A stretch of 64,000 nucleotides of DNA from an uncultured Bacteroidota bacterium (GTDB taxonomy: Bacteria; Bacteroidota; Bacteroidia; Flavobacteriales; Flavobacteriaceae): contig CACEAZ010000001.1 of the NCBI GenBank assembly GCA_902557655.1, positions 71,699 through 135,698 on the forward strand, read 5' to 3'. This document shows positions 1 through 64,000 of the stretch, one piece after another. A program made the position numbers and the translations under genes. The notes beneath the pieces were generated by a model. That model did not search any database. It had not been told where the DNA came from and saw only the letters and a program-made list of their open reading frames with translations. How positions within the stretch are numbered: the stretch's first letter is position 1; each line of letters opens with the position of its first letter.

Positions 1-534
1 GGGTTAGATAATTATCTTGGGTTTGATCATAGATTCTATGAAGGCATTCCCAACTACATTAAAGAAGATTTAAATCAGCAAAATATTATTTCTGATATTG
101 CAAGTCAGTATGCTAAAAAACTTATCCCTAGTTCAGATGACTATACATTTCTTGATAAGATAATTTATCACGGAAAGGTTTTGTATTATAAGGACATTAT
201 TTTAGATGAAGTGCCTGACAACTATAAAATTGGATACAGTCAAAAGAAGATAAATTGGGCAATCGAAAATGAATATTTTATTTGGACATATTTTATTGAA
301 AACGAAATTCTATTTGATCCAGACAATAAACTAAATAGTAGATTTATAAACAATGCTCCATTTTCTAAATTCTATTTAGAAAATGATAAAGATTCATCGG
401 AAATGATTGGTAAATTTATTGGTTGGCAGATTGTAAAATCTTTCATGAAAAATAATAAGATTTCTTTTAAAGAAATGACAGCATTAAAACCAATTGATAT
501 TTATAATAAATCAAAATATAAGCCCAAGAAATAA
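1..534 (+). CDS. gldB: Gliding motility lipoprotein GldB, C-terminal part (5' end truncated by window edge)
   Basis: Frame 1 is open from base 1 (GLDNYLGFDHRFYEGIPNYIKEDL...) into the 181..534 ORF; GldB-like C-terminus (GWQIVKSFMKNN...) immediately followed by gldC with a 1-nt stop/start overlap. Confidence 0.85.
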   Translation, partial: GLDNYLGFDHRFYEGIPNYIKEDLNQQNIISDIASQYAKKLIPSSDDYTFLDKIIYHGKVLYYKDIILDEVPDNYKIGYSQKKINWAIENEYFIWTYFIENEILFDPDNKLNSRFINNAPFSKFYLENDKDSSEMIGKFIGWQIVKSFMKNNKISFKEMTALKPIDIYNKSKYKPKK

Positions 535-866
535 TGAAAAAACAAAAATCAAAAATTGAAATTTCTGTAGAGTTAGATGAGAATAAAATTCCAGAAAAAA
601 TTCTATGGTCAGCTAGTGATGGAGGAATTAAAGACCATGAAACAAAAGCAGCGTTTTTATCAGTATGGGATTCAAAAAGAAAAGAAAGTTTACGTATTGA
701 TTTGTGGACTAAAGACATGCCATTGGACGAAATGAAAATTTTCTTTCATCAGATACTTTCGGGTATGGCAACAACATTTAATCGAGCTACTCAAGACGAA
801 AAAATGTCTCAGACAATGTTAGATTTTTGTGACTATTTTGCTGAAAAACTAGAGTTAAAAAAATAA
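534..866 (+). CDS. gldC: Gliding motility protein GldC
   Basis: 110 aa, typical GldC sequence (IPEKILWSASDGG...KAAFLSVWDSKRKESLRIDLWTKDMPLDEMKIFFHQ), overlaps gldB stop. Confidence 0.9.
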   Translation: MKKQKSKIEISVELDENKIPEKILWSASDGGIKDHETKAAFLSVWDSKRKESLRIDLWTKDMPLDEMKIFFHQILSGMATTFNRATQDEKMSQTMLDFCDYFAEKLELKK

Positions 867-868
867 GA

Positions 869-2149
869 TTACCATTCGTTAATTTTATTTGCATCTAATC
901 TTAAAAAGACAAATAAAAGAATTGTAAATGCTATCAAACTGGATCCGCCATAACTTAAAAAAGGTAATGGTATTCCTATAGTAGGGGTGAGTCCCAATAC
1001 CATTCCAATATTTATTAAAAAATGTATAAATAATATTGACGCAGTTGAATAACCATAAACTCTACTGAATTTATTTTTTTGAATTTCTGAAAGATATAAT
1101 ATTCTTAAAATCAGCATTGTATACAGAAAAATTATAAAAATACTTCCAAAAAAACCCCATTCTTCTCCGACTGTACTGAATATATAATCACTGTGTTGTG
1201 CAGGAACAAAATTTCCCATTGTTCGAGTGCCCTTTAAATATCCTTTTCCGGTCAAACCACCTGAGCTTATTGCTTTTTTTGATTCGTTTAAGTTATATAA
1301 AATGGTTTTCTCCATTTTTTTAATTTTAAGTGGATCTTTTTCAAGATTCAGCCATACTTTAATATAATTTCTTTGATGATTTTTTAAAATATTATTGTAA
1401 GTGTAGGTTGTAGCAAAACAAGTTGTTAGACTAAGAAATGAAACAACAATGATCTTAATAATTTTATTTTTGGTTTTTGCTTTGAAAAAATAATATGCAG
1501 TGGTAAAAAGCACAACAATGATGGAAGAGGTTAATAACGAAAATTTAAGTGTAATTATCGATAAAATAATTATTGCAAAAATAGACTTAATATAATTTTG
1601 GGAAATACCCTCTCTATATAAAACAAGAAAAAGCGAAAAAAACACAATTGAACTTCCCGTGTCATTCTGTAAAATAATTATTAGAATTGGTATCAAAATA
1701 ATTAAAAACAATTTTGCTTGGTCTGATATTTTTCTTAAATCAGTTTGATAATCACTAATATATTTTGAAACAGCTAAGGCAACGGTAATCTTTACAAATT
1801 CACTAGGCTGAAGATTAAAACTTCCTATAGGAAACCATGATAAAGCTCCATTTACTCTTTTTCCAAATAAAAACAGGCATATCAATAATATTAACGATAA
1901 GAGGTAAAAGATACTTGAAAATCTCTCATAAAATTTTACATCTATAGAAATTACAATGAAACCAACAAATAGTGAAATGAAAGCATAGATGAATTGTTTT
2001 CCATATAATTTTGTGAAATCAAAAAGAAAAATTTCTTCTCCTGAGACACTTGAGGATAAAATATTTCCAACACCAAAACCAACAAGCAAAAGATAAATTG
2101 AAATTATTATCCAATCTAATTTTAATCTATTTTTTCTCTGCCCAATCAT
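869..2149 (-). CDS. rodA: Rod shape-determining protein RodA (SEDS glycosyltransferase)
   Basis: Multi-TM FtsW/RodA/SpoVE family; C-terminal GIPLPFLSYGGSSLI motif; downstream of mrdA. Confidence 0.95.
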   Translation of the reverse strand: MIGQRKNRLKLDWIIISIYLLLVGFGVGNILSSSVSGEEIFLFDFTKLYGKQFIYAFISLFVGFIVISIDVKFYERFSSIFYLLSLILLICLFLFGKRVNGALSWFPIGSFNLQPSEFVKITVALAVSKYISDYQTDLRKISDQAKLFLIILIPILIIILQNDTGSSIVFFSLFLVLYREGISQNYIKSIFAIIILSIITLKFSLLTSSIIVVLFTTAYYFFKAKTKNKIIKIIVVSFLSLTTCFATTYTYNNILKNHQRNYIKVWLNLEKDPLKIKKMEKTILYNLNESKKAISSGGLTGKGYLKGTRTMGNFVPAQHSDYIFSTVGEEWGFFGSIFIIFLYTMLILRILYLSEIQKNKFSRVYGYSTASILFIHFLINIGMVLGLTPTIGIPLPFLSYGGSSLIAFTILLFVFLRLDANKINEW

Positions 2150-4011
2150 AGCTTATTTATAGAAAATGGCTTACCCGAAAATGGTTTTAAATACTCATTT
2201 TCTAAGCTCTTATTAATAACCAGTTCCTCAGTTTTTTTAAGAGTTACATATCCTTTTAAATATTTTTCGATCATCAAACTTGTTATTCTACCCGCCCATG
2301 TTGACCCGTAATAGCCATTTTCCACCAATACAGCAATGGCAATTTTTGGATTTTCTTTTGGAGCATAAGCAACAAAAATTGAATGGTCAGTCAGTTGAGT
2401 TTTTTTACCTTCAAGTCTTGTAAAATTTTCAGCTGTTCCCGATTTACCAAATATTTCTATTCCAGGAATATTTAAAAACTTACCGGTTCCACTTTTATAA
2501 ACCTCTTTTAGTCCAATTTCAATTATATCAAAATGTTGTTTATCGATTTCAATAATATTTTTTTTCCTAAATCTCTCTTCGATTGAGTCACCTTGAATAT
2601 TTTTAATTATATGAGGAGTATAATAATATCCCTTATTAGCAACTGCGGCCATCATATTAGCAAGTTGAATTGGAGTAACCAGAATTTCTCCTTGACCAAT
2701 CGAGTTAGATAAGTTTGTAGTGGGGCCCCATCTAAAATCCGGATACCATTTGTCATAAAATTCAGAGTCAGGAATAATTCCTTTTTTACCTACAGGTAAG
2801 TCGTTATTCAAAAAATTTCCAAGACCAAAACTCTGAACACTTGAGCTCCACTTATCAAAATTCTTTGAAATTTCATTGTCCATATTAATTGTCTTTCTGT
2901 AGGCTTCAGCAAAGTATGAATTACAAGATTCTGAAATGCCATTATAAATATTTCTGTATCCACCACCACAATGACACTTCATTGATTTTTTATTTTTACC
3001 ATAGACATATGATCCGTTACAGTATATTGTACTTTTTTCAGAAACGGCATTTTCCTGCAAAGCGATTAACCCAACGATTATTTTAAAAGGAGATCCCGCC
3101 GGAAAAGTTGATAATAATCCTTTATCAATGAGTGGTCTATAAATACTGTCTTTATATAGTTCATAATAATTTTTGGACCTTTCTCTACCAACTAGTAAAT
3201 TTGGATTATAGGAGGGGGCAGAAACAAGAGAAAGTAGTTCACCAGTTGCTGGCTCTATTGCGACTATAGCTCCTCTTTTATTTACCATTAATGATTCCCC
3301 GTATTCCTGTAAATCAGAATCTATTGTTATAGTTAAATCATTTCCTGCGATCGAATTTATATCATTATTGCCATTGTTAAAATTACCTATGTCCCTGTTA
3401 AACCTATCTTTTTGAATAAATTTAATTCCTTTCTCTCCCCTTAAATATTTTTCATAAGAAAGTTCAACTCCTTGTTTGCCTATAATGTCTCCAGTAGTGT
3501 AATACGGGTCTTTTTCAATATTAGATCTGTTTACCTCCGCTACATAGCCTAGAACATTTGCTCCAATTTTTGTATTATATTCTCTGAGGTTTCTTTTTTG
3601 AATATAAAACCCCTCATATTTCCTTATTTTTTCGGCTAAAAAACCGTAATCATTCTTTGAAAGATGTGCTAAAAATACAGATGGTATTCTTCTTGAGTAG
3701 TTGCTAGTCCTATCTAACTTATTAACGAAATACTCTTTAGAAATTTTAAGCAAACCACAGAATTCAGTTGTATCCAGCTCTTTGACTTCCCCTGGGATTA
3801 CCATAACATCATAAGAGGGTTGGTTTGAAACTAGTAGCTTATTATTTCTATCATAAATATATCCTCTTTTAGGATATGTGTAAACCTTCCTTATCGCATT
3901 ATCTTCATAAATTGAATACGGTTCTGTTGCATAAACCTGCAGATAGAAAAGCCTAGCAATAAAAGTTAAGGAAGTAAAAAGAACCAATATGAAGAATAAG
4001 CTTTTTCTCAT
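2146..4011 (-). CDS. mrdA: Penicillin-binding protein 2 (transpeptidase)
   Basis: PBP dimerisation domain and transpeptidase motifs (KSGTAEN), N-terminal TM; 4-nt overlap with rodA. Confidence 0.95.
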   Translation of the reverse strand: MRKSLFFILVLFTSLTFIARLFYLQVYATEPYSIYEDNAIRKVYTYPKRGYIYDRNNKLLVSNQPSYDVMVIPGEVKELDTTEFCGLLKISKEYFVNKLDRTSNYSRRIPSVFLAHLSKNDYGFLAEKIRKYEGFYIQKRNLREYNTKIGANVLGYVAEVNRSNIEKDPYYTTGDIIGKQGVELSYEKYLRGEKGIKFIQKDRFNRDIGNFNNGNNDINSIAGNDLTITIDSDLQEYGESLMVNKRGAIVAIEPATGELLSLVSAPSYNPNLLVGRERSKNYYELYKDSIYRPLIDKGLLSTFPAGSPFKIIVGLIALQENAVSEKSTIYCNGSYVYGKNKKSMKCHCGGGYRNIYNGISESCNSYFAEAYRKTINMDNEISKNFDKWSSSVQSFGLGNFLNNDLPVGKKGIIPDSEFYDKWYPDFRWGPTTNLSNSIGQGEILVTPIQLANMMAAVANKGYYYTPHIIKNIQGDSIEERFRKKNIIEIDKQHFDIIEIGLKEVYKSGTGKFLNIPGIEIFGKSGTAENFTRLEGKKTQLTDHSIFVAYAPKENPKIAIAVLVENGYYGSTWAGRITSLMIEKYLKGYVTLKKTEELVINKSLENEYLKPFSGKPFSINKL

Positions 4012-4511
4012 TTGGATTTTTTCATTAAAAATTGATATAACACATAAATAGATATGAAGGTAAAAATGCTATTACTTATTATGTTATTAAAAATTAAATT
4101 AGCTTGTGATAGATTAAAAACTTCTAGACTAAATAAGATTATATGATGAATAATTATCATTGAAAAAAGATAAAATATATTTTGTTTAAGTTCTAAGGAA
4201 TTGAATTTCACAACTTGATGTTCGTATGCCATACCAAAAAAAAGTTTAAGCAGGTAGGGTCTAAAATATGCGATGCAAAGCGTAGAGGCTGCATGAATTC
4301 CGTGGGTATCAGAAAACAAATCAATTAGTAAACCATAAATAAAGGCAAGAATTATAAATACAGATCTGTTATTTTTAATGGGATAATATATTATAAAATA
4401 TATATAAATAAAAGGATTTAGATATCCTAAAAAATTTATATTGTTCAGAAGGAGTGACTGTATTAAAATAAGAGAAGCACCTAATATTAAATTGTAAATT
4501 ATATTATTCAT
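4008..4511 (-). CDS. mreD: Rod shape-determining protein MreD
   Basis: Small multi-TM protein between mreC and mrdA; LIDLFSDTHGIHAAST motif. Confidence 0.85.
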   Translation of the reverse strand: MNNIIYNLILGASLILIQSLLLNNINFLGYLNPFIYIYFIIYYPIKNNRSVFIILAFIYGLLIDLFSDTHGIHAASTLCIAYFRPYLLKLFFGMAYEHQVVKFNSLELKQNIFYLFSMIIIHHIILFSLEVFNLSQANLIFNNIISNSIFTFISIYVLYQFLMKKSK

Positions 4512-5304
4512 TTAGTAAATTTATTTCGGTAGTATTGTTATTATTTATTAAATATAAATTTTCAATATTTGTCATATCTGTTGACAAATTCACCTCTAAT
4601 TCCAAATAATTTTCTGAGTTATCAAGTTTAAAGGATTGGATATATCCAATTAGTATTCCTTTTGGAAAAATTAATGAATTGCCCCCTGTAACAATTGTAT
4701 CACCAATTTTAATTTTGGCTTGTTTTGGAACATCCTTTAATTGGACTTTATTAATATTTTTTCCATTCCACGATAAAACCCCAAAATAATTTGAATTTTT
4801 AAATTTTGCATTGAGTAAAAAATTTGTGTTTAAGATTGAAATAAGTCTTGAGTAATTTGTAGTAGTTTTATCAATAATTCCTACCACCCCATTTGATGAT
4901 ATTACACCGTTGTCAATACCAATTCCATGTTTAGAGCCTTTATTAATGGTAATAAAATTATTCGTTTTAGAATAGCTATTTTTTATAACCGATGCTGTCA
5001 TTACTTCAAAACCTATTGAATTTATCGAATCAAAACTTTTAGTAGGGGTCTCTGAATTAAATAAGATCTTTTTAAGGTTTTTGTTTTCTTCTAATAATAA
5101 TTGATTTTGAAGCTCAAGATTTAAATATTTTGAAACCGTAAACTTTGTGTCGTAAAGAGATGAAAATATAAAATTACTAGAGTTTATAAATTTACTTTTG
5201 TTGTACTCGTTGTAGCTAAAATTAAGTGAAATTGAAATTGACAGCAACGTTAGAAATAAAATAAAATTCTTATTTCTGATTAAGAAATAAATAATTCGTT
5301 GCAT
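4504..5304 (-). CDS. mreC: Rod shape-determining protein MreC
   Basis: N-terminal TM, coiled coil, MreC beta domains (INKGSKHGIGIDNGVISSNGVVGII...TGGNSLIFPKGILIGYI). Confidence 0.93.
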   Translation of the reverse strand: MQRIIYFLIRNKNFILFLTLLSISISLNFSYNEYNKSKFINSSNFIFSSLYDTKFTVSKYLNLELQNQLLLEENKNLKKILFNSETPTKSFDSINSIGFEVMTASVIKNSYSKTNNFITINKGSKHGIGIDNGVISSNGVVGIIDKTTTNYSRLISILNTNFLLNAKFKNSNYFGVLSWNGKNINKVQLKDVPKQAKIKIGDTIVTGGNSLIFPKGILIGYIQSFKLDNSENYLELEVNLSTDMTNIENLYLINNNNTTEINLLNE

Positions 5305-5314
5305 ACTTTTCTAT

Positions 5315-6343
5315 CTATTTTATCAAGACGCTTTTGTATTTTGGAATATTTTTTAAAACAATACCTGTTCCTCTTACAACAGCTCGAAGTGGGTCTTCTG
5401 CAATGTATACTGGAAGATCGGTCTTCTTTGAAAGTCGTTTATCTAAACCTCTAAGCATAGATCCACCCCCGGCTAAATACATCCCCGTATTATAAATATC
5501 AGCAGCAAGTTCTGGAGGTGTCTTGGATAATGTCTCCATTACTGAATCTTCGACCCTTAATATTGATTTCTCTAAAGCTTTTACTATTTCTCTGTAGGAT
5601 ATTTCAATTTGTTTTGGTTTACCGGTTAATAAATCACGGCCTTGAACACTCATTTCTTCAGGGGGGTCGTCAAGATCTTCTGTTGCTGCACCAATCTGAA
5701 TTTTTATTTTTTCAGCAGTTCTGTCTCCCACATAAAGATTATGCTGGGTTCTCATGTAGTAAATGATATCGTTTGTAAAAACATCACCTGCTACTTTTAA
5801 AGATTGGTCACAAACAATCCCTCCCAATGCAATAACTGCAATTTCTGTAGTTCCTCCACCAATATCTATAATCATATTTCCTTTTGGCTGCATAATATCT
5901 ACTCCAATTCCAATTGCTGCTGCCATTGGTTCGTGAATTAGATAGACCTCTTTTCCATTAACCCTTTCAGCAGATTCTTTCACAGCCCTCATTTCAACCT
6001 CTGTAATTCCAGAGGGAATACAAATTACCATTATAAGTGAGGGGGAAAATATTTTATTTTTTAAAGTAGGAATACTTTTAATGAATAAGTTAATCATCTG
6101 CTCTGATGCGTCAAAATCAGCAATTACACCATCTTTTAGAGGTCTTATTGTTTTGATACTTTCATGGGTCTTTCCTTGCATTAAATTTGCTTCATTCCCT
6201 ACAGCTATAATTTTTCCTGAGATTCTATCCTTAGCGACGATTGAAGGACTATCTACAACAACTTTATCGTTGTGTATTATTAAAGTATTCGCTGTACCCA
6301 AATCGATTGCAATCTCTTCCGTTAAAAAATCAAAAAACCCCAT
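5315..6343 (-). CDS. mreB: Rod shape-determining protein MreB (actin-like)
   Basis: EIAIDLGTANTLI, MIIDIGGGTTEIAVI, GMYLAGGGSMLRGLD. Confidence 0.98.
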   Translation of the reverse strand: MGFFDFLTEEIAIDLGTANTLIIHNDKVVVDSPSIVAKDRISGKIIAVGNEANLMQGKTHESIKTIRPLKDGVIADFDASEQMINLFIKSIPTLKNKIFSPSLIMVICIPSGITEVEMRAVKESAERVNGKEVYLIHEPMAAAIGIGVDIMQPKGNMIIDIGGGTTEIAVIALGGIVCDQSLKVAGDVFTNDIIYYMRTQHNLYVGDRTAEKIKIQIGAATEDLDDPPEEMSVQGRDLLTGKPKQIEISYREIVKALEKSILRVEDSVMETLSKTPPELAADIYNTGMYLAGGGSMLRGLDKRLSKKTDLPVYIAEDPLRAVVRGTGIVLKNIPKYKSVLIK

Positions 6344-6434
6344 AGGTTAAAGAAAAAAAAATAAAGTTTATAATACTCAGGCCTGTAATGTAAATCTAAG
6401 AATAAAAATTAAATAATAAAACAATAAATTCATA

Positions 6435-7931
6435 TCAATGTTTAAAATGTCTAACCCCTGTAAAAACCATAGCAATTTTGTTATTATTACAGTAATCCAC
6501 ACTTAAATTATCTTTTATTGATCCTCCGGGTTGAATAATTGAATTTATACCTTTATTATGAGCAATTTCTACGCAGTCTGGGAAAGGAAAAAATGCATCA
6601 CTTGCCATACTAGAACCCTTTAAATCAAAACCAAATTTTTCAGCTTTTTCAATGGCTTGATTTAACGCATCAACCCTGCTAGTTTGACCTGTTCCACTTG
6701 CTAGTAGTTGTTTATTTTTTACTAAAACAATAGTGTTTGATTTTGTATTTTTTGAAATTTTGGAAGCGAATAACAAATCTTCAATTTGATCGGGATTGGG
6801 TTTAATTTTTGTTGGATACTTTAGCATTTCAATACTATCGCTTATATTATCTGGTGATTGTTTTAATGATCCATTCAAACATGTTCTAAAAAGTTGCTCT
6901 TTTTTAGGATAGTCGTTTAAAAGTAATATTATTCTATTCTTTTTTTCTTTTAATTTTTCTAAAGCATCTGAATCAAATTCTGGGGAAATAACCACTTCAC
7001 AGAACAAAGAATTAATGGTGTTTGCAGTTTCAAAATCAATTTTCTTATTAGAAATTAAGATACCCCCAAATGCAGAAATTGGATCAGCTGCTAAGGCAGA
7101 ATCATAAGCTTCTTTTATACTAGATTTCATCGCAATTCCACATGCATTATTGTGTTTTAATATGGCAAATGTGGGCTGGTCATCTTTGAATTCAGACATT
7201 AATTCCATGGCTGCATCTATGTCCAAAAAGTTATTATAGCTAAGTTCTTTACCATGTAATTTTGAAAAAACTTTATTGATATTTCCTGAAAAAAATCCCT
7301 TTTGGTGTGGGTTTTCACCATATCTTAACTCAGATTCTTTTACTCCTTCAAAATATCCTTGAATGGCAGAATCATACGAAGAAGATGTTCTGAATGATTT
7401 TGCGGCAAATAATTTTCTATCCTCTTCATTTAAAACACCATCTTGCGTCTTATATTTTTTTAAGAAAAGTTTGTAGTCATTCATGGATGAAATACAGGTA
7501 ACATTTTTAAAATTTTTTGCGGCTGCCCTTATCAAGGCAATTCCTCCAATGTCAATTTTTTCTATTATTTCAGATTCGCTTTTACTATTTTTTACTGTTT
7601 TTTCAAATGGATAAAGATCAACAATGACAAGATCAATCGAAGGGATATCAAATTTCTCTTTTTCTTCAATGTCATTTTTATTATCCCTTCGGTAAAGTAT
7701 TCCACCAAATATTTTTGGATGTAAGGTTTTTACTCTTCCCCCAAAAATTGAGGGATAGTCAGTTACATTTTCAACTTCTGTAACATTATAACCAAGTTCT
7801 GAAATGTATTTATATGTTCCACCTGTTGAGTATATTTTTACATCATTCTTAGAAAGTTCTTCAACGATGGGTTCGATACCTTGCTTTGAAAAAACAGATA
7901 TTAATGCAGAATTTATTCTTAAGTCATTCAT
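6435..7931 (-). CDS. purH: Bifunctional AICAR formyltransferase / IMP cyclohydrolase
   Basis: STGGTYKYISELG, GGRVKTLHPKIFGGIL, LRYGENPHQKG, AILKHNNACGIA. Confidence 0.97.
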   Translation of the reverse strand: MNDLRINSALISVFSKQGIEPIVEELSKNDVKIYSTGGTYKYISELGYNVTEVENVTDYPSIFGGRVKTLHPKIFGGILYRRDNKNDIEEKEKFDIPSIDLVIVDLYPFEKTVKNSKSESEIIEKIDIGGIALIRAAAKNFKNVTCISSMNDYKLFLKKYKTQDGVLNEEDRKLFAAKSFRTSSSYDSAIQGYFEGVKESELRYGENPHQKGFFSGNINKVFSKLHGKELSYNNFLDIDAAMELMSEFKDDQPTFAILKHNNACGIAMKSSIKEAYDSALAADPISAFGGILISNKKIDFETANTINSLFCEVVISPEFDSDALEKLKEKKNRIILLLNDYPKKEQLFRTCLNGSLKQSPDNISDSIEMLKYPTKIKPNPDQIEDLLFASKISKNTKSNTIVLVKNKQLLASGTGQTSRVDALNQAIEKAEKFGFDLKGSSMASDAFFPFPDCVEIAHNKGINSIIQPGGSIKDNLSVDYCNNNKIAMVFTGVRHFKH

Positions 7932-8087
7932 AATTTCAAAATTAAATAAATTGATAACCGAATTATCTTAATTAAACATTAAAGAATTCAATTTTGTTAA
8001 CACCTTTTTTTGATAAGTTAATATTTTGATATTATTGAAATATCTATTTCGATATTTACTATTTTTATATTATTAATTTAGTAATTA

Positions 8088-10364
8088 ATGAAACAGATAT
8101 TTTTTTTGTTTTTTCTTCTCTGGTCAGTGACCTTTTTTACTCAAAATCTGTCAGGGATGGTTGTGGAAATACTTGACGATAATGAAGTTCCAGTTGTTGG
8201 TGCAAATATCTATTTAGTTGACAACTCAAAGGGAGTTGTCTCCGACCAAAATGGAAATTTTCTTATCAATGACATTAAAGATGCGAAAGAATTTGTTGTT
8301 AGCTATATAGGCTATTTAAACGACACGCTTCAAACCAAAAATAAATATTCAAAAGTTATATTAAAACCTGATACAAGTTTAGAAGCGATAACAATTAATT
8401 TTAAAGAAAAGTCTTCATCTGTGTCCTTGCTAAGTTCTGCAAATGTCTTAAAAATAAGCTCTGAAGAATTATTAAAAGCTGCTTGCTGTAATCTTGCTGA
8501 AAGTTTTGAAACTACCCCTTCAATAGACGTGAATTTTTCTGATGCAATTTCTGGAAAAAAGCAAATTAACATGTTAGGTTTAGCTAGTCCAAATATTTTG
8601 ATATCCGTTGAAAATATACCTTCTATAAGAGGCGCTTTGAATGCATATGGACTAACATTTATTCCAGGCACATGGATTGAAAGTATACAGGTTGCAAAGG
8701 GTTCGGGAAGTGTTGTAAATGGTTATGAGAGTGTTTCAGGACAGATTAATGCTGAACTACTTAAGCCTATGTCTGATAAGAAGTTTTTCGCTAATGCGTA
8801 TTACAACTCTATGGAAAGATTTGAATTAAACACTCATTATTCCACAAAATTTACGGAAAAAATTGATTATGGTTTGTATTTGCACGCTGATAAAAAAGAC
8901 AACAGAGACGACCATAACAATGATAATTTTGGTGATACTCCTACGGGTCAACAAATTAATATTTTAAATAGATTTCAGTATACCAATGCAAACAAGGGTC
9001 TAGTTGGTTTTTTTGATATTAATTATGTTGGTGATGAAAGGGTCTATGGAGAAATTGATTATTTTGATCCCGCTATTATTCCTGGGCCTCCTATTAATGA
9101 TTCTTGGGGTGGTTCTGCAGATTCCAATATTTTTAGAAGTACTTTAAAATTTGGATATGTTAATCCAGATATAACTTACAGGTCTTTAGGGTTACAATTG
9201 TCATATAGCAATGTTGATCAGGGGGCTGATTTTGGAAATAGTTTTCATGATACAAGACATGCTAGTTTTTACTCCAATTTGGTATATAATTCTATAATTG
9301 GCGATACCAGAAGTAAAATTAAAACCGGAATTTCATTTGCGCATGATAATTATGACGAATCCGTTAACAATTTAAATACATCATTTTTTGACTTAGATAG
9401 AACAGAAAAGTCAATTGGGGCATATTTTGAATACAATTATGATAATCTCGATAATTTAAATCTATCTGCTGGGATAAGGTATGACAATCATAACATTATA
9501 GGTAATTTCATCTCACCTAGATTACATATTAGATATCAGGCGCTGCCAAAAACAACGATAAAAATGTCTGCAGGTAAAGCAAACAGAATCGCCAATCTCT
9601 TTTCTGAAAATCAAAAACTATTTTACAGTTCAAGATTAATTTCTTTTTCCAGTGCAGATTCTTCAAGTGGGTTTATGTCATATAATTATTTTGACATGAA
9701 GCCTGAAGTTGCTTGGAATTATGGAGCTTCAATAATTCAGAGTTTCAAACTATTTGGCAAAGATTCTCAATTAATAATAGATTACTACATTACAGATTTT
9801 GAAAGCAGAGTTGTTGTTGATTGGGAAAGCCCTTCAAATATTTTATTTTATAATTTAGTTGGTAGAAGTTATGCGAAGAGCTTTCAAGCACAATTTTCTT
9901 ATTCTTTAGCAAATAGTATTGATTTACTATTTGCTTATAAAAACACTGATGCCAAAACAGATTATATTTCTGGCAGGCTACAAAACCCATTAACCCCTTA
10001 CGACAGATTTTTTCTAAACCTTTCATTCGATGGTCCTTCAAACGAAAAATCAAGGAAATGGAAATTTGATTTAACCTATAATCATTTAGGTAAACAAAGA
10101 ATTCCTTCAACTATTCAAAACCCGGAAATATTTAGATTAAATCCCTTTTCGTCAAAGCTGGATTTAATTAACTCTCAAATTACAAGGGTTTTTTCAGATT
10201 CATTTGAAGTTTATTTAGGTGTTGAAAATCTGACAAATTACAAACAAACTGATGGTATTATTTCTAATTCTGATCCGTTTGGTCAATATTTTGATGCAAC
10301 CATGGTTTATGGTCCAGTTTCTGGAAGAATGTCGTATCTTGGACTTAGGTATAAGATTAATTAA
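8088..10364 (+). CDS. TonB-dependent outer-membrane receptor with CarboxypepD_reg-like N-terminal domain; plug contains a CC pair
   Basis: Signal peptide, VVGANIYLVDNSKGVVSDQNGNF carboxypeptidase-regulatory-like domain, plug (ESIQVAKGSGSVVNGYESVSGQINAELLKP), beta-barrel C-terminus; followed 11 nt later by an HMA protein. Confidence 0.93.
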   Translation: MKQIFFLFFLLWSVTFFTQNLSGMVVEILDDNEVPVVGANIYLVDNSKGVVSDQNGNFLINDIKDAKEFVVSYIGYLNDTLQTKNKYSKVILKPDTSLEAITINFKEKSSSVSLLSSANVLKISSEELLKAACCNLAESFETTPSIDVNFSDAISGKKQINMLGLASPNILISVENIPSIRGALNAYGLTFIPGTWIESIQVAKGSGSVVNGYESVSGQINAELLKPMSDKKFFANAYYNSMERFELNTHYSTKFTEKIDYGLYLHADKKDNRDDHNNDNFGDTPTGQQINILNRFQYTNANKGLVGFFDINYVGDERVYGEIDYFDPAIIPGPPINDSWGGSADSNIFRSTLKFGYVNPDITYRSLGLQLSYSNVDQGADFGNSFHDTRHASFYSNLVYNSIIGDTRSKIKTGISFAHDNYDESVNNLNTSFFDLDRTEKSIGAYFEYNYDNLDNLNLSAGIRYDNHNIIGNFISPRLHIRYQALPKTTIKMSAGKANRIANLFSENQKLFYSSRLISFSSADSSSGFMSYNYFDMKPEVAWNYGASIIQSFKLFGKDSQLIIDYYITDFESRVVVDWESPSNILFYNLVGRSYAKSFQAQFSYSLANSIDLLFAYKNTDAKTDYISGRLQNPLTPYDRFFLNLSFDGPSNEKSRKWKFDLTYNHLGKQRIPSTIQNPEIFRLNPFSSKLDLINSQITRVFSDSFEVYLGVENLTNYKQTDGIISNSDPFGQYFDATMVYGPVSGRMSYLGLRYKIN

Positions 10365-10375
10365 ATTAGTAATTC

Positions 10376-10771
10376 ATGAAAAATAATAACTATATATTTA
10401 TTTCAATCTTTCTATTGGTTACATTAAATAGTTTTAGTCAAACCAAATCTGCCAAAATTGTTGTAGATGGGGTTTGTATGATGTGTGAAGAAAGAATTGA
10501 AAAAAAAGCAATTGACGTAAAGGGAGTTAAGTTAGCTGATTGGAATTTGGATAATAGAGTATTGAAAGTTGTTTATAATGAGAAGAATATTACAATAAAT
10601 GAGATTCATGAATTTTTAGGATCAATTGGCCATGATACTGAAAAAAAAATTGCCTCCGATGAAGCTTACAGCTTATTAGACCCTTGTTGTCAATATCGGG
10701 ATTTGCAAGTTATAAAAGACCATGGCTTAGACAGAAAACCAATACATACATCAAATAAAAAAGAGCAATAA
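10376..10771 (+). CDS. Secreted heavy-metal-associated (HMA) domain protein, probable periplasmic metal (Cu-type) binding protein
   Basis: Signal peptide; VVDGVCMMCEERIEKKAIDVKGV matches the HMA CxxC fold; C-terminal DPCCQYRD. Confidence 0.88.
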   Translation: MKNNNYIFISIFLLVTLNSFSQTKSAKIVVDGVCMMCEERIEKKAIDVKGVKLADWNLDNRVLKVVYNEKNITINEIHEFLGSIGHDTEKKIASDEAYSLLDPCCQYRDLQVIKDHGLDRKPIHTSNKKEQ

Positions 10772-10790
10772 AATTAATTATCGCTCTTTT
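10759..10790. terminator. Intrinsic terminator between convergent HMA gene and groEL
   Basis: AAAAGAGC ... GCTCTTTT inverted repeat in the convergent intergenic region. Confidence 0.7.
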
Positions 10791-10811
10791 AATCAAGATT
10801 TATTTAAGGAA

Positions 10812-12458
<1,647 letters not shown>

Positions 12459-12463
12459 TTATA

Positions 12464-12739
12464 TTAAACGATTGCCAGAATATCTTTTTCTGACATAATC
12501 AAATAGTCTTTTCCTTCATGCTTAAGTTCTGTTCCAGAATACTTTCCGTAAAGAACGTGATCTCCAACTTTTACTGTCATTGAGTGATCTTTGGTACCAT
12601 CACCAACAGCCACTACAATAGCTTTTTGTGGTTTTTCCTTTGCATTATCAGGAATTATTATTCCAGATGCCGTTTTTGTCTCAGCTTGCATAGGTTCAAC
12701 AAGAACTCTATCAGCAAGTGGTTTAATATTTACTTTCAT
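12464..12739 (-). CDS. groES: 10 kDa chaperonin GroES
   Basis: [32 protein letters not shown]; directly upstream of groEL. Confidence 0.98.
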
Positions 12740-12811
12740 AATAATTGTTTATTTAAATTTTTCATAAATCATGCCAGTCAAAAAATGCTGACAAAATTAC
12801 ATGTATGCTAA

Positions 12812-13150
12812 CTATTCAGAGTCTTCAGAAGAAAAATCTTCTGATTGGATCACAGGAAGTGGTTCCGCTACAATTTGTTCAGAATCAAGAGCTTTAGATT
12901 CTGAATTAGAAACTGATTGGGTAAAAGTTATATTTGAAAGCAATATTAGTCCGACTAGAAACGCACCAAGATACCAAGTACTTTTGTCTAAAAAGTCTGT
13001 TGTTTGCTTTACACCACCCAATTGCTGAGTTCCACCACCACCAAAAGAAGATGATAAACCTCCACCTTTAGGATTTTGTACCATGATTACAACTACTAGT
13101 AAGAATGCTACAATTACGATAAGTGCTAAGAAGATTGAATATGAACCCAT
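12812..13150 (-). CDS. secG: Preprotein translocase subunit SecG with acidic C-terminal tail
   Basis: VVIMVQNPKGGGLSSSFGGGGTQQLGGVKQTTDFLDKSTW. Confidence 0.95.
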   Translation of the reverse strand: MGSYSIFLALIVIVAFLLVVVIMVQNPKGGGLSSSFGGGGTQQLGGVKQTTDFLDKSTWYLGAFLVGLILLSNITFTQSVSNSESKALDSEQIVAEPLPVIQSEDFSSEDSE

Positions 13151-13155
13151 TTATA

Positions 13156-13815
13156 TTATTTTAATTTTTTAATTTTTTTAATTTTTTTAATTTGGTCTGC
13201 AAAGTAACTATTTTTTTCTGGAAATTTCAAACTTAATATTTTGTAAGATTGAATTGCTTTTTCATAATTTTTTTGACTTAGATAAAGCTTTGCCAATGTT
13301 TCTGTCATAAAACCTGTATCAGAAATAACTTCAGGATTTATATTAGGAGGAATATCCTCGGATTGAGAGGTTATTTTTAATTTAGGTTTTTTAGAAATAA
13401 AATTATCAATTTTTGAACTTTGATTTTCCCTGTCAATAGGTTTTAAGTTCGCTAGTTCAAGCCAGTCAACAAATGAGTTAAACTCTATTTTTTGACTTTT
13501 GATAGGATTAGGGCTTTCATTTAAAACTCTCTTAATCTCATTCTTGTTGAAATATACTTTCTCATTCTGATCATTTATATCATTTATAAAATCAAATAAA
13601 ACTTCTCTATTTTTGGTATATGCCGCTGTTGATCTTAAATGTTTTTTGAATTTAATATCCTTGGTTTTTTTTAAAAATTTTAAAAGGATAGCCTTACTAG
13701 CTTGAAAATAGGGGTACTCCTTGTTTATTTCCTCTACAAATTTCAATTCCTTATCTGATAAATTGTTTGGCTGCTGAACTATTTTGATAAAATTCTTTTT
13801 ATTCATAATTACCAT
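13156..13815 (-). CDS. TPR-like hypothetical protein of the secG-lptE operon
   Basis: C-terminal TPR (TETLAKLYLSQKNYEKAIQSYKILSLKFPEKNSYFADQIKKI); overlaps lptE by 7 nt. Confidence 0.75.
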   Translation of the reverse strand: MVIMNKKNFIKIVQQPNNLSDKELKFVEEINKEYPYFQASKAILLKFLKKTKDIKFKKHLRSTAAYTKNREVLFDFINDINDQNEKVYFNKNEIKRVLNESPNPIKSQKIEFNSFVDWLELANLKPIDRENQSSKIDNFISKKPKLKITSQSEDIPPNINPEVISDTGFMTETLAKLYLSQKNYEKAIQSYKILSLKFPEKNSYFADQIKKIKKIKKLK

Positions 13816-14312
13816 TTAGCTAGTGAAGCATTAAAAACATCTTGTGTAATTCGTTCAAAGATTTCCTCCATAGCAGTATCTTTTTGACTACCGATTAATT
13901 GTACACTTGCAGGATAATCATAATAAAATGAGAATCTCTTTTCAAAATCTGCATCAGGGTCTTTGATATCATAAAATCTGACATTTACACCCACCGTTAA
14001 TCTGTTTTGCGCTGCTCTATTATCTGAAGTAGCAGTAGTTGGAGATATTCTATATTCAACAATTTCTCCTTCATAAACCAAATCCCCATTTGATTTAACC
14101 AATTCCAGACTGGTCTGATTTATCAAAAGATCAATAAGTTTGTTGGTAAAGTCTCGTTCAATGCCTGGTTCAATCAAGGGTGCATTATTTTGAAAATAAT
14201 TAACCTGAAACGATGTTGTTTCTGGTGAAATAGAGGCCCCCGTAAGACTATATTTTACACTACAACTTTGAATGATCATTAAATAGGTTATACTAAAAAT
14301 AAAAAATCTCAT
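13809..14312 (-). CDS. lptE: LptE-family LPS assembly lipoprotein
   Basis: Lipobox MIIQSCSVKYSLTGASISPETTSFQVNYFQNNAPLIEP...; Bacteroidota LptE pattern; miaB-sigma54-lptE-secG context. Confidence 0.88.
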   Translation of the reverse strand: MRFFIFSITYLMIIQSCSVKYSLTGASISPETTSFQVNYFQNNAPLIEPGIERDFTNKLIDLLINQTSLELVKSNGDLVYEGEIVEYRISPTTATSDNRAAQNRLTVGVNVRFYDIKDPDADFEKRFSFYYDYPASVQLIGSQKDTAMEEIFERITQDVFNASLAKW

Positions 14313-14316
14313 TTAG

Positions 14317-15564
14317 TTACAGATTAAATTGTTTAATTTTTCGATAAAGAGTCCTTTCACTAATACCTAATTCTTTGGCGGCAACTTTACGTTTTCCCTT
14401 ATGTTTCTCCAGTGACTTTTTGATTAATTCCAATTCTTTATCCTGAATAGAAAGCGATTCAATTGCCTTTACCTCCTGAATATAATCAAAATCGTTATCA
14501 AATTCTGCATTTGACCTATCAGTTTTTTTGTTTTCAACTTCTACAATTTCAATATTTTCTTTTTGCTCAATGCTCTCTTTATTGTAGACCTTGTCTATTA
14601 ATTTTTCATTATTTTTCTTAAACTCACTCAAATTATTCGTTTGCATTAATTCAAGGGTTAGTTTTTTCAAGTCGTTTAGATCTCCTTTCATGTCAAAAAG
14701 TACCTTATATAAAATTTCTCTTTCTGTGTTAAAATCAGATTCTCTTTTTTCACCACCTATTATTGCCGGTAAATTATCATTCAATTTTGGTAAATAATCT
14801 TTTAAAACATCTTTATTTATAGTTCTATCTTCTTCTAGAACAGACAATTGTTCTGCGATATTCTTAAGTTGTCTTATATTTCCTTTCCACTGGTGACTTA
14901 AAAGTATGGTTATAGCTTCCTCACTAAGTCGTATTGTTGGCATATTATACTTTTGGGCAAAATCAGAGCAGAATTTTCTAAATAATAGGTGAATATCATC
15001 GATTCTTTCCCTTAATGGAGGTAAGTTTATTTCAACTGTACTAAGTCTATAATATAGGTCTTCCCTAAATTTATTTTTTTCAATCGCTTTTTGCATATTA
15101 ACATTTGTTGCAGCGACTATCCTTACATTAGTTTTTTGAACTTTACTTGACCCAACCTTAATAAATTCTCCGTTTTCAAGAACTCTTAATAATCTTACCT
15201 GTGTGGTTAATGGTAATTCCCCAACTTCATCCAAAAATATAGTCCCTCCGTCAGCAACCTCAAAATATCCCGCTCTAGTTTGAGTGGCACCAGTAAATGC
15301 TCCCTTTTCATGACCAAAAAGTTCACTATCAATCGTTCCCTCAGGAATTGCCCCACAGTTTACTGCGATAAATTTTGAATGTTTTCTGTGAGATAGTTGA
15401 TGAGCAATTTTTGGAATTACTTCTTTTCCAACACCACTCTCTCCGGTTACTAAAACAGAAATGTCTGTTGGAGCAACTTGCATTGCTTTTTCTAAAGCTC
15501 TGTTAAGTCCAATAGAATTTCCGATTATTTCAAATCTTTGTTTTAATGCTTGTAATGAAATCAT
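14317..15564 (-). CDS. Sigma-54-interacting AAA+ activator lacking an N-terminal receiver domain, Fis-type HTH C-terminus
   Basis: GESGVGKEVIPKIAHQLS, ELFGHEKGAFTGA, DGGTIFLDEVGELPL; C-terminal GKRKVAAKELGISERTLYRKIKQF. Confidence 0.93.
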   Translation of the reverse strand: MISLQALKQRFEIIGNSIGLNRALEKAMQVAPTDISVLVTGESGVGKEVIPKIAHQLSHRKHSKFIAVNCGAIPEGTIDSELFGHEKGAFTGATQTRAGYFEVADGGTIFLDEVGELPLTTQVRLLRVLENGEFIKVGSSKVQKTNVRIVAATNVNMQKAIEKNKFREDLYYRLSTVEINLPPLRERIDDIHLLFRKFCSDFAQKYNMPTIRLSEEAITILLSHQWKGNIRQLKNIAEQLSVLEEDRTINKDVLKDYLPKLNDNLPAIIGGEKRESDFNTEREILYKVLFDMKGDLNDLKKLTLELMQTNNLSEFKKNNEKLIDKVYNKESIEQKENIEIVEVENKKTDRSNAEFDNDFDYIQEVKAIESLSIQDKELELIKKSLEKHKGKRKVAAKELGISERTLYRKIKQFNL

Positions 15565-15566
15565 AA

Positions 15567-17018
15567 TTAATTATTTTTTGATAATCCAGTAGCTTCTCCA
15601 ACAAGTGTTGCGCTTGTACAGTCACTAATTTTTACATTTACAAATTCGCCTATTTTATAGTTTTCCTTTGGAAATACGACTGTTGTGTTTTGTGGATTTC
15701 TTCCAGCCCAATGTTGATCTGACTTTTTTGATTTCTTTTCAATTAAAACCTCCACAGTCTTTCCAACAAATTCTTTTGTTCTATACAGGCTGTGTTTAAG
15801 TTGCAGGTCAACAATTTCACTTAGCCTTCTGCTTTTGATTTTTTCTTCTATGTTATCACTTAATTTTTTTGCAGCGGGAGTTCCAGGTCTTTCAGAATAT
15901 TTAAACATATAACCAAAGGAATATTTTACCTCCTCCATTAATGAAAGTGTATCCTTGTGATCATTTTCAGATTCATCGGGAAATCCAGCAATCATATCAT
16001 GACTTACACTGCAATCAGGAATAATTTTATAAATATTCTTTATTAATTGTAAATATTCACTTCTTGTATGTTGTCTATTCATTGCTTTTAATACATTGTC
16101 ACTACCACTTTGAACAGGCAGATGAATATAATTACAAATATTTTCATATTTAGCCATAATTCTAATAACATCCAATGACATGTCTTGTGGATTGGATGTA
16201 GAAAACCTAATTCTTACCTTGGGTTGTGATAATGCACACATCTCTAATAATTTTGAGAAATTTATAGATGATGCTCTTTGCATTTCACTGGCTTTAGAAA
16301 AATCTTTTTTGAGTCCGCCACCAAACCATAGATAACTATCTACATTTTGACCTAGTAATGTTATTTCTTTGAATCCTTTAACATGTAGGTCATTTAATTC
16401 ATTAATAATTGATTGAGGATCTCTACTTCTTTCTCTTCCTCTTGTGAAGGGAACAACACAGAATGTACACATATTATCACAACCTCTTGTAATTGAAATA
16501 AACGCGGTTACCCCGTTTGAATTAATTCTGGTAGGAGATATATCTCCGTATGTTTCATCTTTTGACAAGATTACATTGACAGCAGATTTACCATCTTCAA
16601 CATCATTTAACAGATTGGGAAGGTCTTTGTATGCATCTGGGCCTACAACCATATCAACAATCTTTTCCTCTTCTAAGAATTTGTATTTTAATCTTTCTGC
16701 CATACATCCCAACACCCCTACTTTTACTTTTGAATTTTTTCGTTTAACTCTGTTAAACTTTTCTAACCTTTTTCTAACTGTTAGTTCTGCCTTTTCCCTA
16801 ATTGAACATGTATTCACTAATATTAAGTCAGCTAAATACATATCATTAGTTGTCTTATATCCATTTTTGGAAAGAATGGACGCGACAATTTCACTATCGC
16901 TAAAATTCATGGCACAACCGTAGCTCTCCAAATACACAGATTTTTCATTAGAAACCATTGTCTTATCTTCGATAACTAGTGTGTCTCCGTTGTATTTATA
17001 TGGATTTTTTTCACTCAT
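15567..17018 (-). CDS. miaB: tRNA-2-methylthio-N6-dimethylallyladenosine synthase MiaB
   Basis: Radical-SAM CDNMCTFC, YGCAMNFSDSE, TRAM-type C-terminus, SHDMIAGFPDES. Confidence 0.96.
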   Translation of the reverse strand: MSEKNPYKYNGDTLVIEDKTMVSNEKSVYLESYGCAMNFSDSEIVASILSKNGYKTTNDMYLADLILVNTCSIREKAELTVRKRLEKFNRVKRKNSKVKVGVLGCMAERLKYKFLEEEKIVDMVVGPDAYKDLPNLLNDVEDGKSAVNVILSKDETYGDISPTRINSNGVTAFISITRGCDNMCTFCVVPFTRGRERSRDPQSIINELNDLHVKGFKEITLLGQNVDSYLWFGGGLKKDFSKASEMQRASSINFSKLLEMCALSQPKVRIRFSTSNPQDMSLDVIRIMAKYENICNYIHLPVQSGSDNVLKAMNRQHTRSEYLQLIKNIYKIIPDCSVSHDMIAGFPDESENDHKDTLSLMEEVKYSFGYMFKYSERPGTPAAKKLSDNIEEKIKSRRLSEIVDLQLKHSLYRTKEFVGKTVEVLIEKKSKKSDQHWAGRNPQNTTVVFPKENYKIGEFVNVKISDCTSATLVGEATGLSKNN

Positions 17019-17137
17019 TGTTTAATTTTCAATTTAGCATGCAAATATACTAAAAATACGACAATTTGTCATGCTAATAATTTCAACAATTTTTTTGTGG
17101 CTTAATTTTTGAATCTTAACGTTATGAAAAAATAATC

Positions 17138-17145
17138 TACATTTG
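17138..17145 (+). promoter_or_regulatory. -7 element TACATTTG of the Bacteroidota promoter for topA
   Basis: Matches TAnnTTTG; lies 18 nt before the ATG at 17164. Confidence 0.5.
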
Positions 17146-17163
17146 TACTCTTATATTTCAAAA

Positions 17164-19629
17164 ATGGCAGATAATTTAGTTATAGTTGAGTCACCAGCGA
17201 AAGCAAAAACAATTGAGAAATACCTGGGAAAGGGTTATAAGGTTGCCTCTAGTTTTGGGCACATTTCTGATTTACCTTCAAAAAATATTGGAATTGATGT
17301 TGAGGATAATTTTAAACCAAAATATGAAATCTCAACTGACAAAAAATCTATTGTCAAAAATTTGCGTGATTTAGTTAAAAAATCAAAAACTGTTTGGTTA
17401 GCAAGTGATGAAGATAGGGAAGGGGAAGCAATAGCATGGCATTTGTTTAGAACCCTAAAGTTAGAGGAGAATTCAACCAAAAGGATTGTTTTTAATGAAA
17501 TAACGAAATCAGCAATAACTAATGCTATAAATAACCCACGAACAATAAATTATAACCTGGTTGATGCTCAACAAGCTAGAAGAATACTTGACAGAATTGT
17601 GGGATACGAATTATCACCTGTTTTGTGGAGAAAAGTAAAAGGTGGGCTTTCTGCTGGAAGGGTTCAATCTGTTGCAGTAAGATTATTGGTTGAAAAGGAA
17701 AGGGAAATTAGAAATCATGTTCCTTCTTCAACCTTTAGACTGGAGGCAATATTTGAAAACACTTTAAAGAAAGAATTTACGGCCAAACTCTCAAAAGAAT
17801 TTAATTCAAAGGAAGATGCAGAAAACTTCCTGAAAAGTATGGTTAATTCCTCTTTTAATGTTTCAGAAATAACAAAAAAGCCTTTAGTAAAATCTGCTCC
17901 TGCTCCTTTTACTACTTCAACATTGCAACAAGAGGCTTCTAGAAAATTATCTTTTCCTGTTGGAAAAACAATGAGTACAGCTCAAAGACTGTATGAATCG
18001 GGGTATATTACTTATATGAGAACAGATAGTGTAAATCTATCGTCATTAGCGATTGAACAGGCAAAAGAAAAAGTTATAAGTCTTTTTGGAAACTCTTATT
18101 CAAATCCTAAGAATTACAATACAAAATCAAAGGGAGCTCAACAGGCTCATGAAGCAGTAAGGCCAACTAATTTCTCAATGTCCCCAGATAGCATCACAGA
18201 TTATGATCAAAAAAGACTATATACTCTTATTTTTAACAGAACACTTGCTTCTCAGATGACGCCAGCTAAACTTGAAAAGACAAGTATAAAAATTTCAAAT
18301 TCCTCAAATGATGAAATTTTTGCTGCAAATGGTCAAGTAATAAAATTTGATGGATATTTAAAGTTATATCAAGTTTCAAAAGAGGATTCTTCTAAGGATG
18401 AAGATGGTATCTTGCCTAACGTCAGTGATAATGAAGTATTGAATTTGAATAGTTTATATTCAACGCAAAAGTTTAGTAGACCTCCTTACAGGTACTCAGA
18501 AGCATCTCTTGTTAAAAAACTAGAAGAATTAGGAATTGGTAGGCCCTCAACATATGCCCCTACGATTTCAACAATTCAAAACAGAAAATATGTTGAAAAA
18601 GGTTCAACAGAAGCCAAACCCAGAAAAATTATAAAATTGTCTCTTGTTGATGGTCAAATTAAAGAAGAAAATCTGATCGAAAAATTTGGATCAGATAAAG
18701 GAAAACTTATTCCTACTGATATCGGTATGATTGTTACAGATTTTTTAATCAACCACTTCAAAAATATTATGGACTATAATTTCACAGCAAGGGTCGAGCA
18801 AGATTTTGACAGAATTGCTGAAGGAAAGAAAGAATGGACCGAAATGATGAAGAATTTTTATAATGATTTTCATCCAGTAGTTGAAGATGTACAAAAAAAT
18901 GCAACTCGTGAAAGCGGTAAGAGAGTTTTAGGCACTCATCCTGAGAGTGGCAAGGAGATTAGCGTAAGACTTGGGAAATTTGGACCAATGGTTCAGATTG
19001 GAACAGTTGAAGATGAAGAAAAACCAAAGTTTGCAAGCTTACCTTCGGACTTACAAATCGAATCTGTAGACTTAGATCAAGCACTACTACTTTTTGAACT
19101 TCCAAGAGAAATCGGAGAAATTCAAGGTGAATTAGTTGTCGCCAACAACGGAAGATATGGGCCCTATATAAAATTTGGAAAAAAATTCATCTCTATCCCA
19201 ACTGGAAAATCTCCAACTTCAATATCACTTGATGAAGCAAAGGTTCTTATTGAAGAAAAACAAAAAGCTGATGCACCGATTCATACTTACGATAATATGG
19301 ATGTGCAAAAAGGTAAAGGAAGATTTGGCCCCTTTATCAAATGGAATAATATGTTTATTAATGTTGGAAAGGCATATGACTGGGACAATTTAACCAAAGA
19401 AGATATAGAAGAACTTATCGAGGATAAGAAAAGAAAAGAAAGAGAAAAAATTATTCATAACTGGGAAGAGGAAGGTATAAAAATTGAAAAAGGAAGATGG
19501 GGTAAGTTTTATCTTGTAAAGTCTAAAAAAAGAATCTTATTGGACAAAAATCTAGATGTCCAGTCTTTAGATTTAGATCAAGCAAAAGAAATATATCAAG
19601 CTAATACTTCGAAAAAAATTAAGAAATAA
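17164..19629 (+). CDS. topA: DNA topoisomerase I (ORF-track start 17143 TTG; preferred ATG at 17164)
   Basis: MADNLVIVESPAKAKTIEKYLGKGYKVASSFGHI...; GYITYMRTDS; ATG fits the canonical N-terminus, and the TTG start overlaps the putative -7 box. Confidence 0.97.
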   Translation: MADNLVIVESPAKAKTIEKYLGKGYKVASSFGHISDLPSKNIGIDVEDNFKPKYEISTDKKSIVKNLRDLVKKSKTVWLASDEDREGEAIAWHLFRTLKLEENSTKRIVFNEITKSAITNAINNPRTINYNLVDAQQARRILDRIVGYELSPVLWRKVKGGLSAGRVQSVAVRLLVEKEREIRNHVPSSTFRLEAIFENTLKKEFTAKLSKEFNSKEDAENFLKSMVNSSFNVSEITKKPLVKSAPAPFTTSTLQQEASRKLSFPVGKTMSTAQRLYESGYITYMRTDSVNLSSLAIEQAKEKVISLFGNSYSNPKNYNTKSKGAQQAHEAVRPTNFSMSPDSITDYDQKRLYTLIFNRTLASQMTPAKLEKTSIKISNSSNDEIFAANGQVIKFDGYLKLYQVSKEDSSKDEDGILPNVSDNEVLNLNSLYSTQKFSRPPYRYSEASLVKKLEELGIGRPSTYAPTISTIQNRKYVEKGSTEAKPRKIIKLSLVDGQIKEENLIEKFGSDKGKLIPTDIGMIVTDFLINHFKNIMDYNFTARVEQDFDRIAEGKKEWTEMMKNFYNDFHPVVEDVQKNATRESGKRVLGTHPESGKEISVRLGKFGPMVQIGTVEDEEKPKFASLPSDLQIESVDLDQALLLFELPREIGEIQGELVVANNGRYGPYIKFGKKFISIPTGKSPTSISLDEAKVLIEEKQKADAPIHTYDNMDVQKGKGRFGPFIKWNNMFINVGKAYDWDNLTKEDIEELIEDKKRKEREKIIHNWEEEGIKIEKGRWGKFYLVKSKKRILLDKNLDVQSLDLDQAKEIYQANTSKKIKK

Positions 19630-19634
19630 ATCAA

Positions 19635-20822
19635 ATGGGATCAGAATTTCTAACATCACCCTTTGACAATTTACTTAAACCTGTTGATGATCATCTTATT
19701 GTTCATAATGAGCTTATGTCATCACTAATACTTGGAAATAAAATTCAAATACATACTTCCGAACGCGGAATACCAGATTTGGATACAATTAAAATTGTAA
19801 TCATCGGAGTACCAGAAAACAGAAATTCAATAGATTATTTAGGGGATGAATTAAATTTAAATGAAATTAGAAAGTCCTTATATAATCTTTATCCTGGTAA
19901 CTGGTCAACTGAAATTGCTGATCTAGGGAATCTAATTTTAGGCGAAAATGTTGAGCAGACGTATGGAAGGATTATTTCCATGTTTTCAATTCTTTTTGAA
20001 AAAAACATAATACCAATTATTATAGGTGGAAGTCATGATTTACTTTACGCTAACTATAGATCGTATGATTCTTTTAAAAGTACAGTTAATATAGTAAATA
20101 TAGATTCAAACTTTGATATTGGTGATTCTGCCAAGCCAATTAATAATTTAAGCTATCTTGGAAAGATTATTCTTGACGAGCCACACAACCTATTTAATTA
20201 TTCCAATCTTGGATATCAAACATACCATAACTCTCAAGAAGAAATTGATCTTATGGAAAATCTATATTTTGAATCCTACAGGTTAGGTGAAGTAAGTTCA
20301 AATTTAAGATTATCTGAACCTGTAATGAGAGATGCTGATATTGTGAGTATTGACTTAAAGTCTGTAAGAGCTTCTGAGTTAAGTTCGAGACAGAAATTTT
20401 CACCTAATGGTTTTGATGGAAAGGAAATATGTGCTTTAAGCCGATATGCTGGAATTAGTAATAAGGTGTCATCTTTTGGAATATATGAATATAAGTCTTC
20501 AAACGAGGACGAAATTACGGAGATGCTAATATCTCAAATTATCTGGTACTTTATCGAAGGGGTTAATTGTAGGATTCAGGATTCTGATTTCCAAAATGAT
20601 GAAGATTATAACAAATTTACGGTTATTGTCGATGAGTATGAGTTAATTTTTTATCAAAATAAGATTACTTCTAGATGGTGGATTGAGATAATTGGTGACG
20701 GATCAAATAATAAACTTAAACAAAACACGTTATTAGCCTGTACGCTTGATGATTATGAAGTTGCAAAAAATGGCTCCATACCTGAAAGATGGTTCAAGGC
20801 AATTAAAAAAAATGTTTTGTAA
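19635..20822 (+). CDS. Formimidoylglutamase/arginase-fold (ureohydrolase-like) protein with degraded metal site
   Basis: IIIGGSHDLLYANY retained, but IDSNFD in place of DAHxD and SIDLKSVRASE in place of SxDxDxxDP; lies between topA and gldK. Confidence 0.8.
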   Translation: MGSEFLTSPFDNLLKPVDDHLIVHNELMSSLILGNKIQIHTSERGIPDLDTIKIVIIGVPENRNSIDYLGDELNLNEIRKSLYNLYPGNWSTEIADLGNLILGENVEQTYGRIISMFSILFEKNIIPIIIGGSHDLLYANYRSYDSFKSTVNIVNIDSNFDIGDSAKPINNLSYLGKIILDEPHNLFNYSNLGYQTYHNSQEEIDLMENLYFESYRLGEVSSNLRLSEPVMRDADIVSIDLKSVRASELSSRQKFSPNGFDGKEICALSRYAGISNKVSSFGIYEYKSSNEDEITEMLISQIIWYFIEGVNCRIQDSDFQNDEDYNKFTVIVDEYELIFYQNKITSRWWIEIIGDGSNNKLKQNTLLACTLDDYEVAKNGSIPERWFKAIKKNVL

Positions 20823-20914
20823 CTTTGTATCAATTATTACTTTTGGAAAAATTATTTATTTGCGTATTTAAATTTATATGGGTAAGTTTAACCACTTTTT
20901 TCAAAATAGGCTAT

Positions 20915-22537
20915 ATGAAAAAAACAAAGAAAATATTACAGTTATTAACCTTAGCTATATTCGTATATAGCTGTGGTTCCGGGGGCTTAAATCAATCAAA
21001 AGGAGAGCTAATCGGAGTAAAAGGAAAAAAATATTATCCTGAGAAACCTTATGGAATGACATTGATTCCTGGCGGTTCTTATATAATGGGTAAGTCAGAT
21101 GATGATATCGCTTCAATTGAAGATGCACCAACTAAAACAGTTACAGTTAGATCATTTTATATGGACGAAACTGAGATTACCAACTCTGAATACAGACAAT
21201 TTGTTAATTGGACCAGAGATTCTGTGTTAAGAACTGCTTTAGCGATCAAAGCTGAGGAGATTTTGTTGTCAGATGGAGAATCTGAATCAAATGACGGAAT
21301 TAGACAATATGCATTTATTGAAGCTGATACTTCTCAATTATCAGTTTACGAACAGTGGAAGTTAGAGAATACAGTTTATGATTCAGATGAGGAGTTTTAT
21401 GCTAACCAAACATTAAACTGGGATGTTGACTTAATTTTAGAAAGAAATGAATATCCTGATGAAGATTATCTAGAGGTTGTTGAAAGTTTCTTTTTAGAGG
21501 ATGATAAAGTTTTTAACGAAAGACGTACATGGGATACTGAAAAATTTATATACAGACACAAATATTCTGATGTTACAGGTAGTAAAGGCTATATGATTAA
21601 AATGCAAGAACGAAAGGATGATTTGATAGCAGCTCTTCTTGAAGAAGGATATTATGATGAAACTAATTCTGGAGGATTTCCCACTTATATTAAATATGTT
21701 GATGGTCGTGAATTTGAGGAAATAGAGGATAAAATTATTATTACTGATAAATTTATGCAAGATGAATTTCCTGATTTGGACAGAAGTAAATTTATTCGAG
21801 AAGTACCGGTTCCTATATATCCTGACACTACTGTATGGATCAGAGATTTTAAATACTCTTATAATGAACCTATGCACAACGACTACTTTTGGCATGATGC
21901 TTATAGTGAATACCCTGTTGTTGGTGTCACTTGGTTTCAGGCCAGTGCATTTTGTGAATGGAGAACATTGACTAAAAACGCATATCAAAAATCTAAAAAG
22001 AATAAAAGTTTAGTTCCTAAGTTTAGACTTCCTACTGAAGCTGAATGGGAATATGCTGCGCGTGGAGGTCTTCAAGGAGGTACATTTCCTTGGGGTGGAC
22101 CTTACACTAAAAATGACCAGGGTTGCTTTTTAGCAAACTTTAAGCCAATGAGAGGTGATTATGCTGTTGATCAAGCATTATATACCGTAGAGGCTAATGC
22201 TTACGACCCCAACGGTTATAGTCTATATAATATGGCAGGTAATGTAGCGGAATGGGTTAACTCATCATATGAGGCAGAGGCATATGATTTTTCTATTACT
22301 ATGAATCCAAATGTAAATAAGGAAGAAAATAATAAAAAAGTTGTTAGAGGTGGGTCTTGGAAAGACGTAAAGTATTATTTACAAGTTAGTTCAAGAGATT
22401 ATGAATATGCAAATCAACCAAGAAGTTACATTGGTTTTAGAACTGTTCATGAATATTTAGGAGCTGATTTTTCGGCGAACGCAATGACTAATAATTCAGT
22501 GCGTAGAGAAAATAATAAAAGAAGTACAATAAGATAA
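20915..22537 (+). CDS. gldK: GldK, T9SS/gliding outer-membrane ring lipoprotein (FGE-sulfatase fold); ORF-track start 20825, preferred ATG 20915
   Basis: Lipoprotein signal MKKTKKILQLLTLAIFVYSCG; MTLIPGGSYIMGKSDDD...FYMDETEITNSEYRQF...EWEYAARGG...GFRTV; followed by gldLMN. Confidence 0.95.
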   Translation: MKKTKKILQLLTLAIFVYSCGSGGLNQSKGELIGVKGKKYYPEKPYGMTLIPGGSYIMGKSDDDIASIEDAPTKTVTVRSFYMDETEITNSEYRQFVNWTRDSVLRTALAIKAEEILLSDGESESNDGIRQYAFIEADTSQLSVYEQWKLENTVYDSDEEFYANQTLNWDVDLILERNEYPDEDYLEVVESFFLEDDKVFNERRTWDTEKFIYRHKYSDVTGSKGYMIKMQERKDDLIAALLEEGYYDETNSGGFPTYIKYVDGREFEEIEDKIIITDKFMQDEFPDLDRSKFIREVPVPIYPDTTVWIRDFKYSYNEPMHNDYFWHDAYSEYPVVGVTWFQASAFCEWRTLTKNAYQKSKKNKSLVPKFRLPTEAEWEYAARGGLQGGTFPWGGPYTKNDQGCFLANFKPMRGDYAVDQALYTVEANAYDPNGYSLYNMAGNVAEWVNSSYEAEAYDFSITMNPNVNKEENNKKVVRGGSWKDVKYYLQVSSRDYEYANQPRSYIGFRTVHEYLGADFSANAMTNNSVRRENNKRSTIR

Positions 22538-22555
22538 TTTTAAAATATAATAATT

Positions 22556-23101
22556 ATGGCATTTAAATTAAGTAAGAAAGTAAATAACGCAATATACGGA
22601 TATGGAGCAGCAGTTGTTATTATTGGTGCACTGATGAAAATTACATATTTCAGTCCAAGTTGGGCTCCGGGAATAGCAAATACTATGTTAACTATTGGAT
22701 TGGTAATTGAAGCACTAATATTTGCATATTCAGCCATAGATCCATCTCTTCAAAAAGAAGATTATGAATGGGAAAAAGTATACCCTGAATTAGCAGGTGG
22801 AAACGCAGGATCTGCAAAAGGCGTTAAGAGTCCACAAGTTCTCATGAGTGAAAAAATTGAGGATATGTTTAAAAATGCCAAGTTAGATGAGACTGTTGTT
22901 AAAGATTTAGCACAAAGTATTAAAGATTTTGATGCATCAGCGAAGGCTGGAGCAAAAAGTGCAGCAGATTTAGCAAAAATCAATCAAGAGTTTGCAAATA
23001 ATGCTAATGAATTAACAAAACAGATGGCAGCACTTTCTTCTAATCTTGAAACATTGAATGGTGTTTATGGAGGTGTTCTTAATGCAATGAACAGAAAATA
23101 A
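22556..23101 (+). CDS. gldL: GldL, T9SS motor inner-membrane protein
   Basis: Two TM helices with IEALIFAYSA (TM2 Glu); position between gldK and gldM. Confidence 0.95.
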   Translation: MAFKLSKKVNNAIYGYGAAVVIIGALMKITYFSPSWAPGIANTMLTIGLVIEALIFAYSAIDPSLQKEDYEWEKVYPELAGGNAGSAKGVKSPQVLMSEKIEDMFKNAKLDETVVKDLAQSIKDFDASAKAGAKSAADLAKINQEFANNANELTKQMAALSSNLETLNGVYGGVLNAMNRK

Positions 23102-23121
23102 TTTAAAAAAAACAAAGAAAG

Positions 23122-24735
23122 ATGGCTGGTAAAGAATCTCCAAGGCAGAAGATGATAAATATGATGTATCTCATATTTATTGCTATGCTTGCCTTAAATT
23201 TATCAAAACAAATTCTTCAATCATTTGGTACCATGAATGAGGAGCTTACTGATACAAATATTGAGTTAGTAGAAAGAAATAATCAGTTCATGCAGGGTCT
23301 TGAAGAAAAAGCTCTAGAACAAGCTGCTAAGTACCAAGATTTAAAATTAAAAGCTGATTCTATTAGAAATATCTCTACGGGACTATATGATTATTTAGAA
23401 GGTATAAAAGAGGGCGCGTTTTTAACCGCGGAATCAAAAGGAATTCAAAGAAATAATTATTCAAAACTAGATAATACAGCATACTACACAACACTGTTTT
23501 TTGACGGTGAAGAACTCAAGCCAGATGGTCAAGAGTTTCTTGATCAAATGAATAGTTTTAGAGATTCTTTTGTGGAAATTGCAAGTTCTGACCCTAAGCT
23601 TGTTTCAATTGCCGAGGAAGTTAGTACTAAGTTTAATACGGGTGATATCCAAACTGAAGACGGTAAACCAAGAAAATATCTTGATTACCACTACAAAGAG
23701 ATGCCACTGATTGTTGGTATTACTAAATTATCTCTTTTACAGTCTACTCTTCAGAATATTGAAGCTCAACTATTATCAACAATGTTAGAAGGAAAATTGA
23801 AAATTGAAGCCTCACTTACAAATTTTGATGCAATAGTTATTCCGGACAAATCATCTTTCTTCGCAGGAGAAAACTTTACGGGTAGAATCATACTTGGTAA
23901 AAATGATCCAACCCTAAAAGCAGATAAAGTAATAATTAATGGAAATGAATTAGACGATGAATCAATGCAGGAAGGTAAAACATTACTGAGTTTTCCAGCT
24001 GGTGGAGTAGGTACCAAAAACATTGAGGGTGAATTTCAGTTTACCGAAGAAGGTGAGTTGATTTCTATTCCTGTAAATACATCCTACGAGGTTGTACCAA
24101 AACCTAATAAAGCTACAATTTCAGCAGATAAAATGAATGTTGTATATAATGGAGTTTCAAACCCGTTTACTATATCATTCCCAGGAATTGATGCAAATAA
24201 GGTTTCGGTTAGCACACCCGGTTTGAAAAAAGGAAAAACTATTATCGAGAAAGGTCGTAAAAAGAAATTAACTGGAGCCTCTGACTATGAGTTAGATCTT
24301 TCAAAATTACCTCCACAACTTAGAGGAAAAAAACAGGTAATCATAAACGTAACTGGAACATTGCCTTCAGGTCAAAAAGTAACCTCTAAAGTTCCTTTTA
24401 GGATTAAACAATTACCGGTTCCCTATGGAACCTTGGATAATGATAATCCAAATTCACTTAAAAAATCTGAGTTGATAAACTCTACTGTAACCGCTACATT
24501 TGGTCCAGATTTTGATTTTAACCTGCCTCTACGAGTTAGAGGGTATAAGATCACTGTAGCAGGTATAGGATCACGAGTTGTCTCAGGAAGTGATTTAGAT
24601 GGCCCAGCAAAACAATTGGTTCAAAGAGCTAGAAATAATTCAATTGTAACTATTACAGATATTCAGACTTCAGCAAGTGGTTCTACAACTGAAATTAAAA
24701 ATGCAACTGGTATTTCATTTACACTCGTTAATTAA
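23122..24735 (+). CDS. gldM: GldM, T9SS motor periplasmic shaft protein
   Basis: AGKESPRQKMINMMYLIFIAMLALNLSKQILQSF single N-terminal TM; long periplasmic domains. Confidence 0.96.
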   Translation: MAGKESPRQKMINMMYLIFIAMLALNLSKQILQSFGTMNEELTDTNIELVERNNQFMQGLEEKALEQAAKYQDLKLKADSIRNISTGLYDYLEGIKEGAFLTAESKGIQRNNYSKLDNTAYYTTLFFDGEELKPDGQEFLDQMNSFRDSFVEIASSDPKLVSIAEEVSTKFNTGDIQTEDGKPRKYLDYHYKEMPLIVGITKLSLLQSTLQNIEAQLLSTMLEGKLKIEASLTNFDAIVIPDKSSFFAGENFTGRIILGKNDPTLKADKVIINGNELDDESMQEGKTLLSFPAGGVGTKNIEGEFQFTEEGELISIPVNTSYEVVPKPNKATISADKMNVVYNGVSNPFTISFPGIDANKVSVSTPGLKKGKTIIEKGRKKKLTGASDYELDLSKLPPQLRGKKQVIINVTGTLPSGQKVTSKVPFRIKQLPVPYGTLDNDNPNSLKKSELINSTVTATFGPDFDFNLPLRVRGYKITVAGIGSRVVSGSDLDGPAKQLVQRARNNSIVTITDIQTSASGSTTEIKNATGISFTLVN

Positions 24736-24741
24736 AATATT

Positions 24742-25878
24742 ATGAAATTTAATTTTATACCTATAATTTTTGTTTTATTATTTTCTTTTGAGCTAGATGC
24801 TCAGGTTAATCTTTTGAATGCACAGGATCCTGCTGATATTGGCAAAAGAGATCAAAAGCAGATCAAACAGGATGAGGATAAAAAACTAGAATACGGTTAT
24901 GTAGATGAAAGAGATATTATGTTTTCAAAAGTTATTTGGGAGATAATTGATCTAGACCAAAGAGTAAATTTCCCTTACTTGTACCCAACAGATACTACAG
25001 TAGTAGGAAAGGAGAGAAGGCCATTAATACATTATCTTTTGAAAGGTATTCAATCTGGAGATATAACATTAATTTATTCTGACGGAAAGTTTAACGACAA
25101 AATTTCACTCGATGATCTAGAAGAAAATGATACCTTTGAGTTCACCTATATTAACAAAAAAGGAACCGATTATCTTCAACAATATGGAGGAAGACAAGCA
25201 GTTATTGATGATAATAATTTATCATTGGGTGAGTTTGATATTATTTATCAAAATTATTTTGATGATTATGGCGAGCCGTTTAATAATAACGAAGATTGGT
25301 ATATTTGGATGGATGATTCAGTAAACAGAGGGCTAATTGATAAAGACGTGGCATTACAGCCTTATGAGAATGCACAAGAAGAAGCAATAATAAATTGGTT
25401 TTCTGAAGAATTTGGAGATAAATATATAAGTACTGATAGATTTGAGTATGGTATGGTTGATCATTATAAAATCAAAGGGGTTTGGTATTTTGATAAGAGA
25501 ATTGCTGAGTTAAAATATAGACCTTTAGCAATTGCTCCAGTTGCAAGGCAAGTTGTAAATATGAAGGAGGATAGAAATATTTCAGATCCTTCCCTAAAAT
25601 CTCCTGCTGTTCCAATGTTTTGGATATATTACCCTGATGCCAGAGACGTTCTAAAAGACTCATATGTCTTTAGTGACAGTAATAGTGCTATAAGAAAGTC
25701 ATTTGACGAATTAATAAATGCTAGAAGATTTCATACTATGATCTACTTAGAGGAAAACATGTATGAAGATCGTGAAATAGGTCAGTATATTTCTGAAAAT
25801 GCATTTATGAGATTACTAGAATCAGAAAGAATTAAAGAAAAAATTAGAAATTTTGAACACGATATGTGGAGTTGGTAA
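24742..25878 (+). CDS. gldN: GldN, T9SS ring component
   Basis: Signal peptide; DIMFSKVIWEIIDLDQRVNFPYLYP; last gene of gldKLMN. Confidence 0.95.
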   Translation: MKFNFIPIIFVLLFSFELDAQVNLLNAQDPADIGKRDQKQIKQDEDKKLEYGYVDERDIMFSKVIWEIIDLDQRVNFPYLYPTDTTVVGKERRPLIHYLLKGIQSGDITLIYSDGKFNDKISLDDLEENDTFEFTYINKKGTDYLQQYGGRQAVIDDNNLSLGEFDIIYQNYFDDYGEPFNNNEDWYIWMDDSVNRGLIDKDVALQPYENAQEEAIINWFSEEFGDKYISTDRFEYGMVDHYKIKGVWYFDKRIAELKYRPLAIAPVARQVVNMKEDRNISDPSLKSPAVPMFWIYYPDARDVLKDSYVFSDSNSAIRKSFDELINARRFHTMIYLEENMYEDREIGQYISENAFMRLLESERIKEKIRNFEHDMWSW

Positions 25879-25900
25879 TAATTTCAATTTAAAATTTATT

Positions 25901-25933
25901 AAAAAAGCGTCTGTTTTAAATAGACGCTTTTTT
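25901..25933 (+). terminator. Intrinsic terminator after gldN
   Basis: AAAAAAGCGTCT gttttaaat AGACGCTTTTTT. Confidence 0.85.
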
Positions 25934-25953
25934 TATTTCTATTTAATTTGTTG

Positions 25954-25983
25954 TTGTTAATCTTAAAAACCGTCGTATATTTG
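25954..25983 (+). promoter_or_regulatory. Bacteroidota-type promoter for tRNA-fMet
   Basis: TTG (25954-25956), 19-nt spacer, TATATTTG (25976-25983); consensus TTG-N19-TAnnTTTG; tRNA 5' end at 25994. Confidence 0.75.
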
Positions 25984-25993
25984 TAGACCACAT

Positions 25994-26066
<73 letters not shown>

Positions 26067-26068
26067 CT

Positions 26069-26118
26069 AAAACAATAAAACGGTTATACTATTATATAGT
26101 TAACCGTTTTATTGTTTT
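26069..26118 (+). terminator. Long-stem hairpin terminator directly after the tRNA, possibly bidirectional
   Basis: AAAACAATAAAACGGTTA / TAACCGTTTTATTGTTTT, 18-bp perfect arms, with inner ACTAT/ATAGT. Confidence 0.85.
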
Positions 26119-26134
26119 CATAAATATGTTATTT

Positions 26135-27127
26135 CTAAACATCACCCTTTAAACATCTTGTGAAGAAAGGGAAATCATCAGTAACAACATAATAATAGAT
26201 ACCTTCAGGAAATTCAGGTGTAACCCCAAAGCGTCCGTTGCATTCATCTAAATCTCCTAGCCCCTCAACATATTCATAATCCTGAGTAAAAGCACCCATC
26301 GGAATAGGTGTGTTAGGATTATTTCCACCTCCTGGACCAGCTAATGAAGTTAAAATGTTCGGTCGATTTGTATCTGCTTGATTTTTTAATCTATAACTTG
26401 GTTGTAATGCTAAAACTTCACTGGTAGAATCACTAGCGTTTGAATAACCGTATCTTGCATAAATAGGAAAACCATCAGAAGCCCATCCAACGATTGTAAT
26501 ACTTTGATTGTCACCTAAAAAATCCATAAGTAGTTCTGGCATACCATGATAATGATATGCTCCATTAGGTTGAACATGAGCATGATTCATATCGTCTCCA
26601 AAATTGAAAGTATCATGCCCTAATGCTTCAATGTTCCAATTACCTTGACATTGAGCTAAACAACACTCCCCTTCGTCATTACACCTTCCTGCAGTTGCTG
26701 GATCAAATTTGACACTATTTAGGGCATAAGCAATTGCTGAACCAGGACCACCTGCATCTATTCCATTTTCGTAAACTATTATTGGGCAAAGTGTAAAACT
26801 TTTGTTTACATTTTGTTCACTTATAGTATTTGGGTTATGATTGTTTGGAAAAGTTCCTACCTCATGATTTGGGATTCCATTTCCATTTAAGATTCTATCA
26901 ACTCCGTCAGAAGACCATGAATATCTACTGTAATTATTTACTGATTCATCGTCATTATATATTTCTTCGTTTATATCAACCAGTATACCAGTAGTTGAGT
27001 AATCTCCAGCACAATCTATACTATTTTCTCCCTGTGAATTTTCATTATTATTACTTCCATTGTTTATATTTTCATCTTTTGAACATGAAAACGAAATAAT
27101 TAGCATTAGGAGAATAGTCTTTTTCAT
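26135..27127 (-). CDS. YHYH domain-containing lipoprotein
   Basis: Lipobox IISFSCSKD; NHAHVQPNGAYHYHGMPELLMDFLGD; IVGWASDGFPIYARYGY. Confidence 0.85.
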   Translation of the reverse strand: MKKTILLMLIISFSCSKDENINNGSNNNENSQGENSIDCAGDYSTTGILVDINEEIYNDDESVNNYSRYSWSSDGVDRILNGNGIPNHEVGTFPNNHNPNTISEQNVNKSFTLCPIIVYENGIDAGGPGSAIAYALNSVKFDPATAGRCNDEGECCLAQCQGNWNIEALGHDTFNFGDDMNHAHVQPNGAYHYHGMPELLMDFLGDNQSITIVGWASDGFPIYARYGYSNASDSTSEVLALQPSYRLKNQADTNRPNILTSLAGPGGGNNPNTPIPMGAFTQDYEYVEGLGDLDECNGRFGVTPEFPEGIYYYVVTDDFPFFTRCLKGDV

Positions 27128-27204
27128 AACGTGGTTGTTTATTTTTTGACCTTATTTAAGTTAAATGTATTTATTTATAATTTAAAAACAGCTAATTTGC
27201 ATTT

Positions 27205-29139
27205 ATGATTTCGGTTAATAACTTATCTCTTTATTTTGGTGGCCAAGATATTTTTAAAAATATTTCTTTTAGGGTAAATAAGGGAGATAAGATCGGGCTT
27301 GTTGGAAAAAATGGCGCAGGAAAATCTACTCTTTTAAACTTATTATCAGAAAATCTTAAACCTAATGATGGTAGTATTTCAATGCCAAATGGTTTAATTC
27401 TTGGTTATTTGACCCAGGATTTAGATTTTACAGATGGTAAGACTATTGTTGAAGAAGCTCAAACAGCGTTTAGCGAATTAAATAAAATTCAAGATCGTTT
27501 AGATAAAATAAATAAAGAGATTAATCAAAGATCTGACTATGAAGCTAAATCGTATCTTGATTTAATTTCAGAATTTCATGATCTAGATGAGCGTTATAGG
27601 ATTCTTGGTGGAAATGACATACAATCTGAAATAAGTCAAGTACTAAGCGGACTAGGCTTTACAACAAATGATTACGATAGGCAAACAACTGAATTTAGCG
27701 GCGGATGGAGGATGAGAATAGAACTAGCTAAGATTCTATTACAAAAACCAGATATTTTACTTCTAGATGAGCCTACTAATCATTTAGATATTGAATCGAT
27801 TATTTGGCTTGAGCAATGGTTGAAAAAATTTACAGGAGCTATAGTACTTGTATCACACGACAGGTTATTTTTAGATTCTATTTCTAACAGAACAATAGAA
27901 TTATCATTTACTAAAATAAATGATTACAAGGCTAAATATTCAAAATATTTAGAGCTTAGAAAAGATAGAATCGAAAAGCAAATCCAAGCAAAGAAAAATC
28001 AAGACAAATTTATCTCAGAAACAAAAATATTAATCAATAAATTCAGAGCAAAAAAAAATAAAGCTGCCTTTGCTCAAACCTTAATTGCTAAACTAGAAAA
28101 GCTTGAAATTATTCATGTTGAAAAAGAAGATGTAGGAAGTATGAAATTTAGTTTTCCACCAGCTCCGCACTCTGGCAAGGTGTCTTTAACAATTAATGAA
28201 GCCTCTAAAAGTTATTATAATCTTGATGTATTAGAGTCTATTGATCTAGAAATTGTAAAGGGTGAAAAAATAGCCTTCGTTGGAAAAAATGGAGAAGGTA
28301 AATCTACACTAGCAAAAATGATAGCAGGAGAAATTGATTTCAGTGGAGAGGTTGTTCTAGGGCACTCTGTTAAAATGGGGTATTATGCTCAGAATCAGGC
28401 TGATTTTCTAGATGAAGAATCAACAATTTTAGAAACTATAGAAGATGCTATTTCTGAAAATATTACTACAAATCCTAGGACAATTTTAGGTTCTTTTCTG
28501 TTTACTAATGACGATGTTTCTAAAAAAATTAAAGTTCTTTCAGGTGGAGAAAGGGCAAGAGTATCATTATGTAAGCTTTTATTAAAACCATATAATCTAC
28601 TTGTAATGGATGAACCCACCAATCACTTAGACATTACATCAAAAGGTCTCTTAAAACAGGCTCTATTGGACTATGATGGAAGTTTAATTGTTGTTTCTCA
28701 TGATAGAGAATTTTTACAGGGTCTAACCCAAAAGGTTTATGAATTTAGGGATAAAAATATCAAAGAATATCATGGTGATATTAATACATTTCTTTCTGAA
28801 AAAGATTTAAATAATTTTAAACAGTTGGAAATGTCTCAAAATGGTCAATTGGATAGTTTAGACATTAAAACTAACCCAAAAGGATCCTATCGCGATCAAA
28901 AAGATAGAAAGAGAAAAAACAAAAAACTTAAGACAAGAATCAGAAATATAGAAAAGGAAATAAATGAAATAAGCGAAGAACTTAAAAATAAAGATTTGGA
29001 GCTATCTGACCCTGTTAAATTTAAGCAGTTAGCTGAGGATAAAGAATTTTTTGAAATTTACGGTCAACAACAAAACAAACTCAAACAGCTTGAAGAAAAA
29101 TGGACAAATCTGGTTGAGGAATTAGAAAATATATCTTGA
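27205..29139 (+). CDS. ABC-F family ATP-binding protein
   Basis: Two Walker A motifs (GKNGAGKST, GKNGEGKST), two signature motifs (FSGGWRMR, LSGGERARVS), LLLDEPTNHLD; no TM; C-terminal coiled coil. Confidence 0.94.
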   Translation: MISVNNLSLYFGGQDIFKNISFRVNKGDKIGLVGKNGAGKSTLLNLLSENLKPNDGSISMPNGLILGYLTQDLDFTDGKTIVEEAQTAFSELNKIQDRLDKINKEINQRSDYEAKSYLDLISEFHDLDERYRILGGNDIQSEISQVLSGLGFTTNDYDRQTTEFSGGWRMRIELAKILLQKPDILLLDEPTNHLDIESIIWLEQWLKKFTGAIVLVSHDRLFLDSISNRTIELSFTKINDYKAKYSKYLELRKDRIEKQIQAKKNQDKFISETKILINKFRAKKNKAAFAQTLIAKLEKLEIIHVEKEDVGSMKFSFPPAPHSGKVSLTINEASKSYYNLDVLESIDLEIVKGEKIAFVGKNGEGKSTLAKMIAGEIDFSGEVVLGHSVKMGYYAQNQADFLDEESTILETIEDAISENITTNPRTILGSFLFTNDDVSKKIKVLSGGERARVSLCKLLLKPYNLLVMDEPTNHLDITSKGLLKQALLDYDGSLIVVSHDREFLQGLTQKVYEFRDKNIKEYHGDINTFLSEKDLNNFKQLEMSQNGQLDSLDIKTNPKGSYRDQKDRKRKNKKLKTRIRNIEKEINEISEELKNKDLELSDPVKFKQLAEDKEFFEIYGQQQNKLKQLEEKWTNLVEELENIS

Positions 29140-29156
29140 ACAAAAGATGTTTATTT

Positions 29157-29188
29157 AAAAAAAGCCCCACTAAATTAGTGAGGCTTTT
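29157..29188. terminator. Intrinsic terminator between convergent ABC-F gene and BNR-repeat gene
   Basis: AAAAGCC...CACTAA/ATTAGTG...GGCTTTT. Confidence 0.8.
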
Positions 29189-29194
29189 ATTATT

Positions 29195-32100
29195 TTACTC
29201 GTTTACAAATTCATCGTAAGATTTTAAGTTTAAATTACTCAAATCCACTTTCTTTAATAGTTTGTTGTAAACTTTTTTTGCAGAAGCCATTTCATTTTCA
29301 ATTAATTCTAAATTATCCAGCTCATTTGATGAGGGTACATCATAACTGGAAGCTACTTTAGAATACAAGTCTGCCATTTTTTCTCTCAACTGTTTTTTTG
29401 CAGCTCCAACGTAGTTATCACCTGTTGTAATCACTAAATTTTTCTTTAAATCATCAAATTTAGATTTTACTTTTTTGCCGATTAAATCGCTTTTTAGGAC
29501 TTCATCAATCGTGTAAACAGTATAAGCCAAGTCTTCAGTCATATTAAATAATTTCATTACTATTTCAAATTGAAATTCTCTGTCATCTGAACTTAGACCC
29601 GCATTATTCTTATATGATACATTGATTATTTTTTCAAAAGTATCTCTACCCTTTTTTATGACAACTTTATATTTTCCTGCAGGAACAGTAGGGGGGGTAA
29701 ATCCTCCAAAACTTAAAGTTTTTGCTTTGGCTATTTTTGGAACTCTCATATTATAATCCCAAGACACGGTATTTATTCCTTTGGACTTTCCAGGTGTCAG
29801 AGTTGTAATTTTATTACCCTCCATATCTTGAATTTCCATAGTCATTTTACCAAAAGTATGTCTTTTGGGTAATAAATATTGAATTTCACAACTTAGCGAT
29901 GAGTTTGCCCCAAAAAATTGAGTTTCACGTCCAAAACTGTCAGAGAATCCTCCGTATTCTTGGATTATAAATTCATCATTACTGAAAAAATAGAGTTTTT
30001 CGTCTAAGTTTTTTTCATTTATTTCTCTTAGTGGAGAAATATCATCAATTATTATAACCCCTCTTCCGTGCGTTCCCAAAACTAAGTCATTTGTTTTTTC
30101 TTGTAGCTCCATATAATGAACAGCAACGGGTGGTACATTTTTATTGAATCTTGACCAATTTTCTCCTCCGTTAATGGTTATATATACACCTAATTCAGTT
30201 CCTAGAAACAACAAATCTTCATTTACATAGTCAACTTGTATGTTTCTGACAAATCCAGTTACATCGTTATTGGAAATTATATTTTCCCAAGTTTTTCCCA
30301 AATCACTAGTCTTATAAGCGTATGCCTTCATGTCACCCGATGTATGACCATCAAAGACTGCATATGCTACATTCTGATCTATTGTACTAGCTTCAATATG
30401 GTATACCCAGGTATTATTAGGAACTCCTTGAATATTTTCAATCACATTTTTCCAGTTTTTACCACCGTCATTAGTAACCTGAATATTCCCGTCGTCTGTA
30501 CCTACCCAAATGATATTTTCATTTAATGGGGATTCTGTAACTGTAAAAATTGTAGTATGATTTTCTGCACCTGAATTATCCATTGATAAACCTCCTGAGT
30601 CTTCTTGGTTTTGTTTTGATTTATCATTTGTCGTTAAATCAGGTGAAATAATATCCCAAGAATTACCCATGTCATCAGACTTGTGAAGATATTGACTTCC
30701 AATATAAATTCTGTCTGGATTATTTTTACTTATTTCGATAGGTGCATTCCAGTTAAATCTGTATTCTTCATAGCCTTTTACAGGTAAGGGTTGAATTGTT
30801 TTGACCAGATTATTGTCAACATCATATCTCCAAACATTTTCTGCCCCTTGCATTTCTGAATAAATAATATTTTTAGTCGGGTGTCTTAGAACTCTAAATC
30901 CATCACCTTGACCAACAGGATTCCAGTTTTTTGCAGAAATACCACCTGCAGCAAAAGAAGGTCCATACCAAGATCCATTATCTTGAAGTCCACCGTATAT
31001 ATTATAGGGCTCTTCATTATCAACACTAATGTGATAAAACTGAGATAATGGTAGGTTTTCTACTATCTCCATAGTAACTCCTTTATTCCAAGATCTGTAA
31101 ACTCCACCATCAGTTCCAACATACATTAAATCCGAATTATTTATGTCAAAAACCATATCGTGGATATCAGGATGCATATTTCCTAAGGATTCAAAAGTTT
31201 CCCCTCCATCTTTGGAAATAGATCCGTATAATCCAGCTTTTACAACCGTATTTTCGTCTCTAGGATCAACTACGATTCTTGAGAAATAAAATGGCCTAAC
31301 GGTTATTCCAAAATCATTATTTTTTTGCTCCCAATTTTTTCCTCCATCAGTACTTCTATAAAGTCCTTTGTCCTCGTCTTTTTCAGCTTCAATCACGGTG
31401 TATAGAGTATTAGGATTAGATTCTGAAACACCGATTGCTAATCTTCCTAATTTCCCTTTAGGAAATCCATTGTGAATTTTATCCCAGTTTTTTCCTCCGT
31501 CCGTAGATTTATACAATGCACTATTATCTCCTCCTGAATTAAATGACCAAGCGGTTCTTCTAAATTCCCACATTGATGCATACAGGGTATTTGGGTCTGT
31601 TGGATCCATGGCTAAATCAGCACATCCAGTTGATTCATTCAGATACAAAATATTTTCCCAAGTTTCTCCTCCATCTACAGATTTGTATACTCCTCTTTCA
31701 TTACTATCTGACCATAGAGCTCCTAAAACTGCAACATATATTTCATTTGAGTTTTCTGGATTGACAATTATGTTGGCTATTCTTTCAGAATTCTCCAATC
31801 CAATTCTGTTCCAGTTATTACCTCCGTCTGTTGATTTGTAAAGCCCGTCACCAATAGAAACACTGTTTCTTGGCCATGGCTCACCGGTTCCAACATATAT
31901 AGTATTATCTGGGTCATTTGGGTCTATTTCTAATGCTCCAATTGATTGACAATGGTCATCAAATATTGGATAAAAAGTTGTCCCAGCGTCGTTTGACTTC
32001 CAAACACCACCCCCAGCAGATCCTGCATAAATGATCATTGGGTCTGTGGGATGATTTTCTAAGTCGCTTATTCTTCCACTCATTACTGCAGGTCCAATCT

Positions 32101-32224
32101 CTCTAGCTTTTAGGTCACCAAAATAATTTTCAAGTTTTATTTCCTTTTTTTCTTGCGAAAACAAACTCAGTGATAAACACAATAGCATTATACCACTAAG
32201 TATAGTAGTTGATTTATATAACAT
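29195..32224 (-). CDS. Sortilin/VPS10-like multi-BNR (Asp-box) repeat secreted protein
   Basis: Signal peptide; repeated YKSTDGGxxW Asp-box motifs; about 1009 aa. Confidence 0.88.
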   Translation of the reverse strand: MLYKSTTILSGIMLLCLSLSLFSQEKKEIKLENYFGDLKAREIGPAVMSGRISDLENHPTDPMIIYAGSAGGGVWKSNDAGTTFYPIFDDHCQSIGALEIDPNDPDNTIYVGTGEPWPRNSVSIGDGLYKSTDGGNNWNRIGLENSERIANIIVNPENSNEIYVAVLGALWSDSNERGVYKSVDGGETWENILYLNESTGCADLAMDPTDPNTLYASMWEFRRTAWSFNSGGDNSALYKSTDGGKNWDKIHNGFPKGKLGRLAIGVSESNPNTLYTVIEAEKDEDKGLYRSTDGGKNWEQKNNDFGITVRPFYFSRIVVDPRDENTVVKAGLYGSISKDGGETFESLGNMHPDIHDMVFDINNSDLMYVGTDGGVYRSWNKGVTMEIVENLPLSQFYHISVDNEEPYNIYGGLQDNGSWYGPSFAAGGISAKNWNPVGQGDGFRVLRHPTKNIIYSEMQGAENVWRYDVDNNLVKTIQPLPVKGYEEYRFNWNAPIEISKNNPDRIYIGSQYLHKSDDMGNSWDIISPDLTTNDKSKQNQEDSGGLSMDNSGAENHTTIFTVTESPLNENIIWVGTDDGNIQVTNDGGKNWKNVIENIQGVPNNTWVYHIEASTIDQNVAYAVFDGHTSGDMKAYAYKTSDLGKTWENIISNNDVTGFVRNIQVDYVNEDLLFLGTELGVYITINGGENWSRFNKNVPPVAVHYMELQEKTNDLVLGTHGRGVIIIDDISPLREINEKNLDEKLYFFSNDEFIIQEYGGFSDSFGRETQFFGANSSLSCEIQYLLPKRHTFGKMTMEIQDMEGNKITTLTPGKSKGINTVSWDYNMRVPKIAKAKTLSFGGFTPPTVPAGKYKVVIKKGRDTFEKIINVSYKNNAGLSSDDREFQFEIVMKLFNMTEDLAYTVYTIDEVLKSDLIGKKVKSKFDDLKKNLVITTGDNYVGAAKKQLREKMADLYSKVASSYDVPSSNELDNLELIENEMASAKKVYNKLLKKVDLSNLNLKSYDEFVNE

Positions 32225-32241
32225 TTTAAATTTTTAAATTT

Positions 32242-33009
32242 TTACTTATTTTCTTCCTCAGTTGTTTCAGGAAACTCAAATTCACTTTCATCAACCGTTG
32301 GGTTTAGTTCAATCGAAGTTATTGTAATGGGTTGACCAGGTTGATCCTTTACTCCTTGAGTCATCGAAAACGGCATATAAAGTCCTTCAACTTCTTGATA
32401 ATCACTCATTTTAGATTCCATGATCATTCCTTTTCCAGGTCCGTCCATAACTTCTTCGTGAACCATAATAGGAACAAAATTTTCTGAATCAAAATAGTAA
32501 ATGGAAACATTAGGAACTTCATTTCCATCAATGACCATAGGTTTCTTTGTAAGTTTTATTTTAAACACATCTGATCCCTCAACACTTTCTGTGCCCATAA
32601 GCTCAGCTGTAAATCCTTTTTCTTTATAATTTAGAAACGGGTCAGGAAATTCAGCAAGTTCGTTTCTAACATTGTCAACGTCTTCTTGGTCATTTTTTTC
32701 AGCTTTCATAGACATGAAATTTGTTGACCATAAAGTTTCACCATCAAAAACACCTTGTTTAATATCCATACCTTGAACTGAAATTTTTGTATACATTTTA
32801 TCTTTAAGCTGTACCATTTCAATAGGTATTTCCATACCCATCTGATTTATACTAGCATTCATTTTCATACCTTGAACATTCTCCCAGTTTTCTGCACCAC
32901 CAGTGTTCTCAAAATAATTTTCGATAATCTCATCTACTGATTGGGCGTTCACTGAAACAGTCAAAAGTGATATTACTACAAAAAGAAATAAGTTGTTTAA
33001 ATTTTTCAT
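32242..33009 (-). CDS. LolA-like outer-membrane lipoprotein-sorting family protein
   Basis: Signal peptide; ENYFENTGGAENWENVQGMKMNASINQMGMEIPIEMVQLKDKMYTKISVQGM pattern. Confidence 0.7.
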   Translation of the reverse strand: MKNLNNLFLFVVISLLTVSVNAQSVDEIIENYFENTGGAENWENVQGMKMNASINQMGMEIPIEMVQLKDKMYTKISVQGMDIKQGVFDGETLWSTNFMSMKAEKNDQEDVDNVRNELAEFPDPFLNYKEKGFTAELMGTESVEGSDVFKIKLTKKPMVIDGNEVPNVSIYYFDSENFVPIMVHEEVMDGPGKGMIMESKMSDYQEVEGLYMPFSMTQGVKDQPGQPITITSIELNPTVDESEFEFPETTEEENK

Positions 33010-33097
33010 TTTATTGAATTTAAGTTAAGCGTCAATATTAAATATTTATACTCGTTTTTTAAAAGAATAAAAGTTAATTTTATCATAAGATTTTTTT

Positions 33098-34018
33098 ATG
33101 AATCAGATTAAAATATTTTCTCCTGCATCGGTCTCTAATTTATGTTGTGGTTTTGATGTACTTGGCTTTTCAATCGACGGAATTGGAGACGAGCTTATAA
33201 TAACAAAATCCACTAATAAAGGAATAAATATAAAGGAAATTAAAGGATACAATGTTCCTTTACAAAACAACAAAAACACTGCTTCTGTTGCGGCTCAAGC
33301 TTTGTTGGATCATCTTGAGATCAACGAAGGTTTTGATATAGAAATTAATAAAAAAATTAAGCCTGGAAGTGGAATTGGAAGTAGTGCTGCTTCAGCAGTA
33401 GGAGCTGTTTATGGAATTAATAAACTTCTAGGAAATCCACTAAAACATGAAGAACTTCTAAAATTTGCAATGAAGGGTGAATTTATTTCTAGTAAAACAG
33501 CACCTGCTGATAACGTTGCTTCTGCTTTGCATGGTGGAACAATTTTAGTTAATAATAGAGAAAATTACAATGTAATTAAGCTTCCAGTTCCAAAAAATTT
33601 ATATGCAATCATACATCATCCATTGATTGAGATAAAAACCTCTGACTCACGGGTAATATTGCCTGAATCAGTTGATTTAAAAATTGTTTCTGATCAATTA
33701 AGCGCTGTGGGTGGATTTATTCACTCATTACATACTCAAGACTTTGAGCTTATGAAAATCTCTTTGAAAGATTATCTAGTTGAACAATTTAGATCAGATT
33801 ATGTCCCTGCATTTAATGAAATCAGGAGTGTAGCTGATCTTAATAATACAATTTGTTGTTCTATTTCTGGTTCAGGCCCTTCAATTTTCACTTTAGTCAA
33901 CTCGCTTAATGAAGCTCAAAGACTAAAATTATTGTTTGATGAAATATATAAGGTTAAAAAACTAGAGTTTAATTCCTATATAACTGGTTTAAATTCAAAA
34001 GGGGTTCATGAGATCTGA
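33098..34018 (+). CDS. thrB: Homoserine kinase
   Basis: GHMP kinase motif PGSGIGSSAASAVGAVYG, SPASVSNLCCGFDVLG, SISGSGPSIF. Confidence 0.93.
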   Translation: MNQIKIFSPASVSNLCCGFDVLGFSIDGIGDELIITKSTNKGINIKEIKGYNVPLQNNKNTASVAAQALLDHLEINEGFDIEINKKIKPGSGIGSSAASAVGAVYGINKLLGNPLKHEELLKFAMKGEFISSKTAPADNVASALHGGTILVNNRENYNVIKLPVPKNLYAIIHHPLIEIKTSDSRVILPESVDLKIVSDQLSAVGGFIHSLHTQDFELMKISLKDYLVEQFRSDYVPAFNEIRSVADLNNTICCSISGSGPSIFTLVNSLNEAQRLKLLFDEIYKVKKLEFNSYITGLNSKGVHEI

Positions 34019-34170
34019 TTATCAACAGTTTAGATTTTTTCAATTTTAATAAATTCTTTTTTTTAGCTAGTTTTTTTTTCATTTTCTCATTTTTAAATAC
34101 TCTTTTTTGTTGAATACATAAAATTTAAAGAATTATAAATTTTACTAATAAAAATCCACTTATTATTATT

Positions 34171-34178
34171 TATATTTG
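34171..34178 (+). promoter_or_regulatory. -7 element TATATTTG upstream of amt
   Basis: TAnnTTTG match 46 nt before the ATG at 34224; no good -33 partner. Confidence 0.5.
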
Positions 34179-34223
34179 CGAATTATTTAACAAAATAAGA
34201 AAACAACTAAAAACTTTTTAATT

Positions 34224-35477
34224 ATGTATATTAATTTCTTACAGCTTTCACTAGAAAATGAACTTTCAATAATGTGGATCACCGTAGCTGGATTTCTTGT
34301 ATTCTTTATGCATGCAGGGTTTACTTTACTAGAGTCCGGTATGACTCAATCAAAAAATGCCGTAAATATTGCAATGAAAAACATGATGGCTATCTCGGTT
34401 GGATCGGTCATTTACTGGTTTATTGGTTATTCTCTAATGTATGGAGATACTTCAAACGGTATTTTAAGATGGTCAGGATTTTTTACAGAAACTCAACCAC
34501 ACGATTTATTTTTTCAAACAATGTTTGCTGCTACCTGTGCTACAATTGTTTCCGGTGCTGTTGCAGGTAGAACAAAATATAATGTCTTTGGAATATTTGC
34601 CATAATCATGACAGGTTTGATATATCCTATAGCAGGAGGCTGGGAGTGGAATACTGACGGATGGTTAAATAGTGCTAGCTTTATGCCCGTTGAATTTATT
34701 GATCTTGCAGGTTCATCTGTTGTTCATGCTGTTGGTGGTTGGGCTGCATTAGTTGGTGCTTATATGGTGGGACCAAGGATAGGTAAATACGTTAAAGGGA
34801 ATGTAGAGGCTATCCCAGGTCATAATAAGACCTTGGCTACTTTAGGAGTTATGGCTTTATGGTTTGGATGGTTTGGCTTTAACGGAGGATCTCAATTAGC
34901 TTGGGGAGGAGATAATACTGTAGCAGCAACTACGATTGTCTTGCTTACAAACTTATCTGCCTCAGCAGGAGCAATCGGAGCTTTACTAACTACTTGGATT
35001 TGGTATGGAAAACCAGATATTGTCCAAACCTTAAACGGTGCACTTGCTGGACTTGTTAGTATTACTGCAGGCGCTGCAAATATGGAAGCCTCTGGGGCCT
35101 TCTTTGCTGGTTTAATTGGAGGGATTTTGGTTGTCTTTTCCATTGAATTTATCGAGAAAAAATTACGAATTGATGATGCGATTGGAGCATCTTCAGTTCA
35201 TGGTGTTGTTGGTGTCTGGGGTACAATTGTTATTGGTCTCTGGGGTGTTAACGGCGATACAGGAATAGGTCTTTTTAACGGCGGAGGATTTGATCAATTA
35301 ATTAGTCAAATAATCGGTTCCTTGGCATATTCGATTTGGGCTATTGTTTTTGCTTTTATTTTCTTTTTTATTTTAAAAAAATCTATGGGTTTACGAGTCA
35401 CAAAAGAAGAAGAAATTGCAGGATTAGATATTGCTGAGCATGGCATAAGAGCTTATCCTGGTAAGAGAAATAGATAG
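34224..35477 (+). CDS. amt: Ammonium transporter
   Basis: FFMHAGFTLLESGMTQSKNAVNIAMKN, LAGSSVVHAVGGWAALVGA, SSVHGVVGVWG. Confidence 0.97.
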   Translation: MYINFLQLSLENELSIMWITVAGFLVFFMHAGFTLLESGMTQSKNAVNIAMKNMMAISVGSVIYWFIGYSLMYGDTSNGILRWSGFFTETQPHDLFFQTMFAATCATIVSGAVAGRTKYNVFGIFAIIMTGLIYPIAGGWEWNTDGWLNSASFMPVEFIDLAGSSVVHAVGGWAALVGAYMVGPRIGKYVKGNVEAIPGHNKTLATLGVMALWFGWFGFNGGSQLAWGGDNTVAATTIVLLTNLSASAGAIGALLTTWIWYGKPDIVQTLNGALAGLVSITAGAANMEASGAFFAGLIGGILVVFSIEFIEKKLRIDDAIGASSVHGVVGVWGTIVIGLWGVNGDTGIGLFNGGGFDQLISQIIGSLAYSIWAIVFAFIFFFILKKSMGLRVTKEEEIAGLDIAEHGIRAYPGKRNR

Positions 35478-35503
35478 TGGAATATCTATAATTCGTGAGA
35501 AAT

Positions 35504-35522
35504 AACTTCATGCAATGAAGTT
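35504..35522 (+). terminator. Hairpin after amt
   Basis: AACTTCA TGCAA TGAAGTT followed by a T-rich tract. Confidence 0.6.
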
Positions 35523-35542
35523 GGTTTTTAGTTTGTTTTTTT

Positions 35543-35568
35543 AAAGGGTCCTGTGGTGGGGCCCTTTT
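35543..35568 (+). terminator. Second hairpin terminator after amt
   Basis: AAAGGGTCC ... GGGGCCCTTT followed by TTCTTTT. Confidence 0.75.
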
Positions 35569-35607
35569 CTTTTGGATCTTGTATAATTAATATACTACCT
35601 TTGAAAG

Positions 35608-36486
35608 ATGCATAAATCAGGATTTATAAATATTATTGGCAATCCAAATGTTGGAAAGTCTACTCTTATGAATTGTTTTATGGGGGAAAAGTTTTCTATT
35701 ATAACTTCCAAAGCTCAAACTACAAGACATAGAATTTTAGGTATAGTAAATGAAGAAGATTTTCAATTGGTTTTTTCAGATACACCAGGAATCTTAAAGC
35801 CATCCTATGAGCTTCAAGACTCTATGATGGATTTTGTTAAAAATGCATTAGAAGACGCTGATATAATAATTTACATGCTAGAAATAGGAGAAACATCCAT
35901 AAAAAATAATCAAGTCCATAAAAAAATATTGAATGCTAATGTTCCTACTTTTATTTTATTAAATAAGATCGATCTTTCTGATCAGAAAAATTTAGAAGAC
36001 CAAGTAATTTTATGGAAAGAATTATATCCAAAGGCTCATATATATCCAATCTCAGCCCTTAATAATTTTAATATAGATATAGTTTTAAAACACTTAATTG
36101 AGTTAATTCCACAATCACCTCCTTATTTTCCGAAAGATCAATTGACTGACAAGCCTGAACGATTTTTTGTAAATGAAATTCTAAGAGAAAAAATCTTGTT
36201 GTATTACAATAAAGAAATCCCTTATTCGGTTGAGGTAGTAACCGAAGACTTTAAAGAAGAAGACAATATTATTAAAATTAAATCGGTGATTTTTGTAGAA
36301 AGAGATTCACAAAAGGGAATTATTATTGGACATAAAGGTAGTGCTCTAAAAAAAATTGGCACCAAAGCAAGACAAGGCTTAGAAGTGTTTTTTGGAAAAA
36401 AAATCTATATTGAATTACAAGTAAAAGTTAGCAAAAACTGGAGGTCAAATGCAAAGCTTTTAAAAAAATTCGGATATAAAAATTAA
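35608..36486 (+). CDS. era: GTPase Era
   Basis: GNPNVGKSTLMN, DTPGI, NKID; KH domain IKSVIFVERDSQKGIIIGHKGSALKKIGTKAR. Confidence 0.97.
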   Translation: MHKSGFINIIGNPNVGKSTLMNCFMGEKFSIITSKAQTTRHRILGIVNEEDFQLVFSDTPGILKPSYELQDSMMDFVKNALEDADIIIYMLEIGETSIKNNQVHKKILNANVPTFILLNKIDLSDQKNLEDQVILWKELYPKAHIYPISALNNFNIDIVLKHLIELIPQSPPYFPKDQLTDKPERFFVNEILREKILLYYNKEIPYSVEVVTEDFKEEDNIIKIKSVIFVERDSQKGIIIGHKGSALKKIGTKARQGLEVFFGKKIYIELQVKVSKNWRSNAKLLKKFGYKN

Positions 36487-36525
36487 TTTCTTAACAAAAA
36501 CATAACCAAATAAATAAATACCTTG

Positions 36526-36557
36526 TTTTGAACCAATCCAATTAATAGTTATATTGG
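36526..36557 (+). promoter_or_regulatory. Promoter-like element upstream of the tandem secreted paralogs
   Basis: TTTTG-N19-TATATTGG (one mismatch to TAnnTTTG); also CCAAT-N10-ATTGG inverted repeat (36538-36557). Confidence 0.5.
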
Positions 36558-36581
36558 TAGACTAACTAAATTTAACTAATT

Positions 36582-37328
36582 ATGAAAAGATTAATATTAT
36601 TACTTGTTGTTGTATTTACTTTTGGTAATACGATGGCTCAGATGACTTGGATGACTGCATATAAGGTTGATCCTGTAAAAATGAAAGATGCAAAATCAGC
36701 AATTTCAAATAAGACAAAAAAATATAACTCAAAAGCTGACGGTGAGTTAATCTATACCTATGAAATTGTTGCTGGAGACAGAGCTAATTATCTTGTTAGG
36801 TCTGGTTTTGCTCAATCAATGGCTCAATTTGATTCTTACGGCAGCCAGGGTCTTGATTATTGGATGGAAAATGTAGCGCCATTAATGAATAATGTTGGTG
36901 GTACCGAATATTTTTCTCACGCAACCGATGCAAGCTTTGATGATGCTGAACCAGGTGTAAATAAAATATGGAAAGTTCTTCATTATAACGTAAAGAGAAA
37001 TTCAGGACCAGATTTTTGGAAATTTAGAACAAGAGTTGCAAAAGCAGCTGAAAAAGTAGGTGGTTTAAGCCTACATGTTTGGGCTGGTTCATTAGGTGGT
37101 CCTAGTGGTCATGTACTTGTTGGATATGGAAATGCTGATATGTCGGGAATAGATAATGAATCTGAAACCTGGCCAAAGGTTATAGAAGCTTATAAAGAAA
37201 TTTTTGGTGAAGACTCTTTTGATAATGACCAAGAAGCTTTTAATAATAGCTTAGAGATGTGGGGTAACTTTTCAGAGGTTTGGAGATGGTTACCTGATTT
37301 GAGTTCTCCTGCAGTTTCAATAAACTAA
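36582..37328 (+). CDS. Secreted protein of unknown function (paralog A)
   Basis: Signal peptide MKRLILLLVVVFTFGNTMAQ; aligns by eye to the next ORF (KTKKYN/KTKKFN, YWMENVAP/YWMKNVMP). Confidence 0.85.
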   Translation: MKRLILLLVVVFTFGNTMAQMTWMTAYKVDPVKMKDAKSAISNKTKKYNSKADGELIYTYEIVAGDRANYLVRSGFAQSMAQFDSYGSQGLDYWMENVAPLMNNVGGTEYFSHATDASFDDAEPGVNKIWKVLHYNVKRNSGPDFWKFRTRVAKAAEKVGGLSLHVWAGSLGGPSGHVLVGYGNADMSGIDNESETWPKVIEAYKEIFGEDSFDNDQEAFNNSLEMWGNFSEVWRWLPDLSSPAVSIN

Positions 37329-37351
37329 TTATAAATTTAAAACTTTAAAAA

Positions 37352-38113
37352 ATGAAAAAATTAATTTTATTACTATTGGTTGCTCCTTTATTTGTTTTTA
37401 CCCAAAACAATCCTAATGCTGAGTATTGGCAAATAAATAGATGGGAAGCAAAAGAGGGAATGGCAAAAGAATTTGAATCAGCTGTTGCAAAAAAGACTAA
37501 AAAATTTAACAATTCTCAAGAAACAGCAATTTTAACATTCCGTATTGTGACTGGTCCTGATTCGGGAAAATACATGCGCGTTGTAGGACCAAAAAGTGGA
37601 GAATTTTTTAACGAAACAGTATCTAATTCAGAAGAATATGCATACTGGATGAAAAATGTAATGCCCTATGTTAAAGATCAAGCAGGTAACAAAAGAACTG
37701 CTAGAATTAAAGATTTATCATATAACTGGGAAAATTCTGAAGCTCCAATGAAATATGTTGAGTTTACGACAATTAGGTTAAATCCTGGTGAAGGAAGAGA
37801 TTGGTTTTCCATGATGAGAAATGATGCCAAATTAAAAAAAGCTAATGGATTTACTGGTGTTAGAGGAGTATTTTGGCTTGTTTCAGGAGGACAATCTGAA
37901 ATGCATGTTGTCGAACCATATAATTCTCATGGAGTTAGGAAAGGCGTTTTTAGTGATCCTGATTTTGATTATACTGATTCCTACAACGAAATGTTTGGAT
38001 GGAGAGCACGCACATACGATCAGATGAATGCAGGTATGTCTATAAGAGATTATGGAGGTATAATTACCGAGACTTTAGAATTCATTCCAGAAATGTCAAC
38101 TTCTATTGAATAG
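37352..38113 (+). CDS. Secreted protein of unknown function (paralog B)
   Basis: Signal peptide MKKLILLLLVAPLFVFTQ; similar length and motifs to the preceding ORF. Confidence 0.85.
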   Translation: MKKLILLLLVAPLFVFTQNNPNAEYWQINRWEAKEGMAKEFESAVAKKTKKFNNSQETAILTFRIVTGPDSGKYMRVVGPKSGEFFNETVSNSEEYAYWMKNVMPYVKDQAGNKRTARIKDLSYNWENSEAPMKYVEFTTIRLNPGEGRDWFSMMRNDAKLKKANGFTGVRGVFWLVSGGQSEMHVVEPYNSHGVRKGVFSDPDFDYTDSYNEMFGWRARTYDQMNAGMSIRDYGGIITETLEFIPEMSTSIE

Positions 38114-38138
38114 ATTATAGTTAACCCTCAAATTTTAT

Positions 38139-38170
38139 AAAAGAGCAGTATATTTACTGCTCTTTTTTTT
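38139..38170 (+). terminator. Intrinsic terminator after the tandem paralogs
   Basis: AAAAGAGCAGTA TATT TACTGCTCTTTT followed by a T tract. Confidence 0.9.
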
Positions 38171-38207
38171 ACAACTAATTTAGTCTTACATTTGTTGACC
38201 CTTTATT

Positions 38208-39509
38208 ATGAGTAATATTATAGCTATCGTAGGAAGACCTAATGTTGGAAAATCAACATTGTTTAATCGACTCATTCAGCGAAGAGAAGCCATTGTTGAT
38301 TCTGTAAGCGGAGTAACCAGAGACCGTCATTACGGAAAAGGAGACTGGAACGGCAGGGATTTTTCTGTCATTGATACAGGTGGATATGTAGTCGGAAGTG
38401 ATGATTTTTTTGAGTCAGAGATAGATAATCAGGTTGAATTAGCTATCGATGAGGCTGACATAATTTTATTTATGGTTGACGTTGATTCTGGAGTTACTTC
38501 CATGGATTCAGAAATTTCAGAACTATTGAGAAAAATTGAAAAGCCAGTTTTTTTGGTAGTTAATAAAGTTGATAATTCCTCTAGGATGAATGATATTAAC
38601 GAGTTTTATTCCATGGGAATTAAAAAACTTTATCCAATTGCAAGTTCTAATGGTTTTGGAACAGGAGAATTACTCGATGATGTTGTAAAACTATTCAAAG
38701 AAGAAAAGGAAATAATTGATGATGTTCCCAAATTTGCAGTTGTAGGTAGACCAAATGCTGGAAAATCCTCCTTTATTAATGCATTAATTGGTGAGAATAG
38801 GAACATTGTTACCGAAATTCCTGGAACTACAAGAGATTCTATCAATACCCGATATAATAGATTCGGATTTGAATTTGATCTCATTGATACCGCGGGAATT
38901 AGAAAAAAATCTAAGGTTAAAGAAAATTTAGAATTTTACTCTGTTATGAGGAGTGTAAGAGCGATTGAAAATTGTGATGTTTGTATATTGCTTTTTGATG
39001 TAAGTAGAGGTTTTGACGCTCAGGTAAAAAGTATTTTTTGGCTTTGTGAAAGAAATAAAAAAGGAATTGTATTAATAGCTAATAAATGGGACTTAATTGA
39101 AAAAAATACAAATTCAACAAAACAATATGAAACAATAATAAAGAAAGAAATAGAACCTTTCACAAATGTTAAAATAATTTTTGTTTCAACTTTAAATAAG
39201 CAAAGAATTCATAAAGCTATAGAAACTGCTGTTGATGTTTTTAAAGGAAGATCACTCAAAATTAAAACTAGGAAGCTTAATGATATTTTATTGCCTATAA
39301 TATCAGCTTATCCTCCACCATCAATCAAAGGAAAATATGTGAAAATTAAGTTTATAACACAACTTCCAACTCACTATCCACAGTTTGCATTTTTCTGTAA
39401 TTTGCCTCAATATGTTAAGGAGCCCTATAAGAGGTTTTTAGAAAATAAAATCAGAGAAAATTTTGATTTTGAGGGAGTTCCGATTACAATTTTTATGAGA
39501 AAAAAATAG
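38208..39509 (+). CDS. der: GTPase Der (EngA), two G domains
   Basis: Two P-loops (GRPNVGKSTLFN, GRPNAGKSSFIN); C-terminal KH-like domain. Confidence 0.98.
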   Translation: MSNIIAIVGRPNVGKSTLFNRLIQRREAIVDSVSGVTRDRHYGKGDWNGRDFSVIDTGGYVVGSDDFFESEIDNQVELAIDEADIILFMVDVDSGVTSMDSEISELLRKIEKPVFLVVNKVDNSSRMNDINEFYSMGIKKLYPIASSNGFGTGELLDDVVKLFKEEKEIIDDVPKFAVVGRPNAGKSSFINALIGENRNIVTEIPGTTRDSINTRYNRFGFEFDLIDTAGIRKKSKVKENLEFYSVMRSVRAIENCDVCILLFDVSRGFDAQVKSIFWLCERNKKGIVLIANKWDLIEKNTNSTKQYETIIKKEIEPFTNVKIIFVSTLNKQRIHKAIETAVDVFKGRSLKIKTRKLNDILLPIISAYPPPSIKGKYVKIKFITQLPTHYPQFAFFCNLPQYVKEPYKRFLENKIRENFDFEGVPITIFMRKK

Positions 39510-39510
39510 T

Positions 39511-39837
39511 TTATAACTGATCTCTAATTTCAATTAGTTTTGTTTTAATAAAATTTAGCTTGGTAATAATTTCTAACCTTCCTAATGATTTTTTATTATT
39601 CTTAATATAGTCTTTAGCCCCCTGAATTGTGTATCCTTTCTCTTTTAGTAAAAAGTATATTTTATTAAAATTTTCAATGTCTTTTGATGTAAACTTTCTA
39701 TTACCTCTAGAATTTTTTTTTGGATTTAGAATCTTAAATTCTTGTTCCCAAAAACGAATTAATGAAGTTTTTACTTGAAATTTTGATGCAACTTCACCAA
39801 TCGAATAGTATCTTTTTTCCGGGAGGTTAATTTTCAT
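39511..39837 (-). CDS. MerR-family transcriptional regulator
   Basis: YYSIGEVASKFQVKTSLIRFWEQEFKILNPKKNSRGNRKFTSKDIENF. Confidence 0.9.
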   Translation of the reverse strand: MKINLPEKRYYSIGEVASKFQVKTSLIRFWEQEFKILNPKKNSRGNRKFTSKDIENFNKIYFLLKEKGYTIQGAKDYIKNNKKSLGRLEIITKLNFIKTKLIEIRDQL

Positions 39838-40808
39838 TAGTCTAATGATTGATTAACTACAGAGGCTTGTTGTAACAATTGATCATATTCTTTTGCTGTT
39901 AAGTTTCCGTAATAAAAATTTATAGGATTTATTTTTACTTTGTCCTTAAAAATCTCATAATGTAAATGAGGGGCACTAGATCTTCCTGTGTTACCAACAT
40001 ATCCAATCAAATCTCCTCTTTTAACACGCTGATATCTTTTTACATTAAACTTATACAAATGAGCATAAAGGCTGGTGTATCCGTAACCATGATCTATCCT
40101 TATGTGATTACCATATCCTGATGACCTATTATCTGCACGAGTTACAACTCCATCCCCCGATGCATAAACTGGTGTCCCTTGCGGCGCTGTAAAATCAATT
40201 CCATAATGAAACTTTTTTACCTTTGTAAAAGGGTCAATTCTTTTACCAAAGCCTGAAGCAATTCTCGTTAAGTCATCATTGTTGACAGGTTGAATAGCGG
40301 GAATTGACTTTAAAAGTTTTTCTTTGTCTTCTGCAAGTTTTGCTATTTCATCTAGCGATTTAGATTGAATTGTTAATCTCTTCTGTATAACATCAATCTT
40401 TTTATTACTTTCTTTAATTACGTCTGAATATTCAAACCCATCAAATTTATTATATCTGTTTACCCCACCTATACCCGCTTTTCTTTTATCTTCACTTATT
40501 GGATTTGCTTCAAAATAAATTCTGTATATAGAATTATCTCTTTCTTCGATATTTTCTAAAACACTTTCAATATTTTCCATTTTTTTATCTAATTGGGAAT
40601 ATTGAAATTTCATATTATCCAACTCTCTATTTAATGATCTTTCTTGAGGAGATTGAAAATACTGACTTCCGATAAATATGAACAGAAATCCAAAAAGCGA
40701 TGAGCCGATTAAAAATATAAGTATATTTTTAAGTACAGTTTTTTTACTCGTTTTAATTTTTTTGAACGAGAGAGACTCAGAATCGTAATAATATTTTGCT
40801 TTAGACAT
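39837..40808 (-). CDS. M23 family (LytM) metallopeptidase
   Basis: N-terminal TM, coiled coil, FHYGIDFTAPQGTPVYASGDGVV...GHIRIDHGYGYTSLYAHL...APHLHYEI. Confidence 0.94.
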   Translation of the reverse strand: MSKAKYYYDSESLSFKKIKTSKKTVLKNILIFLIGSSLFGFLFIFIGSQYFQSPQERSLNRELDNMKFQYSQLDKKMENIESVLENIEERDNSIYRIYFEANPISEDKRKAGIGGVNRYNKFDGFEYSDVIKESNKKIDVIQKRLTIQSKSLDEIAKLAEDKEKLLKSIPAIQPVNNDDLTRIASGFGKRIDPFTKVKKFHYGIDFTAPQGTPVYASGDGVVTRADNRSSGYGNHIRIDHGYGYTSLYAHLYKFNVKRYQRVKRGDLIGYVGNTGRSSAPHLHYEIFKDKVKINPINFYYGNLTAKEYDQLLQQASVVNQSLD

Positions 40809-40909
40809 TATTAAAATTATATCTTTGTATAGTGTTGTTTATCTGATAAACACAAATGCAAATATAATAATACTTTTTTTGTTGAATAATAACAGATAAT
40901 AAGCGTTAA

Positions 40910-43535
40910 ATGAACTCAAATGAAGTTAGAAAGAGGTTCTTAGATTTTTTTGAGAAAAAAAAATCATAAAATTGGCAAATCATCTCCGATGGTTTCGAAG
41001 AATGATCCTTCTTTAATGTTTATTAATTCTGGAATGGCCCCTTTCAAGGATTATTTTTTAAACCAAGAAAATCCTAAGGACAAAAGGGTTGCCAATTCCC
41101 AAAAATGCCTGCGAGTTTCTGGAAAACACAATGATTTAGAAGAAGTTGGACATGATACTTATCATCACACCTTCTTTGAAATGTTGGGAAATTGGAGTTT
41201 TGGAGATTATTTCAAAGAAGATGCGATCAATTGGTCATGGGAACTTTTAACAAAAGAGTTTGGAATTAATCCAGATGACTTATATGTTACTGTTTTTACA
41301 GGTTCAAAGGAGGATGATGTATCTGAGGATACTGAAGCAATCAACATATGGAATAAAATAATTGATAAAGACAGAATTATTCTTTGTGGTAAAAAAGATA
41401 ATTTTTGGGAAATGGGAGATCAAGGTCCTTGTGGCCCCTGTAGTGAAATTCATGTTGATTTAAGAAGTGAAGTTGAAAAAAGTAAAGTTCCTGCTCAAAG
41501 TCTAATAAATAAAGATAATCCTTTGGTTATTGAGTTATGGAATCTTGTATTTATTGAGTTTAACAGAAAAGCAAGTGGTAAATTGGAAGATCTACCAAAA
41601 AAACATATTGATACTGGAATGGGGCTTGAAAGACTCTGTATGGTTCTTCAAAATGTAAAATCAAATTATGATACTGATATATTTAAAACTGTTATTGATG
41701 AAATTCAGCAAACAACAGGTATTAACTACGGAAAGAATGAAGATGTAGATATTGCTATGAGGGTAATTTCTGATCATCTAAGAGCTGTTTCATTCTCAAT
41801 TGCTGACGGTCAATTACCTAGTAATTCTGGTGCAGGATACGTAATCAGAAGAATTTTGAGAAGAGCGATTAGATACAGTTTTACTTTTCTTGATATTAAA
41901 GAACCATTCCTTTATAAATTATTTAGTTCCATTTTAATAAAAATGGGTGATTTTTACCCTGAACTTAATAATCAAAAAACTTTAATTCAAAATGTTATAA
42001 AAGAAGAAGAAAATTCTTTTTTAAGGACTTTAGATCAAGGTTTAGTTTTATTAGATGAAATAATCGCTTCCTCAAAAAGTAAGTTAGTCTCTGGAAAAAA
42101 AGCTTTTGAGTTATATGACACATATGGCTTCCCTGTTGACTTAACCAGTCTTATTTTACAAGAAAAGGGTTTTGAGTTAGATACTAAATCATTTGATAAA
42201 GAACTTGACAAACAAAAAGATAGATCCAGAAAAGCTAGTGAAGTTTCCTTTGATGATTGGATAGTTTTGATTGATGATCCAGTTCAGGAATTCATCGGAT
42301 ATGATTCATTGGAATCAAATATAAAAATCGTTAAATACAGAAAAATTAATTCTAAAAAAGATGGGATTATCTTTCAACTAGTTTTTAATCTTACTCCTTT
42401 TTATTCAGAATCTGGCGGTCAAGTTGGTGATATTGGTTTTATAGAATCTAATGATGGAGATGTTGTTCATATCATGGATACGGTCAAAGAAGGAAACTTA
42501 ACCGTGCACATCACTAAAAACCTACCCAAGAAAGTTGACCAAATTTTTAGAGCAGTTGTTGATAATAAAAATAGATTTAAAATTCAATGTAATCATACTG
42601 CAACTCATTTATTACATCAAGCATTACAACAGGTTTTAGGAGATCATGTTGAGCAAAAAGGAAGTAGGGTTAGTTCAGAAAGTTTAAGATTTGATTTTTC
42701 TCACTTTTCTAAACTTGATGGGAATGATATTATAAAAGTTGAAAATTTTGTGAATTCAAGAATCGAAAACTCTATTGAATTAGAAGAAAATCGAAACATT
42801 CCTCTAAAAGAAGCCTTAGACAAAGGAGCTACAGGTTTATTCGGAGAAAAATACGGAGATGTTGTCAGAACAATAAAATTTGGAAATTCTTACGAATTAT
42901 GCGGGGGTACACATGCTAGTAATACCTCTGAATTATGGCAATTTAAAATAATTAACGAAGGAGCTATCGCATCAGGCATTAGAAGAGTTGAAGCAATCAC
43001 TTATGATTCTGTAAAGAATTATTATAATTCAAAAGTTCAAGAATATAATCAGATTAAAACGTTACTTAAAAATCCAAAAAATTTGCTTGAATCTGTGAAT
43101 TCTTTAACTAAAGAAAATTTATCGTTAAAAAAAGAAATAGAGATTTTAAATAACGAAAAAGTTAAAACAATAAAGAACAGTATAATTGCGGATTTGAAAA
43201 GCCTGTCTGATGTAAAAACTTATTCTTCTTTAATCGAATTAAAACCAGCCAAAATTAAAGACTTGTGCTTTTCTATTGGTGCTAAAATTGACAATGTGTT
43301 TTTAATATTGGTTTCTCAAGAAAATGATAAAGTATATTGTTCGTGCTATATTTCAAAAAACTTAGTATCTGAGAGGGCTTTAAATGCTTCAGAAATAGTT
43401 ACCAAGCTCGGTGTGGTTATTAATGGTAGAGGAGGAGGGCAGCCTTTCTACGCTAGTTGTGCTGGAGATAACACTAATGCTTTAGATAAATTAATTCATA
43501 CAGCCTCAGAGATCCAAAAGCAATTAATTTCTTAA
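40910..43535 (+). CDS. alaS: Alanyl-tRNA synthetase; 5' end is in a different frame (+1) from the body because of an A9 homopolymer (ORF-track start 40950)
   Basis: ATG at 40910 encodes MNSNEVRKRFLDFFEKK (AlaRS N-terminus), then A9 at 40955-40963 breaks the frame; body resumes NHKIGKSSPMVSKNDPSLMFINSGMAPFKDYF... CNHTATHLLHQAL; ELCGGTH. Confidence 0.93.
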
Positions 43536-43536
43536 A

Positions 43537-44478
43537 ATGAATTTTACTCAACAAAATATTTCTGATGTTAGAAATGACATTAGTAAATATGTTATTCGAA
43601 CTCCAGTACTAAGATTTGATTTTATCGACAGTTTGTGTGGTTGTAATGTTTTTTTTAAATGTGAAAACTTTCAGCATACGGGATCATTCAAATACAGAGC
43701 AGCTATAAATGCAATTAAAAATATTCCTCCACAATTTAAGAACAGAGGCGTAATAACTCACTCCTCAGGAAACTTTGCTTATGCACTTTCTAAAGCATCA
43801 AAAGAATTAAATATTCCTTGCCATATTGTAATGCCAAGTAATACACCTAAGTTTAAAAAGTCTGCCGTTCAATATTATACAAAGGATATAATTGAGTGTG
43901 AACCTAATTTAAAATCAAGAGAGTTAACAACAAGTAAAATATTAAACGAAAAAAAATTATACTTCATTCATCCGTCAAACAACATGGATGTTATAGCAGG
44001 CAATTCAACATGTGCTTTAGAGTTAATTGAAGAGTATCAAAATCTTGATTATGTTTTCTCCCCAATAGGAGGGGGTGGCTTGATCGCAGGAACCTCTATT
44101 GCTATAAAAAATTTCAATAATAATTGTAAAATTATTGGAGCAGAGCCATCCAATGTTGATGATGCTTATCGATCTTTAATATCAGGAAAAATAGAAACCA
44201 ATAGAACAACAGATACTGTCGCTGATGGACTGAGAACAAATCTTGGAACAATAAACTTTCCTATAATACAACAACATGTAAAAGAAATATTATTAGTTTC
44301 TGAAAAAGAAATTATTGAATCCTTAAATATTATATTAAATAACCTAAAACTAGTTGTTGAGCCCTCAAGCTCTGTTGTACTTGCAGCCTTAATAAAGAAT
44401 AAATCAAAATTTAAAAATAAAAATATTGGACTTATAATGTGTGGTGGTAATATTGATTTTGATAATCTAAAATTTTAG
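43537..44478 (+). CDS. PLP-dependent threonine/serine dehydratase or serine racemase
   Basis: FQHTGSFKYRAA (PLP lysine), HSSGNFAYALS, SPIGGGGLIAGTS; no ACT domain. Confidence 0.88.
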   Translation: MNFTQQNISDVRNDISKYVIRTPVLRFDFIDSLCGCNVFFKCENFQHTGSFKYRAAINAIKNIPPQFKNRGVITHSSGNFAYALSKASKELNIPCHIVMPSNTPKFKKSAVQYYTKDIIECEPNLKSRELTTSKILNEKKLYFIHPSNNMDVIAGNSTCALELIEEYQNLDYVFSPIGGGGLIAGTSIAIKNFNNNCKIIGAEPSNVDDAYRSLISGKIETNRTTDTVADGLRTNLGTINFPIIQQHVKEILLVSEKEIIESLNIILNNLKLVVEPSSSVVLAALIKNKSKFKNKNIGLIMCGGNIDFDNLKF

Positions 44479-45321
44479 GTATTTATTATACACTGCATTC
44501 CATCTAAAATTTCTAATATAGATACCTTCCTCTTTCGAAACGATAAAGGGTTTTTGTTTTATTAATGAAATTAAAAATCCTAATGAGGCGAATATAATCT
44601 TTGAGGGATCATTAGTGTTAATGGAAGACTTTAGTATAGATAGGAAACTTAACACAACTCCAAATCTCATTGTATAAAGAGCTTCACCTTGAGAAAATTT
44701 TGATTTTAACGAATATTTTTGCCCTGTTGACTTTAAATGCTTAACTATTAATTCTTTATCAGTGAAAATTTTCCAACCTTTTTTCTGCGCAAGTAATACA
44801 TCTACTGTGTCCCACCCAATTGCAGATTTTAAACCATTAATGTCTTCAAAACATTTACGTCTATAAGCTTTAATAGGGCCTCTAACATGTGATTTCGTAG
44901 CAATTTTTTCATACACCCACTTACCTTTTTTTGAAACATAGAGGTTACCGCCTGCAATACCAACATTTGAATTTTCTAAAAATATATTTTTAATTTTTTC
45001 TATATAATTTTTTGGCAACTCAATATCACCATCAAACTTGCAAATAACATCATAGTTGATTTTTAAATTTTTTAATCCAAAATTGAATGCCTCAATTACC
45101 TTTCTTCCAGGAATGTGTTCCTCTTTTGATTCGTTGTCAATAATATGAATCCAGTCACAGTCAGAAGAAAAATCATTAATTAACTTTTTTGTATTATCAG
45201 TTGAGCTGTCATTTACATAAATGACTCTGTCAGGAAGAACAGTTTGATTTATGATTGATTTTATTGATTTTTCAATAAAACCTTCTTCGTTAAAAACCGG
45301 AATAATAATACAAATCTTCAT
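44467..45321 (-). CDS. Family 2 glycosyltransferase
   Basis: IIIPVFNEEGFIEKSIKSIINQTVLPDRVIYVNDSSTDNT; CKFDGDIELP. Confidence 0.9.
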   Translation of the reverse strand: MKICIIIPVFNEEGFIEKSIKSIINQTVLPDRVIYVNDSSTDNTKKLINDFSSDCDWIHIIDNESKEEHIPGRKVIEAFNFGLKNLKINYDVICKFDGDIELPKNYIEKIKNIFLENSNVGIAGGNLYVSKKGKWVYEKIATKSHVRGPIKAYRRKCFEDINGLKSAIGWDTVDVLLAQKKGWKIFTDKELIVKHLKSTGQKYSLKSKFSQGEALYTMRFGVVLSFLSILKSSINTNDPSKIIFASLGFLISLIKQKPFIVSKEEGIYIRNFRWNAVYNKYLKF

Positions 45322-45845
45322 TCCTTTATTTTTTCAGCGTAAACAATTAAATATCTATTAGTAAATAATCTCAATAAAGGTCTAAAACCAATTTTTTTTA
45401 CAGGATTAGTAAATTTTTTTTCATCAATTATTTTCCAGCCTGTTTTTTTAAGTAACAACTTAAATTGCCAATCTTCAAATTCATGGAAATGATTATCTCT
45501 TTCATCATTAATATTTCTGTAAGCTGATGAAAACCATAGATTTAGGGGAACACTACAAACTAACTTTTCAGATTTTATTTCTTTTAATACCTGAAAAGGA
45601 TTTAGTAAATGCTCAAATATTTGAAAAGCAGTAACAACACTGGCTTTACTTTGTAGTATGCTTGTCCTATCAATATCTAAATCCTCACCGCCGGTATTAT
45701 CAATTTTAAATCCATTATCTCTCAGTATCTTTGACAAAGGATTTTCAACACCTAGATCTAATATAAATTCGTTCTTACCAATGTGTTTTTTTATAAAATC
45801 AACAGTGATTTGATATCTTTTAAACGGAAAATTATTTTGATACAT
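45318..45845 (-). CDS. Class I SAM-dependent methyltransferase-like
   Basis: EFILDLGVENPLSKIL; VVTAFQIFEHLLNPFQVLKEI. Confidence 0.75.
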   Translation of the reverse strand: MYQNNFPFKRYQITVDFIKKHIGKNEFILDLGVENPLSKILRDNGFKIDNTGGEDLDIDRTSILQSKASVVTAFQIFEHLLNPFQVLKEIKSEKLVCSVPLNLWFSSAYRNINDERDNHFHEFEDWQFKLLLKKTGWKIIDEKKFTNPVKKIGFRPLLRLFTNRYLIVYAEKIKE

Positions 45846-45848
45846 TTA

Positions 45849-46907
45849 TTAGTATTGGTACACCATTGCATTAATATGCATTCCCGCACCTACACTAGCA
45901 AAGATAATTTTATCTCCCTTTTTAATATGATGATCAGAAAGTTTTCCCTTTACAATTAAATCAAACATTGTGGGCACAGTTGCAACTGAACTATTTCCAA
46001 ATCGATCTACAGTTAAGGGCATAATTTTTTCAGGTGCATCTTTATTATAGAGTTTAAATAATCTTTTTACTATTGCATCATCCATTTTAGCATTTGCTTG
46101 ATGAATTAATATTTTTTTAATTTCAGAGATATCCGTACCTGCTATATCAAGACATTCTTTCATGGCAGCAGGTACATTAGTTAGGGCAAATTCATAAACT
46201 TTACGCCCCCTCATTTTTATATATTTTGTTTTTTGTTCTGCGTTAGGATTATAAGATTTACCGTAAAAAAGATAAAAAACTTCATCATCAGTGTAAGTGG
46301 CAGTGTTATGAGAAATAACGCCACCTTTTTCGTCTGATTTCTCTATAATTGTAGCACCAGCACCGTCAGCAAAAATCATAGAATCTCTATCACTTACATC
46401 TACCACTCTTGATAAAGTATCAGCGCCGATAACCAAACATTTTTTTGCCATTCCAGCTTTAATAAAAGCGTATCCCTGTATCATACCTTCTAGCCATCCT
46501 GGACAACCAAATAAAATATCATATGCAACACATTTTGGATTTTTAATTTTTAATAAATTTTTGACTCTAACTGCTAAACTTGGAAAAACATCAACCTGAG
46601 TGGTATGATTACTTGCATTACCAAAATTATGAGCTAAGATTATATAATCAATTGTTTCGGGGTCAACTTTCGAATCTTCAATTGCTTTTTTAGCAGCCAG
46701 AAAAGCAATATCAGAGTTATTTAATTCATCTTTTGCATATCTTCTTTCCTTTATTCCTGTTATTTTCTGAAATTTCTCAATAATTTCTTCATTTGGGGTT
46801 TCAATTTTGTTACCCTCATTATCGTAAAATTCTTTATCTAAAAACTTTGAGTTGTCTTGTATAATTTCGGGAATATAGGATCCGGTTCCGGTTATTTTTA
46901 TATTCAT
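45849..46907 (-). CDS. 3-oxoacyl-ACP synthase III (FabH)-family ketosynthase
   Basis: Cys (AYDILFGCPGWLEG), His (IHQANAKMDDAI) and Asn (RFGNSSVATVPTM) catalytic triad intact. Confidence 0.9.
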   Translation of the reverse strand: MNIKITGTGSYIPEIIQDNSKFLDKEFYDNEGNKIETPNEEIIEKFQKITGIKERRYAKDELNNSDIAFLAAKKAIEDSKVDPETIDYIILAHNFGNASNHTTQVDVFPSLAVRVKNLLKIKNPKCVAYDILFGCPGWLEGMIQGYAFIKAGMAKKCLVIGADTLSRVVDVSDRDSMIFADGAGATIIEKSDEKGGVISHNTATYTDDEVFYLFYGKSYNPNAEQKTKYIKMRGRKVYEFALTNVPAAMKECLDIAGTDISEIKKILIHQANAKMDDAIVKRLFKLYNKDAPEKIMPLTVDRFGNSSVATVPTMFDLIVKGKLSDHHIKKGDKIIFASVGAGMHINAMVYQY

Positions 46908-46963
46908 TTATGAATAGTGTTTTGGTTTAGTAAACTTATTAAATTAATATAATTTAAAGAAAA

Positions 46964-49810
46964 TTAATCAGCATATAATTCTACTGGGCCACAACTACAA
47001 ATTAAATTTCTATCTCCGTAAGCATCATCTACCCTTCTAACACTAGGCCAAAATTTATCTTCTTTGGTAAATTCTAATGGAAATGCTGCGGCTTCTCTTG
47101 AATATGGAAATTTCCATTCATTACCGGCGATCATTTGTAATGTGTGAGGAGCATTCTTCAACAAATTATTTTTATCATTAATATTACAATTATCTATTTC
47201 TTCCCTTATAGAAATCATTGCATCACAAAATCTATCAAGCTCATCAAGATCCTCGCTTTCTGTTGGTTCAATCATCATTGTTCCAGCTACAGGAAACGAA
47301 ACTGTTGGTGCATGAAATCCATAATCCATCAATCTTTTTGCGATGTCACTAACTTCAATTCCATTGTCCTTAAATTCACGGCAATCAATAATCATTTCAT
47401 GTGCAGATCTACCATTGTCCCCAGTGTATAATATCGGATATTTATTAATTAATCTTTCTTTGATATAATTTGCGTTTAAAATTGCAATTTCAGTAGATTT
47501 TTTAAGACCAAATGACCCAAGCATTGAAATGTAACCATAAGAAATTAAACATGCCATTGCAGATCCGTAAGGGGCTGCTGAAATTGAATCAATTGCTTTT
47601 TCACCACCAACCTTAATTAAAGGGTTTCCAGGTAAAAATGGGGTCAAATGTTTGGCTACACATATTGGTCCAACTCCGGGTCCACCACCTCCGTGAGGAA
47701 TAGCAAAAGTTTTATGTAGATTTAAATGACATACATCTGCTCCAATAGCCATTGGGCTGGTTAATCCTACTTGAGCATTCATATTAGCTCCATCCATATA
47801 AACCAATCCGCCATTTTCATGGATGGTGTTTGTTATTTTTTTTATGTCAGATTCAAAAACCCCGTGAGTGGAGGGGTATGTAATCATTAATGCAGCTAAA
47901 TTATCTTTATGTTCAATAGTTTTATTTGTTAAATCTTCAATATCAATATTACCATTATCGGTTGATTTAATCACTATTACTTTCATCCCTGCCATTACAG
48001 CACTTGCAGGGTTTGTACCATGTGCAGACGAAGGAATTAAGCATATATTCCTGTGTTTATCATTATTATTTGCATGATATGCTCTAATTACCATCAAACC
48101 GGCAAACTCTCCCTGAGCTCCAGAGTTTGGCTGTAATGAAACAGAATCAAAACCTGTTATTTCAGCTAGCTGCTTCTCAAGTTTTTTTAAGATATATGTA
48201 TAACCCTCTGCTTGATTAATTGGAGCATAGGGATGAATATTACCCCATCTGTTCCAACTAAGCGGCAGCATTTGAGATGCAGCATTTAATTTCATTGTAC
48301 AAGAACCTAAAGAAATCATTGATCTATTTAAGGCAAGATCTTTATTTTCAAGAGATTTTATGTATCTCATTAGTTTTGTTTCGGAATGATATTTTTGAAA
48401 TACTTCATCTTCCATAAAAGAAGATTCTCTAGAGTATTTTTTAGGGATATTATTTAATTTCGAAAGAGTAATGTTTTCTGATGAATCTGATTTATTATAT
48501 GTTTTAAACACTTGAAATATATCATTTAAGTCATCAAGATTAGTCGTTTCGTTTATCGAAATAGAAACTGTGTCCTTGTCAGGGTAATAAAAATTAATTT
48601 CATTTTGTTCAGCTATTGAAATAATATCTTCTTTTTTTGCTTTGACTCTTATGGTGTCAAAAAAACTATCATTTAAATTTTCAAATCCAATCTTAGACAA
48701 TGCTTCAGAAAGAGATACGGCATGACTATGAACCTTATTTCCTATCTCCTTGATACCATCTGGGCCATGAAAAACACCATACATTCCAGCCATTACTGCC
48801 AATAAAACTTGAGCCGTACAAATATTAGATGTAGCACGATCTCTTTTAATGTGTTGTTCTCTTGTTTGTAAGGCCATCCTTAAGGCTCTTTGACCATCTG
48901 TATCAACTGTAACCCCTATAATTCTACCAGGAATATTTCTTTTGTATTCTTTTTTAGTGGCAAAATAGCCAGCATGTGGTCCACCATATCCTAGTGGAAT
49001 TCCAAATCTCTGAGTACTTCCAACTACCACATCAGCTCCCATTGAACCAGGGTCTTTAAGTAATGTTAAACTTAATATATCTGCTGCAACGGCTACTTTA
49101 ATGCCAAAACTTTTACACTTTTCGATAAATGGTTCGATATCACTAATGACTCCACTACAAGATGGATACTGAACAATAGCCCCAAAAAAGGAATTATCCA
49201 AATTCACATTTTGAATTGCATCTATTACAAGCTCAATTCCAAGTGGTTTTGATCTAGATTTTAAAAGAGATAATGTTTGTGGAAAAATATCTTCACTTAC
49301 ATAAAATTTAATCGCATTACTTTTCTTTTGATCTCTATTTCTAACCGAAAAAAGTAAGGACATAGCTTCAGCGGCAGCAGTTCCCTCATCTAATAAAGAT
49401 GCATTTGCGAGTTCCATGCCAGTTAAATCAGAAACCATTGTTTGAAAATTAAGAAGTGCTTCTAACCTGCCTTGAGCTATTTCTGCCTGATAAGGAGTAT
49501 ATGCCGTATACCAACCGGGATTTTCTAGAATATTTCTTTGTATTACTGCAGGTAAATACGACCTATTATAGCCTAATCCCATATAGGTTCTGAAAACCTT
49601 ATTTTTAGATGAAATCTTCTTTAAATGCATCAAATAATCTGACTCGCTCATAGCATCATCAAGTTTCATATCTTGGGTTAATCTAATATTTTCAGGGATG
49701 GTCTCTTTAATTAAAGTTTCAAGAGAGTCAACTCCGATTTTTTGAAGCATTAAATCAACTTCTTGTTTTCTCGGACCTAAATGTCTATTTAAAAATAATT
49801 CGGTTTTCAT
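46964..49810 (-). CDS. gcvP: Glycine dehydrogenase (decarboxylating), P-protein
   Basis: RHLGPRKQE, MGLGYNRSYLPAVIQRNILENPGWYTAYTPYQAEIAQGRLEALLNFQ, HKTFAIPHGGGGPGVGPI. Confidence 0.98.
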   Translation of the reverse strand: MKTELFLNRHLGPRKQEVDLMLQKIGVDSLETLIKETIPENIRLTQDMKLDDAMSESDYLMHLKKISSKNKVFRTYMGLGYNRSYLPAVIQRNILENPGWYTAYTPYQAEIAQGRLEALLNFQTMVSDLTGMELANASLLDEGTAAAEAMSLLFSVRNRDQKKSNAIKFYVSEDIFPQTLSLLKSRSKPLGIELVIDAIQNVNLDNSFFGAIVQYPSCSGVISDIEPFIEKCKSFGIKVAVAADILSLTLLKDPGSMGADVVVGSTQRFGIPLGYGGPHAGYFATKKEYKRNIPGRIIGVTVDTDGQRALRMALQTREQHIKRDRATSNICTAQVLLAVMAGMYGVFHGPDGIKEIGNKVHSHAVSLSEALSKIGFENLNDSFFDTIRVKAKKEDIISIAEQNEINFYYPDKDTVSISINETTNLDDLNDIFQVFKTYNKSDSSENITLSKLNNIPKKYSRESSFMEDEVFQKYHSETKLMRYIKSLENKDLALNRSMISLGSCTMKLNAASQMLPLSWNRWGNIHPYAPINQAEGYTYILKKLEKQLAEITGFDSVSLQPNSGAQGEFAGLMVIRAYHANNNDKHRNICLIPSSAHGTNPASAVMAGMKVIVIKSTDNGNIDIEDLTNKTIEHKDNLAALMITYPSTHGVFESDIKKITNTIHENGGLVYMDGANMNAQVGLTSPMAIGADVCHLNLHKTFAIPHGGGGPGVGPICVAKHLTPFLPGNPLIKVGGEKAIDSISAAPYGSAMACLISYGYISMLGSFGLKKSTEIAILNANYIKERLINKYPILYTGDNGRSAHEMIIDCREFKDNGIEVSDIAKRLMDYGFHAPTVSFPVAGTMMIEPTESEDLDELDRFCDAMISIREEIDNCNINDKNNLLKNAPHTLQMIAGNEWKFPYSREAAAFPLEFTKEDKFWPSVRRVDDAYGDRNLICSCGPVELYAD

Positions 49811-49888
49811 AAAAATTTGATGAGGTTAAAAGTAAATAATTAAACAGATTTTTATATTATTAAAAATTATAAATAATGAACAAGATTT

Positions 49889-50725
49889 ATGGGTTTATTA
49901 ACAACAAAAATCAAGTCTATTTTAGATTATTATATTGATTTCAATTTTCACGTTTCATTATGTGCAATTTCCTATATTTTACTGATCTACAATCAAACTA
50001 AATTAAGCTTTGTAATAATAGACCATATTGTACTTGATATTCTGTTCGTTTTAACTGCAACTCACTTTGCATATAACTTTATAAAATATTATGAACTCAT
50101 TGTATCAAAAAACAAACCAATTCATGATTTTAGTATAACTTTTTTTTTACCTGCGTTAATATCCTTTTTCATTTTAATTTATATTTTTTTTGTTTTCACA
50201 TTTACTAAGCAAGTTTTAGTAGTTTGTATTACTTTTTTCACCGTTGCATATACAATCCCATTTTACAAAAAATATAACCTGAGATCCTACCCAATAATTA
50301 AAATCTTAACAATTTCAATTTCTTGGACATTATCAATAGTAGTACTACCTTTTTACGAAATACTTGATTCTTTTCAGTTAATATATTATTCTGTTATTAT
50401 TTTTCTAATGGTTACTGCTCAAATGGTTCCATTTGAAATTAGGGATGCGAGATTAGACGCTAATTATGTAAAGAATAGTGTAAACATTTACGGATTAAAA
50501 ACGATTAAAATAGTGGGATATATTTTATTGTTATCAATTTTAGTTTTTCAAATCATAAACATTCAAATTAATAATAGCTTTGAGCTTCATTTTTCTTCTC
50601 TAATAATATTAATTATTATGACAGTATTAATCAGGAAATCAACTGATAATCAATCTAAATATTTTAGCTCTTTAGTGGTGGAATCAATTCCTGTTTATTG
50701 GTTAATTATGGATTTAGTACTATAA
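49889..50725 (+). CDS. UbiA-like integral membrane protein (divergent)
   Basis: Multi-[32 protein letters not shown] resembles the second Asp motif of UbiA prenyltransferases; first Asp-rich motif not recognisable. Confidence 0.55.
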
Positions 50726-51199
50726 TTCTTTTTCTGAGTCAATCACTTTTTTTTCTAATTGATTTTTATAATCAACCAGCTTTTGAGAAATAACTTCATC
50801 ACTTATACCTATAATTTGGGCAGCTAAAATACCCGCATTTTTAGCTCCATTTAAGGCTACGGTTGCTACAGGGACACCATTTGGCATTTGCAGAATTGAT
50901 AATACAGAATCCCATCCGTCAATTGAATTTCTTGATTTAACAGGAACACCAATAACAGGAAGAGTGGTTATTGATGCAACCATTCCAGGAAGATGAGCAG
51001 CGCCACCAGCTCCAGCAATAATAACTTTAATACCATTATTTTTTGCACTACTTGCATATTTAAACATTTTATCCGGAGTTCTGTGAGCTGAAACAATATT
51101 TACTTCAGATTCAATTCCAAATTCCTTTAAAATTTCAATTGCATCCTGCATGACGGGAAGGTCACTTTTACTACCCATAATTATTCCTACTTTTTTCAT
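50720..51199 (-). CDS. purE: N5-carboxyaminoimidazole ribonucleotide mutase
   Basis: [40 protein letters not shown]. Confidence 0.97.
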
Positions 51200-52365
51200 G
51201 ACGTAACTTTAATTTTATTTTTTATTGATTTGCCAATTTCGATAGCCTTATTGATATCTTTATTAACTATTGTAATATGCCCCATTTTCCTATTTAATCT
51301 TGATTTTTTCTTTCCATAGATATGAATATATACCCCAGGAATATCAAAAATATCATTTATATTTTTATAATTTACATTTCCTTCTTCCATATTTTCCCCC
51401 ACTAAATTTACCATTATTCCAGGGATCAGAATACCGGTTTCACCTAAAGGAAGATTTAGAATACTTCTTATGTGTTGGTCAAATTGTGAAGTTACACAAC
51501 ATTCAATTGTGTGGTGACCTGAATTATGAGGTCTAGGCGCCACTTCGTTGATTAGTATTTCATCTTTGTTTGTTACAAATAATTCTACAGCAAGTAGACC
51601 AACCATTTCAAATTTCTTAGCAATTTCTGAAGCAATTATAATTGCCTTTTCTTCTATTTGTTTTGGAATATTTGCGGGACACATAACATATTCAACTAAG
51701 TTTGATTTTTCGTTGAATTCCATTTCTACAACAGGAAAACATTTTATTTCTCCGTCAGTATTTCTTGACACTATTACCGATAATTCTTTTTTGATCGAAA
51801 CTTTTTCTTCAATTAAACATTGATGGTTGTATGAAAAATTTAGATCCTCAATATTTTTTATAATTTTTACTCCTTTACCGTCATAACCAAACCTTGAGCT
51901 TTTCCAAACAAAAGGAAACTCAAAATTATCATGAAGAAAATTTATTTTTAACTCTTCAATATTTGAATAATTCTTAAATCTTGAAGTTGGTAAATTATTT
52001 TTGCTGTAAAAATTTTTTTGATCAGATTTATTTTGAATAATCCTAAGATTTTTTGGAGAAGGATAAACCTTTTTGCCTGACTTTTCAAGAAATTCTAATG
52101 CATCTGTATTTACATTTTCAATTTCAACGGTTATCAAATCTACCGAATTCCCAAAATTGATAACATCATCATAATCAGTTATATCACCAATTATGAAATC
52201 ATCAGCAATTTTGTTACAAGGTGCATCCTTATTTGAATCCATTACTTTGGTATGGAGATCATATCTTTTTGCGTCATAAAGAAGCATTTTGCCAAGCTGA
52301 CCACCTCCGAGAATACCAAGTTTAAAATCCGAACTAAAAAATTGCATAAACTTATGAGCTTTCAA
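51196..52365 (-). CDS. purK: N5-carboxyaminoimidazole ribonucleotide synthase
   Basis: [38 protein letters not shown]; 4-nt overlap with purE. Confidence 0.97.
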
Positions 52366-52424
52366 TCTTGATGCAAAAATACATTTTAATATTTAATCAA
52401 TTAGATATTAATCTTACCAAAGAT

Positions 52425-52432
52425 TATATTTG
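52425..52432 (+). promoter_or_regulatory. -7 element TATATTTG upstream of adk
   Basis: TAnnTTTG match 19 nt before the ATG at 52452. Confidence 0.5.
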
Positions 52433-52451
52433 TCTTTTAAATTAAATCAAA

Positions 52452-53024
52452 ATGAAAAACATTGTATTGTTTGGCCCCCCAGGAGCAGGAAAGGGAACAC
52501 AGGCTGAGAAAATTAAAGAAAAATATGATTTATTTCATATTTCAACAGGCGATGTATTTAGGTATAATATTAAAAATAACACGAAGTTGGGTGTTTTAGC
52601 TAAACAATATATGGATAAAGGAGATCTAGTTCCAGATCAGGTTACTATAGATATGTTAAGTGATGTAGTTGAGAAAAATATTTCAGTAAATGGATTTATT
52701 TTTGATGGTTTTCCCAGAACCCAAAGTCAAGCTGAAGCATTGGATAAATTATTAACCAAATTTAACACGTCTATTTCTGGAATGGTTGCACTTGAAGTTG
52801 ATGATGAAATACTAATTAATAGATTATTAGAAAGAGGAAAAGTGAGTGGTAGGGCAGATGACTCAAATAGCTTGATAATTAAAAACAGAATTAAGGAATA
52901 TTATAGTAAAACAGCAATCTTAAAAACATTTTATCAAAGAAAAAATTGCTATTTCGGTGTTGATGGTGTTGGAGGAATTGAAGAGATAACATCAAGGATT
53001 ACGAACGTTATTAATAACCTATAA
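52452..53024 (+). CDS. adk: Adenylate kinase (short LID form)
   Basis: IVLFGPPGAGKGTQAEKI; GFIFDGFPRTQSQAE; RLLERGKVSGRADD. Confidence 0.97.
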   Translation: MKNIVLFGPPGAGKGTQAEKIKEKYDLFHISTGDVFRYNIKNNTKLGVLAKQYMDKGDLVPDQVTIDMLSDVVEKNISVNGFIFDGFPRTQSQAEALDKLLTKFNTSISGMVALEVDDEILINRLLERGKVSGRADDSNSLIIKNRIKEYYSKTAILKTFYQRKNCYFGVDGVGGIEEITSRITNVINNL

Positions 53025-53033
53025 TTTAATAAA

Positions 53034-54029
53034 ATGACTGAGGGGAATTTTGTTGATTATGTTAAAATTAATTTAGCTTCCGGAAAAGGAGGTAAAGGCT
53101 CTACTCACCTTAGAAGGGAAAAATTTGTTGCAAAAGGAGGTCCTGATGGTGGTGATGGCGGTAGAGGAGGACATATAATTTTAAAAGGAAATTCAAATTA
53201 TTGGACTTTGTACCATTTAAAGTTTAAAAGACATTTTAAGGCAGAAAATGGTTATGATGGGGGCAAAAGCAGATTAACCGGGGCTAACGGTAATGATATT
53301 TATATTCAGGTTCCGTTAGGAACAGTTGTTAAAAGTTCAGAGGATGAAAAAACACTTTTTGAAATCACAGATGATGGTGAAGAAAAAATAGTTTGTCAGG
53401 GTGGAAAAGGGGGTAGAGGAAATTGGCACTTTAAATCTTCAACCAATCAAACACCTAGATATGCACAGCCTGGTCTTGGGAACGAAGAAAAGCAGATCAC
53501 ATTAGAGTTAAAGGTATTAGCTGATGTGGGTTTGGTTGGATTTCCAAATGCAGGTAAATCTACATTATTATCTGTAGTTACTGATGCAAAACCAAAAATT
53601 GCAGATTATGAGTTTACAACACTCAAGCCAAATTTAGGTATTGTTAAATACCGTGATTATAAATCTTTTATAATGGCAGATATACCTGGAATTATTGAGG
53701 GAGCTTCCGAAGGAAAGGGTCTTGGTCATTATTTTTTAAGACATATTGAGCGAAATTCAACATTATTGTTCTTGATTCCATCTGATTCTGATGATATTGT
53801 AAAAAGATATAATATCCTTCTTGGTGAATTGAAAAAATACAATCCAGAAATGCTGGATAAAAGTAGATTAATTGCAATTACTAAGTGTGATTTACTAGAC
53901 GAAGAATTGATGAATGAGATTGAAAAAGATATCAAAAAATCAATAAATATTGAATTTATATTTATTTCGTCTATTTCAAACATTGGTTTATCAGAACTAA
54001 AAGATAAAGTATGGGCGATGTTAAATTAA
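53034..54029 (+). CDS. obg: GTPase Obg
   Basis: [55 protein letters not shown]. Confidence 0.97.
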
Positions 54030-54037
54030 AGTAAATC

Positions 54038-54892
54038 ATGAATAATACTCTCTTTTTCCTCTTAATTTTCCCCGTCTTAATGTTTTCGCAGTCTGTTTCA
54101 AAAGATTCATTGATAAAAATCCATAAAACCAATAATTTAAATCAAGAAGTATTAATTAAACTTGGAGAAGAATATGCAGCTGAAAAAGATTGGGAAAAAG
54201 CAATATATTATTATGACAAATTAGTAAAAATAGATCCTGAGAACTCCGATTATTTATATCGATTGGGTGGAACTCAGGCAGCATATTCTGAGGTAGTAAA
54301 TAAATTTAGAGTTTTATCAATTATCAATAGTGCCAAAAAGAATTTAATTAAATCTGCATCTCTAGACACAAATCATATTTACAGTAGGTGGGCACTTGTT
54401 CAAATTTTGACAGAATTACCTAAATTCTTAGGAGGTAATAAAACAACCGCATTAGATTATACTAAAGAGATTTATGATATTTCTAAAATACATGGATTAT
54501 TAGCCTATTATTATATATATAATTTTCAAAAAAATGAAGGCTTAATTTTAGATACAGAAGTAAAAATATTTACAGAAATTCAGTCTAATCCTATACTATT
54601 TGAATTTAATTATTTCAATTTTGTTATTGGCAAACTATTAATCAATACAGACACAAGTCAATTCAATTTAGCTTTAAGGTACTTAAACAGATATCTTTTA
54701 AATTACTCCTCTGCGGATCGTTTTTCGTTAGAGGAAGTATATTATTATTTGGCTTACTGTAATTTTTATTTGGGTAACAATAATTCTCTCACTCATTTAA
54801 AAAAATCAAGGGAAATCGCCTTAAAATCACAGAAAAAAAATTATAACTTGATAAGTAAAATTGAAGAATTAAATAAATTGATGAATTTATGA
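54038..54892 (+). CDS. Secreted TPR-containing protein
   Basis: Signal peptide; EKDWEKAIYYYDKLVKIDPENSDYLYRLG. Confidence 0.75.
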   Translation: MNNTLFFLLIFPVLMFSQSVSKDSLIKIHKTNNLNQEVLIKLGEEYAAEKDWEKAIYYYDKLVKIDPENSDYLYRLGGTQAAYSEVVNKFRVLSIINSAKKNLIKSASLDTNHIYSRWALVQILTELPKFLGGNKTTALDYTKEIYDISKIHGLLAYYYIYNFQKNEGLILDTEVKIFTEIQSNPILFEFNYFNFVIGKLLINTDTSQFNLALRYLNRYLLNYSSADRFSLEEVYYYLAYCNFYLGNNNSLTHLKKSREIALKSQKKNYNLISKIEELNKLMNL

Positions 54893-56238
54893 GAATTCAT
54901 TTTATCGCAATAGGTGGTTCGGCAATGCATAATCTGGCAATTGCTCTAAAACTTAAGGGATATAATATCACAGGTAGCGATGATGTTATAAATGACCCTT
55001 CTAAATCTAGACTAGATACATATGGTTTGCTTCCTGAAAACGAAGGCTGGTTTTCTGAAAAAATAACCCATGATATTGATGCAATTGTTCTAGGTATGCA
55101 TGCTAAAAATGATAATCCTGAATTATTGAAGTCTAAAGAGATTGGATTAAAAATTTATTCCTATCCTGAATTTATATTTAATCAATCAAAAGATAAAATT
55201 AGAATTGTTATTGGAGGAAGTCATGGAAAAACATCAATTACCTCCATAATTTTACATGTTTTAAGGTCCCAGAATATTGAGGCCGATTATATGGTTGGTG
55301 CACAACTTGACGGTTTTGATGTAATGGTAAAGCTAACTGAATCAAACAAATTTATTGTGTTAGAAGGAGACGAGTATTTATCGTCAGCAATGGATTTAAG
55401 ACCCAAGTTTCACCTATACAAACCACACATTGCACTTCTAAGTGGTATTTCATGGGATCATATTAATGTATTCAAAACGTTTGAAGATTACATTAAGCAA
55501 TTTGAAATATTTATATACTCGATTTTGGACCATGGAAAATTAGTTTATAATTCAGACGACAGTGAACTAAGGAAAATTGTAAAATCTAATGAAAACAGTA
55601 TTGAATTCATTCCTTATTCAACTCCTAATTATAAAATTATTGACGGGATATCATTTATTGATTTCCAGGACAACTTGTACAGGCTAAAAATTTTCGGTAA
55701 ACACAATCTTCAAAATATTGCAGGGGCACTTCATGTTTGTAATTTAATGGGAATTAAAAGTGAAGATTTTTACAATTCATTAACATCATTTAACGGGGCA
55801 AGCAATAGACTTGAATTAATCCATAAGACTTCTGATTTTGTTATTTATAAAGATTTTGCACATTCACCTAGTAAGGTACAGGCAACAACCAACGCTGTGA
55901 GAGAACAGTTCAATAATAAAAAGTTGATTGCTTGTTTTGAGCTTCATACATACAGTAGCCTTAATCCCAAATTTTTAAAAAAATATAGAGACACATTAGA
56001 TAGTGCTGATGAATGTATTATTTGCTATTCTGAAAAAAATATGAGAATTAAAAGATTAAAACCCATTGATTCTAAATTAATTTCTGAGTCATTTAATCAC
56101 AAAAATCTGGTTGTGTTTGATGATCATGAAAAATTTGAAAACAAAGTTTTATCATTTGACTTAACAAATACAGTATTGCTTATGATGAGCTCTGGTAAAT
56201 TTGGAGGTTTTAATTTTGATAAATTAAAAAAATTGTAA
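54889..56238 (+). CDS. Mur ligase family protein, Mpl-like (murein peptide ligase)
   Basis: IAIGGSAMHNLAIALKLKGYNITGSDD; IGGSHGKTSITSII; EGDEY; ISWDHINVF. Confidence 0.88.
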   Translation: MRIHFIAIGGSAMHNLAIALKLKGYNITGSDDVINDPSKSRLDTYGLLPENEGWFSEKITHDIDAIVLGMHAKNDNPELLKSKEIGLKIYSYPEFIFNQSKDKIRIVIGGSHGKTSITSIILHVLRSQNIEADYMVGAQLDGFDVMVKLTESNKFIVLEGDEYLSSAMDLRPKFHLYKPHIALLSGISWDHINVFKTFEDYIKQFEIFIYSILDHGKLVYNSDDSELRKIVKSNENSIEFIPYSTPNYKIIDGISFIDFQDNLYRLKIFGKHNLQNIAGALHVCNLMGIKSEDFYNSLTSFNGASNRLELIHKTSDFVIYKDFAHSPSKVQATTNAVREQFNNKKLIACFELHTYSSLNPKFLKKYRDTLDSADECIICYSEKNMRIKRLKPIDSKLISESFNHKNLVVFDDHEKFENKVLSFDLTNTVLLMMSSGKFGGFNFDKLKKL

Positions 56239-56928
56239 ATGGAGGATATAAAAAATATTTTTTTTGATTTAGATCACACACTCTGGGATTTTGACAAAAA
56301 TTCTGATTTAACTTTTCATAAAATAATAGAAAAAAATAATATTAAAATTGACGTATCAAAATTTTTAGATGCTTACCATCCTATTAACAGACATTATTGG
56401 AATTTATATAGAGTCGATAAAGTCACGAAACCACACTTGAGATTTTATAGGCTCTCTGACACCTTTAAACAATTGAAATTTGAAGTAGAGGATGAAATGA
56501 TAAATAAACTTGCTATAGATTACATTGAGCATCTATCAGATTTTAACCACTTAATCCCCGATACTATTTTAATATTAGATTACCTTCATTTAAAATATAA
56601 TATGCATATTATAACCAATGGTTTCAAAGAGGTTCAAAGAAGAAAACTAGAGAAGTCAGATTTATTAAAGTACTTTAGCACAATCACCATTTCAGAAGAT
56701 GTAGGGGTAAAAAAACCTGACGAAATTATTTTTAAACATGCATTACAAGAATCCAATTCTTTAATCGAGAATTCTGTCATGATAGGGGATAACTATAATG
56801 CTGATATTTTAGGGGCAAATAATATTGGTATGAAATCTATATATTTTAATTTTCATAAAACTCAAGAGGAACAAAAAAAAGATGTTGTTGTTATTCAAGA
56901 TCTGAAAGAAATTCTTGAAATACTGTAA
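56239..56928 (+). CDS. HAD-superfamily hydrolase, YjjG-like
   Basis: IFFDLDHTLWDFDKNS; ITNGF; VGVKKPDEIIFKHAL; MIGDNYNADILGANN. Confidence 0.9.
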   Translation: MEDIKNIFFDLDHTLWDFDKNSDLTFHKIIEKNNIKIDVSKFLDAYHPINRHYWNLYRVDKVTKPHLRFYRLSDTFKQLKFEVEDEMINKLAIDYIEHLSDFNHLIPDTILILDYLHLKYNMHIITNGFKEVQRRKLEKSDLLKYFSTITISEDVGVKKPDEIIFKHALQESNSLIENSVMIGDNYNADILGANNIGMKSIYFNFHKTQEEQKKDVVVIQDLKEILEIL

Positions 56929-57660
56929 TTATATTCTTTGTCTTACAACTTCGTAAAGAAAAACACCACAGGCTACAGAAACATTTAATGATTGGATTTT
57001 TCCATACATTGGAAGCTTAACAACTTCATCAGAAAGATTTATAATAGATTTATTAATTCCTCTTTGCTCTGAACCCATAATTACTGCTACGGGTTTTGTA
57101 AAATCCACATCATAGACATTTTTATTTGCTTTTTCAGAAGCAGAGACAATGGAGATATCAATTGATTTTAGATGATATATTGCATCTTTAATATGATTAA
57201 CTTTACAAATAGGGATGTTAAAAATAGCTCCTGCACTTGTTTTTATTGTATCTGAATTAATCGGTGCCGACGAGCTATTTTGTATGATAATTCCATCCAC
57301 ACCACTTATCTCAGCAGTTCTTATTATTGCACCAAAATTTCTAACATCATTTACCTGGTCTAAAATCAAAACAAATGGGTTTTTTATAGCTGCTAATGTT
57401 TCTCCAAACTGATCCATTGTAAGAAATTTTATGGGAGATATTCTTGCTATAACTCCTTGATGATTTTTTTTTGATAACCTATCAAGTTTTTGAGTAGGAA
57501 CATAAGAAAAGTTTATTTTATTTTTTCTAATCAAAGATTCCAATTTTCCGATTAAGGTACCTTTTAGCCCCGTTTGAATAAATACTTTGTCAATGTCCTT
57601 CGATGAGTTTATAGCTTCAATTACTGATCTGATTCCGTATATTTCTGCAGTTTTTTCCAT
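56929..57660 (-). CDS. rlmB: TrmH/SpoU-family rRNA methyltransferase (RlmB-like)
   Basis: EIYGIRSVIEAI; LDQVNDVRNFGAIIRTAE; AVIMGSEQRGI; KLPMYGKIQSLNVSVACGVFLYE. Confidence 0.93.
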   Translation of the reverse strand: MEKTAEIYGIRSVIEAINSSKDIDKVFIQTGLKGTLIGKLESLIRKNKINFSYVPTQKLDRLSKKNHQGVIARISPIKFLTMDQFGETLAAIKNPFVLILDQVNDVRNFGAIIRTAEISGVDGIIIQNSSSAPINSDTIKTSAGAIFNIPICKVNHIKDAIYHLKSIDISIVSASEKANKNVYDVDFTKPVAVIMGSEQRGINKSIINLSDEVVKLPMYGKIQSLNVSVACGVFLYEVVRQRI

Positions 57661-60600
57661 TAGTTTTTTAGTTCAAAAATTTCTAAGTCTGAATTGTTAT
57701 TACCAATTAATATTTGAGACTTTTTCTTATTTATAATTTTAATTGATTTGGTATTTCCTTTCGTATATAATCCAGATTCTTTTGGCCCTAATACAGTATA
57801 ATTGTCATTTTTATTAGAAAGTAATGCCAAGGCAAATTGATTATCTAGTCTGGGAGTTTCCACCTCTGTGTTATAAATATTACCTCCAATGATTATATCT
57901 TCATATCCGTCTTTATTCAAATCAATTACATCACTTGCTATTAATGGGATAGATTGAGCCATTGCGGGAAGTTTGTTTATTATAAATTCATTACTTCCTT
58001 TGTTAATTAATATTATCGATTCAAATGACGTTACTTTTCTTTCGTAAGAATCAATAATTTCTTCACCGTAGATATCTTCTATGGATGCATTAGCAAATTC
58101 CTCAAATGTCGGTAGTTTTTCTGAAATAAACGGCATTTGCTGAGTCGAACATTCTTTTCCTCTTAAAGGAACATAATTTCCCTCATATTTATAGCTTAAA
58201 ACCAGGTCATGTGTTCCGTTTCCGTCAAAGTCATTTCCAAATATTTTTAGAGGTTTCTCTTTGCTAGTTTTATATTTAGAATTTTTTCCAATGTTACCTA
58301 CTATATAATCTTTAAAACCATCATTGTTTACGTCAGTTTCTTGAATGTTGTACCATAATCCATACAAATCGTCTAGTTTGTTCTCGATGTTTATGTTTCT
58401 AAAGGTCCCTTTTTCGTTTAGAAACAAACCAATATTTGTCCACTCGCCAACGGCTATAAAATCTTCCCATCCGTCGTTGTTAAAGTCGGTTGAAATTACC
58501 TTGTTAACTATACCAAAGTTTTCAAAATCAGGTGCAATTTTATAGGTGTTATTGTATAATTTACCAGATTTATTTTCATAAATAATTGAGGGTTCATGTA
58601 TGGGGTATTTTTTAGTTTGAATTCTATTTCCCACTATAATGTCTTTATCCCCGTCATTGTCAAAATCTATGGAAGTAACTGACTTTCCGCTAATTGTATA
58701 GTTTTTAAGGTCATCTTGTGTGTCTATCTCAAAATTCCCTTTTCCATCATTTATATAAATTCTGTCAATTAATTCATTAGATCTGTTATTGAATTCATTC
58801 CCTCCACTGACAACATATAAGTCTAAATCATTATCGTTGTCTATATCAACAAAAATTGATTCCATATCTTCATAATTAGCATCTTTTTCAAAACATTCTA
58901 ACTTTTTCTTTACATAACCATTTCTTGTGTTAATAAACAGATTAGGTTCTTGATTATAAGCACCACCTATAAAAATATCAATCATTCCATCGTTATTGAC
59001 ATCTCCTTTACTGATAAACGGTCCTAATGTAGATTGCTTGTAGGGAAGTAGTATCTCAGTAGAAAAATCATTGTAATAATTTTCTGTGTGGGAATATTTA
59101 ATACCGCTATCTTTCTTTTGAAATAAATAATTTGTTTTAGTATTAGTCGGTAATTGATCATTTGATTCTTCCTCTTTTACCGAAACCGATGTATTAACAT
59201 CAATATCATACAGTGTTTTAATGTTCCCAGAGCCCCATTCAACCCTAATAGAGTCTATTTTAGAGGTTTTCCCCAAGCCAAAGAGTAATTCATCACTTAC
59301 CGAGGATAAATAGCCTCTAACACGCTTAGATTCTTTAGTTCTGGATGTGTTTTCAAAATATATTGTTGCTTTTGCAAAAGATTCTGATAATATCCCTTTA
59401 GTTTTAATTTTAAGAAAGTTTCCTAATTTGTTTTCCACAGATAAATTTTTATAAACAAATGCATTTTCATCAATATTATTTATGATTATTTCTGGGTCTC
59501 CATCGTTATCTAAATCGGCATATGCTGCACCATTTGAGAAACTTGGCTCCATTAGACTTGATTTTGATCCAACTTCTCTAAAGGTTAAATTACCCTCGTT
59601 TTTGTAAAGAAGATTTGGAAGTTTCTCTGAGGGGAGTTCATCATACAGTTTCTTTTTCATACTGATTGGCACGGTATTATTATATTCCTTTCTGGTTTGG
59701 TTTATTTTAATTCTTGAATCATTATCCGAACCATACTTTCTGTATCCATTTGTTACAAAAATATCTTCGTTTCCATCTAAATTATAATCAAATATTAAAC
59801 CTGCCCAACTCCAATCTGTTTTTGCAATATTTAGCTGATGTGAAATATTATGATATTTGTTATTCCCCATGTTTAATTGCAGTGAATTAAACATGTATTG
59901 ATAATGTTGATCTAATTTGTTTGTAATTAAATCAAAATTTGATGTATTCATTGATGCCATTAATGTTTTTGATCTTACATGATCACTCGATGCCATATCT
60001 AATACAAAAATATCACTGAGGTTATCCCCGTTGATGTCTTCGATATCTACACCCATCCCATAAAAAGATATTTGTTTTGTAGATTCTTTAATTTTATTTG
60101 AGAAGGTTCCGTCCTGGTTATTAATATACATTGCATCCTTAACATAGTAATCGTTTGCAATATAAATATCTTGCCATCCGTCGTTATTTATATCACTAAT
60201 ACAAAGCCCTAGACCAAATGTTGGACTTAATAGGCCAGCTTTTTCAGTGATATTTACAAATTTGCCATCAACTTGTTCATATAACTGCGAAGAGTTTCTT
60301 CTTAACAAAGATTTATTTTCAAAATTTTTAAAAAATGTTAGCGGATCGTATCCGTAAAATTCATTTTCGTTCATAACAACACAATCCAAATCTCCATCTT
60401 TATCAAAATCAAAAAAAGCTGATTGTGTACTAATTCCCTGGTCATCTAGTCCATATAGACTTGCATTTTCAGTGAATGTGAGATCTTTATTATTAATTAA
60501 TAGTGTATTTTTTCTTTTAGTTAAATTAAAGGGACCTCCTTGTGATATATAAATATCTAACCAGCCATCATTATTTACATCAGCAAAAGTAACCCCACTT

Positions 60601-60959
60601 GACCACCCTTTATTTTGATTAATATTACTCTTCTTTGTAATATCCTCAAACTTTAACCCGCCCTTATTTAAATACAGTTTATTTGGCGACTGATTAGAGC
60701 TAAAAAATACATCTTTTAATCCATCATTATTTATATCTGCTATACCTACTCCTGATCCGTTGTAGAAATAATCATAATCAAATAGATTTTCTTTAGTTTC
60801 TAGATTAGGTATAACAGTATTAGAAAACTCAATTCCTGTTTCTTTGGAAGATAATTTTTTAAAAGGAATATTATAATTGTCATCAACGATCTCGAGATCA
60901 GAGCAATTTGAAAATAAAATGCCAACCAATATTATTTTTATAAAGAGTAATCGTCTCAT
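57660..60959 (-). CDS. Very large FG-GAP/VCBS-repeat lipoprotein with ASPIC/UnbV domain
   Basis: Lipobox FSNCSD; repeated DINNDGxxD blades; IRVEWGSGNIKTLYDIDVNTSVSVKE (ASPIC/UnbV). Confidence 0.9.
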   Translation of the reverse strand: MRRLLFIKIILVGILFSNCSDLEIVDDNYNIPFKKLSSKETGIEFSNTVIPNLETKENLFDYDYFYNGSGVGIADINNDGLKDVFFSSNQSPNKLYLNKGGLKFEDITKKSNINQNKGWSSGVTFADVNNDGWLDIYISQGGPFNLTKRKNTLLINNKDLTFTENASLYGLDDQGISTQSAFFDFDKDGDLDCVVMNENEFYGYDPLTFFKNFENKSLLRRNSSQLYEQVDGKFVNITEKAGLLSPTFGLGLCISDINNDGWQDIYIANDYYVKDAMYINNQDGTFSNKIKESTKQISFYGMGVDIEDINGDNLSDIFVLDMASSDHVRSKTLMASMNTSNFDLITNKLDQHYQYMFNSLQLNMGNNKYHNISHQLNIAKTDWSWAGLIFDYNLDGNEDIFVTNGYRKYGSDNDSRIKINQTRKEYNNTVPISMKKKLYDELPSEKLPNLLYKNEGNLTFREVGSKSSLMEPSFSNGAAYADLDNDGDPEIIINNIDENAFVYKNLSVENKLGNFLKIKTKGILSESFAKATIYFENTSRTKESKRVRGYLSSVSDELLFGLGKTSKIDSIRVEWGSGNIKTLYDIDVNTSVSVKEEESNDQLPTNTKTNYLFQKKDSGIKYSHTENYYNDFSTEILLPYKQSTLGPFISKGDVNNDGMIDIFIGGAYNQEPNLFINTRNGYVKKKLECFEKDANYEDMESIFVDIDNDNDLDLYVVSGGNEFNNRSNELIDRIYINDGKGNFEIDTQDDLKNYTISGKSVTSIDFDNDGDKDIIVGNRIQTKKYPIHEPSIIYENKSGKLYNNTYKIAPDFENFGIVNKVISTDFNNDGWEDFIAVGEWTNIGLFLNEKGTFRNINIENKLDDLYGLWYNIQETDVNNDGFKDYIVGNIGKNSKYKTSKEKPLKIFGNDFDGNGTHDLVLSYKYEGNYVPLRGKECSTQQMPFISEKLPTFEEFANASIEDIYGEEIIDSYERKVTSFESIILINKGSNEFIINKLPAMAQSIPLIASDVIDLNKDGYEDIIIGGNIYNTEVETPRLDNQFALALLSNKNDNYTVLGPKESGLYTKGNTKSIKIINKKKSQILIGNNNSDLEIFELKN

Positions 60960-60963
60960 TCTA

Positions 60964-60971
60964 CAAATTTA
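60964..60971 (-). promoter_or_regulatory. -7 element TAAATTTG immediately upstream of the FG-GAP gene
   Basis: Reverse complement of CAAATTTA; 4 nt from the start codon at 60959. Confidence 0.4.
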
Positions 60972-60981
60972 AGTAATTACC

Positions 60982-61018
60982 AAAAAAAAAAGCTTTACTG
61001 ATGTAAAGCTTTTTTTTT
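60982..61018 (-). terminator. Intrinsic terminator downstream of the SusD/lipoprotein transcription unit
   Basis: AAAAAAAAAGCTTTAC TGAT GTAAAGCTTTTTTTTT. Confidence 0.9.
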
Positions 61019-61038
61019 ATGTAAGTTTTAGTCTTAGA

Positions 61039-62001
61039 CTATTGTGCACATAATGTGATTGGTTGTAAACCTACAGACATGTCTACGTGATTTCCGTAAT
61101 TTGGAGAAGTCTCATCTCCGAATACTTCCGCCCACACAGCTTCTGGGTATGCACCATTTGTATATAGTGACATTCCTTCTGGAGGGTTACCTGTTCCAAA
61201 GAACAGTAAGCTACCATCTGGAGCGTATACTACTACAAATACTTCATCTGGATAACTGTCTCCAGCCCAATTCCAACTTAACACTCCTGTTCCTTCTGGT
61301 ACAGAGATAGTAGTATCTTCATAGTTTCCAGAGGTAACCAAAATGTTTTCACAATTGTCGTCTATACATACTTCAATACCAGTACTTTGCCATCCGTCAC
61401 CATATCCGTCATACATTTGCACATAATAGTCACCTGGTTCAGGTGAGCATGTTAATAATGCACTGTATTGGAAAGGTGAAGCAAAGAAACCACCAGTAAC
61501 GCTACTACCAGCTGAAGATGGTCCAAATGCTCTACCGTCAGTTAATACTACCTCAAATTGAATTACAAAAGAATCACCAGGTAACATTACGTCTGGACCT
61601 GTTGTAAGACCAGTAGCTTCAAGCACTTGTGCAGTTGTTACTCCTAATTGTGCTCTTGGTAAACCGTGAGGTGTATCCGTTGTAAAATCAGATGCAGGCA
61701 CAGAATATACATATGCAGCACTTTCTGGAGTAGTTCCATTATCAGGAGATAAATCTCTGAAATATGTAGAAACTCTAACTTCAGAAAGTAAAGCTCCATC
61801 CGCTTCATCTTGATATTCCACAGTTACAAGAAATTCACTTGCAGGATCACTAGAATTTAGAATTCCATTATCAAGCGAAATTGTTCTAAGTACTGCTCCA
61901 ACTTCATTATCAAGAACTCCATCAATCACGTTTTCACTATCATGACATGAGAAATTAACAACAAATAAAAGAGCAAATAATAATTTTAATATATTTTTCA
62001 T
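61039..62001 (-). CDS. Lipoprotein encoded downstream of SusD-like gene; contains YDGYGDGWQ motif
   Basis: Lipobox VVNFSCHDSE; DYYVQMYDGYGDGWQSTGIEVCIDDNC; 14 nt downstream of susD-like gene. Confidence 0.8.
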   Translation of the reverse strand: MKNILKLLFALLFVVNFSCHDSENVIDGVLDNEVGAVLRTISLDNGILNSSDPASEFLVTVEYQDEADGALLSEVRVSTYFRDLSPDNGTTPESAAYVYSVPASDFTTDTPHGLPRAQLGVTTAQVLEATGLTTGPDVMLPGDSFVIQFEVVLTDGRAFGPSSAGSSVTGGFFASPFQYSALLTCSPEPGDYYVQMYDGYGDGWQSTGIEVCIDDNCENILVTSGNYEDTTISVPEGTGVLSWNWAGDSYPDEVFVVVYAPDGSLLFFGTGNPPEGMSLYTNGAYPEAVWAEVFGDETSPNYGNHVDMSVGLQPITLCAQ

Positions 62002-62015
62002 TGTTTCTATTTTTA

Positions 62016-63962
62016 TTAGTTAGCAGGATTGTCATCCATATTAGTATCCCAGAAGACACGAGTTAAATTATCTTGTCTTTGAAGGATGTTTGGATTAGCA
62101 CTGATTTCCCCACTAGGATATGTTCCAGTTCTTGGGAAAGGTCCTGACTCATCATTATCCATAATACCTAATGCAAGGTGTCTTGGATGTGCAGTCCTTC
62201 TAATGAAGTTCCATGCATCATTTGCACCACCAAACATTGCAACAAAGTATTGCTCTCCTAATACGTCAAGCTTGTCCTTATTTTCAGAAGGAGCTACAGC
62301 GTTGTACGCATTAGTTTCAGGAGCTGCTACAAATTCGGCAACTTTCATATCGATAAAGTCTGTAATTTCAGTTGCAGTTGCAAAATATGCAGAATCCGCA
62401 TCAGGGTCAACAGATGAGAAAGAAGTAACTTTCGCAAATGAATGCTCCATTGCTATACGCATGCTTTCTGCTGCACCCGCAGCATCTCCAGCTGCTAATT
62501 TAGTTTCAGCAACCATGAAGTGTACATAAGAAGATAAGTAGATTGGCCATATTCCGGCACCACCACCACCATTTCCTTGCCATACACCACCTTTTGTTCC
62601 TTCGTTAAGACCGTCCATACCCTCAAGAACAGTATCTAAAGTACCATCCCAAGTAGCATAATTATCCCAGTTTCCGATGTCAGGCATGTTGTCGAAACTA
62701 CCACCTGCAGGGTATACACCCGATGCAGTTCTTGTAAAGTTATCTGGAGGAGTTCCTTCGTTGTTACCATGTGTTCTACCCCAGTATCCTAGGAAGTTTG
62801 AACACCATCTACCAACCAACATCTGACCACCACCATAATCTATATTACCGTCTTCCAATCCAAATAAGTGGACAGGTTCTGCTATATCAGAACAAGATAA
62901 TGTCTCTACATTCACAGTACTACTTGCACTTAGACCAAAAGAAATTGGCCAGTTCCAAGGACCTGATTGAATGGCAAATACCATTTGAGATTGACCTGGA
63001 GTAGTTCTGTTTTGTCTGTAGAAGTAATATCTTCTTCTTGGATCATCAGTTGTTACGGCTCTTTGAGCAGCACCATCTTCCTCCACTCCAGCACCTGGGT
63101 AATCTAATGTAAGACCCATCCATTCATCTTGATCACCGTCCATCACATCCATAAGCCATGCTGACTTGTAAATGTTAGCACCAGATGTTGTATAATCTGA
63201 TTGGTACCAAGGGTGACGTGTATCAGGCTGTAATTCTTGATCTCCATAATTGAATTGGAAATCAGCATCAGACGAACTAATGATTTCATTACTTGAAATA
63301 AAATCTAATATTACGTTTGGATCAGTTCCAACAGTTAAGTGATATCTGAATCTTAAGGTGTTAACTAATTTCATCCAATTAGAAACATCACCTCCGTAAA
63401 ATAAATCATCTCCACCACCAGCAACAGATAAATATGATTCTGCGCTATCAAGCATAGCCATTGCAGCGTCATAAACAGCTGCATCGTCATCTACACTTGG
63501 GTTTGGATATTCAGCAGGGTTATTTGCTTCAGACCATGGAATATCTCCAACTTGGTCTACAATTCCCATCATTATGTGTGCAGCCATTGCTTTTGAAATC
63601 CCAATGTGGAAAGCCAATAGGTTTTCCTCACCGTTTTGAGCTTCAATTGCAGCAAGATCAGGAAGTATACCAGAGTATAAAGATCCCCATGCTCCACTAG
63701 ATGTTCCACTACCAAAGTTATTGTAATAGTCTCTACCAAACATATAACTAATTCTTCCTAATGCGGCACCGTTTCCTTGCATGCCTTGCATTGCTCCAAG
63801 ATAGTTAAGCTGAATAGTGTTTAAAAGCAGATCAGCACTAGCTAGATCTGGAGACAGTGCGTTCGGACTAACTAGATCTTCTAACTCAGTGGTTTCACAT
63901 GAGTAGAACATAGATCCAGCCGCCAAGACTGTCATCATTAAATATTTAAATATTCTTTTCAT
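62016..63962 (-). CDS. SusD/RagB-like outer-membrane nutrient-binding lipoprotein
   Basis: Lipobox GSMFYSCETTELEDL; SPNALSPDLASADLLLNTIQLNYLGAM; C-terminal NAWNFIRRTAHPRHLALGI...NPNILQRQDNLTRVFWDTN. Confidence 0.9.
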   Translation of the reverse strand: MKRIFKYLMMTVLAAGSMFYSCETTELEDLVSPNALSPDLASADLLLNTIQLNYLGAMQGMQGNGAALGRISYMFGRDYYNNFGSGTSSGAWGSLYSGILPDLAAIEAQNGEENLLAFHIGISKAMAAHIMMGIVDQVGDIPWSEANNPAEYPNPSVDDDAAVYDAAMAMLDSAESYLSVAGGGDDLFYGGDVSNWMKLVNTLRFRYHLTVGTDPNVILDFISSNEIISSSDADFQFNYGDQELQPDTRHPWYQSDYTTSGANIYKSAWLMDVMDGDQDEWMGLTLDYPGAGVEEDGAAQRAVTTDDPRRRYYFYRQNRTTPGQSQMVFAIQSGPWNWPISFGLSASSTVNVETLSCSDIAEPVHLFGLEDGNIDYGGGQMLVGRWCSNFLGYWGRTHGNNEGTPPDNFTRTASGVYPAGGSFDNMPDIGNWDNYATWDGTLDTVLEGMDGLNEGTKGGVWQGNGGGGAGIWPIYLSSYVHFMVAETKLAAGDAAGAAESMRIAMEHSFAKVTSFSSVDPDADSAYFATATEITDFIDMKVAEFVAAPETNAYNAVAPSENKDKLDVLGEQYFVAMFGGANDAWNFIRRTAHPRHLALGIMDNDESGPFPRTGTYPSGEISANPNILQRQDNLTRVFWDTNMDDNPAN

Positions 63963-64000
63963 AATTAATTAATTTAAATGTTATTAAAATGATGCTTTAA

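Follow-up and report, generated by a model that had tools for sequence, protein, structure and literature searches.

An extra A in a homopolymer separates alaS from its first codons in a Flavobacteriaceae draft genome: most likely an ordinary sequence error

Introduction

How would a bacterium make alanyl-tRNA synthetase (AlaRS) from a gene whose conserved first codons and whose body lie in different reading frames? This question is raised by alaS in the window, i.e., the 64,000-nucleotide stretch of an uncultured Flavobacteriaceae genome analysed here, in which a run of nine A (A9) at 40955-40963 on the plus strand divides the gene. An earlier note on this DNA left three explanations standing: a one-base error in the assembly, functional rescue by slippage on a real A9 tract, or true use of a downstream TTG start. 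This was the right choice to pose, and comparison with relatives now favours an error or a rare variant and disfavours both slippage and true TTG use. The observation itself is correct, and what it reflects is most likely an ordinary draft-sequence error, not biology.

Reading frames of alaS

The exact position of the tract was confirmed, and so were the coordinates of the interrupted frame as first described. The original start of alaS occupies 40910-40969 (plus strand), where an ATG and 18 sense codons encode MNSNEVRKRFLDFFEKKKS, after which the A9 frame meets a TAA at 40967-40969. The body of the gene occupies 40950-43535 on the same strand, as an open reading frame (ORF) from TTG 40950 to TAA 43535 that encodes 861 aa, with complete catalytic, tRNA-binding, editing and C-terminal parts. 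Its frame is the one that eight A (A8) would give, which bears out the claim that the body requires eight A and would otherwise begin at TTG 40950. In a profile search, the NCBIfam model TIGR00344 (alaS) matches the body from model position 11 on with 845 bits, so that only the extreme N-terminus is missing.

The gene is single-copy in the genome (1.386 Mb in 45 contigs, 81.7% completeness); a second intact alaS elsewhere was considered and none was found, in a draft that is 81.7% complete. A9 runs as such are unremarkable in the window, with 11 matches vs 27 expected from shuffled sequence.

The 5′ end of alaS in relatives

The earlier note had proposed comparing the 5′ ends of alaS in close relatives, and this comparison finds the relatives intact and A9 private to this assembly. 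An alaS match is present in 15 of the 20 other genomes examined from the genus, and 13 of these (L003-L015) include the 5′ end; in each of the 13 the ATG runs in frame into the body. Exactly A8 is present in 11 of them, within the codons Lys-Lys-Asn or Lys-Lys-Lys that precede a His; the two most distant members of the genus (57% identical) are without such a long A tract and have the frame intact. The nearest relative with the gene, the sister genome G013, has an AlaRS 97% identical to that of the window genome and carries A8, so that the DNA alignment has a one-A gap at the tract, and the G that precedes the tract is common to both. Outside the genus, all 80 named Bacteroidota loci examined have an intact alaS. 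Because the same 5′ sequence runs in frame in all of these genus genomes and named relatives, its likeness to the AlaRS N-terminus is not a chance match.

Across the 93 sequences (13 from the genus and 80 named), R7, F14, H19 and S24 are invariant, and only F or Y occurs at positions 10 and 13. Within a sample of 300 genomes from the family, the match of the window genome begins at residue 12, and all others among the matches listed (about 155) begin at residue 1 or 2; solved AlaRS structures, too, align from residue 1-3. G013 and the other genus genomes are also drafts, yet 13 independent drafts and 80 named genomes agree. Taken together, the conserved N-terminus, the in-frame relatives and the matches that start at residue 1 or 2 indicate that ATG 40910 is the true, ancestral start of alaS and that the ninth A is specific to the branch leading to this assembly. 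A lineage-wide frameshift is rejected, since the genus genomes and the family sample are intact, and the idea that the genus ancestrally started alaS at the TTG is rejected as well, given the invariance of R7, F14 and H19 in the 93 sequences and an ATG kept throughout.

Conservation of A8 need not be read as a sign of function: Lys is encoded by AAA in 80% of cases and Asn by AAT in 77%, and with this preference Lys-Lys-Asn often yields A8 by itself. Further DNA of the same species was found neither in viral contigs nor in phage records, and a scan of genome contigs, from which records near the window's genome may be excluded, returned no record of the same genus. A literature search for frameshifts at homopolymers within alaS itself gave no relevant result.

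Selection on the two parts of the gene

The 45 bases from the ATG to the tract differ from those of G013 at a single position (44/45 identical), and the body differs from its G013 counterpart with dN 0.011 and dS 0.136, a ratio of 0.08. Across 197 genes of this genome pair, the median dN/dS is 0.07 and the median dS about 0.10. With one base in 45 changed despite such a median dS, and with a body ratio close to the median, neither part is decaying, and decay of alaS as a pseudogene is rejected. Either the cell has an unbroken frame, or the break arose very recently, or a bypass operates. Both parts are thus kept under purifying selection, which an error or a very recent mutation would predict equally.

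Homopolymer breaks in the two sister drafts

The quality of the draft was judged against G013, using 826 kb of the 1386 kb of the window genome and 760 kb of the sister, of which about 330 kb align at >90% identity (mean about 96%). Within this aligned part, about 170 A/T tracts of at least 8 lie inside ORFs of the window genome, and the alaS tract is its only clear frame-breaking indel. The remaining isolated frame-changing gaps are at or near gene ends, except for three breaks in G013. A comparison of the 826 kb with the proteins of G013, G003 and G020, in which breaks less than about 25 codons from gene ends are invisible, found no mid-gene frameshift in the window genome where homologues were present.

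The three breaks in G013 are of the same kind. Its rpoC (L126; G013:C2:8450-8487, minus strand) has one extra A, A7 vs A6, which splits the gene into two frames in the middle of GLPKNMAAELYKPF, and rpoC is unbroken and full-length, or nearly so, in 14 other genomes of the genus. Its phosphohexomutase gene (L143; G013:C7:41178-42266, minus strand) is cut short by A9 in place of A8, and a putative dehydrogenase gene (L144; G013:C8:16406-17613, plus strand) lacks a base at an A run (A7); both genes are intact in the window genome. Because cells need an intact β′ subunit to live and slippage on A7 is poor, the rpoC break is best read as what it probably is, an error in the consensus. The breaks in G013 are in effect a positive control, in that one-base breaks in A tracts do occur in drafts of this genus, in genes that cannot be dead.

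The favoured explanation

The ninth A is best explained as a one-base consensus error, or as a rare allele captured in the assembly, with a probability of roughly three in four (0.74). In the living organism, alaS would then be an ordinary gene of about 874 codons that starts at the ATG and carries eight A at the tract, and the ninth A would be a draft consensus error or a rare assembled variant in a homopolymer, entailing no cellular loss and requiring no recoding. Reads, or the majority of the population, would be expected to carry A8. This explanation is favoured by A8 or intact frames in the relatives, by the undecayed 5′ part and by the similar breaks, including that in rpoC, in the sister draft. 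The change resembles a draft homopolymer error in several respects: it alters one base within an A tract, no other draft shares it, and the gene affected is essential, single-copy, otherwise under normal selection and cannot be dead.

However, elsewhere in this draft the homopolymers match those of the sister closely, which implies a low error rate: only 1 of the approximately 170 long ORF tracts breaks the frame in the window genome, which counts against an error. Counting weakly in the same direction, the single break sits where its cost to the sequence is least, as a tolerated real mutation would; this argument is weak because about one in four of these tracts is found no more than 60 nt from an ORF end anyway. 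If the ninth A is an error, it calls for caution, as gene callers would place the alaS start at the TTG and annotate an enzyme trimmed at its N-terminus, and G013 would be reported with a split rpoC.

Slippage on a real A9 tract

Should A9 be real, RNA polymerase may drop one A (or add two), or the ribosome may shift +1 on the Lys codons, to give full-length AlaRS at a reduced level. Such rescue is possible in principle. Nine A is a slippery length, and two properties expected of slippage-dependent genes are present here, namely a frame-breaking indel in a long A/T run (A9 vs A8 in 11 of 13) and purifying selection on both parts (44/45 bases; dN/dS 0.08). In Blochmannia, rescue of poly-A frameshifts by transcriptional slippage is presumed for dnaX, dnaG and pth of B. 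vafer, and frameshifted genes are reported to have about 30% full-length transcripts (PMC3017870). The alaS case resembles the poly-A genes of Buchnera and Blochmannia: the genome is AT-rich, the gene is essential, the indel lies in an A run and each of the two parts is conserved. In addition, E. coli at basal expression bypassed an A that had been inserted into an 8A repeat of M.HaeIII (PMC3812077). That construct has the same geometry as alaS, eight A plus one; however, it was a laboratory construct under selection and speaks for what can occur rather than for events at this locus.

Several observations make slippage an unlikely explanation of this locus all the same. Some of the cases reported in Blochmannia are common to several species, whereas the alaS indel is shared by 0 of 13 same-genus genomes, and instead of being kept across populations or species it is missing from all 13 of these and from the 80 named relatives, in which the frame is intact. 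Nor were several such genes seen in the genome: neither the 330 kb of DNA alignment nor the protein comparison of 826 kb, where homologues are present, revealed a second clear case of a poly-A frameshift. Rescue by the polymerase would need the deletion of one base (or a gain of two), whereas transcription of A/T runs mostly gains single bases: in Buchnera, homopolymers hold 151 of 157 transcriptional insertions but 16 of 57 deletions (PMC5574713).

Nor does the organism, which its best named matches place in the family Flavobacteriaceae, look like an insect endosymbiont. The window genome encodes a bacterial rhodopsin (G000:C7:40887-41561, L240; PF01036, E 7e-35), which points to life in sunlit water; free-living surface-ocean flavobacteria encode rhodopsin. 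Together with the genome size, a G+C content of 31% and an ORF density of about 94% over the 826 kb, the rhodopsin suggests a free-living, streamlined marine bacterium, in which selection should remove such an allele. A broader version, in which a free-living streamlined marine lineage of Flavobacteriaceae has a real A9 in alaS, its sister a real break in rpoC, and both live on polymerase or ribosome slippage in core genes of translation and transcription, must be regarded as very doubtful. A real A9 would mean slippage-dependent expression of an essential synthetase outside the insect endosymbionts.

Translation from TTG 40950 and a minority allele

Ranked below both the error and slippage rescue is the possibility that a real A9 is accommodated by starting at TTG 40950, which would make an AlaRS shorter by 13 N-terminal residues. 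The ORF from this TTG is open, keeps H19 onward and still yields the TIGR00344 score given above. However, the predicted protein would lose R7 and F14, as well as the aromatic residues at positions 10 and 13 (F or Y), all conserved without exception in the 93 sequences, and none of the relatives starts at the TTG, the ATG being kept in every one. The TTG moreover sits inside the original coding region, and no initiation region of its own was seen. True use of the TTG start, as it had been put forward, thus appears highly improbable.

Similarly improbable is that most cells carry A8 and that the ninth A is real yet deleterious, present as a transient or minority allele or through a replication-slippage mosaic. 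The A8 tract is mutable and conserved in the genus, and a draft built from metagenome data can settle on a single allele where a site is mixed, but nothing in the present data separates such an allele from a sequence error.

Upstream region and neighbouring genes

Upstream of the ATG, TATCTTTG (40820-40827, plus strand) matches the Bacteroidota -7 promoter box TAnnTTTG and is found in the upstream regions of its congeners as well. By itself, TAnnTTTG occurs in the locus no less often than expected by chance; as a candidate promoter box, TATCTTTG would be consistent with a start at ATG 40910. The gene is divergent from one for an M23-peptidase-like protein, and 40820-40866 is intergenic. A second match to the -7 box, TATATTTG, lies on the minus strand at 40859-40866. 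Between TATCTTTG and TATATTTG is a perfect 15-nt inverted repeat, GTTTATCTGATAAAC (40837-40851), which is kept in several congeners and is possibly an operator. Directly after alaS, 43537-44478 encodes a PLP enzyme resembling threonine/serine dehydratases, for which the best NCBIfam match, below the cut-off, is the β-hydroxyaspartate dehydratase BhcB.
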